From NCBI GenBank assembly GCA_902574205.1, contig CACGMS010000012.1:1-36954 (forward strand): a DNA stretch of 36,954 bases. The letters are read 5' to 3'. Made by a program: the position numbers and the translations under genes. Of this stretch, positions 1-36,954 are shown one piece after another (position 1 is the stretch's first letter; every line of letters starts with the position of its first letter). Below the pieces are notes generated by a model that worked only from the letters and a program-made list of their open reading frames with translations, searched no databases and was not told where the DNA came from. Source of the stretch: an uncultured Candidatus Hydrogenedens sp. (GTDB lineage: Bacteria; Myxococcota; UBA4151).

Positions 1-26
1 CTCCCCAACTGGCAGTGATGAACAGG

Positions 27-1349
27 CTAAAGCTGCGAGTAAACGAAGAGAACATTGTCTTCATAACCTGTCACTAAGAGTTCATTTAAACCGTCGCCGT
101 TTAGATCTTTGATCAACATGCCGCCAGCCTGACCCAGGCTCTCTTCTAGCGTGTGCTGGGTGAATTTGCCGGGGCTGGTTTGTTCAAACAAAAAGATGCG
201 CGGGTCGCCGTCACCTGAGACGATCAAATCAATATCGCCGTCGTTGTCTGCATCGCCGTAACCAAAGATTCCAGGGGCAGCGGTTCCTGTTCCTGGGCGT
301 GAGACAATTCCTTCACTAATGACTTGTTTAATCCATGGAGCTTTGGGGTCTGCTGTGGGTGTGTACACCGCAATCTCTGAGGGCTCGTCATCAGCGACAC
401 TGACGGTATTGGTGTGGTTGCTACCCACGCCGCGCATCACACCGTCCCCAAAGAGATCATCGATCACTGTAAATTGAATGCTTGGACCGCTCGATTCATC
501 GATAAGATGTCTCTTCCAGACGCCCGCCGGCGTTTCCGCGCTCGGAGCACTCACTTGTTCCATCCATGTATAAGACGCGCCTAAGCCAGCAAAGTATTCG
601 CCGCTGACCAAGTCCAAATCACCGTCTTGGTCGACGTCATGGGTCTCAACAAGACTGCCCATGCCCTCGCCGATGAAATGGGGTTCGGCAGCAAATTGTC
701 CGGGCGCAATCGCTTCGTACCAAACAGCCTGTGCGGCGTAGTCCGTACCAAAGGGCGTGTTCATCGATTCAAGGACACTAATGAGGTCCAAATCGCCATC
801 TTGATCAACGTCTACCGGCAGACCTTCATGAATAAAAAGATCAAGACCAGGGGTCACCACATCGTGGCGTTTCCAGCCGTCGGCTTGTTGTTCAAACCAG
901 ACCAAACCACCACAAGGGGCGGTCCAAGGCACGAGCTGGCAGGTCAAAAATCCGGTGCCGACGACGATGTCTTTCAAGCCGTCTTGGTTCAGGTCAGCGA
1001 CTCGAGATGCGTTGGGCCATTTAATTCCGTCGACCGGCTCGAAAACAGAGCGCTGTGTCCATCCGGATAGATCGTCAGCGAGCGTAAAGGCGCGCAACGA
1101 GCCATCGGGGACCGTAAAGCCGACCTGCTTATGAAAGTTCGAGACCACTAATTCGATGGGTCCGTCGTTTTTAAGTGTTTCGACTCGAACGAAGGCTGGT
1201 CCACAGATCCCGTCGGTAAATGCTTGACGCTTAAAGCGCATAGTTCCGAGCTCGATAGTGGCTTCATCCCCATGCTGGTAGGTTGAGACGCAAGGGTCAG
1301 CGCAGCCGCTGTTGACGCAGATGAGTGCCAGTAAAACAAGTCGTCTCAT
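27..1349 (-). CDS. FG-GAP/VCBS-repeat lipoprotein
   Basis: Predicted exported lipoprotein of 440 residues. It opens with a short basic and hydrophobic signal peptide ending in a lipobox around NSGC (Cys16). Five or more FG-GAP/VCBS-like calcium-binding motifs follow: VADLNQDGLKDIVVG, DVDQDGDLDLISV, DVDQDGDLDLVSG, DADNDGDIDLIVSG and DLNGDGLNELLVTG. They are spaced along the chain as in a beta-propeller of the integrin-alpha N-terminal type. The start ATG overlaps the stop of the preceding gene as ATGA, so this is the last gene of the six-gene minus-strand operon. The role is probably surface binding or structural; no catalytic motif is visible. The family assignment is firm from the motifs, the function is not known. 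Confidence 0.85.
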   Translation of the reverse strand: MRRLVLLALICVNSGCADPCVSTYQHGDEATIELGTMRFKRQAFTDGICGPAFVRVETLKNDGPIELVVSNFHKQVGFTVPDGSLRAFTLADDLSGWTQRSVFEPVDGIKWPNASRVADLNQDGLKDIVVGTGFLTCQLVPWTAPCGGLVWFEQQADGWKRHDVVTPGLDLFIHEGLPVDVDQDGDLDLISVLESMNTPFGTDYAAQAVWYEAIAPGQFAAEPHFIGEGMGSLVETHDVDQDGDLDLVSGEYFAGLGASYTWMEQVSAPSAETPAGVWKRHLIDESSGPSIQFTVIDDLFGDGVMRGVGSNHTNTVSVADDEPSEIAVYTPTADPKAPWIKQVISEGIVSRPGTGTAAPGIFGYGDADNDGDIDLIVSGDGDPRIFLFEQTSPGKFTQHTLEESLGQAGGMLIKDLNGDGLNELLVTGYEDNVLFVYSQL

Positions 1350-1774
1350 GGCGTGCTCGAAGTCGACCAGCTCGGCCCATCACATGACGGCTCAAGGTCG
1401 ATGGTGGTGTTGATCGTAAAGTTTGTTGCCGGAGCGAGAACGAGCGTTTTGGCTGACTCTATGTCTGTTCCGGGTAGGCAATGCGCGCCGTCATCATTGT
1501 GATCTTGCCAGGCATACAGCGTGAGCCCTTCGCCTGCATCGCTCGGAACCAGTATTTGCCAGTCGATGGGGCCTGGCTGGTCCAGGATCAAGGTGCCAAT
1601 AATCGCGAGTTGCGTCTTGAGAATGCCCTCACCGTAGGACCGATGCATCAACCAAAGCTCGATGGGGCCTGTTTGATTCGAGCGAACCTCGCCGAGGATT
1701 CGCACCTCAGCTGTAGGCTCAGCGTCGAGACAGCTAGCTAACGCAAAGAGGAGCAAACAAAGGGTTCGTTTCAT
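1346..1774 (-). CDS. small predicted lipoprotein
   Basis: A 142-residue protein with a clear lipoprotein signal, MKRTLCLLLFALASC, with acylation expected at Cys15. The ORF track begins at a TTG four codons upstream. I prefer the ATG at 1774 because it has GGAG seven bases upstream and overlaps the stop of the preceding gene as ATGA. The mature part contains a beta-rich stretch and an Asp-rich LYAWQDHNDDGAHC segment, like proteins that carry a small carboxypeptidase-regulatory or cna-B-like beta sandwich. No family is recognised with certainty. It sits between a predicted outer-membrane barrel and an FG-GAP lipoprotein, to both of which it is coupled by 4-base overlaps, which suggests a shared envelope role. 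Confidence 0.75.
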   Translation of the reverse strand: MKRTLCLLLFALASCLDAEPTAEVRILGEVRSNQTGPIELWLMHRSYGEGILKTQLAIIGTLILDQPGPIDWQILVPSDAGEGLTLYAWQDHNDDGAHCLPGTDIESAKTLVLAPATNFTINTTIDLEPSCDGPSWSTSSTP

Positions 1775-2346
1775 CGTTGACTCCAACGCAGCCCAAGCAG
1801 CGCCCCAGGGATGGCGAACACCTCATCGATTTCGCCAAAGATCATGCGCAGATCAAGTTCAAGTGAAGAGGAGATGGCACGACGCACGCCGACCTGACCG
1901 AGGATGGACACGTAAGGGTTGGTCACCCATTCGGTGCGATCGCCCGTAGCGCTCTGGATGGCGAGCTCTCGCAAGCCAATAAGGTAGCGGTAATCAAGCG
2001 TGACAAAAGGTGAGTAGGTGCTTTGATAGCTCGCTTCGACTCGCGCGACGACTTGAACGCCTTGGCGCGGAACCGATGGGCTTTGATAAACCCAGCCGGT
2101 ACCAAGTCCTGACCGAAGCCGCCACGACGTGCGAATAGGCCAGTCTTTGTTTAGCTGTAGGCGCGATTCCCAGCGTCGACCCAAAGCCGTCTCAGCTTCG
2201 AGCGTGGCGCTAAAATTCGATGCAAATGACTTTTCAACGGCGATGCCTGTCCATGGAAAACCTGCAGCGACATGAACGCTAACGGGTGCGGGCGAGATGG
2301 CTTGGGGCGCGCTGAGCGTTGCCGCTAAGAGCGCACAAGTGATCAT
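1771..2346 (-). CDS. predicted outer-membrane beta-barrel protein
   Basis: A 191-residue protein with an N-terminal signal peptide (MITCALLAATLSAPQA, cleavage likely after the Ala-rich stretch) and no lipobox Cys. The rest alternates hydrophobic and polar residues in many short strands (for example WESRLQLNKDWPIRTSWRLRSG and SLELDLRMIFGEI) and ends in the short strand LLGLRWSQR, as in small outer-membrane barrels. The final residue is Arg rather than the usual aromatic, so the barrel call is an inference from strand pattern. It overlaps its neighbours on both sides as ATGA, so it is translationally coupled within the exported-protein operon. Confidence 0.6.
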   Translation of the reverse strand: MITCALLAATLSAPQAISPAPVSVHVAAGFPWTGIAVEKSFASNFSATLEAETALGRRWESRLQLNKDWPIRTSWRLRSGLGTGWVYQSPSVPRQGVQVVARVEASYQSTYSPFVTLDYRYLIGLRELAIQSATGDRTEWVTNPYVSILGQVGVRRAISSSLELDLRMIFGEIDEVFAIPGALLGLRWSQR

Positions 2347-3356
2347 GGGTTCAAACCAAACACACGCTCGAAATTCGTTTTGAACACAGCTTGTGCTTCG
2401 TCCGCTGTATACTCAGCTGCTTTCATCGCATCACGAGTTCGAGTGGCGTAATCGGCTAAGAACCCTGGGAATTGTGGGCCGTCGCTGCCGTAGATCATGC
2501 GATCGATCAGGCCTTCTTCTTTGGTCCGGCGAAGCACCTTGGTGTATAAGGTTCCATCCGGGTCCGAGGCGCCAGAACCTAAGGCGCTCGGCTCAAAGAA
2601 GACGTTGGGATAGCGTTTGCCAAGCGCCAAGCATTCTTCGAGGTTGCCTTCGGCTTTGTTGAGGAAATCAAACCCCATATGACCTAAGATGAACGTCGTT
2701 TGCGGAAAGCGCTTGATCGACTCTTCAAGGTAGATGGGGTTGGTATAAGGTGGGTCAGCCAATGTGCCATTGAAGGGCGATGGACCAGTGTGAAGATACA
2801 CGGGTTTTTCGAGTTCTCCAGCGAGCGCGTAAATTGAGTCGTACTGCGGATCGTCAAAGCGAATGTGCATGTGCGCATGCGCCAATTTAATACCGATCAT
2901 CCGCGGGTGATTCAGCGCTTCGCGTAAGTTGTTGAGCTGATTTTCAGCTTCGGTATTCCATTGATCAACGCGCAGGCTTGCTAAACCCCAAAGACGGTCC
3001 GGTTTAGCATCGAGTAATTCCATGACTTCAGCGTTGGTGGCGATGCCCACGCTGTGCGGCGCATACACGGCAAAGACCACCCCTTTTTCAAGGCCAGCAT
3101 TGTCGAGCTGATCGACGACGCCTTGTGCTGAAAGTGTATCCTCAGCAAGCGGTTCTGGGTTCAGGTTGAGCGGGAACGGGAATCGCTCAGCTAAGTAGTT
3201 TTGGGTACTTGGGGGAATCTTGTCCCACTCGCCGGTGTGCAAATGCATATCGATTCCCGCAAGGACTTGGTCGCCATAGACGATTCCGCTGGGGCTGGAA
3301 CAGCCCAACAGCGGCATCGGAATTAGACCGAAGAATGCAAGAGTGATACGAATCAT
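2343..3356 (-). CDS. amidohydrolase (Amidohydro_2 family) lipoprotein
   Basis: Predicted TIM-barrel metal-dependent hydrolase of 337 residues. The metal-ligand motifs of the Amidohydro_2 family are visible in order: DMHLH near residue 36, YLHTG in the middle, FILGHMGFD, then IYGSDGPQ near the C terminus. The ORF track starts far upstream in a TTG/GTG-initiated extension that runs through the previous gene. The ATG at 3356 gives a clean lipoprotein signal (MIRITLAFFGLIPMPLLGC, Cys19) and lies 4 bases after the preceding stop. Most family members are cytoplasmic (decarboxylases, lactonases), so envelope anchoring is unusual. The substrate is unknown. The 3' end overlaps the next gene as ATGA. 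Confidence 0.85.
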   Translation of the reverse strand: MIRITLAFFGLIPMPLLGCSSPSGIVYGDQVLAGIDMHLHTGEWDKIPPSTQNYLAERFPFPLNLNPEPLAEDTLSAQGVVDQLDNAGLEKGVVFAVYAPHSVGIATNAEVMELLDAKPDRLWGLASLRVDQWNTEAENQLNNLREALNHPRMIGIKLAHAHMHIRFDDPQYDSIYALAGELEKPVYLHTGPSPFNGTLADPPYTNPIYLEESIKRFPQTTFILGHMGFDFLNKAEGNLEECLALGKRYPNVFFEPSALGSGASDPDGTLYTKVLRRTKEEGLIDRMIYGSDGPQFPGFLADYATRTRDAMKAAEYTADEAQAVFKTNFERVFGLNP

Positions 3357-3360
3357 GGGC

Positions 3361-4650
3361 TTACGGACTAGCAGCACCGCTGTTGAGCAACAAGGTGTAG
3401 TCTCCACGTCCGAGCCAGCTGAAATGACTAATACGCAAGCGATAGGTTCCCGCAGCAAGGTTTTCAAACGCCAAACGGCAGTTGCTGTTCTCGCCCGAAT
3501 CATCATCTTGAGCAGAAGCTTGATCACTGTCTCGAGTCAACTGACAGCGGGTGTCTGTGTTTCCAATAGTTTCAATCACTAGCGGGCCGTCTTCGTTTTG
3601 TTCAAAGACGAACCAGTCGAAGTCGCGAGCGCCACCAAGTCGTGCAAAGATTCGGCTGCGTGTCGTGATCGGTTGAGCTTGTTCAGCCCGGTTTGGAAAG
3701 TCTTCCGTTTCACGAAGCTCGAGCATGCTTTCAGCCTCAGGCTCAGGCTCATTGCGAGGCTCCGGATTGTTTTCGGGCTCTGGATCATTTTCCGGCTCGG
3801 GGTTGTTTTCTGGCTCGGGTTCGTTGTCCAAGTCGTCACCAACTGGTTGTGGGTTACTACCACCGTTTGCGTTGTTTTCTGGATCGGTAGCTTCGGGCCG
3901 GTTTGGGGCAAAGAGCACCATGAGGGGCGCATTTCGCAGAGGAATGTTGAACGACCGTTCGCCGATCCAGTCGGGATAATCGTCGGTTCGCCAAGCCACG
4001 GTATAACGACCGGGCTCAAGGGCTTCCATCATCAGGTCGGTCGGCAGTTCGGGATCGATAAGCGTTTCGGTTTGTAAGACGTCGCCATCGCTGTCGAGAA
4101 TAGCAATTTCTGCGTGCGTTAGTCCATCGCAGTTGCATCCGACTCGAACCGGAATACCTTCTTCGGTATTGGGGACTGGTTGTTCGGGGGCGACTGGCGC
4201 TTGCGCTAGGGCAAGATCGATGCTGTTGGCGCCGAGGTTGAGCGCTAAAGTGCCGCTGACTAAAAGGTCTTCGGCGCCAGGGTTGATCCAATCGTAGGGT
4301 GCTCGATCAAGGACGGCACGAACGGTAACGATCTGCGGCTCTAGATTCGCAAAGTTAACGATCTCGGGAAAGAGGGGGGCATCATTTTCTTGTACGTCTA
4401 AGGTCCAGCCCCAAGCGTTTTGACCAGCAAAGATAGCAACACTCAAGCGCCCTTCCGTGGGTGTCGTACCATTGATACGCACAAGCAATTCGCTCGTCTC
4501 TTGGCGTGGCTCTTCGTTGGTCTCAACAGGGCGCTCGTCAGTGGTTTCGGCGATCGGCTGAAAGTTGCGATCACTGACGCCGGCGTCAGGAGCACCACAG
4601 GCTGCCGCGAGGATCAGCAGGGCGCATAAATTTTTAGGCTCGGTAAACAT
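3361..4650 (-). CDS. lipoprotein with Glu-Pro-Asn linker and C-terminal PPC domain
   Basis: A 429-residue predicted lipoprotein (MFTEPKNLCALLILAAAC). The N-terminal half contains beta-rich modules of unknown family. Around residues 265-310 lies a low-complexity linker of repeated PEPENN/PEPEND hexapeptides, presumably an extended spacer lifting the C-terminal domain from the membrane. The last 110 residues resemble a bacterial pre-peptidase C-terminal (PPC) domain: ARDFDWFVFEQNEDGPLVIET, then a Cys pair (TRCQLTRD, NSNCRLAF), then AAGTYRLRISHFS and DYTLLL. A good Shine-Dalgarno (AGGAG, 8 bases upstream) supports the start. It is the second gene of the operon, 11 bases after the YceI-like gene. 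No protease domain is fused to it. Confidence 0.8.
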   Translation of the reverse strand: MFTEPKNLCALLILAAACGAPDAGVSDRNFQPIAETTDERPVETNEEPRQETSELLVRINGTTPTEGRLSVAIFAGQNAWGWTLDVQENDAPLFPEIVNFANLEPQIVTVRAVLDRAPYDWINPGAEDLLVSGTLALNLGANSIDLALAQAPVAPEQPVPNTEEGIPVRVGCNCDGLTHAEIAILDSDGDVLQTETLIDPELPTDLMMEALEPGRYTVAWRTDDYPDWIGERSFNIPLRNAPLMVLFAPNRPEATDPENNANGGSNPQPVGDDLDNEPEPENNPEPENDPEPENNPEPRNEPEPEAESMLELRETEDFPNRAEQAQPITTRSRIFARLGGARDFDWFVFEQNEDGPLVIETIGNTDTRCQLTRDSDQASAQDDDSGENSNCRLAFENLAAGTYRLRISHFSWLGRGDYTLLLNSGAASP

Positions 4651-4661
4651 GGTTGCTGCTC

Positions 4662-5642
4662 CTAATTCTGGATACTTTGAAAGTCGAAACCAAGGGTCAT
4701 ATTCTCTTGGTTGCGAACGGAACCGGCAAATGCCGAGTAGGGACGGAATCCGAAATCGCTATGCGTGATGCCGAGTTCTCCGCGAAGGTATAAGGTGCCG
4801 TTGATCAAGCGGTACTGCATGTTCATACGTACATTTTTAGAAGCTCCACGGATCGTGAGACGACCGTCGATGGCTAAGGTGCCGCGATCATTATCTGCTC
4901 CGCTGCATTGGGTGCCTTCAAAGGTCATCGTCGAGTGTTCATTGATATTGAGTTGGTTGTCGGCGAGCATGTGTCCTCGGATCTCCGCACGCTGATTGTC
5001 CGCAATATCATCGTCGTAACCGACACGTCGACGCATTTGTGGCTCATCAACAACGAGCCCTTCGACGGGTAACTCCAGGCTGACTCGACAGTCGGTACCT
5101 GCTCCGATTCGTTCAAGAACACCGGTCCAGTTGGTGGATCGGATCGCATGGTTGTGTGCAAATCGAGCACCTAGGGTCGAGTTATCCTTGAACACTTGAA
5201 CATACAGTAAACTCTGTTGGTCATTGAAGCGATAAACACCTTGAATACCGGTTGCAGGCGGATCTTCTGGTTCTGGCTCAGGTTCCGGTGCAGGGTCGTT
5301 GTTATCATCACTGTTGTCAGGATTAGCTGGATCGCTATCTTCGTTGCGTGGGTCTTCTGGTGTGGGTTCTGGCGTTTGTTCGGTGTTGTTGCCGTTTGCA
5401 TCGTTGTCGCCGCGCTCGCCGCGATCGGCCGAAGGCTCAGGTACGTATACGCGCCGCCCCGTGCTTTGCGGCTCTTCTTGTTCTTGTTGATCGGGCGTCT
5501 CATCAGCCCATGGGTCGATGGCTCGAACACCAAAGTTTTCATCGTTGGTTTCGGGTTGAATTTGTGTAGCTGGTGCTTCGGAGCAAGCTGCAAGAGCTAC
5601 AGCTAGAGTGGTCAGTCGAACGAAATGAGCGAATATTGACAT
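4662..5642 (-). CDS. YceI-like domain lipoprotein
   Basis: A 326-residue protein and first gene of the six-gene exported operon. The ORF track starts at a TTG; the ATG at 5642 has an AGGAG site six bases upstream and yields a lipoprotein signal (SIFAHFVRLTTLAVALAAC, Cys20). Residues about 45-135 are an Asp/Asn/Pro/Glu-rich linker. The remaining 190 residues match the YceI-like lipocalin-type barrel: GVYRFNDQQSLLYVQVFKD, ARFAHNHAIRS, LTIRGASKNVRMNM, and the terminal THSDFGFRPYSAFAGSVRN typical of the family. YceI proteins bind isoprenoid-like or other amphiphilic ligands in the periplasm and are usually soluble. The long linker and lipid anchor here are unusual. Confidence 0.85.
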   Translation of the reverse strand: MSIFAHFVRLTTLAVALAACSEAPATQIQPETNDENFGVRAIDPWADETPDQQEQEEPQSTGRRVYVPEPSADRGERGDNDANGNNTEQTPEPTPEDPRNEDSDPANPDNSDDNNDPAPEPEPEPEDPPATGIQGVYRFNDQQSLLYVQVFKDNSTLGARFAHNHAIRSTNWTGVLERIGAGTDCRVSLELPVEGLVVDEPQMRRRVGYDDDIADNQRAEIRGHMLADNQLNINEHSTMTFEGTQCSGADNDRGTLAIDGRLTIRGASKNVRMNMQYRLINGTLYLRGELGITHSDFGFRPYSAFAGSVRNQENMTLGFDFQSIQN

Positions 5643-5810
5643 GTCGGTCTCCTCTGAATTCAATAATCAACTAATGAGTAGATAACGATAAGATCCCTCT
5701 ACATACCTTTCTGATCGATGGGAAACGTCAACTGACCGATAAACGGGGCTAAAATCGAATTGGTCGAATTACCGCTGCTAAAAAAGGCGAAAACACGGAG
5801 CCTGTGGGAA

Positions 5811-5822
5811 TGGCCATGGCCA
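5811..5822. repeat. perfect 12-bp palindrome TGGCCATGGCCA
   Basis: A perfect inverted repeat in the gap 5643-5877, about 55 bases downstream of the small Fur-associated gene and 170 bases upstream of the YceI-like gene. It is not followed by a T-run on either strand, so it is not a convincing intrinsic terminator. It could be a protein-binding site or chance. The rest of this gap shows no other clear structure; the only promoter-like pair has a 20-base spacer. Confidence 0.3.
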
Positions 5823-5877
5823 ATTAAACAGCCCTAAGTCGGCCGTCGTGCGGTTCTGAAACTCGTTCTTTACGCGG

Positions 5878-6132
5878 TTAGTGAACGATCTGTTTGTGAC
5901 TATCAGTGGTTTGATTCGCCGTATCGCTCGCTGTGTGTTCTCGATGGAGTTTCATCGAGGCACGCACCAAGGTGACGCCGAGTTGTTCTAAGGCATGCGG
6001 CGGCAATTGCAGCGTCACAAAGCCGACTCGAAGTAGGATGCTGCCTGCGCAACTCTGGGTCACCAAAAACCCATGATCATCAGCAAGTATTGTGTTTCCA
6101 GAACAAGGTGGGGATGCGTCGTGCTGTGCCAT
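5878..6132 (-). CDS. small Cys-containing protein under a Fur-box promoter
   Basis: An 84-residue protein with no signal peptide. It has two cysteines spaced about 18 apart (PPCSGNTI and VTQSCAGSILLRVG) followed by a beta/alpha core (GFVTLQLPPHALEQLGVTLVRASMKLH) and a polar tail. The pattern, a C...C metal or redox pair then a hydrophobic strand and a helix, reminds me of small families such as DUF6686, but this is recall and not a proven match. The ATG has AGGTTG seven bases upstream. A good match to a Fur operator lies 14 bases upstream of the start, so expression is probably iron-repressed. It stands alone as a transcription unit. The function is unknown, with iron homeostasis implied by the promoter only. 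Confidence 0.7.
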   Translation of the reverse strand: MAQHDASPPCSGNTILADDHGFLVTQSCAGSILLRVGFVTLQLPPHALEQLGVTLVRASMKLHREHTASDTANQTTDSHKQIVH

Positions 6133-6145
6133 AACAACCTCAGAT

Positions 6146-6164
6146 GATATTGATTCTCATTACT
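6146..6164 (-). promoter_or_regulatory. predicted Fur box
   Basis: GATATTGATTCTCATTACT matches the 19-base enterobacterial Fur consensus GATAATGATAATCATTATC at 14 of 19 positions by eye, and GAT-rich flanks extend it on both sides. It lies just upstream of the start of the 84-residue gene, where a repressor would cover the promoter. No other gene starts close on the plus side. Confidence 0.65.
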
Positions 6165-6290
6165 GATAAACGATAAGAGTGCGTTGGTGTCAATAGCGAA
6201 TGACGATCCGTCAGCTTGGATTTGAGATCAGTGGGTGCCGATGGGATAACCAGCAAAAGATCAGATCAGTTAGCTCGGTATCAATCGCTT

Positions 6291-6971
6291 CTATTCAGCA
6301 GGCTTTGAATCCGAACAAGGGAGCTTGAGCGAGGGGTGAAGGACGTGCGCCGAGGTATCGGAGTCAGTGACCTCGCCTTGCGTGTTCCAGTACTGAGCAC
6401 CCGGCTTGATGGTACCTTGAACAAAACGAATCTCGCTCCGTTTGACGCCGTCTTTAAACCACATCGTCCAGGGTCCTTCTCTTCTCCCTTTGTCGTAGTG
6501 TCCTTGGGCGCGCATTTGACCGTTTTCGAACCATAATTTTTGCGGTCCATGCAGTGCGCATCCTCGGTAGCTTTCCGTCTTCCATCGCATCCCACTTGCA
6601 TACCAAAAAGTATGCACACCGATTGCTTTACCCGCTCGATACTCGCCCTCTTGTCTTTTCTTTCCGTTCGCTCGCCAGTTGGTCCATACGCCGGTTTTGT
6701 TACCCCGTTTGAGCGAGCCCTCGCTTCGTTTTTGACCGTTCGGATGCCAATAGGTCCAGCGACCGCTTGGTTGACCTTGATCGTAGTGACCTTCGCTACG
6801 TTTTTGACCGTTTGCATGCCAGGACACCCATAAACCGTGTCGCTGACTGTCACGCAGCTGCCCTTGGGCTTTTAACACGCCGTTTGGGTGGTTGAGTGTT
6901 TCGGGTTCGAGCTTGGCGCAGGCGCAAAGTGCGCCGGCAACCAGGCAGGTAACGAACCTTTTAGTCATCAT
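6291..6971 (-). CDS. MORN-2 repeat (YwqK-like) lipoprotein
   Basis: A 226-residue lipoprotein; the signal MMTKRFVTCLVAGALCAC gives Cys18 as acylation site. The body consists of about seven tandem 24-residue MORN-2 repeats of the form GHYDQGQPSGRWTYWHPNGQ. Databases often label this family antitoxin component YwqK, a name that does not imply a toxin-antitoxin role. Here there is no toxin partner and the protein is exported. The repeats are expected to form an extended beta-hairpin solenoid on the envelope. The start overlaps the end of the Cys-rich lipoprotein gene by 11 bases (or 8 if the second ATG is used), so the two are co-expressed. Confidence 0.85.
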   Translation of the reverse strand: MMTKRFVTCLVAGALCACAKLEPETLNHPNGVLKAQGQLRDSQRHGLWVSWHANGQKRSEGHYDQGQPSGRWTYWHPNGQKRSEGSLKRGNKTGVWTNWRANGKKRQEGEYRAGKAIGVHTFWYASGMRWKTESYRGCALHGPQKLWFENGQMRAQGHYDKGRREGPWTMWFKDGVKRSEIRFVQGTIKPGAQYWNTQGEVTDSDTSAHVLHPSLKLPCSDSKPAE

Positions 6972-7668
6972 CGATGCATTGTTGATACAGATCAGGACAG
7001 GCTTGCTGTCCGCAAGGCATGTTGAGACACCGAGCGTCCATCATGCAGCGCGTCAGATCAGCCGCTAATCGGGCGCTGTCTTCACGGACGCGATTGAGGC
7101 AGTCATTAAAACATAAGGTGTCGATACCGCAGGCATTAACGCAACGAATCATGTCGGCGCAACTGTACGAGTCACCCGCAGGCATGCCGGTGTCTCCTGA
7201 AGGCGGGACAGGCGCGTTTCCGCCGGCTTCGCCGCAGGCGCGTGACTCGTCGGGGCACCGACTCATCATGCACGTCGCATCGTTGCACGCGTTTTGTCGA
7301 GCGCACGCCATCGCACGCTCGGTGATTTCCCGATTTCGAGGTAGAGCGGTGGCTAAGCAATCGCTGATGCACTGGTCATCATCGTTGCATTGAAAGGCGC
7401 ACTGAATCGCCAGCAAACAACTACCTTCGCCGCCGAATGTTTGTTCGATCCCGCTGTCACGAGGTGAGTCACCTACGTCGGTATAACCTGTATCCGCAGC
7501 ACCTAAATCAACCGAGCCGATATCCCTTTGCGGTGATCTGGCGTCGAGACTGGAAGTGGTCGCGTCGGTCGCTCTGCTCGTGTCCATCGGACCGGCTTCG
7601 ATGATAGGTTCTAGCGATTGGGCAGAACAGGCAACGAAGAGCACAAAGCTCAGATGCATTGATCGCAT
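6961..7668 (-). CDS. Cys-rich lipoprotein with duplicated domain
   Basis: A 235-residue lipoprotein (signal HLSFVLFVAC, lipobox FVAC). Residues about 15-85 are an Asp/Ser/Ala-rich linker. Two Cys-rich units follow: SCLLAIQCAFQCNDDDQCISDC and SCADMIRCVNACGIDTLCFNDC, each continued by a second set of Cys (CARQNACNDATCMMSRCPD and CMMDARCLNMPCGQQACPD). The cysteines of the two units are collinear, which indicates internal duplication and disulfide-stabilised folding outside the cytoplasm. Proteins of this style are common among Myxococcota-like secretomes; no function is known. AAAGGGA about eight bases upstream of the ATG at 7668 supports this start, although the ATG at 7659 is also possible. 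Confidence 0.8.
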   Translation of the reverse strand: MRSMHLSFVLFVACSAQSLEPIIEAGPMDTSRATDATTSSLDARSPQRDIGSVDLGAADTGYTDVGDSPRDSGIEQTFGGEGSCLLAIQCAFQCNDDDQCISDCLATALPRNREITERAMACARQNACNDATCMMSRCPDESRACGEAGGNAPVPPSGDTGMPAGDSYSCADMIRCVNACGIDTLCFNDCLNRVREDSARLAADLTRCMMDARCLNMPCGQQACPDLYQQCIDDD

Positions 7669-7756
7669 GACTTATTCCCTTTGCAGGAGGGTTGATGATT
7701 TGATCTCATCGATAGTAGAAGACTTTTTTGCCTCTGCCCACCACACGCTGAAATTT

Positions 7757-8731
7757 TTAGGCGTTGGTTGTGTGAGCCATCGCGATGGCGAGCTTACCCA
7801 CGACTCGATGCGTTCGGTTGTGCGCCAAGGCGCTTGCGATGTCATCGAGTGGATAAACGGTATCGATAACCGCCCTGATGGCTTCGTCTTCGATCTGACC
7901 GCGAAGAGCGGCGAGGTCGTTTGCATCGGGTGCTACAAAGACTGCGTGACTCGACTGTTTACGGAGTGGATTGAGCAGCGCACTGAGACTAGTACTGAGT
8001 AGCTTGACGATATTGATGTAGGTGCCATTTGGTTTGATTTGATGCCGAACGGTGCGCAGGTTGCGGTGACCGACGACGTCAAACCAGACATCAAATTGAT
8101 CAGAGCAGGCGATGAGATCACGACGTTGATAGTCGATAACGTCGTCGCAGCCGAGCTCGTAAGCAAGGTTTTGGTTGGCGCCGCTGCAGACGCCGGTCAC
8201 GTGAGCGCCAAGGGCTTTGGCCAGTTGAATGGCGATACTGCCGACGCCACCCGAGCAGCCGTTGATCAACACACTCTGGCCCGCTTGAAGCTGAGCCCGG
8301 TGCACAAGGCTTTGGTAGGCGGTGAGTCCCACGAGCGGTAAGGTGCCCGCCTCGGTATAGCTCAAGTTAGCAGGCATATAATCGACGAGATGGCTGGCGC
8401 AGCGAGTGACCTGGGCATGCGCTCCTGGTGTGGAGTTGAGCTTTCGAATCTCGGTGAGCCCCCAGACTTTGTCACCGACTTTGAAGCGATCATTTTCATC
8501 GGCTTCAAGAACGATCCCTGCAAAGTCACCACCTAGAATTTGAGGAGGTTTGCGACCAAAGATCACGCGCAAATCACCACGTAAAATCTTCCAATCGACC
8601 GGATTGATCGAGCTGGCATGGACTTGAATCAGTAATTCGCCCGCTTGGCGGTCGGGAATGTTGGTTTCGCCGACGGTGAGGGCGCTTGCGTCGCCATAGT
8701 GCGAGCACAGCGCAGCGTTCATGGTGGTCAA
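7757..8731 (-). CDS. zinc-free MDR-family NAD(P)H-dependent oxidoreductase
   Basis: A 324-residue medium-chain reductase of the quinone-oxidoreductase/zeta-crystallin type. The N-terminal GroES-like domain contains VHASSINPVDWKILRG and GGDFAGIV. The Rossmann domain has the nucleotide motif INGCSGGVGSIAIQLAKALG near residues 150-170. Zinc-ligand cysteines of alcohol dehydrogenases are absent. It likely reduces quinones or enones with NADPH in the cytosol. The ORF-track start is a TTG that overlaps the upstream stop as TTGA and has GAGG five bases before it. An ATG at 8722 is the alternative and would give a more usual N terminus, but its spacing to GAGG is poor. It is coupled to the 7-TM protein gene. 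Confidence 0.85.
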   Translation of the reverse strand: MTTMNAALCSHYGDASALTVGETNIPDRQAGELLIQVHASSINPVDWKILRGDLRVIFGRKPPQILGGDFAGIVLEADENDRFKVGDKVWGLTEIRKLNSTPGAHAQVTRCASHLVDYMPANLSYTEAGTLPLVGLTAYQSLVHRAQLQAGQSVLINGCSGGVGSIAIQLAKALGAHVTGVCSGANQNLAYELGCDDVIDYQRRDLIACSDQFDVWFDVVGHRNLRTVRHQIKPNGTYINIVKLLSTSLSALLNPLRKQSSHAVFVAPDANDLAALRGQIEDEAIRAVIDTVYPLDDIASALAHNRTHRVVGKLAIAMAHTTNA

Positions 8732-9546
8732 GTGGTCCTCGCTGATTCTTGGCGCAGTCTGATGGGAATCATGACTAAGGTCATGCTCGCCCAGACCGCT
8801 AGGCTAAAGTAGAGTGATTGCCAGACCATGGGGTAACGCCAGTCGCTCCAGGCGCCGGTAATGATCATGTTTTGGATGTCTCGAAACCCCTCACTTAGAG
8901 TCAGGTAGGTTGCACCGGCTTGTTCTTTAGCCTGCCAGAGTCGGTAGTAGTTGGGCACATCGATCAGCGTCATAAAGAGCAGATAAGCGATGCATCCTAA
9001 CACTCCATAGCGAATCCATCGCTGAAGCAGAGCTGTGCCTTCGTTGCGGCAAAGCCACAGTCCGAATCCGAACAGCAGGGCGCTTAGGGTCCATAAGCTC
9101 TCTTCCACTGTTTGACCGAGGTAATTGGTGGTGAGCACACCATACCAGGCACAGCATTGGGCGAGTGTGATCAGCGGAAGAATGGGTAGAGCACACCGTT
9201 TGAGTGCAGCTCGATCAGTGGTTTGGGCGAGATGTACCAAGAGGACGACCCATTGAGCGACAAAGGCGAGTTCAGCGATGGTGGCGATCGTTCGACCAAC
9301 CAAGACCGTGGATATCCATGAATCAAACATGGCAAAGCGGGCGACGTCACTGCGCAAAACAAAGCAGCGGGAGGCGCAGCCTAGAGTATAGGTAGCACAG
9401 AGCATTAACTGTAGTTGTTCTAGGCGGCTGGGTGCTTGTCGATTGACCCAGCGATAAAGGCCGATCAATAATCCAATGTTTAGAGCACCAAGAACGCACA
9501 TGGCGATCCACCAGTTGTAGACTGCAGGTGCAAAGTTGGTAGCCAG
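8728..9546 (-). CDS. 7-TM integral membrane protein, probable CTG start
   Basis: A polytopic membrane protein with about seven predicted helices, for example WISTVLVGRTIATIAELAFV, SALLFGFGLWLC and YGVLGCIAYLLFMTLIDV. No family is recognised. The ORF track starts at the ATG at 9501, which cuts into the first helix. Fifteen in-frame codons upstream encode ATNFAPAVYNWWIA and complete that helix. No ATG, GTG or TTG is present in the extension before an in-frame TAA, but a CTG at 9546 has AGGAG exactly seven bases upstream (an ATT at 9549 is also possible). I therefore place the start at CTG, giving 272 residues. This is inference. The ATG at 9501 has only a weak GGTGG site. Confidence 0.7.
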   Translation of the reverse strand: MATNFAPAVYNWWIAMCVLGALNIGLLIGLYRWVNRQAPSRLEQLQLMLCATYTLGCASRCFVLRSDVARFAMFDSWISTVLVGRTIATIAELAFVAQWVVLLVHLAQTTDRAALKRCALPILPLITLAQCCAWYGVLTTNYLGQTVEESLWTLSALLFGFGLWLCRNEGTALLQRWIRYGVLGCIAYLLFMTLIDVPNYYRLWQAKEQAGATYLTLSEGFRDIQNMIITGAWSDWRYPMVWQSLYFSLAVWASMTLVMIPIRLRQESARTT

Positions 9547-9595
9547 AATCGATCTCCTGCCTCTTTATGCAGACCCTTGGCTGGCATGTCTTGCA

Positions 9596-9619
9596 TTATC
9601 GATAAGACTCGACGAGTCT
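9596..9619. promoter_or_regulatory. paired palindromes in the divergent promoter region
   Basis: TTATCGATAA (9596-9605) is a perfect 10-base palindrome. It runs directly into AGACTCGACGAGTCT (9605-9619), a perfect 7-base inverted repeat around a single central base. They lie between the divergent membrane-protein gene and the giant lipoprotein gene, about 30 bases before the GTG start of the latter. This is where an operator controlling one or both genes would be expected. No known regulator site is recognised. Confidence 0.4.
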
Positions 9620-9649
9620 ACTCAGCGAAACAGAGAGAAAGAGTTGTTC

Positions 9650-12600
9650 GTGCGTTTTCTTTTCGGCGGTGTTCTCTTCATGGGTTTAGTTTTCGGCTGT
9701 AATGGCGCTGGGAACTTACCCGAGTTACCGGTGCCGAGTTCTGCTGATTTGGTACCAGATCGGTTGCAGATTAGGGTCTCAGACCCGGACTTATTGTTTG
9801 ATGAAGCTTGGCAAGTACCCAACCAAACGCAGTGGGTTGAGCTTGAGGTTTTGGTTTGGGGTTCATCGAGTGAGCAAGCTCAAACTGAACTTGCCGGTGA
9901 GACCGTAAACTTTACCTTCGCAAACGCCCGCGAGGCGAACACTCGAGCATTGGGTTTAGACCAAGGGAGTTCGTGTATTACCGATGAGCTTGGACGGTGC
10001 CGCTTGGCTGTGCGTTTGGGTACAGAACCGGGTGACTGGGTGATTCGAGCCACGGCTTTACGTAACCCTGAAGCCTTTGCTGATCAGCATCTTGTGGTGG
10101 GTCTGGGCGATCGCCGTCGCGTGATCATTGAGGCGCCGGGACTGCCTGCTCGGAACTGGAATGGAACGTTGCCCGATCCTTGGGTGCGCGACGAGTTAAT
10201 TTTAGCCCAAAGTCAGTCCGAGGGCGGTGCCTTTGTGATTACGGTTTTCGATCAATACGATAACCCGGTGCCAAATAGTCGAATCATCCTGTCCGTACAG
10301 AGTTTAGCAGTATCCTCTCGTGCGGAAAGTGACGCCGGAACCGTTAGGGATGCAACTGCTGGGGTGTCCGATGCCGCACAGGTAACTACTGATGCCTTAG
10401 AACGACGACCTGATGCGCTGGCTAACGATTCGGGCTCGCTGGATGATGCGGGGTTTAGCGATACTGGCGTTGTCGATGGGGCGGGTAGTTCAAATCCCTT
10501 GGGTTGCTCCCTTGCTGCGTGTTTAGGTGCCGACGCTGTTGAGCGAGTCGAGGGTATAACCGACGAGGAGGGGCGCTTTGTGACCCAGTTGGTTCCGGGC
10601 GCTTCATCGGGGCGATTTACTCTGGCCGTTGGTATCGAAGAAATCGGTGAGGACCCCTATGTTTTCCCGGAGGTGGTTCTGAGTGGGAAAACCTATCAGC
10701 GATTAGCCACACAGATTATTTTTGATGGTCAAGCGGTCTGCTTTCCTGCCGATACGGTGCGCGGCGCTCAGGTTCGCTTGGTCGATGCAACAGGCGCAGG
10801 TGTCGCTAATGCGTCGTTACAAATAATTGCCGAAGGTTTGTTTGGCGCAAGCGCACCGTCAACCGATCGTGACGGTTTTTCGCAGATTACGGCGCGCTGT
10901 CCATCGCAGCCGCCTGGCGTCAACGAGGTTTTGTTGTTGCGCGCAATCGATGTTGATCAACCTCAAATTCAAATCGATATCCCTGTTGCCTTTGAAACCG
11001 CTGCCCCCGACCAACTCGACTATGTACCCATACGCTTTGATTCCAATTCGATCATTGCAGGCAGTGTCTCACGGTTGAGGTTTCGAGTCACCGACCGCAA
11101 TGGCTTTCCGGTGCCTGAGGCGAGTGTGACCGCTCAGCCACTCAGTGAAGCAGACCTTGGGCGACTCACCTTTCAAAGGGGTGAAGATTTTATCTCGACC
11201 CAAACTCTTCAAACTAACGCCTCAGGAGAGGTGATCTTTGAAGTGCGTCCCATCGGTGCGCGAACGCAGCCTGAATACCCGCTGCAATTAAAGGTTTTTG
11301 CGGCTCTTGACCCCATTGTGCGCACGCTCGTCCCAATTCATGTGCTTGGCGGTACACCGCAACGGGTTCGAGTGGTGCGTGGGCAGAATATGCAATTGTT
11401 GACCGGTCAAGGCGGCGCTACGGTCACGGTGCGCGTCGATGACGGGCAGGACAACCCGATTTCAAATGTACTGATCAGTGTCGGGGAAACAGCCGATTTA
11501 CTGATGGCTCCAATGACCGGTCGAACCGATCAGTTCGGTGAATTTGATATCGGAATTTTGAGCGTCTTAGGACTTGATGATGAGCGCACGATTCGTGTGC
11601 CTATTCAGGCGAGCTGGCAAGACAGTGAAGGTGTTCCTTGGACCCAATCCACTGAACTGGTCGCAGGTATTGGTATTGGCGATGGTCGAAGGATTTTGCT
11701 GAGTCAGGGTGGTCAAGCGCTTGCACTCTGCGCAGGTGATCCGTGTCTGCATCTCGATGCAGGCGCACTGCTGGTTGACCCTGTTCAACTGCAAGTGGTC
11801 AACGCCAATGGCGGCGCTTTGCGCAACCGATCCATTGAGATCAATTTGATCGATGATCAACCGCAAGGCTGTGGCAGCAGGCCGAATCAAGGTGAGAACT
11901 TGGGAACGACCGGTGAGTCAGCGGCTTTGTTTTTAGGCGGTGATGTCGGTGCGCAGTGGCGTGCTGGAGATCAAGCTCGCACCTGTCTTTGGGAGGTTCG
12001 AAGCGGCGCCGTGAGCCAACGCCTGCGTTTGGTACAAGGATCCGCTTTACCGAGTCTTGGGACCTTTCAGTTAATCGATGCTGAAGGGCAGTTGACCGGT
12101 GCGGCGAGTGCGCAGTTAGCGCTGGCTTCACGTCCTTTGCATTACGTTCACCCCCAAGTGTTTGATGCGAGTAATTCACACCATGTTGAGTTGCGGGTTC
12201 GTGATCGATTTGGCAACCCGGCGGGGCTTGAGTTGCTCGGAGCTAATCCCGACAATTGCATCGCCGATCGCAATCAGTTTGTTCTCGATGCACAAGGGGT
12301 GACTCGGCTTCGAATAGCCGGCGGCGCTGATCCCCGTATTCCTTGTCGAATGTCCGTATTTTCACCGCGCAGTTGGCAAGGTGATCCCCCCTTAGCCACG
12401 TTTGATGTGGGCGGTGGTGTCATCGATGTCCGTGATTTTGTGTTTGAGCCCGTTGGCCTACAAAGCCGAGTGGTGCGCTTTCCGACCGTTGGTGATTGGA
12501 CCGGAGTGGAAGTGGGGCATTTACGCGGGGGGTTAGCACAAGGCGTAGTTTTACCTCTTGAGGCGAGCGATGAAGAGGGATTCTGCGCCGAGCGGGATCG

Positions 12601-15049
12601 CTGTACGGTTGTTGAACTGCTGTATTTAGGGACCTATGAATCGCTTTTACCGAGTCCGCGCGTCCTGTGCGGCGAAGAGGCACAGTGTCCAAGCCTTTTG
12701 ATCAAGCGCACACGAGCCAGTTATATCGTTGAGCTTCCGCGTGAGCATTTGCGCACGCCCGGTCGCTTTGGTTTAAGGTTGTTCACGCCTGGTCAACCAG
12801 CGATTACCAGCGCTATTTTACCGATTTGGGCGCGGCCTATTCCGCGAGGAATCGAGCGGCGCGTAGCGATCAATGCACCGCAAAACCATCAGGATCCGAT
12901 GGCGGTTGACGTGCTCACACAGCGCTTTGACGATGACCGGGTACGCACCGATGCCTGTGGTTATAGTTTTTATAATGATCCCAACGACCCGGAGCGGCAT
13001 CTGCATCAATATCGAGCGTGGGTGGCGAGTTGGACAACAGGAGCGCCTCAAACGAGTCGTCGAACCGTTTTTCCGCAAAGCATCGATGCGCTAACGATTG
13101 GAATTAAGGGTTATACCAGCCGGGTTTGGCATTGGGAAACGTCGTTATGCCATGCTGACGATCTCAACGGCGATGGGGTTCAGGATTTGATGCTGCTTGG
13201 ATCGCCACGCGGCGATCAGCACGGGCAAAATTGCCTTCATGCCGTCTTTGGTGACGCAAACGGCGGGTTCATCTCGAATACCCAAGAGATTAACAGGTAT
13301 TGCGGGACCATGCCGGGGTGCCGCTTGCGGCAAATAGGCGAGGGTCAAACCGCGTTAGCCGTGCTTGATTTTTGTGATCCAAACCTGCCGCGCTCAAGGC
13401 GAGCCTACAGCGTGGATATGGATGGAGACCCACTCGACAACAGCCGTTATATGGAAGTCAGTTACAGTGCGACGCCAGAACCGCAATATTACGGTTACCG
13501 ACCTTCGGGTTCAACCTGGTCGCTCCGCCGGTTTGGTAATTTGAGCCAAGGCGGTCGGTTGGTGGTTTTAGGTAACCGAGGTCGCGCCGGACTCATGCAC
13601 GCCTACCCGGATTGGCAGCGGCATAATCTCGATGGTTTAGCCTGGGATGAGGTGGTTGAGTTCAGGCTCGGCAATTGCGGAGATGATATTGCACAGACTC
13701 AATGCAGCTCGATTGTTCGAGGTGGCGCTGAACTGTATTCAGCGAACGGCTACAGCGGTGTGATTCGATTGCTCGCCAACAATCGGTATACGCAGCGGAC
13801 ATCGCAAGGTGGGATGAGTTTACATGATACCGCTACGGGTCAGCCTTTCGGTGCTTTACATGGATTTGAAGCTCGAGGTACAAGTTTGAGTCCATCGGTT
13901 GATTGGTGGTTGGAACCGCTCGGTTACAGGGGTATTTATCGCCGTCTTATGCGCTGGAGGGGGCCAGTTCAGGAGTATCCGTGGGCCGATTGCAATGCAC
14001 AAGAGACAGACGGTTGTCAGGAGGTGGGGTTGCTGTTTTCAACGCATTGGATCACGGATGAGGTGTATCTCACGCATGTAGACGACAGAGGCGATTACGT
14101 TGTTTTGCGGCATATTGATCAACCCACTCAAGCCTATTCCAACCGAGTCTATGCCGGTGCTGTCCATGGCTACGATATTCTGCAAAGCGCCGATCGATCG
14201 AAATTTCTCGTCAACACGCGCTCAGGGCTTGGGGTGGTTACTGTTCGTCTCGACGCGCCGCTTGAGCAGCGTCTTCAGTTCAACTTGCTACCGGAGCCGG
14301 CTCGCAACTGGCGGCAAGGAGGCCACTGCTCGTATAGCCAGGATGGTGCCCATTTAGCTTGCCGGCGCGCACAACCACCAGCTGTTCGAATATACACCTT
14401 TGGCGACCAAAGTCACCGCACAGTCGACGTGCCAGGACAGAGCCTAGGTGCAGACCGAAGTCTCACGTCCCTCGGTTTTTTGAATAACGGCATGTTGCTT
14501 GGAAACCTCGACGACACCGCATCTTTGCTTATTGACCCTGCTGATGGCTCCGTTCTTCGTCGATGGTTTAGCTCAACAAACGAGCGTTATCCGCTTCGAG
14601 AAGCTTGGGGTATACATGGCGGTGTACATCGGATGAGCCCGGTGACACGGGGTAGCCTTCCAGGCGGAGGGGTTTTGGTGAGCGGCAGGAGCAACCGCGT
14701 GATGCGTTTAGATTTGAGTGGACGTCAAGCTGACGAGTTGACGCGCACGACACTGCCTGGTGTCCACACGACCAGCGACGTCTTTGATGGCGGCGACCAT
14801 GAATCCATAGTGCTCAAGCAAGTCGATGAGATTATCGTTTGGACGCCACAGCGTGCGGTTCCACTGTGCGGTAATGGAATTCTTGATGACGGTGAGCGCT
14901 GCGATGACGGCAACCTGCGCCATGATGATGACTGCCCTATGGATTGTCGAAGTGTCTGCGGCGATGGGGTGCGCAGCGAGCTTGAAGCCTGCGATGACGG
15001 CAATCAAGTCGACGGTGACGGATGCAGTGCTCAGTGCGAGATGCCCTAG
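9650..15049 (+). CDS. giant Ig-like/FG-GAP/DUF4215 surface lipoprotein
   Basis: About 1799 residues from the GTG at 9650, chosen because it begins a clean lipoprotein signal (VRFLFGGVLFMGLVFGC); the ORF track adds 38 unrelated residues. The N-terminal two thirds contain at least six Big_1/invasin-like beta-sandwich modules recognisable by their repeated beginnings (ITVFDQYDNPVPNSR, FRVTDRNGFPVPEAS, VRVDDGQDNPISN, LRVRDRFGNPAG). An Asp/Ala-rich insertion interrupts the second. An FG-GAP motif (DDLNGDGVQDLMLLG) near residue 1170 opens a propeller-like region. The last 60 residues are two DUF4215 Cys-rich repeats (CGNGILDDGERCDDGN and CGDGVRSELEACDDGN). It is presumably a long rod-like surface adhesin or scaffold. 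It ends on the TAG shared with the convergent gene. Confidence 0.85.
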   Translation: MRFLFGGVLFMGLVFGCNGAGNLPELPVPSSADLVPDRLQIRVSDPDLLFDEAWQVPNQTQWVELEVLVWGSSSEQAQTELAGETVNFTFANAREANTRALGLDQGSSCITDELGRCRLAVRLGTEPGDWVIRATALRNPEAFADQHLVVGLGDRRRVIIEAPGLPARNWNGTLPDPWVRDELILAQSQSEGGAFVITVFDQYDNPVPNSRIILSVQSLAVSSRAESDAGTVRDATAGVSDAAQVTTDALERRPDALANDSGSLDDAGFSDTGVVDGAGSSNPLGCSLAACLGADAVERVEGITDEEGRFVTQLVPGASSGRFTLAVGIEEIGEDPYVFPEVVLSGKTYQRLATQIIFDGQAVCFPADTVRGAQVRLVDATGAGVANASLQIIAEGLFGASAPSTDRDGFSQITARCPSQPPGVNEVLLLRAIDVDQPQIQIDIPVAFETAAPDQLDYVPIRFDSNSIIAGSVSRLRFRVTDRNGFPVPEASVTAQPLSEADLGRLTFQRGEDFISTQTLQTNASGEVIFEVRPIGARTQPEYPLQLKVFAALDPIVRTLVPIHVLGGTPQRVRVVRGQNMQLLTGQGGATVTVRVDDGQDNPISNVLISVGETADLLMAPMTGRTDQFGEFDIGILSVLGLDDERTIRVPIQASWQDSEGVPWTQSTELVAGIGIGDGRRILLSQGGQALALCAGDPCLHLDAGALLVDPVQLQVVNANGGALRNRSIEINLIDDQPQGCGSRPNQGENLGTTGESAALFLGGDVGAQWRAGDQARTCLWEVRSGAVSQRLRLVQGSALPSLGTFQLIDAEGQLTGAASAQLALASRPLHYVHPQVFDASNSHHVELRVRDRFGNPAGLELLGANPDNCIADRNQFVLDAQGVTRLRIAGGADPRIPCRMSVFSPRSWQGDPPLATFDVGGGVIDVRDFVFEPVGLQSRVVRFPTVGDWTGVEVGHLRGGLAQGVVLPLEASDEEGFCAERDRCTVVELLYLGTYESLLPSPRVLCGEEAQCPSLLIKRTRASYIVELPREHLRTPGRFGLRLFTPGQPAITSAILPIWARPIPRGIERRVAINAPQNHQDPMAVDVLTQRFDDDRVRTDACGYSFYNDPNDPERHLHQYRAWVASWTTGAPQTSRRTVFPQSIDALTIGIKGYTSRVWHWETSLCHADDLNGDGVQDLMLLGSPRGDQHGQNCLHAVFGDANGGFISNTQEINRYCGTMPGCRLRQIGEGQTALAVLDFCDPNLPRSRRAYSVDMDGDPLDNSRYMEVSYSATPEPQYYGYRPSGSTWSLRRFGNLSQGGRLVVLGNRGRAGLMHAYPDWQRHNLDGLAWDEVVEFRLGNCGDDIAQTQCSSIVRGGAELYSANGYSGVIRLLANNRYTQRTSQGGMSLHDTATGQPFGALHGFEARGTSLSPSVDWWLEPLGYRGIYRRLMRWRGPVQEYPWADCNAQETDGCQEVGLLFSTHWITDEVYLTHVDDRGDYVVLRHIDQPTQAYSNRVYAGAVHGYDILQSADRSKFLVNTRSGLGVVTVRLDAPLEQRLQFNLLPEPARNWRQGGHCSYSQDGAHLACRRAQPPAVRIYTFGDQSHRTVDVPGQSLGADRSLTSLGFLNNGMLLGNLDDTASLLIDPADGSVLRRWFSSTNERYPLREAWGIHGGVHRMSPVTRGSLPGGGVLVSGRSNRVMRLDLSGRQADELTRTTLPGVHTTSDVFDGGDHESIVLKQVDEIIVWTPQRAVPLCGNGILDDGERCDDGNLRHDDDCPMDCRSVCGDGVRSELEACDDGNQVDGDGCSAQCEMP

Positions 15050-15052
15050 GGC
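15043..15052. repeat. 10-bp palindrome spanning shared stop codons
   Basis: GCCCTAGGGC is a perfect palindrome whose central CTAG supplies the TAG stop of both convergent genes. It is too short and lacks T-runs to act as an intrinsic terminator. Confidence 0.5.
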
Positions 15053-16137
15053 TCTTCAACAAAGCCTTTCCAGCGGGTCATGTACTCAATGAAGGCTTCG
15101 CCTAAGCCTTCTTGTACCAGCACCTGCCTTGAGACCGGTGTAGGTCTAGGCTCAAAATCGGGGTCTTTGATCACTTGGCGGGCAAAATCGTGATGGAGAA
15201 TTCCGGCGCGACCGACGGACGCGAAGTCGACGCCTTGATCGAGCACCCATTGCACGTCGCTAGCGGTCATGATTTTACCTGCTACGGTCAGTCGCACATC
15301 GCCGCGCACGAGCGCCGTAAAATCATCAAGCAAAAGACCTTCATCATGCTCAGATGCTCCCTCGGGTTTTTTGAAGACGTCCCAAAGTGAGATGTCGAGA
15401 AAATCGACGAGCGCATGATCGATGACATGCTGGCAAAGCGCCACACATTGTGATCGCTGGATTCCAAAGCGCTCGGGTGAGAGGCGCAGACCGATCAAGA
15501 AATCCGGTCCACAGCTTGAGCGCACCCCACGTAAGATTTCGATGATCAGGCGCCAGCGGTTCTGCAAAGAGCCGCCGTAGTCATCGTCTCGTCGGTTGTA
15601 TTGAGCGCTCAAGAATTGACATAAAATATAGCCATGAGCGCCATGGATCTCGACTCCGTCATAACCCGCTTGTTGTGCACGGACTGCGGCAGCAATGAAG
15701 TCGTCACGCAATTGCTCGACTTCACTCAAGCTGAGCCCTCGAGACTGAGTGTCTTGGTCGGGTGAGGGACAGACGGGTTGCTCAATAATTAGGTCTTTAG
15801 GTGAGCGCATCCCTGCGTGGTGCAGCTGAACGACCGCTAGACTGCCGTGGGCTTGAATCCCTTGGGCAAGGCGTCGATGCCCGTCGAGGTGTTGATCGCT
15901 AAAAATTCCAAGCTGACCCGAGAAGCCTTGACCGATTTTTTGCACATGACTGGCGCAGGTCATGGTCAGACCAAAGCCACCTTTTGCTCTCATGGTCAGC
16001 CAGCGGTACTCGTCCTCGCTGAGCCGTCCGTCAGGATGACTTTGACAGTTGGTCATCGGCGCCAACATCAAGCGATTAGGGAGCGTCAGACCACAAGGAA
16101 AGGTGAGCGGTTCTAAGGGCCGAGTGGAAGAGGTCAT
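15046..16137 (-). CDS. NADH:flavin oxidoreductase, Old Yellow Enzyme family
   Basis: A 363-residue FMN-dependent TIM-barrel oxidoreductase. The family motifs are visible: LPNRLMLAPMTN at the N terminus, VEIHGAHGYILCQFLSAQYN with the active-site His pair in the middle, DDDYGGSLQNRWR after it, and the C-terminal phosphate-binding TVAGKI and ASVGRAGI. It lacks the C-terminal iron-sulfur and FAD domains of 2,4-dienoyl-CoA reductases, so it is a single-domain ene-reductase type. It probably reduces electrophilic C=C bonds in the cytosol using NAD(P)H. Its stop codon overlaps that of the giant lipoprotein gene on the other strand. No strong Shine-Dalgarno is visible before the ATG. Confidence 0.9.
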   Translation of the reverse strand: MTSSTRPLEPLTFPCGLTLPNRLMLAPMTNCQSHPDGRLSEDEYRWLTMRAKGGFGLTMTCASHVQKIGQGFSGQLGIFSDQHLDGHRRLAQGIQAHGSLAVVQLHHAGMRSPKDLIIEQPVCPSPDQDTQSRGLSLSEVEQLRDDFIAAAVRAQQAGYDGVEIHGAHGYILCQFLSAQYNRRDDDYGGSLQNRWRLIIEILRGVRSSCGPDFLIGLRLSPERFGIQRSQCVALCQHVIDHALVDFLDISLWDVFKKPEGASEHDEGLLLDDFTALVRGDVRLTVAGKIMTASDVQWVLDQGVDFASVGRAGILHHDFARQVIKDPDFEPRPTPVSRQVLVQEGLGEAFIEYMTRWKGFVEEP

Positions 16138-16271
16138 GATTTTTGTGTGCCTTTGATGATAGACTGGAGTTAATTCACAGCCGCCTTATCACTGGACAAA
16201 CTGTCGGACTAGGCGATGTTGTCAAGGAATGACGATGGCCATCAGGTGTTGGTGTTCATGGGAGGTGCGCG

Positions 16272-17189
16272 ATGCGAGTGGTCTTTGTGTTGGTGCTGCT
16301 CGCAACCAGTAGTTGCTCGGGGCGCTTGGAAGCTGGCGAACAAAGTCGCGAGGGTTGGAACAAACTCTCAAGCGAAGCGCAACGAGTCGTTGAACACGGC
16401 GGAACCGAGCGTGCTTTTACGGGCAAGTTTTTGAACCATAAAGAACAGGGGACCTACACGTGTGCTCGTTGCAGCGCGCCGCTTTTTCCATCGGGTGCGA
16501 AGTTTAAATCAGGAACGGGTTGGCCGAGTTTTGATCAGGCTTTAACTGGCGCAATCAAAGAAGTGCCGGATGGGATGCGGGTCGAGATTCGCTGCGCTCG
16601 CTGTGACGGTCATTTGGGTCACGTCTTTCGCGGCGAAGGGATGACGACAAAGAATACCAGGCACTGTGTCAATTCAGTGGCGTTGGGCTTTAGTGAGACA
16701 CCGACTCAAGAAGCCTTTTTTGCGGGTGGATGCTTTTGGGGCGTTGAGCATTTGCTCGAGTCGATGCCCGGTGTGCTTAGTGTTCAATCGGGTTACATGG
16801 GCGGTAAGGTTGATAAACCTACCTACAAGCAGGTCATACGGGGAACGACCGGTCATGCAGAGACGGTGAAGGTGGTCTTTGATCCCACGAAAACAAACTA
16901 CGAAATTTTAGCACGTCAGTTCTTTGAGATTCATGATCCAACGCAGGTGAATCGCCAGGGTCCAGACATTGGCCCGCAGTACCGATCAGCCATTTTTGTG
17001 ACCGATTCGCAGCAGGAGCAAACCGTCCTTCAACTGATGAGCGAACTCAGAGGTCTTGGATACAAAGTCGCTACCCAAGTGGAGCCTGCCGAAGTGTTTT
17101 GGCCGGCTGAAAATTATCATCAGGATTATTACAAGCGAACAGGCAAAGCGCCCTACTGTCATAGCTACACAAAGCGCTTTAAAAAGTGA
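16272..17189 (+). CDS. msrAB: lipoprotein MsrB-MsrA fusion, methionine sulfoxide reductase
   Basis: A 305-residue bifunctional enzyme that repairs both stereoisomers of methionine sulfoxide. The signal MRVVFVLVLLATSSC (Cys15) predicts a lipid-anchored envelope form. MsrB comes first: zinc CxxC pairs CARC and CARC(DGHLGHVF), and the catalytic Cys in RHCVNSVALGF near residue 132. MsrA follows directly with GGCFWGVE (catalytic Cys near 153) and a C-terminal Cys in APYCHSYTKRF as a likely resolving residue. The B-then-A order is the reverse of the A-then-B arrangement in PilB. There is no thioredoxin domain, so an external electron donor is needed. GGAGG nine bases upstream fixes the start. The next gene is 51 bases downstream on the same strand. 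Confidence 0.93.
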   Translation: MRVVFVLVLLATSSCSGRLEAGEQSREGWNKLSSEAQRVVEHGGTERAFTGKFLNHKEQGTYTCARCSAPLFPSGAKFKSGTGWPSFDQALTGAIKEVPDGMRVEIRCARCDGHLGHVFRGEGMTTKNTRHCVNSVALGFSETPTQEAFFAGGCFWGVEHLLESMPGVLSVQSGYMGGKVDKPTYKQVIRGTTGHAETVKVVFDPTKTNYEILARQFFEIHDPTQVNRQGPDIGPQYRSAIFVTDSQQEQTVLQLMSELRGLGYKVATQVEPAEVFWPAENYHQDYYKRTGKAPYCHSYTKRFKK

Positions 17190-17240
17190 CCGTTGCGCAG
17201 GGACTTTGACCCTCGCTCGTTGGCGCGGCACAGTACGATC

Positions 17241-19172
17241 ATGCGCTTTCTTATTTTATCCGTTGTGATGTGTTCAGCGTGCAGCGCAACGCCGCCGGAG
17301 CCGCTGTGCGGTAACGGTACCGTTGAAGCCGGTGAAGCTTGTGATGATGGCAACTTAGTCGATACCGATTCATGTACTTCCTTATGCGTGGCTGCTCGTT
17401 GCGGTGATGGTATCGTTCAAGATGGCGAGTTGTGTGAAGGTTCTGAAGAGGAGGGGTGTTACAATTGTCAGCCACGCTGCGGTGATGGAATTGTTGCCGG
17501 TGATGAGGCGTGCGATGATGGGAATTACGAACCTCGAGATGCCTGCGATGATTGCGACCCCGTGCGCTGCGGTGAGGTGTATTTTGACTCCGCAGCGGGT
17601 TCTCCGTCGTTAGTGACTGATCAGGTTGGGGACTTTTCCTTACCGCTTAATGGCGGTCGTACTTGGCATTTTAGCCAAGCCTTTAATGGTTGTGATAGCT
17701 ACCATTTTATCCTTCGAGACGGAGCGGTACAGTACACAACAAGCCTGATCAACAGCGACATGCGTGGATTTTTAGCTGAGCTTCCCAGCAACAGTCACGT
17801 CTTCTTTGGTAGCTTTGCCGGCGGGTCACAGCAGGCTCTGGATTCGATCCGCAACACGCAAGGTGTTGTCGAGGCTGCTCTTGGTCGGTTGAGTCCCGCT
17901 CAACGGAGCGAGTGGGAGGGGCGAATCCATTACATTATGGAGCCGGTTCAATTCTTGAGCGGGCCGATTGGGGATGTGGCTCGTCGTGAGCCACGGTCCT
18001 TTCTCAATTTTACCTTTTCCATCGATCGAGCGCAGCGTTTGCGCGAGCATGGTTTACTGCGTGACCCGACCATGCAGGATTCAAACGTCGATATCCGCTG
18101 GATCGCTGAAGAAGCCAAAGGGTATAATTTTGAATTTGATCGCCAGCAACGCTTGAGTGCCGAAGAGGGCATCACCGAGGTTGTACTCACGGAAGGGCTT
18201 GTGCATGGGGGCGGTGGCACGACCTTTGAGGTCGAGTTGCCGAGCACCGAGGCGCTCGACGCGTTTGATACCATGGCGATCGATATGCTCATGGATTGCC
18301 CGGATCACACTCATGAAAACTGCAACCCTTGGGATTATTCTGCGCCCTTGTTTTTATGCGGAACGACGCCTCGAGAGGGCTGCGGTGATGGGGTGCTTGA
18401 TGAGGAAGCAGGAGAGGCTTGTGATGATGGCAACACGATCGCTGGTGACGGGTGCACGGAGTATTGCGAACTCGAAGAGTCTGGTCGGATCGGTTATTGT
18501 CCAGATAAGGTCGAGTTTGCCTATTGGATCACGACCTATAAACGGCCCGGTCAATGGGTCCATGACATTACCCCGATGCTCGCTCACTTCAAGCAAGGCG
18601 GTAAGCGACGTATGCGCTTCCAGGTGGGTACCAATGGCAAACAGTATCTACTGACGATCAAGCTGCGTTTGAGCGCTACGACACCACAATTTGGAAGACC
18701 TGATGCGGTGGTTCCGATGTGGACGGGTGGGGGCTATGGTGAAGGGTACAACGATGCCCAAGAGCTCAAAGAGGTGACGGTTCCGGCCGATGTAAAACGA
18801 GTCGAGTTTGTTGCGCACATTACCGGACACGGCATGTCAGGTGCTATGAATTGCTCGGAATTTTGTGCGCACAACCATCGCATTCAAGTCGGTCAGGGAC
18901 CGGTTCACGAAAAGGATCATAGCGTCGCCGACGCGCGGCGAGGATGTCAGATGGCGGTCAATGAAGGGGTCGTTCCTAATCAATTTGGTACATGGCCATT
19001 TGGTCGTGCGGGTTGGTGTCCGGGGCAAGAGGTGCGGCCGTGGCGGATCGATCTCACCGATGAATTGATACCGGGAAGTACACAAACCTTACGCTATTGG
19101 TCCGATGTGCGCGGGCAGCCTGGGACAGGTGGTCGTATTCGTATGGTCAGCTGGTTGGTATACTGGCGATAG
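17241..19172 (+). CDS. DUF4215 and PNGase F-like lipoprotein
   Basis: 643 residues from the ATG at 17241, chosen because it gives a lipoprotein signal (MRFLILSVVMCSAC). Residues about 22-110 carry three DUF4215 Cys-rich repeats. Residues about 115-290 look redoxin-like (GDFSLPLNGGRTWHFSQAF and FSIDRAQRLREHGLL), a tentative call. The rest matches the two jelly-roll halves of peptide-N-glycosidase F: NPWDYSAPLFLC near 363, HITGHGMSG, NCSEFCAHNHRI near 537 and FGRAGWCPGQEV near 588. A fourth DUF4215 repeat (CGDGVLDEEAGEACDDGN, about 380-412) is inserted within the first half. From memory of Flavobacterium PNGase F, Asp60 and Glu206 have counterparts, while Arg61 is Tyr and Glu118 is not evident, so glycosidase activity is uncertain. 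Confidence 0.8.
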   Translation: MRFLILSVVMCSACSATPPEPLCGNGTVEAGEACDDGNLVDTDSCTSLCVAARCGDGIVQDGELCEGSEEEGCYNCQPRCGDGIVAGDEACDDGNYEPRDACDDCDPVRCGEVYFDSAAGSPSLVTDQVGDFSLPLNGGRTWHFSQAFNGCDSYHFILRDGAVQYTTSLINSDMRGFLAELPSNSHVFFGSFAGGSQQALDSIRNTQGVVEAALGRLSPAQRSEWEGRIHYIMEPVQFLSGPIGDVARREPRSFLNFTFSIDRAQRLREHGLLRDPTMQDSNVDIRWIAEEAKGYNFEFDRQQRLSAEEGITEVVLTEGLVHGGGGTTFEVELPSTEALDAFDTMAIDMLMDCPDHTHENCNPWDYSAPLFLCGTTPREGCGDGVLDEEAGEACDDGNTIAGDGCTEYCELEESGRIGYCPDKVEFAYWITTYKRPGQWVHDITPMLAHFKQGGKRRMRFQVGTNGKQYLLTIKLRLSATTPQFGRPDAVVPMWTGGGYGEGYNDAQELKEVTVPADVKRVEFVAHITGHGMSGAMNCSEFCAHNHRIQVGQGPVHEKDHSVADARRGCQMAVNEGVVPNQFGTWPFGRAGWCPGQEVRPWRIDLTDELIPGSTQTLRYWSDVRGQPGTGGRIRMVSWLVYWR

Positions 19173-19234
19173 ATCGCTAGTGACGATGCAATCCAAAGCT
19201 TGAGTCTGCACTCAAAAACCGAGATGTAGCCGCC

Positions 19235-21358
19235 ATGAGCTTTCTCGATGGCCTCAACGACGAACAGCGATTAGCCGCCGAGCACCGAGACGGTCATCTT
19301 TTGATCCTTGCTGGTGCAGGTACGGGTAAAACTCGAACGTTGGTGCATCGCCTTGGCAGTCTCTTGGAGCAAGGACAGCCTGCCCATCGGCTCATGGCAA
19401 TTACTTTTACCAACAAAGCGGCTGCCGAGCTCAAAGAGCGTCTCAAAGATTTGGTGGGCAGCAAAGCGGATCGGGTCGTATGCGGTACATTTCATGGCGT
19501 CGCGGCGCGTTACTTGCGGCAGTTGAGTTCACGAATAGGTTGGCCCGCAGACTTCTTAATCTATGATGACGCCGATCAGCGCAGCCTGGTTTCGGGGTTG
19601 TTGTCGAGCGCTGACCAAGTCACACCTGGTGCGTTGATCAAAGCGATGGAGCGATTGCGCCTCAATCCGCAGGTTGCGATCCCCACATGGGATCGCGCAG
19701 GTCAGCTCGCCAAAGCGCGTTTGACCGAGTACCGCGCGGCGTTAGCTAAAGCGGGTGCAGTCGACTTCCAAGGCTTGGTTGAGGGGTTTGTCGCGCTCGT
19801 TGAAGCCGGTCACCTCCCTCCTTTTGATGAGGTGATGGTCGATGAGTTTCAAGATACGGATCGGTTGCAGCATCGGCTCCTTGAGGGGTTTGCTCAACAC
19901 GGTTCACGGGTTGTTGCGGTGGGCGATGATGACCAAAGTATTTACGGCTGGCGCGGAGCGGATGTTAGCGGGATGCTCAGTTTTGAGAAGACTTATCCAG
20001 GTGCAAGCCGAGTCACCCTGGCGCGCAATTACCGATCGGTTCAAACGGTGCTTGATGCGGCCAATCGATTGATTGGAAAGAATCGTGACCGCTTGGGTAA
20101 AGTACTGGTTGGTAATCGCGGTCAAGGCGATGATTTGGAAGTGACTGCTGTTGCCGATGATCGCGCAGAACAACGCCAAGTGGTGCGGCAACTGTCCTCG
20201 TGGATCGATGCCGGTTTACCAGCGAGCGAACTCGCTGTTTTGGCGCGCACGAATGCCCAATTAAGAAGCATTGAAATCGGGTTAGCCGGGGCACGAGTGC
20301 CTTACCGTTTGGTTGGCGGTCGAGCTCTTTTTGAAACCCGAGAAGTACGCGATGTGATGGCCTTTTTGAGGCTTTGGGTTCAGCCTGACTCAGACCTAGA
20401 TTTGCTTCGGATTATCAACCGACCAACGCGTGGGTTGGGTAAAGTGGCCGTGGATAAAATAAAGACATCTGCAGCAGGAAGACCTCTTTTACCCTTTTTA
20501 AGGCAGCATTATGATGAGTTCAGCGCACGCACGCGACGGGGCATCTCGCGTTTGCTTGAAGTGCTTGATCCAGTGCCTTCAAGTGTTCGCGAAGGGCTTG
20601 AGCGGGTGATTTACGATGGCGGCTATTTGGAGTGGGTTTGCCAGCGTGAACCCGAGCGTGCGGATGATCGCGAGGCGAATTTACTGAGTTTGCTTGATAG
20701 CGCTTCAACCCTTGCTGGTCCTGAGGGTGACTTGATTGAATTTTTAGAAGCATGGAGCCTGGCGGGAGGTGCTGACTTAGGTCGAGGTGAGGGCGTGCGT
20801 TTGATGACCATTCATGCGTCGAAAGGACTTGAATTCAGCGCCTTGTGTTTACCGGGTTGGGAGGAAGGTTTGTTTCCCATGCCCGATCCTGAAGGGGGAC
20901 GCTTTGATCAACTCGAAGAGGAACGACGCCTGGCATATGTCGCCCTGACTCGAGCGCGCGACCGAGCCATGATTACTTGGGCGCGCTCCCGTATGCACCA
21001 TGGCCGAACGCTCCCCGGTCGACCCAGTCGGTTTATCACAGACATCGCGGGAGAAGGCGTTCGTGGTTATGCGCACCACCCGCTTGATGGTCGACAGGTT
21101 CAAGCCTTGCCTCAAGCGCAAAGAAAATCGGCTCAGCCGGTTGCTTACGATGAACTCGCTCAGGTTGATTATGGTGACCAAGAAGGTGGCGTATTTGTTC
21201 CAGGCGACCCGGTTGAGCATGAGCGTTTTGGTCGCGGTGTGATTCAGTCGTTGCGTGGCTCGGGGTTGCAGACCAAAGTGGAAGTCCGATTTGCCGATGG
21301 TAGCGTTCGAACGATTATCGCTTCGTTTTTGGTTCCTGCTGATTCCATGGAGTTTTAA
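19235..21358 (+). CDS. UvrD/PcrA-type DNA helicase
   Basis: A 707-residue superfamily 1A 3'-5' helicase. All motifs are present in order: Q-motif region LNDEQRLAAEH, Walker A AGAGTGKT near residue 27, TFTNKAAAELKERL, Walker B VDEFQDTDRLQ, motif III VGDDDQSIYGWRGAD, LARNYRS, RLMTIHASKGLEFSALCLPGWEEGLFP and VALTRARDRAMITWAR. The C terminus (HERFGRGVIQSLRGSGLQTKVEVRFADG) resembles the PcrA/UvrD Tudor-like domain that contacts RNA polymerase. It acts in nucleotide-excision and mismatch repair or transcription-coupled repair. Whether it is the main UvrD of the cell cannot be told from one window. Its stop overlaps the BolA-like gene start as TAATG. Confidence 0.95.
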   Translation: MSFLDGLNDEQRLAAEHRDGHLLILAGAGTGKTRTLVHRLGSLLEQGQPAHRLMAITFTNKAAAELKERLKDLVGSKADRVVCGTFHGVAARYLRQLSSRIGWPADFLIYDDADQRSLVSGLLSSADQVTPGALIKAMERLRLNPQVAIPTWDRAGQLAKARLTEYRAALAKAGAVDFQGLVEGFVALVEAGHLPPFDEVMVDEFQDTDRLQHRLLEGFAQHGSRVVAVGDDDQSIYGWRGADVSGMLSFEKTYPGASRVTLARNYRSVQTVLDAANRLIGKNRDRLGKVLVGNRGQGDDLEVTAVADDRAEQRQVVRQLSSWIDAGLPASELAVLARTNAQLRSIEIGLAGARVPYRLVGGRALFETREVRDVMAFLRLWVQPDSDLDLLRIINRPTRGLGKVAVDKIKTSAAGRPLLPFLRQHYDEFSARTRRGISRLLEVLDPVPSSVREGLERVIYDGGYLEWVCQREPERADDREANLLSLLDSASTLAGPEGDLIEFLEAWSLAGGADLGRGEGVRLMTIHASKGLEFSALCLPGWEEGLFPMPDPEGGRFDQLEEERRLAYVALTRARDRAMITWARSRMHHGRTLPGRPSRFITDIAGEGVRGYAHHPLDGRQVQALPQAQRKSAQPVAYDELAQVDYGDQEGGVFVPGDPVEHERFGRGVIQSLRGSGLQTKVEVRFADGSVRTIIASFLVPADSMEF

Positions 21359-21669
21359 TGAGTATTCAAACGACGATTGAAGAGAAATTAATAGAGTCCT
21401 TATCGCCGACGCGATTACGCATTGATAACGATTCTGGTCGTCATGCCGGACCAGCGACCGAAAGTCATTTTCGATTGGTTATTGTGGCTGATTCTTTTGA
21501 CGGGCTCAGTTTAGTAGCTCGTCAGCGGTTGGTGTATGCTTCGCTTGCCGAGGAAATGGCTGGTCCCGTTCATGCCCTACAGATGAAGTGCTTAACGCCC
21601 GTTGAATACGATGCCGCAAAGGGTGAGGTGACCCTCAAAGCACCGCCATGCGGCGGCGGTCATCGCTAG
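21358..21669 (+). CDS. BolA/YrbA-family protein
   Basis: A 103-residue protein matching BolA: an N-terminal helix IEEKLIESLSPTRLRIDNDS, the signature HAGPATESHFRLVIVADSF, and the C-terminal helix ARQRLVYASLAEEMAGPVHALQMKCLTP. BolA proteins pair with monothiol glutaredoxins in iron-sulfur cluster handling or act as DNA-binding stress regulators. The His and Cys near the C terminus (PPCGGGHR) are outside the usual core. It is translationally coupled to the helicase gene through TAATG. It converges on metF with which it shares a CTAG stop. Confidence 0.9.
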   Translation: MSIQTTIEEKLIESLSPTRLRIDNDSGRHAGPATESHFRLVIVADSFDGLSLVARQRLVYASLAEEMAGPVHALQMKCLTPVEYDAAKGEVTLKAPPCGGGHR

Positions 21670-22613
21670 CTTTTGAGCTGCTTGAGGACTTCGCCCACAG
21701 ATCGGGTGTTTTGCATGATGTAATAATGCAGCGATGGAACCCCCTCCTTGAGCAGTTCCTTGCTTTGTTTGACGGTCCATTCAATACCGACTTCAACAAT
21801 CTTTTTGGGGTCGACCGAGCGCGCTTTAGCCACCAGTTCTTCTGGCAATTCACACCAAAAGGTTTTGGGGAGCATCGAGAGCTGACGTTCGCTCGAAAGG
21901 ATTTTTAATCCCGGAATGATTGGAACAGTAATCCCTTCCTCTCGACAGGCGTCGACGAAGCGAAAATAATGCTCATTATTGAAGAACATTTGGGTCACGA
22001 TGTACTCGGCGCCAGCATCCACTTTCGCTTTAAGGTTTTTTAAATCCTCGGTCATGTTGGGCGCTTCAAAATGTTTTTCAGGATAACCGGAAACCCCAAT
22101 ACAAAAGGTCGTTGGATCTGAGCTTTGGTTTCTATCTAAATAACGACCGTGGTTCATTTCGCTCAGTTGTTCGACAAGATCGCGTGCAAAAGGATTGTTT
22201 GAGCGACCGTCAGCGATGGGCTTGTCGTAACCGTTGTCATCACCACGAATCGCCAAGACATTATCGATACCGAGATAATGAAGCTCGATGAGAAAGTCTT
22301 CGGTCTCTTCTTTGGTAAACCCGCGGCAGATCACATGCGGCACTGCGTCGATTCCAAACTTATGCTGAACCAATGCACAGACACCAAGTGTTCCAGGTCG
22401 TTTGCGCTTGACCACTCGGCGCAACCCTTGAGGCGTATCTTCATAAGAGATCACCGCCGGGTGGCTGGTGATATCGATGAACGGTGGCTTGTGAATGGCG
22501 AGTTCGGACACCAGTTTCATGAGCGACTGGAGGCTGCCCCCGCGGCGCGGTGGAATGATCTCAAAACTAATCGGTGGCTCTTTGGATTGAGCGAGATGTT
22601 CGATGACTTTCAT
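21666..22613 (-). CDS. metF: 5,10-methylenetetrahydrofolate reductase
   Basis: A 315-residue flavoprotein that reduces methylene-THF to 5-methyl-THF for methionine synthesis. The family signatures are present: ISFEIIPPRRGGSLQSLMKLV at the N terminus with the catalytic Glu in FEIIPPR, GIDNVLAIRGDD in the middle, GVSGYPEKHFEAPN, and AGAEYIVTQMFFNNEHYFRFVD. Length agrees with bacterial MetF. It is the last gene of the minus-strand run hbd, ALDH, TPR, metF. A hairpin lies in the 48-base gap before it. The Shine-Dalgarno is weak. Its stop overlaps that of the BolA-like gene on the other strand. Confidence 0.95.
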   Translation of the reverse strand: MKVIEHLAQSKEPPISFEIIPPRRGGSLQSLMKLVSELAIHKPPFIDITSHPAVISYEDTPQGLRRVVKRKRPGTLGVCALVQHKFGIDAVPHVICRGFTKEETEDFLIELHYLGIDNVLAIRGDDNGYDKPIADGRSNNPFARDLVEQLSEMNHGRYLDRNQSSDPTTFCIGVSGYPEKHFEAPNMTEDLKNLKAKVDAGAEYIVTQMFFNNEHYFRFVDACREEGITVPIIPGLKILSSERQLSMLPKTFWCELPEELVAKARSVDPKKIVEVGIEWTVKQSKELLKEGVPSLHYYIMQNTRSVGEVLKQLKS

Positions 22614-22630
22614 AAGGATCTCATAAAGGT

Positions 22631-22654
22631 GCCTTGTTCATCTAACAACAAGGC
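22631..22654 (-). terminator. stem-loop between the TPR gene and metF
   Basis: GCCTTGTT and AACAAGGC form a perfect 8-bp stem with an 8-base loop. On the plus strand TTTT follows directly; on the minus strand, the direction of the genes, ACCTTTATG follows, a weaker U-tract. It may attenuate readthrough from the TPR gene into metF. Confidence 0.4.
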
Positions 22655-22661
22655 TTTTGGC

Positions 22662-23291
22662 TTAGTGTGTGTTTTGATCGGCCTCGGCTTGCGCGAGCGC
22701 TTGAGCCCGGTTGAAAACCTCGAGCGCTTCTTCTGGTTTGTTCTGTTTTTTCAACATCCGAGCTAACGCACGAAGCGGGCGGTGATTTTCTGGCGCCACT
22801 CGAGCGGCGTTGCGAAAAGCGACGCAGGCGCTTCGTATGTCCTCTTTTTTCTCGTGGATAAGGCCCATGCGATGCCATGGACGCCAATCGTCATCAGTAC
22901 GCTCTTGCGCGTGTTGATAGGCACGTAACGCCCGGTCGGTTTTCCCTGATTTGGCGCGGACATCGCCAAGGGCAAGCCACGAGTCACTGTTGTCTTCAAA
23001 GGCGAGCACAAAGCGTTCCGCCGCGCGCTCAGCGCTCTCAAGGTCGTTAAGTTCTAGATTGAGCGAGACCGCTTTTCGGTGCAAGAATAGCGCTTCTGGA
23101 AGCTGACCTAAGGCGGTTTCACACAGGTCTCGCGCAAGCTCGATTCGGCCTTGTTGTTCTAAGACCGTAGCGAGACCTTCGTACGCGTCTGCGTTTAATG
23201 GCGCCTTTGCAATTGCCTCGGCGAGGAGCGAGCGCGCACGCTTAAGATCGCCACTGCGTAAAGCCTCCATACCCATCTGCAGTTCATTCAT
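22662..23291 (-). CDS. TPR-repeat protein
   Basis: A 209-residue soluble protein made almost wholly of about five or six tetratricopeptide repeats, for example GMEALRSGDLKRARSLLAEAIAKAP, GLATVLEQQGRIELARDLCETAL, ALGDVRAKSGKTDRALRAYQHAQ and ALARMLKKQNKPEEALEVFNRAQ. No signal peptide is present, so it is likely a cytoplasmic scaffold for protein interactions. It starts 4 bases after the aldehyde dehydrogenase stop, so the two are co-transcribed. The partner is not evident from the sequence. Confidence 0.85.
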   Translation of the reverse strand: MNELQMGMEALRSGDLKRARSLLAEAIAKAPLNADAYEGLATVLEQQGRIELARDLCETALGQLPEALFLHRKAVSLNLELNDLESAERAAERFVLAFEDNSDSWLALGDVRAKSGKTDRALRAYQHAQERTDDDWRPWHRMGLIHEKKEDIRSACVAFRNAARVAPENHRPLRALARMLKKQNKPEEALEVFNRAQALAQAEADQNTH

Positions 23292-23295
23292 CGAC

Positions 23296-24753
23296 TCAGC
23301 CTAGGTTGATCCAAACCGATTTAGATTCGGTGTAACCTGCAAGAGCAGCCTCACCCAAGTCTCGGCCATAACCACTTGCTTTGAAGCCACCAAAGGGGAG
23401 TGATGGGTCATAGAGGTTGTAGGCGTTCACCCAGACGGTGCCCGCGTCTACACGCCGTACGACACGTAAGGCTCGAGCGACGTCTTGTGTCCAAACCGCT
23501 GCGGCTAAACCGTAGCTGCAATCATTGGCTATCGCGACCGCCTCGGCTTCGTCTTCGAACGGGATAATGCACAAGACCGGACCAAAGATCTCTTCTTGAG
23601 CAATTCGCATGGCATTATCGACATCATTGAATACCGTCGGCTGGATAAAATAGCCTTTTCCGGTGCCGTTATCGTGTGCGCTCCCGCCCGTTAAGCAGTT
23701 TGCGCCTTCGTCTTTTCCGGCTTGGATCAGGTTGAGTACGGAATCAAATTGCGCCTTGGATGCAACCGGACCCATACGCGCCGAGCGCGGATCGCCGGGA
23801 ACCGGTGCTGAGGGTACAAATTTAGCGGCTTGTTCGGCTACGGCTGCGCAGACCTCATTGTAGATTGAGCGCTGAACCAGCAAACGGCTTCCCGCAGCGC
23901 AGACTTCGCCTTTGTTATAGAAAATCCCAGTCATGGCACCGCGTACAGCGGCCTTAAGATCAGCATCTTCAAAGATGATGTTGGGTGATTTCCCACCGAG
24001 TTCAAGGGTCACGCGCTTGAGCGTGTCAGCGGCTTTCTTTTGGATACCAATACCCACCGAGGTTGATCCCGTGAAACTAATTTTATTGACCGATGGATGT
24101 GTGACGATTCGGTCGCCCACGACCGAGCCAGCGCCCGGGACAATATTGAGTACACCCGCAGGAATGCCTGCCTCTAAAGCGAGTTCGCCAAATCGAAGCG
24201 CGGATAAGCTCGACACTTTAGCTGGTTTGTGGACCAGTGAGTTGCCCATGGCTAATGCTGGCGCAAACTTCCAAGTGGCAAGGAGCAAAGGGAAATTCCA
24301 GGGCGTAATCGCACCGACCACTCCGATGGGTTGGCGCAGGGTCATCCTTAAAACGCCTGCCTCGCTCGGTAGCGTGTCGCCCGTGAGTTTGTCGGTAAAG
24401 CCAGCATAGTAATCAAGGATGTTTGCAACCGTTGGGATCTCAATTTTAGCCGCATCAAAATCGGTTTTACCGACATCGAGCGTTTCAAGGCGTGCTAATT
24501 CGGCATTATGCGTTCGCACCAGTCCAGCAAGTTTGCGCAAAACGCGCCCGCGCTTTGCTGGGGGTAGGTCACTCCAGCGTCCATCATCAAAAGCCTCACG
24601 CGCAGAGTCGATCGCTTGATCAACCTCAGACTCGCCGGCTTCAGGGACTTTACAGATGACGGATTCATCTGCCGGGTTGATGGTTTCAAAGGTCGCACCG
24701 CTGGCGGGTTTGACCTTTTCTCCACCAATAATCAGATGTTCAGGAAAGCTCAT
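23296..24753 (-). CDS. aldehyde dehydrogenase (NAD-dependent, betaine-aldehyde type)
   Basis: A 485-residue ALDH. The ORF track starts 12 codons earlier; the ATG at 24753 is preferred because AAGGAG lies eight bases upstream. Visible motifs are VGAITPWNFPLLLATWKFAPALAMGN, the NAD-binding FTGSTSVG, catalytic Glu in TLELGGKSPN, catalytic Cys in GEVCAAGSRL, and EEIFGPVLCIIPF near the C terminus. It oxidises aldehydes to acids with NAD(P)+ in the cytosol. The closest look is to betaine-aldehyde or phenylacetaldehyde dehydrogenases, but the substrate cannot be assigned. It lies 63 bases after the 3-hydroxyacyl-CoA dehydrogenase gene and directly before the TPR gene. Confidence 0.93.
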   Translation of the reverse strand: MSFPEHLIIGGEKVKPASGATFETINPADESVICKVPEAGESEVDQAIDSAREAFDDGRWSDLPPAKRGRVLRKLAGLVRTHNAELARLETLDVGKTDFDAAKIEIPTVANILDYYAGFTDKLTGDTLPSEAGVLRMTLRQPIGVVGAITPWNFPLLLATWKFAPALAMGNSLVHKPAKVSSLSALRFGELALEAGIPAGVLNIVPGAGSVVGDRIVTHPSVNKISFTGSTSVGIGIQKKAADTLKRVTLELGGKSPNIIFEDADLKAAVRGAMTGIFYNKGEVCAAGSRLLVQRSIYNEVCAAVAEQAAKFVPSAPVPGDPRSARMGPVASKAQFDSVLNLIQAGKDEGANCLTGGSAHDNGTGKGYFIQPTVFNDVDNAMRIAQEEIFGPVLCIIPFEDEAEAVAIANDCSYGLAAAVWTQDVARALRVVRRVDAGTVWVNAYNLYDPSLPFGGFKASGYGRDLGEAALAGYTESKSVWINLG

Positions 24754-24816
24754 CACTTGATCTCCTTGGCTTGGACGCGGTGCTGACATGAGTGCAGTCG
24801 ACGCGCAACGTCGGTG

Positions 24817-25674
24817 TTAGTCATAAGAGTAAAAACCTTGTCCGGATTTTCGGCCGAGTTGTCCTGAAGCGACCATTGAGCGCAACAGTTCAGGCGCTTT
24901 AAATACGGGCGATTGAGTCGCTTCATAAATGGTGTCGGCGATCCCGAGTCGAACGTCCAAACCGACTAGGTCAGTGAGTCGTAACGGTCCCATCGGAAAG
25001 CGGTAACCGAGCTCCATACAGGTATCGATATCGGTCGGTTCAGCTACATTTTGTTCGACCATACGAATGGCTTCGAGTGCGATAGCAATACCGAGTCTAG
25101 ACGTTGCAAAGCCGGGAGAGTCTTTGATAACCGCGGTTGTTTTCCCAAGGCGACTGGCAAATTCTAATAACGCTTCTTTGGTGCTGGATGAGGTATAATC
25201 GGTGACGATGACCTCAAGCAGTTTCATAATCGGTACGGGATTAAAGAAGTGCGCCCCGATCACCTGCTCGGGGCGACCGCTAGCGATCGCCATTTCGGTG
25301 ACCGAGCACGAGCTGGTATTGGATGCAAGAAGGGTATGTTTGGGACACGATTGGCCCAGATCGCTAAATATTTTTCGTTTTAATTCGAGGTGTTCTGGGG
25401 CTGCCTCGATAACAAGGTCCGCCTGACCGACAGCGGCGCTAAAGTCGGCTTCGCCAGAAAGCAGTTGGAGCGCCTGATCTCTTTGTTCTTTTGTTGTTTT
25501 TCCCCGTTCAACCCCTTGATCAAGAAAGGCTTTTGCGCGGGCCAGACCGGCATCAATGGCCGGTTGATCAATGTCATGAAGGATGACTTTATAGCCTGCG
25601 GTTACCGCATTAACGGCGATTCCATGACCCATGGTTCCCGCACCTAAGACCGTGATTTGGTCGATACTCATCAT
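24817..25674 (-). CDS. hbd: 3-hydroxybutyryl-CoA dehydrogenase
   Basis: A 285-residue NAD-dependent 3-hydroxyacyl-CoA dehydrogenase without a fused hydratase domain. The Rossmann motif VLGAGTMGHGIA lies at the N terminus, SNTSSCSVTEMA and GAHFFNPVPIMKLLEVI carry the catalytic Ser and His, and DSPGFATSRLG with EAIRMVEQNVAEPTDID follows as in Hbd/PaaH. It interconverts 3-hydroxyacyl-CoA and acetoacetyl-CoA-type substrates in beta-oxidation, butyrate or PHB-linked metabolism. The start has AAGGA before tandem ATGs (25674 and 25671). A thiolase gene that could act in the same route is found 6.5 kb away on the other strand. Confidence 0.92.
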   Translation of the reverse strand: MMSIDQITVLGAGTMGHGIAVNAVTAGYKVILHDIDQPAIDAGLARAKAFLDQGVERGKTTKEQRDQALQLLSGEADFSAAVGQADLVIEAAPEHLELKRKIFSDLGQSCPKHTLLASNTSSCSVTEMAIASGRPEQVIGAHFFNPVPIMKLLEVIVTDYTSSSTKEALLEFASRLGKTTAVIKDSPGFATSRLGIAIALEAIRMVEQNVAEPTDIDTCMELGYRFPMGPLRLTDLVGLDVRLGIADTIYEATQSPVFKAPELLRSMVASGQLGRKSGQGFYSYD

Positions 25675-25796
25675 ACCAGTTCCTTTCCTTGACCTTGGAT
25701 CCCTTGCCGCAAAGCGTGCTTAGGGCACAAAGTAAAGAGGGGAATCACGAGTGACGCCGAATTGGTGGAACAGGATGTGGTGATCGGGAGGTCGAT

Positions 25797-27701
25797 ATGA
25801 TGCGTGGGCTTTGGCTTTTGATCTTTGTCGTAGCGGGTTGTGGAAACGATCCGGTTGTTCCTGCTGCCTTTTGTGGAGACGGGACGGTTGATGCCAATGA
25901 AGAGTGCGATGATGGAAATTCCGATCCCACCGATAGCTGTGACAACGCGTGCATCATGCAAGGCTGCGGTAATGGTCGCGTGGACGAAGGCGAAGACTGC
26001 GATGACGGCAATCGATCCAATGATGATGCCTGCACCGCAAATTGTGTGACCGCCCGATGCGGTGATGGTCACCTCCGAGTCGATTTACAAGCGCATCAAA
26101 CGGGTTATGAGGGGTGCGATGACGCCAATAGACAAGTGGGCGATGGCTGCAACGACCAGTGCGGTATTGAAGTCTGCGGTAACGGCGTCGTCGATTTCGG
26201 TGAAGCTTGTGATGACGGCAATACCGTGAGCGAGGACGGGTGTTCTGCGCAATGTGCTCTTGAAGGTTGCGGTAATGGTGAAGTGGACGATGACGAGCAA
26301 TGCGATGATGGAAACGATATAGATACCGATGACTGCACCAACGCATGTACTGTGGCGCGCTGCGGCGATGGGGTCGTTCATGAAGGTCCAGAGCCTTGTG
26401 ACGATGGTAACGATTCAGATTTGGATGCGTGCACATCGGCGTGTGAACTTGCTCGCTGCGGTGACGGTCATGTGCGAATTGATCTTAGTCCCGGTGATGA
26501 CGGTCATGAAGCCTGTGATCCGCCCGGTGATGCGTGCACGAGCGAATGCCAATTGCCGAGCTGCGGCGATGGCGAGGTCAATCGCGGTGAAGAATGCGAT
26601 GACGGCAATTTAGAAACAGGTGATGGCTGTTCACAGTGTCGTGCCGAAATCGTCAAATTGAGTCTTGGGCAAGGGCATAGCTGTGCTCGGAAATTTGATG
26701 GGAGCATCTGGTGTTGGGGGCTAAACAACCAAGGTCAGGTTGGCGGTGACGGTGATGTCGTAGGCCGCCCGCGACAGGTCACAGGTCTTAGCGATGTCCG
26801 GCATCTATCAGCTGGTGCCTTGCACAGTTGTGCGGTGACTGAGCAGGGGCGAGTGTGGTGCTGGGGTGCCAATGATCACGGCCAGCTTGGTGACGGCACG
26901 CGCGAGAACAGTCGCAGTCCACAAAGAGTGCAAAATTTACAAAATGCGGCCTTGGTTGCGGCAGGGTATTGGCATACCTGTGCGCTGCAAGCCGATGGTA
27001 CAGCCCGTTGTTGGGGCGACAATCAATACGGTCAACTGGGCAATGAAAACTTCGATGATCAAATTGCGCCAGGTCCGGTGAATGGCTTGGCTGCCTCGAT
27101 TAATTTGGCACCAGGAGCGCGTCATACGTGCGGTGTAGGCCGTACAAGGCAAGTCGCCTGTTGGGGACAAACGACTGCGGGTCAACTGGGTGACGGCGTT
27201 CCGGGACAAAGTGTGCGGCCATCGGCGGGTCTAGTGGTTGGCTTAACTGGAGTGGCTCAGGCAGCCTCAGGAGAGAGTCACACCTGCGTTGCCAATACCA
27301 ACGGGCAAGTGGCTTGCTGGGGCTATGGTTTCTTTGGTCAACTCGGAAACGGTACCAATCAAGATGCCTCTCGTCCGGTTGCTGTGCCCTCCGCAGGAGA
27401 AGTGACCCACTTGTCTGCTGGGCACCATTTTACAGTGGTCGCAACGACTGACGGTCAGGTGCGTTGCTGGGGTGCCAATGATTCGGGTCAATGCGGACAA
27501 GGTCAAACCAGCCCCAAGATTCTTGCTCCTGTCCCCGTAGGAGGTGTTGAAGATGTCATTGAGGTTGCTGCAGGTTTTGATCATGGATGTGCTCGAACGA
27601 CGTCGGCGCAGCTTTATTGTTGGGGTCGTAACTCGTCGGGTCAGCTTGGATTGGATGATACGACTAATCGTCTGAGCGCAACTTTGGTACAGCGCTTTTA
27701 G
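25797..27701 (+). CDS. DUF4215-RCC1 repeat lipoprotein
   Basis: A 634-residue lipoprotein (MMRGLWLLIFVVAGC, Cys15). Residues about 25-285 are eight tandem DUF4215 Cys-rich repeats, each with a CGNG/CGDG opening, a CDDGN core (CDDAN or CDPPG in divergent copies) and a final Cys. The third and seventh copies carry an insertion (RVDLQAHQTGYEG and RIDLSPGDDGHEA). The remainder is seven RCC1 blades, each with a GxxHxCA...WCWG pattern such as GHSCARKFDGSIWCWG and YWHTCALQADGTARCWG, which is the number needed for one closed seven-bladed propeller. It is probably a surface binding protein. GGGAGG five bases upstream supports the start. The stop abuts the convergent MBL gene with zero spacing. Confidence 0.9.
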   Translation: MMRGLWLLIFVVAGCGNDPVVPAAFCGDGTVDANEECDDGNSDPTDSCDNACIMQGCGNGRVDEGEDCDDGNRSNDDACTANCVTARCGDGHLRVDLQAHQTGYEGCDDANRQVGDGCNDQCGIEVCGNGVVDFGEACDDGNTVSEDGCSAQCALEGCGNGEVDDDEQCDDGNDIDTDDCTNACTVARCGDGVVHEGPEPCDDGNDSDLDACTSACELARCGDGHVRIDLSPGDDGHEACDPPGDACTSECQLPSCGDGEVNRGEECDDGNLETGDGCSQCRAEIVKLSLGQGHSCARKFDGSIWCWGLNNQGQVGGDGDVVGRPRQVTGLSDVRHLSAGALHSCAVTEQGRVWCWGANDHGQLGDGTRENSRSPQRVQNLQNAALVAAGYWHTCALQADGTARCWGDNQYGQLGNENFDDQIAPGPVNGLAASINLAPGARHTCGVGRTRQVACWGQTTAGQLGDGVPGQSVRPSAGLVVGLTGVAQAASGESHTCVANTNGQVACWGYGFFGQLGNGTNQDASRPVAVPSAGEVTHLSAGHHFTVVATTDGQVRCWGANDSGQCGQGQTSPKILAPVPVGGVEDVIEVAAGFDHGCARTTSAQLYCWGRNSSGQLGLDDTTNRLSATLVQRF

Positions 27702-28364
27702 TTACATCCACGTTTGACCGCGTAAGGCGGCTTGGACAAAGGGGTTGGTTTGTCGCTCTCGCCCGATGCTGGTTTCCGGGCCGTGTCCGGGATGAACCCT
27801 CATATGATCCTCTTCGTTCATGAGCTTGAGTAAGCTTTGAACAAGCGTTGGGGTATCTCCGAGCGGTAGATCCGTTCTGCCGACAGAGCCCATGAACAAG
27901 GTGTCACCGACGAAGATATGGTTACCTGTAATATAAGCGACACCACCAGGCGTATGACCGGGCAGAAATAAGACACGAAAGGACAGACTGCCAAAGGTCA
28001 GGATTTGACCATCTTCAACGAAGTGATCGGGCGCAGGCGGCTGAGGAAACCCGCCTAACCCATACATTTGAGCCGAGCGGGCGACGTTGTTGTAGATCGG
28101 CATCTCCTCTTTGTGGACGTAAACGGGTCGATCAAGGAGACCGTCTTTTAGGGGTTTGATGGCGCCGGCATGATCCAGATGCGCATGCGTTTGCAAGATA
28201 GCGTGGATCGTCAAACCGCTGCGCTCGATCATGTGAAGAAGTTTATCCGGGTCAGCACCTGCATCGATCAGCACACCGTCTTTCGTTGCTGCATCACCGC
28301 AGACATAAGCATTCATTTCAAAGGGGCTTACCGGCGTGGAGTCGATAATTAATTCTTGGGTCAT
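27702..28364 (-). CDS. MBL-fold metallohydrolase (glyoxalase II-like)
   Basis: A 220-residue metallo-beta-lactamase-fold hydrolase. The metal motifs are complete: THAHLDH near residue 60, FLPGHTPGGVAYI, GDTLFMGSVGRTDLP and the last His in VHPGHGPET. It resembles short glyoxalase II-like or YcbL-type thioester hydrolases that lack the full C-terminal glutathione-binding domain. It is cytosolic, with no signal peptide. A strong AAAGGAG site five bases upstream supports the ATG. It is a single gene, divergent from the FlgO/CsgG-like gene and convergent with the RCC1 lipoprotein gene. Confidence 0.9.
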   Translation of the reverse strand: MTQELIIDSTPVSPFEMNAYVCGDAATKDGVLIDAGADPDKLLHMIERSGLTIHAILQTHAHLDHAGAIKPLKDGLLDRPVYVHKEEMPIYNNVARSAQMYGLGGFPQPPAPDHFVEDGQILTFGSLSFRVLFLPGHTPGGVAYITGNHIFVGDTLFMGSVGRTDLPLGDTPTLVQSLLKLMNEEDHMRVHPGHGPETSIGRERQTNPFVQAALRGQTWM

Positions 28365-28454
28365 GACGACTCCTTTAACCTAGATTTATTGCGGTTGAGG
28401 CAGCAAAACAACCCAACTGGTCTCAAATTGCCAGTATTTACGAAGGCGCATAAG

Positions 28455-29210
28455 ATGTCTTTTGGACTGTTGAGTGTGTTGCTGCTTGCTCCGGTGGAAT
28501 TGGCGCCTGAGGGTAAGCAAAAACCAAAGATTATCGTGTTGGATTTAGTTAATGGTGCCGACCTTGATGAGGCGCGTCTAGAAGCCTTGGGTGATGCGGT
28601 GGTCACTGCTTTATCCGGTGCGCCTGTGGAGGTGCTCTCCGCCGCAGACTTGAGAAAAACGGTCGAGGTCAAAGCCAGTCAGAGCGCGTTAGGATGCATC
28701 CAGGGTGATTGCTTACTTGATCTGGCAAAAGCTTGGCAGGCGCGATACGTTTTGACCGGCTCGATTGCTCAATTTAAGAATCAGATCATTTTGAATCTTA
28801 AACTGATCGATTCGAACAACGATAACCTCCAAGTGTTGTTGCGTGAAACGGTGGAAGCGGAGCCAACTGCGCTGACCGCTCTGGCGCGTGTCTCAGCCGC
28901 TAAGATTCGCCAAAAACTAGGAGGACCTCCGCCGAGTTCAGACGAGTTGTCGGTCCTTCGCGCTAAAAATGTGCCGCTGGTGGGGTTGAGTCTAGGGCTT
29001 GCTGGGGTCGGTGGTCTACTCACCGCAGGGTGGTATCAACTGCAGGCTAACGATTCAGGTCAGCTTGCGTTGGCCGAATCGAGTGATCGAATTTTAGGTC
29101 CGTTTCACGCTGACCGCTCGGACGCAGCGGTGGGGATCGCTCGATGGAGCATGGGAATTTCAGCAGCATTGTTTGTGTCCGCTTATTGGAGTTGGAGCCA
29201 AGGCTTATGA
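28455..29210 (+). CDS. exported FlgO/CsgG-like domain protein with two TM segments
   Basis: 251 residues from the ATG at 28455, which has GAAGG eight bases upstream and opens a signal peptide (MSFGLLSVLLLAPVELA). The ORF track adds 33 residues overlapping the divergent gene. Residues about 25-165 have the layout of FlgO/CsgG/TolB-N-like domains: PKIIVLDLVNGADLDEARLEAL, VEVLSAADLRK, a Cys pair in LGCIQGDCLLDLAKAW, YVLTGSIAQFKNQIILNLKLID and ALARVSAAKIRQKLG. Two hydrophobic segments follow (LVGLSLGLAGVGGLLTAG and WSMGISAALFVSAYWSW). Many Myxococcota-type proteins combine such a sensor-like domain with C-terminal helices. The function is unknown. It is coupled to the next gene through ATGA. Confidence 0.7.
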   Translation: MSFGLLSVLLLAPVELAPEGKQKPKIIVLDLVNGADLDEARLEALGDAVVTALSGAPVEVLSAADLRKTVEVKASQSALGCIQGDCLLDLAKAWQARYVLTGSIAQFKNQIILNLKLIDSNNDNLQVLLRETVEAEPTALTALARVSAAKIRQKLGGPPPSSDELSVLRAKNVPLVGLSLGLAGVGGLLTAGWYQLQANDSGQLALAESSDRILGPFHADRSDAAVGIARWSMGISAALFVSAYWSWSQGL

Positions 29211-29911
29211 AACGTGTTCTGTTAACGGGTGTGTTGCCGTTTCTTTGCTGGTGTTCGACTGATTTATCGTCCGTAGATCGAACGGTGCTGTGCAGTGATC
29301 CGCCCGAGGTGTGGGGAGCCGCGGACTTTACTGCGCTTCAAGAAGCTTCTGGTGAAACTGGACGTGCTTTGCTTGAGCAGTGGCGTAGTGATGCGCGCTG
29401 CCGAGTCTATCTTTTGCGGCGCAGCGCAGTCGATATCGCTATGGATGATTCGAGTGAGGCGTCAGTGCTCAAAGCCAGCGCGGGATCAATGACCCTTGAA
29501 GCGTCGCGTCTTCGCGATCATTTTGAGGGTCTTCTTGACCCTAATTGGTTAGGGAACAACCCGGACTGTACGCAAGTCGGCGAGCGGCCGCGACGTCGTG
29601 ACTCCTCCACCATGGCAAAGCTTTGCGTGAATCAAGAGGATCACTCGCATCGATTGCATAAGTTACTCAAAACGATCGAGGAGCATGCTCAGTTTTCGGC
29701 AGATGACTCGGTGGCGCGTGGGATTCGAGCTCATTCTGAACATGTCTTGAATTGCTTGCAGACCACGTCGGCGACCGATTGGGATGACAATGGAACACCT
29801 GAGCAAATGTGCGCTGGCGATATCGGTGATTATGGTTTGGTAGGCGATGGCTTGGGTGATTACGTGCGGCTCGTTTTTGAGCAGGTTATTGATGACGTGG
29901 TGCAGGATTGA
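29207..29911 (+). CDS. lipoprotein of unknown function
   Basis: 234 residues from the ATG at 29207, which overlaps the upstream stop as ATGA. The signal MKRVLLTGVLPFLCWC suggests lipidation at Cys16 (Cys14 is possible). The mature part has scattered Cys (VLCSDPP, ARCRVYLL, NPDCTQV, KLCVNQ, LNCLQ, MCAGD) likely to form disulfides, and is mainly helical with acidic segments. No family is recognised. It is the middle gene of a three-gene unit with the FlgO/CsgG-like protein and an SDR. Its stop overlaps the SDR start as TTGA. Confidence 0.7.
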   Translation: MKRVLLTGVLPFLCWCSTDLSSVDRTVLCSDPPEVWGAADFTALQEASGETGRALLEQWRSDARCRVYLLRRSAVDIAMDDSSEASVLKASAGSMTLEASRLRDHFEGLLDPNWLGNNPDCTQVGERPRRRDSSTMAKLCVNQEDHSHRLHKLLKTIEEHAQFSADDSVARGIRAHSEHVLNCLQTTSATDWDDNGTPEQMCAGDIGDYGLVGDGLGDYVRLVFEQVIDDVVQD

Positions 29912-30555
29912 AAAAAGTCCTGATTACCGGCGCCGGGGGAAGCGTCGGTACCGCCCTTTTGGCTGGATTGAGCGATCACTATGAAGTGATCGGCAGTCGA
30001 CGTGATCACGATTCATACCGTCTTGATGTGACCAATCCAGAGCAATGGGAGGCTTTGATGCTTTCCTTTGAGACGGGTTTGGATGCCGTTGTGCACACCG
30101 TGGGTGATTTTCTTTATGAGCCGCTTGAGCGTTGCGATCCTGAGCAATGGCGAGCGGTGATGGCGAGTAATCTAGATTCGGCATTTTATGCCTATCATTT
30201 CTCGCGACAGCCGCTGCGTCAGCGCCGCGGTCGATTGATCCTCTTTGGCTTGGCGGGTTTGTCTTCGGTGCGAGCTGAGCCGAATTTAGCGGCTTATGCG
30301 GCCGCCAAATCCGCGGTTGCGAGTGTGGTGGCTTCGATCGCCCAAATCGAGGCACCTTATGGCGTGACCTGCAATCTGATTGCGCCAGGATTATTACATG
30401 ACGCGAGTGCTCAAGAAGTAGAGCGTTATCGGGTACCTATTGGCCGGACAGCCAATGAACATGAGCTGGTCGCTACGGTCAGATATCTCCTCGGTGATGA
30501 TGCTGATCAGGTCACCGGAACAACCCTTGCGCTTAGTGGCGGTTGGCGCCTTTAG
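29908..30555 (+). CDS. short-chain dehydrogenase/reductase (SDR)
   Basis: A 215-residue classical SDR, slightly shorter than the usual 240-250. The cofactor motif VLITGAGGSVGTALLAG lies at the N terminus, the NAG-equivalent is HTVGDF, catalytic Ser is in GLAGLSSV, and the YxxxK is YAAAKSAVASVVASI. ALSGGWRL at the end resembles the SDR family terminus. It starts at a TTG overlapping the preceding TGA stop; there is no other start near the cofactor motif, so translational coupling is likely. It is probably a cytosolic NAD(P)H-dependent reductase of unknown substrate. A weak hairpin with TTTT lies about 40 bases downstream. Confidence 0.9.
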   Translation: MKKVLITGAGGSVGTALLAGLSDHYEVIGSRRDHDSYRLDVTNPEQWEALMLSFETGLDAVVHTVGDFLYEPLERCDPEQWRAVMASNLDSAFYAYHFSRQPLRQRRGRLILFGLAGLSSVRAEPNLAAYAAAKSAVASVVASIAQIEAPYGVTCNLIAPGLLHDASAQEVERYRVPIGRTANEHELVATVRYLLGDDADQVTGTTLALSGGWRL

Positions 30556-30594
30556 ATAGGTTGATGATCGTATCCGCTGCCTGAATTGCTTGCG

Positions 30595-30616
30595 CCGCGC
30601 CTTATGATGCGGTTTT
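30595..30616 (+). terminator. weak hairpin with T-tract after the SDR gene
   Basis: CCGC and GCGG pair over a 10-base loop and are followed by TTTT. The stem is only 4-5 bp, so this is a weak candidate for the end of the 28455-30555 transcript. Confidence 0.3.
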
Positions 30617-30645
30617 GACTCCGGGCTAAGGTGTAGGGAGTCGTG

Positions 30646-32079
30646 ATGCAACGCTTTGTATGGATCGTAGTTTTCGGTTTGGGTTGTCCGATGAGTAACC
30701 CGGGGCAGGATCCGAGGATGGATGCAGGATCTATTCCCGGCATCGACGCAGGACAAGGTTCTGGAGTGGATGCAGGGGTCGTAAGTACGGTGACCACCAT
30801 TACTGAGTTACGCAGCGGCAGCGTGAGTGTTGATACTCAGGTGCAGATTGAAGCGGCGGTGGTGACCGGTATTGTCGCTGGCCGAGGTTTGTGGATTCAG
30901 CAAGGCAGTGGTCCTGACTCGGGTCTTTTCGTCTTTGGCTCGCAAGCGACTGAGACTGAGGGGCTTGCGGTGGGCAAGTCGATTGATTTATCCGCCACGT
31001 TCACCATCTACAATGAGCTCAAACAGCTTCAGTATCCGACCATTACGGCGATGAGTGATGGTCAATTGCCAGAGCCTTTTGCGGTGAGTGCTCAGGATTT
31101 GGCGACCTCGCCGTCGTTTGAAGGTGTTTTGGTGCGTACTGATGATGTGAGCATCGTCAATGCCAACCCTGATGATCCGAGCGGACAGCCCTGCGCAAGG
31201 GGTGCGGATGATTGTACGGATTATGGCCAGATTGAAGTCAGTGATGGGTTGTACATTGATGATGAGTTGTTTCCTGATTTTCGCCGTGGTCGTTACTTCT
31301 TACGTCAGGTTGGTACCGAGTTTGCGTCGGTGACGGGTATTGCACATTTGAGCTTTGCCAAACGAAAATTGCTGCCGCGCAGTGCTGACGATTTAGTGGT
31401 TGTGGGAGGTGCTCCCGATTTTTCAACGACGATTCAAGCGATCCAAAGCGGCGAGGTCGCAGAGGATAGTCTCGTAGAAATTCGAGAAGCAGTCGTAACG
31501 GCGATGACGCACTCAAGCGAAGAGCGTTATCGCGGGATGTGGATTCAGCAAGGACGAGGGGCGCACTCGGGGATTTATGTCTTCTTTGGCTCAAGCCCCT
31601 TGCCTGCTGTTCAGCCAGGATCGACGGTCAATGTTTCAGGCACTTATTCTGAGTTTCGTGGTCAGTCTCAGCTGGTCTATGCTCAGGTTGAAGTGACTGG
31701 CGAGGGTACGCTACCCGAACCTTCAACGGTGATGGCTGCTGAGCTTGCAGGACCGAGCGATGGTGACAACCACGCTTCCGCAGAGCGATGGGAAGGTGTT
31801 TTGGTGCGCGTTGAGAATGTAGCGGTCACTCAGCCCAATGCCGATAGTGACAATGGCGAACTTTGCGTCGACGGTGATGACGACTGTCGTGACTATGGTA
31901 CCTTTATGGTTGATGGCGGTTTGCGCGTGACTGATCGCTTGTGGCCGTCGATGAGTGATGGCAGTGCGTTTCAGCGCAGCGTAGGAACGAGTTTTAGTGC
32001 GATCGTAGGCATTGCTGAAGAGGCTTTTGGTCACCACAGTATTGCGCCGCGCCAGCCCGCTGATGTGACAACTCCATAG
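30646..32079 (+). CDS. lipoprotein with two copies of an OB-fold-like unit
   Basis: 477 residues from the ATG at 30646 (GGGAG five bases upstream; the track uses a GTG one codon earlier). The signal MQRFVWIVVFGLGC predicts lipidation at Cys14. After a Gly/Asp/Ala linker come two homologous units of about 205-220 residues. Collinear landmarks are GLWIQQGSGPDSGLFVF and GMWIQQGRGAHSGIYVF, FEGVLVRTDDVSIVNA and WEGVLVRVENVAVTQP, CARGADDCTDYG and CVDGDDDCRDYG, and FLRQVGTEFASVTGIA and FQRSVGTSFSAIVGIA. The style resembles OB-fold domains (DUF5689/YhcR-type) that accompany extracellular nucleases, but no nuclease is present. It is probably a surface binding protein. Confidence 0.75.
   Translation: MQRFVWIVVFGLGCPMSNPGQDPRMDAGSIPGIDAGQGSGVDAGVVSTVTTITELRSGSVSVDTQVQIEAAVVTGIVAGRGLWIQQGSGPDSGLFVFGSQATETEGLAVGKSIDLSATFTIYNELKQLQYPTITAMSDGQLPEPFAVSAQDLATSPSFEGVLVRTDDVSIVNANPDDPSGQPCARGADDCTDYGQIEVSDGLYIDDELFPDFRRGRYFLRQVGTEFASVTGIAHLSFAKRKLLPRSADDLVVVGGAPDFSTTIQAIQSGEVAEDSLVEIREAVVTAMTHSSEERYRGMWIQQGRGAHSGIYVFFGSSPLPAVQPGSTVNVSGTYSEFRGQSQLVYAQVEVTGEGTLPEPSTVMAAELAGPSDGDNHASAERWEGVLVRVENVAVTQPNADSDNGELCVDGDDDCRDYGTFMVDGGLRVTDRLWPSMSDGSAFQRSVGTSFSAIVGIAEEAFGHHSIAPRQPADVTTP
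30790..31402 (+). repeat. internal duplication, copy 1
   Basis: First copy of the coding duplication in the OB-fold-like lipoprotein. Short DNA stretches are still identical to copy 2, for example TGTGGATTCAGCAAGG (30890-30905) and GAAGGTGTTTTGGTGCG (31120-31136). Confidence 0.6.
31427..32067 (+). repeat. internal duplication, copy 2
   Basis: Second copy, with the matching stretches at 31538-31553 and 31792-31808. Divergence elsewhere indicates an old duplication with conserved cores. Confidence 0.6.
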
Positions 32080-32168
32080 GTCGCTATCGACGGCCGCCAG
32101 TTTGCCGGTTATGGGCGAATGCCCATGGACGACACGACGCCTTATTATTTGTGATTTAGGAAGTTATT

Positions 32169-33362
32169 ATGAGCCAGACGGATGCGATTGTTTTTCTCTC
32201 TGCCAAGCGGACACCTTTTGGCGCTTTTGGCGGTTCTTTAAAAGCGTTGAGCGCCACCGATTTAGGTGTGATCGCGTCAAAGGCTGCTGTCGCTGAGGCG
32301 GGCGCCGATGTTGCTGATTATGACCATGTTGCTTTCGGTAACGTGTTGCAAACCAGCGCTGATGCCTTGTACCTCGCTCGCCATGTCGGCTTACATGCCG
32401 GTCTGCCTGAGCGAACGCCTGCCATTACTTTGAATCGATTATGTGGATCCGGCTTTCAAGGGGTTGTGACTGGAGCGGAACAGATTTTGACGGGTCAGGC
32501 TCAGTTGGTTTTGACCGGCGGTTCGGAGAGTATGAGTCAGGCGCCTTATGTTCAGCGTGGTACACGGTGGGGGACGCCATTGGGTCGAAGCCCTAAAATG
32601 GAAGACATGCTCTGGGAGAGTCTCACCGACACGTATTGCGACACGCCTATGGCCTTGACCGCCGAGAATATAGCCGAGCGTTATGCCGTCACGCAAGACG
32701 AGGTGGATGCCTTTTCGTTAGCGAGTCAGCAGCGTTGGGGAGCAGCTCATGAAGCCGGTCATTTCGCTGCAGAGCTTGCGCCGGTGACCGTCAAGAGTCG
32801 TAAAGGTGAACGTGTGATCGATACGGATGAGCACCCTCGCCCTCAAACCACTCTTGAAGGGCTCGCCAAGTTACCGAAAGTCTTCAAAAAAGATGGCGTG
32901 ATTCATGCGGGTGCGGCTTCGGGTATTTGTGACGGCGCCGGTGCCTTGGTCCTGAGTAGCGCTGCCTATGCTGAATCCAAAGGCCTCAGCCCAATTGCTT
33001 CGCTAGTAAGCTGGGGCGTTACCGGTTGCGACCCGACGGTGATGGGACTCGGCCCGGTAGAAAGCTCAAAGCTAGCGCTCGAGCGCGCCGGTTTGACGTT
33101 GGATGATATGTCCTTGATCGAAATCAATGAAGCTTTTGCTCCTCAGGTTCTTGGCTGCGCGAAAGCCTTGGGTATCGATCCAGACCAAGTCAACGCATGC
33201 GGTGGAGCTATCGCTTTGGGGCACCCGCTTGCAGCGAGCGGCGCACGGATTACGGCGCACTTGATCCATTCGCTTCGGCGGCAAGGTGGAGGTTTCGGTC
33301 TAGGTAGTGCATGCATCGGCGGTGGTCAGGGTATTGCTGTGATCGTCAAGGTGGATGCATGA
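32169..33362 (+). CDS. thiolase, acetyl-CoA C-acyltransferase
   Basis: A 397-residue thiolase II. The acyl-accepting Cys is in TLNRLCGSGFQGVVTGAEQI near residue 92. The C-terminal catalytic motifs are INEAFAPQVLGCAK, GGAIALGHPLAASGARI and the second catalytic Cys in GSACIGGGQG. It condenses or cleaves acyl-CoA with CoA, in beta-oxidation or acetoacetyl-CoA formation. AGGA about seven bases upstream supports the ATG. A TATTAT box at 32143-32148 may be the -10 of its promoter, but no good -35 is seen. It begins a five-gene operon and overlaps the LeuA-like gene as ATGA. Confidence 0.95.
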   Translation: MSQTDAIVFLSAKRTPFGAFGGSLKALSATDLGVIASKAAVAEAGADVADYDHVAFGNVLQTSADALYLARHVGLHAGLPERTPAITLNRLCGSGFQGVVTGAEQILTGQAQLVLTGGSESMSQAPYVQRGTRWGTPLGRSPKMEDMLWESLTDTYCDTPMALTAENIAERYAVTQDEVDAFSLASQQRWGAAHEAGHFAAELAPVTVKSRKGERVIDTDEHPRPQTTLEGLAKLPKVFKKDGVIHAGAASGICDGAGALVLSSAAYAESKGLSPIASLVSWGVTGCDPTVMGLGPVESSKLALERAGLTLDDMSLIEINEAFAPQVLGCAKALGIDPDQVNACGGAIALGHPLAASGARITAHLIHSLRRQGGGFGLGSACIGGGQGIAVIVKVDA

Positions 33363-34588
33363 GCGAACTCATTTTCGATTGGAACCTACGACGCAAGTCG
33401 TCTTTGCTCGGTCAAACAGAGATTATCTTGGTCGATGAGACCTTACGAGACGGGGTGCAAAGCCCAACGGTTAATGACCCTGACCTCGACCAAAAGAAGC
33501 AATTGGTTCGATTGATGGATCAAATGGGAATTGGTGTCGTCGATGTCGGTTTACCCGGTGCAGGCAAGCGAGCTAAAGCGCACGTATTGGAACTCGTAAA
33601 ACTCATTCGAGATGAGAACTTATCGATTCTTCCCTACTGCGCAGCGCGTACACTTGAAGCCGATATTGCGCCGATTGCTGATGTCCAACAGCAAACCGGG
33701 CACCCCGTTGAAGTGTATGCCTTCATTGGTTCCTCTCCTGTTCGCCAATATACTGAGAATTGGACGGTGGAGAGCATTGCCGACATCAGCGAAAAGGCGA
33801 TTCGGTTTGGCGTCGATCAAGGATTGACCGTGGCGTATGTCACGGAAGACACCACGCGCAGTCGGCCCGATCAGTTACGTGTGATGTTTGATCGCGCTAT
33901 TGAGGCAGGCGCGGCGCGTTTGGTTCTATGTGATACCTGCGGTCATTCGACACCCCACGGGGTGCGCCAGTTGGTTCAGTTCACCGTCGACTTCATCGAG
34001 TGCTCAGGCGCGCATGTTGGTTTGGATTGGCATGGGCATAACGATCGCGGGCTGGCACTGGCAAACACCTTAGCCGCTGCCGAAGCGGGCGCGACGCGTA
34101 TCCATGGAACCGCGCTCGGCGTTGGCGAGCGGGTGGGTAATACGAGTATCGATCAGCTGCTGGTTAACCTCAAGTTGTTGGGGTTGTGGCCGCATGATTT
34201 GAGTTGTTTGGGTGATTTTGTTCGTCTGGCTGCCAAAGCGTGTCGCGTGCCCTTGCCGTATAATTATCCTGTTTTTGGCGAAGATGCTTTTCGTACCGCG
34301 ACTGGCGTTCATGCCGCAGCCATCATCAAAGCTTTAGACCGAGGGGATTCGGATTTAGCCGATTTAGTCTACTCGGGCGTTCCTGCGGGTCAATTTGGTA
34401 TGGAACAGGTCATCGAAATCGGTCCAATGTCGGGCATGAGTAATGTTCGATACTGGATGAAGGCGCGTGGAATTGAATCGAGCGAGGCTACAGAGCAAGC
34501 CTTGTTCGACGCCGCGAAATCGAGTGATCGTATTTTGACCGAGCCGGAATTGTTGTCGGTACTCGATCAAGGCGAAGCGAATGTATGA
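33359..34588 (+). CDS. LeuA/homocitrate synthase-like acyltransferase (HMGL-like)
   Basis: 409 residues from the ATG at 33359, coupled to the thiolase through ATGA; the track start 16 codons upstream lies inside the thiolase. The HMGL-like TIM barrel shows VDETLRDGVQSPTV, metal-ligand WHGHNDRGLALAN and GVGERVGNTSIDQL. A LeuA-like communication region follows (VFGEDAFRTATGVHAAAI and IGPMSGMSNVRYW). There is no C-terminal LeuA allosteric domain, so leucine feedback is unlikely. Such enzymes condense acetyl-CoA with a 2-oxo acid (isopropylmalate, citramalate or homocitrate synthase). An HMG-CoA-lyase-like cleavage role is also possible next to a thiolase. The substrate is undetermined. Confidence 0.85.
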   Translation: MSELIFDWNLRRKSSLLGQTEIILVDETLRDGVQSPTVNDPDLDQKKQLVRLMDQMGIGVVDVGLPGAGKRAKAHVLELVKLIRDENLSILPYCAARTLEADIAPIADVQQQTGHPVEVYAFIGSSPVRQYTENWTVESIADISEKAIRFGVDQGLTVAYVTEDTTRSRPDQLRVMFDRAIEAGAARLVLCDTCGHSTPHGVRQLVQFTVDFIECSGAHVGLDWHGHNDRGLALANTLAAAEAGATRIHGTALGVGERVGNTSIDQLLVNLKLLGLWPHDLSCLGDFVRLAAKACRVPLPYNYPVFGEDAFRTATGVHAAAIIKALDRGDSDLADLVYSGVPAGQFGMEQVIEIGPMSGMSNVRYWMKARGIESSEATEQALFDAAKSSDRILTEPELLSVLDQGEANV

Positions 34589-34766
34589 CGGCTTAGAAAT
34601 CTTTTCGGCAACACTCGCGTCAGAACGTGAGAAGATAGGCGAACGTGTGACTCGGTTTCTCATCGAGCACCCTGACTTGATGGTTGTGAATACAGAAATT
34701 CGTCAAAGTTCAGATTCGAGTCACCATTGTCTGACAGTGTTGGTGTTTTGGCGCCGCCGTCCATGA
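34581..34766 (+). CDS. 61-residue conserved-looking small protein
   Basis: A short acidic and basic protein with a helix (FSATLASEREKIGERVTRFLIEHP) followed by two strands (LMVVNTEIRQSSDSSHHCLTVLVFWRR), an alpha-beta-beta layout. I have an impression of similar small proteins in related genomes with the core GExVTxWL...VQSSDxxFHC, but I cannot verify it. It overlaps the LeuA-like gene by 8 bases and the next gene as ATGA, with AAGG upstream, so translation within the operon is well supported. The function is unknown. Confidence 0.75.
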   Translation: MYDGLEIFSATLASEREKIGERVTRFLIEHPDLMVVNTEIRQSSDSSHHCLTVLVFWRRRP

Positions 34767-35368
34767 AACCACTTCAGGTAAAAATTGAGCGATTTAAAAC
34801 CCTCGCTGCTAAACGCAAAGGCGGCCTGCTCGAACCGGCTGAAGAGGAAGAGTATCGCCGTTTAGGCCGGTTGTTAGCACAACAAAAAAAACGTGACGCC
34901 AACCCAGTGATCGCCCTGCGCGGTGAACCACTCGATGGGTGCGATTTTTTCGATGATTTCCCTGAACTGTACCGCCAAGAGATTATCAGCAATGGTCAAC
35001 CAAAGCCTGGGGCGGCTGGCGAGCCGATTTTACCTGGCGCCGTTCACGGCCGAGGTCAGGTCATTCTCAATGATGGCAGCCGGCTTACGGGTCACGTGCT
35101 TTGGGCACCTGAGCCGAGTGTGGACGGTACGGTTTTTTCTCGACGTCGTGTGCAGGCGATTATGTTTCGCTCGGATGGTGGCGTGTTGCCAGGCTCAGGA
35201 CGAAGGATTGTCACCGAAGATGGGCGCACAATTACAGGCTACTTGGCGAGTGACCTTGATGAAGGTTTCGTTGATTTGTTACCCCATGAGGGGGCACCGC
35301 GTGGAGTAGGGCGCCTTATCTTGAGGCGTGAACGCCTGCGTTCGGTGGATCAATGGCAAGCCAACTAA
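34763..35368 (+). CDS. unknown protein with coiled N terminus and two strand-rich motifs
   Basis: 201 residues from the ATG at 34763, which overlaps the preceding stop as ATGA (the track start is inside the previous gene). The N-terminal 55 residues are a charged helix (IERFKTLAAKRKGGLLEPAEEEEYRRLGRLLAQQKK). The C-terminal half has two similar beta-rich pieces, GQVILNDGSRLTGHVLWAPE...RVQAIMFRS and RRIVTEDGRTITGYLASDL...GRLILRRERLRSV. These suggest a duplicated Sm- or SH3-like barrel (DUF6982-style), a tentative reading. There is no signal peptide. It is part of the thiolase operon and overlaps the methyltransferase gene by 16 bases. Confidence 0.65.
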   Translation: MKPLQVKIERFKTLAAKRKGGLLEPAEEEEYRRLGRLLAQQKKRDANPVIALRGEPLDGCDFFDDFPELYRQEIISNGQPKPGAAGEPILPGAVHGRGQVILNDGSRLTGHVLWAPEPSVDGTVFSRRRVQAIMFRSDGGVLPGSGRRIVTEDGRTITGYLASDLDEGFVDLLPHEGAPRGVGRLILRRERLRSVDQWQAN

Positions 35369-35958
35369 CCGATTATTTGAGATTCGTACTGCGGTTTTGT
35401 CTCAAGCCGAAGGTCTTGGGAGCCATCGCACCCTCATCACGATTTCTCGTTGCTGAACTGACACGAGATGTGGGTATTGAGACGGCTCAATCCTTAGCTG
35501 AGTTGGGACCCGGTACCGGTGTGGTGACCCAGCGAATTATCGAAAAAAAGAAGGAACAATGTAGTTTTGTTGCCGTGGAAAAAGATGAGCATTGGGTCCG
35601 GTTACTCGATAAGCGTTATGCCGAGCTCGATCTCGTTCACGGCGATGCAGCACAGCTTGATGAGTATGCGCTGACCAAGGGACTAAAGCCGTTTGATGCG
35701 GTTATCTGCGGTTTGCCTTTTACCGTCTTTAGTGAGGATTTACAGCGAAGTATTCTCGACTCAGTTTCCAAATCTATTGCCGCCGATGGGTTTTTTACAA
35801 CCTTTGCTTATGTCCATGGTCGAGAAATGCCAGCCGGTAAGCGGTTTCATCGCTTACTTGAAAGCTATTTTGATCAGGTAGAAGTCAGTCAAGTGATCTG
35901 GCGAAACACGCCGCCAGCAGTCGTTTACAGAGCGTGTTCCGTTAAAGGTTCAGACTGA
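35353..35958 (+). CDS. PmtA-like SAM-dependent methyltransferase
   Basis: A 201-residue class I methyltransferase. The N terminus FVLRFCLKPKVLGAIAPSSRFLVAELT and the motifs AELGPGTGVVTQRI, FVAVEKDEHW, LVHGDAAQLDEY and AVICGLPFTVFSED match bacterial phospholipid N-methyltransferases of the PmtA type and the related rRNA dimethylase fold. The likely substrate is phosphatidylethanolamine or another envelope lipid at the inner membrane face. It is the last gene of the plus-strand operon and overlaps the convergent methyltransferase gene by 34 bases. Confidence 0.85.
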   Translation: MASQLTDYLRFVLRFCLKPKVLGAIAPSSRFLVAELTRDVGIETAQSLAELGPGTGVVTQRIIEKKKEQCSFVAVEKDEHWVRLLDKRYAELDLVHGDAAQLDEYALTKGLKPFDAVICGLPFTVFSEDLQRSILDSVSKSIAADGFFTTFAYVHGREMPAGKRFHRLLESYFDQVEVSQVIWRNTPPAVVYRACSVKGSD

Positions 35959-36635
35959 GCCTCGATGCGTCGGCTCACCCACCAGTTTCCAATTCGATAA
36001 TAAGCAAAGCCCGCTGCCCCGAGCGTTTGACGAAGGCGTTCCTCATGGTCTGTTTCCACGCGGCAAATCAGACGCCCTTCTGGTGCAAGTAAGCGTACAA
36101 TTTCATAGATTGCAGCATGATGATCCTTAAATTCGATAAAAGGATTTTGCAGCAAAACGGTATCGACAGTCTTCTCAAGTAAGGGGATACGGTAGGGGCT
36201 TGATCGGATCAGCAGTAAGTTCGATCCTGCACTGGGTAGACGATGCGCTTTGAGCAGACGACCCAGCTTTCGATCCACACCAATGCGCAGTCGCCATGGA
36301 TGTTGCGCGAGTTCATCGAGTAACCAGCCCGAACCGCAGCCCAAATGCAGGACAATCCCACCAGAGTTTTGGTTCATAATGCGATGGAAGTCGGCGTCAG
36401 GCGGAGCCAGTCGTGTCCGGTAAAGCTCGCGACTCTTTCGCCACCAATGTTTCGGATTAATCAGGCGCGTGGTGCGGCGTTCATCGTCTTCGCTTTGGGG
36501 TAAGAAATCCACTAGACCCGGACGTCTTAGCGGGTAGGCGCGGCCACAGTCAGAGCAGCGAGCAAGAGGACCTTGACGTTCAAGCGGTGAGTGGCCGCAG
36601 CGCAGACAAATTAAGAGGTCGACTCGCCGTTTCAT
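35925..36635 (-). CDS. zinc-ribbon SAM-dependent methyltransferase
   Basis: A 236-residue protein with an N-terminal Trm112-like zinc ribbon (ICLRCGHSPLERQGPLARCSDCGRAYPL) and a class I methyltransferase domain (IVLHLGCGSGWLLDELA, then VDTVLLQNPFIEF and LAPEGRLICRVETDH). This arrangement is common in uncharacterised methyltransferases acting on small molecules or sugars. The acceptor is unknown. Its ATG overlaps the upstream partial gene as ATGA, and its 3' end overlaps the PmtA-like gene on the other strand by 34 bases. Confidence 0.85.
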   Translation of the reverse strand: MKRRVDLLICLRCGHSPLERQGPLARCSDCGRAYPLRRPGLVDFLPQSEDDERRTTRLINPKHWWRKSRELYRTRLAPPDADFHRIMNQNSGGIVLHLGCGSGWLLDELAQHPWRLRIGVDRKLGRLLKAHRLPSAGSNLLLIRSSPYRIPLLEKTVDTVLLQNPFIEFKDHHAAIYEIVRLLAPEGRLICRVETDHEERLRQTLGAAGFAYYRIGNWWVSRRIEAQSEPLTEHAL

Positions 36636-36954
36636 GGGTCGCAGGCGCGCAAACGACCCTCAAGAGGAAGCAGTTGAACCGTTCTTTGTCGTACTCCTGG
36701 TGCAGGCGTGTAGCGAACCTCAGCGGTGACACTGACCAATGCTGCTTCACACTCTACGGGTTCTCGGTTGTCTCGAACTCGCGCCGAAAAGGATCGACCG
36801 CTCAAGGCGTCACAGTCTGTTCCTTCGAGTTGATGGTTGATGGATCCATCATTACCGATCACAAGTCCTGTCACTTGACTTAGTCGATTTTCACCGCCGT
36901 GGACGAGTCCGAGGTCACGACTCGCTACAATTCTCAACTGATCGTTCGTTCCGT
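36632..36954 (-). CDS. 3' end of a gene of unknown function (partial)
   Basis: An open frame runs through the right window edge without a stop, so the TTG start in the ORF track (36937) is probably not real and the true start lies outside. The visible 107 residues (for example VTAEVRYTPAPGVRQRTVQLLPLEG) are beta-rich with two or three Cys (GTDCDALSG, PVECEAAL, RACDP), which suggests an exported protein. It is coupled to the zinc-ribbon methyltransferase gene by ATGA. No family is recognised. Confidence 0.6.
   Translation of the reverse strand, partial: GTNDQLRIVASRDLGLVHGGENRLSQVTGLVIGNDGSINHQLEGTDCDALSGRSFSARVRDNREPVECEAALVSVTAEVRYTPAPGVRQRTVQLLPLEGRLRACDP

Follow-up and report, generated by a model that had tools for sequence, protein, structure and literature searches.

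A DUF4215 Repeat Inside the First Jelly Roll of a Predicted Ngly2-Like PNGase Lipoprotein From Myxococcota

In the stretch of DNA that was analyzed here (36,954 nucleotides, referred to as the window), we found a gene for a predicted lipoprotein in which a DUF4215 unit is located within the first jelly roll of a PNGase F-type domain. The explanation that fits the data best, to which we assign a probability of about 70%, is that the gene encodes an active, cell-anchored Ngly2-like PNGase (peptide:N-glycanase) without a protease-associated (PA) domain, which carries a genus-specific, non-catalytic surface insert.

Gene and Protein Layout

The gene, which combines DUF4215, thioredoxin-like (Tx-like), and PNGase F-type regions, was assigned to positions 17241..19172 on the plus strand by using the ORF list, the start region, and an orthologue from the same genus (L039). 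The ORF comprises 643 amino acids if counted from ATG 17241 and 659 amino acids if counted from the in-frame TTG 17193, whereby TTG 17193 is the less likely start because the signal peptide MRFLILSVVMCSAC begins at ATG 17241. The ORF that starts at ATG 17241 and stops at 19172, as assumed in an earlier, sequence-only reading of the region, is real. All residue numbers used here are counted from TTG 17193. Reading the sequence directly, the signal peptide (17241..17282, plus strand) extends up to the predicted lipid-modified Cys30, and the protein would be a lipoprotein that is lipidated at this residue; the lipobox of L039 (LPAC) is clearer than that of the window protein.

Four DUF4215 stretches were detected with Pfam PF13948 and four cysteine-rich acidic repeats with NCBIfam TIGR02232. 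Three of these units precede the enzyme domain, as had been noticed before, and occupy residues 39–125 (17307..17567, plus strand; PF13948, TIGR02232, and translation). These are unit 1 (17307–17399), unit 2, which is short and degenerate (17400–17477), and unit 3 (17478–17567), all on the plus strand, and together they may form a stalk. They are followed by a Tx-like region that contains neither a CxxC motif nor a PA domain (residues ~131–290; 17583..18062, plus strand), which was located by aligning the family profile to PDB 9lwg, and by a linker that is partly helical by prediction (18063..18182, plus strand; alignment, with the helix in a low-confidence model). The remaining part, residues ~331–659, is a predicted PNGase F-type double jelly roll. 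Jelly roll 1, which is interrupted and has an approximate boundary, covers 18183..18686 (plus strand; profile against PNGase F from residue 25 onwards, and Foldseek matches to 9lwg and PNGase F), and jelly roll 2 covers 18687..19169 (plus strand; Pfam and family profile). The latter includes the Pfam match to PF09113 (N-glycanase_C) at residues 519–656, with an E-value of 1.6e-22 and 80.3 bits at a cut-off of 25. A match to Glyco_hydro_2_N2 (E 0.016) lay under the cut-off and was dismissed as chance.

Relationship to Ngly2 and PNGase F

The closest solved relative by sequence is zebrafish Ngly2 (PDB 9lwg) with an E-value of 2.6e-41, whereas PNGase F yields 1.7e-8; a search with the family profile gave 6.3e-93 for Ngly2 and about 1e-24 for PNGase F. 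The zebrafish enzyme is an active acid PNGase that was identified and solved in 2025, and its Tx-like domain (58–185 and 319–343) is split by a PA domain (186–318) and followed by a linker and the PNGase domain (PMC12753239). The family profile aligns to residues 77–199 of the 9lwg chain and then skips to 349, whereby the chain numbers correspond to the PMC12753239 numbers plus 25, as counted from the conserved Asp and Glu. Taken alone, the Tx-like alignment to Ngly2 is weak (domain i-Evalue 0.004), but it is collinear. In none of the 19 bacterial homologues does the alignment leave space for a PA domain of ~130 residues. The N-terminal model PF09112 did not match the window protein and gave weak matches to 3 of the 19 relatives; with the family profile, jelly roll 1 and PNGase F can be aligned over the full length of the jelly roll. 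Members of the superfamily have two eight-stranded jelly rolls; Foldseek searches with two AlphaFold models of the window protein, both of low confidence (pLDDT 47 and 51), returned 9lwg first and PNGase F next, with TM-scores on the target of at most 0.61. Judged by its sequence, the window protein is a member of the PNGase F superfamily for which fish Ngly2 is the better comparison than the Flavobacterium PNGase F.

With zebrafish Ngly2, the window protein shares the Tx-like domain without CxxC, the linker, the (here predicted) double jelly roll, the catalytic Asp and Glu, the His of the GHG motif, and a Cys-ended loop. It differs from Ngly2 in that the latter has the PA domain inside its Tx-like domain, a His next to the catalytic Asp, Trp480, and only a short loop where the window protein has the DUF4215 unit. 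Furthermore, Ngly2 is lysosomal, whereas the window protein is a predicted bacterial lipoprotein, and formation of a homodimer and activity at acid pH only are features of the Ngly2 type. PNGase F from Flavobacterium (Elizabethkingia; 1pnf, 1pgs, 3pms) has the two jelly rolls predicted for the window protein and likewise Asp60, Glu206, Trp59, and three disulfides, but contains neither a Tx-like domain nor DUF4215, and its residues Arg61, Glu118, and Trp191 correspond to Tyr382, Gly479, and His546 of the window protein.

A further homologue, the peptide-N-glycosidase F-related protein WP_010889584.1 (L053) from Deinococcus radiodurans, is 31% identical to the window protein over the PNGase domain and has the W-D-Y, GHG, and CAEFC motifs, no Glu118, and a short Cys-bracketed loop in common with it. 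In contrast, its N-terminal region is unlike the Tx-like one, and it has no DUF4215 insert. This protein presumably is PNGaseDr of PMC12381499. According to that paper, the N-terminal region of PNGaseDr is predicted to hold modules over the active site, and the D. radiodurans PNGase belongs to six PNGases that were assayed, of which the five other than PNGaseL had a narrower specificity. On its D. radiodurans plasmid, the L053 gene adjoins genes for urea transport and for a type III polyketide synthase.

The Inserted DUF4215 Unit

The fourth DUF4215 unit, CGDGVLDEEAGEACDDGNTIAGDGCTEYCELEES, consists of residues 397–430 (18381..18482, plus strand; TIGR02232) and is missing from 17 aligned Tx-like homologues. 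It constitutes the top-scoring of the four TIGR02232 stretches (residues 395–430), and its four-Cys acidic pattern is complete (Cys397, 410, 421, and 425). The 19-member alignment, together with the match of the family profile to PNGase F and Ngly2, revealed that the insert starts 16 residues past Asp381 and separates two strands of jelly roll 1 that follow each other in the sequence, namely the strand that is initiated by Asp381 and the strand VEFAYWITTY. Both flanking strands continue in all 19 aligned homologues and are also present in the two low-confidence AlphaFold models, which leave the insert itself unstructured (pLDDT 47 and 51). Thus, the proposal from the sequence-only reading that a DUF4215 unit lies within the PNGase F-like jelly roll 1, after the strand with the Asp, is confirmed by the alignment, the profiles, and the modeled strands. 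A location of the repeat outside the jelly roll is excluded by the alignment and by the flanking strands in both models.

The insert is held by a cysteine-bracketed hairpin loop, Cys389–Cys436 (18357..18500, plus strand), as defined by the 19-member alignment; the corresponding loop of Ngly2 is also Cys-ended. Both cysteines are present in 16 of 19 homologues and neither of them in the other 3; because these 3 form one clade, the joint absence counts as one event. A Cys389–Cys436 disulfide likely closes the insert loop. The loop segment amounts to 54–55 residues in the window protein and L039 vs. 10–33 residues in the 17 other Tx-like homologues. The latter, all Myxococcota Tx-like plus PNGase proteins (L009–L018, L020–L022, L024–L026, and L029), have the same architecture and the same active-site residues and no PA domain, but differ from the window protein in the shorter loop, and no DUF4215 was found in them. 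Since Asp381 marks the active-site end of its strand and the tip of the hairpin follows ~eight strand residues on, the insert is expected at the far strand end. It therefore probably extends outward from the strand pair at the end opposite to Asp381, a direction away from the active site that is deduced from strand topology only.

The same four-Cys unit (CGDG..CDDGN..GDGC..C) occurs in pappalysins (8sl1, 7ufg), with an E-value of 1.5e-6 to Pappalysin-2. There, the unit is a module of a metalloprotease chain, whereas in the window protein one unit is located within the enzyme domain. No paper on DUF4215 by name was found in the literature searched.

Distribution, Descent, and Constraint of the Insert

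A search for PF09113 in 195 genomes of the phylum led to matches in 30 of them. The sequence-only reading had suggested looking for the same insertion in homologues, and in a motif scan of the translated PF09113 matches, the window protein and L039 were the only ones with DUF4215-type sequence. Three additional PF09113 matches (L041–L043) were read through, and no DUF4215 was seen. L039 is a same-genus orthologue from the Antarctic Myxococcota MAG ANT-56 and is 73% identical to the window protein over residues 131–659; its contig is the G169:C476 contig, and L040 represents that contig taken from G169. The G169 paralogue L017 has no insert and is placed in a different clade. In a tree calculated without the insert columns, the window protein and L039 join at 100/100 on a long stem. 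No relatives were found in a scan of viral contigs with the family profile, and in the plasmid search the Deinococcus homologue was the sole relative.

Between the window protein and L039, the insert shows 69% identity, with a dN of 0.24, a dS of 1.29, and a dN/dS of ~0.18, and it keeps all four cysteines and the acidic core although synonymous substitutions have almost reached saturation. Purifying selection acts on the insert, and the pattern shows a single gain, on the stem that leads to one genus. An artefact of gene prediction or assembly was discarded as an explanation because the independent same-genus MAG has the insert in register. Taken together, the orthologue, the tree, and the dN/dS value argue that the insert is inherited and constrained and not an assembly error.

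It might be that the insertion into an active enzyme was neutral, i.e., that an abundant repeat landed in a permissive loop and serves no function. This would agree with at least 170 DUF4215 matches in the 2.0-Mb, 60%-complete genome and with the variable loop length among the relatives. However, four cysteines and the acidic core are kept at 69% identity and a dN/dS of ~0.18; folding constraint alone could explain this conservation, and we consider a functionless insert possible, if unlikely. It appears still less probable that the insert lies beside the cleft of an active PNGase and replaces the PA domain in steering the peptide portion of the substrate or keeping it out. The PA domain of Ngly2, which has been proposed to restrict folded substrates (PMC12753239), is indeed missing from the window protein, and the insert is conserved under purifying selection. 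However, the 17 aligned homologues without the insert do not have a PA domain either, so that no replacement is called for, and by topology the insert exits at the far end of the Asp381 strand.

Active-Site Residues

Asp381 in the motif W380-D381-Y382 (18333..18335, plus strand) corresponds to Asp60 of PNGase F and Asp421 of Ngly2, and Glu556 in NCSEFC (18858..18860, plus strand) corresponds to Glu206 of PNGase F and Glu555 of Ngly2. His546 of the GHG motif (18828..18830, plus strand) is equivalent to His546 of Ngly2 and Trp191 of PNGase F. Asp381, Glu556, Trp380 (the Trp59 equivalent), His546, and the six cysteines that form the three disulfides in PNGase F are invariant in the 19 homologues. 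The matches to Asp60 and Glu206, which had been suggested from the sequence, are thus borne out by the profile and the 19-member alignment, and the two deviations from PNGase F that had been pointed out hold as well. The Arg61 position is occupied by Tyr382 in the window protein (Tyr in 15/19 and Arg in 4/19 homologues; His in Ngly2). The Glu118 position corresponds to Gly479 or a neighboring residue, with G, S, A, N, Q, P, or H in the family and Lys in Ngly2; none of the 19 homologues has an acidic residue in this column.

In Ngly2, activity is abolished by the exchanges Asp421Ala or Glu555Ala (PMC12753239). Because Ngly2, which has neither Arg61 nor Glu118, is an active PNGase, the absence of both residues is no evidence of inactivity. 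From ten PNGases, PMC12381499 describes a motif of the type aromatic-D-positive/aromatic, together with an opposite loop that carries a His, except in PNGase F, where it is a Trp; the W-D-Y and His546 of the window protein fit this motif exactly. No Trp of the window protein corresponds to the glycan-stacking Trp480 of Ngly2 (Asn/Gly instead); Tyr485 is located close by. Ngly2 with a mutated Trp480 retains only feeble activity, and Tyr is an accepted alternative in the Trp480 loop of other PNGases, as stated in PMC12381499. Without a Trp at this position, the choice of substrate may differ.

The suggestion of the sequence-only reading that the domain binds glycans without cleaving them or cleaves something else is thus unsupported, and it is improbable that the protein binds glycans or has a structural role and no longer acts as a PNGase, since the unmatched Arg61 and Glu118 and the lack of a Trp at the Trp480 position are outweighed by the invariant Ngly2-essential Asp and Glu, Trp59 equivalent, and GHG His, by Tyr being the family norm at the Arg61 position, and by Ngly2 functioning without Arg61 and Glu118 (PMC12753239).

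Within Myxococcota, a second PF09113 type (L028, L031, L033, L036) was observed, in which C-D-A-F-D-R stands in place of C-x-x-W-D-R, so that Trp59 is replaced by Phe, and which has NWCPG where others have GWCPG. L032 and L034 match PF09113 above the cut-off and keep EEFC and GWCPG, but their W-D motif is entirely gone; they are candidates for PNGase-fold proteins truly without the catalytic Asp. L041 (G187:C91) contains DNAAEFSMRWH, in which the catalytic-type Glu is retained, whereas the CxxxC motif, invariant elsewhere, has lost both of its cysteines.

Genomic Context

The gene is located between an MsrA–MsrB fusion gene (MsrAB, 16272–17189) directly upstream and a gene for a UvrD-type helicase (19235–21358), with FMN oxidoreductase and MTHFR genes as further neighbors. 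It is an orphan because these neighbors are unrelated; the same holds for most of the genes that encode the six tested PNGases, according to PMC12381499. The MsrA–MsrB fusion has a predicted lipoprotein signal and would be an exported methionine sulfoxide repair enzyme. Glycosidases of GH92 and GH20, which would use released glycans, were not found in this 60%-complete genome. Both this result and the unrelated neighbors count against the reading as an active PNGase.

DUF4215 is extremely abundant in the genome. The examples that were read (L044, L046, L049, L051, L052, and window positions 25797–27701) are mostly stalks between the lipobox and varied domains, including RCC1 repeats, a domain that looks formylglycine-generating-enzyme-like, and carboxypeptidase-regulatory-like domains. 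At window positions 9536–15049, a protein of 1837 amino acids with a Big_1 match and a weak FG-GAP match has DUF4215 at its extreme C-terminus, where it is possibly a cap and not a stalk.

Proposed Function

As an Ngly2-like PNGase, the window protein would be exported as a lipoprotein and kept off the membrane by its three N-terminal DUF4215 units. By homology, Asp381 and Glu556, which would sit in the cleft that separates the jelly rolls, would hydrolyze the amide linking Asn to GlcNAc in N-glycoproteins, and the chitobiose core would be bound by Trp380, Tyr382, and His546. The Tx-like domain, which has no redox motif, probably serves in dimerization or scaffolding as in Ngly2. From the pattern among the homologues, the host loop would already have been tolerant of length changes and closed by its Cys pair before the DUF4215 unit entered, and the insert may add a surface contact or a stabilizing appendage outside catalysis. 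More speculatively, the inserted unit could be an adaptor, i.e., a stalk repeat that was recruited into a catalytic domain as a new surface for a partner or substrate and retargets the PNGase of one genus, which we regard as rather improbable.

The analysis ties a large set of so far uncharacterized myxobacterial lipoproteins to the recently solved fish Ngly2. The bacterial forms do not have the PA domain, to which the restriction of Ngly2 to unfolded substrates has been ascribed. They could therefore be used to test that idea, and they are candidate deglycosylation tools. By accepting an entire disulfide module, the insert loop marks a site in the PNGase fold that would furthermore help in the engineering of fusions and in studies on the spread of repeats.
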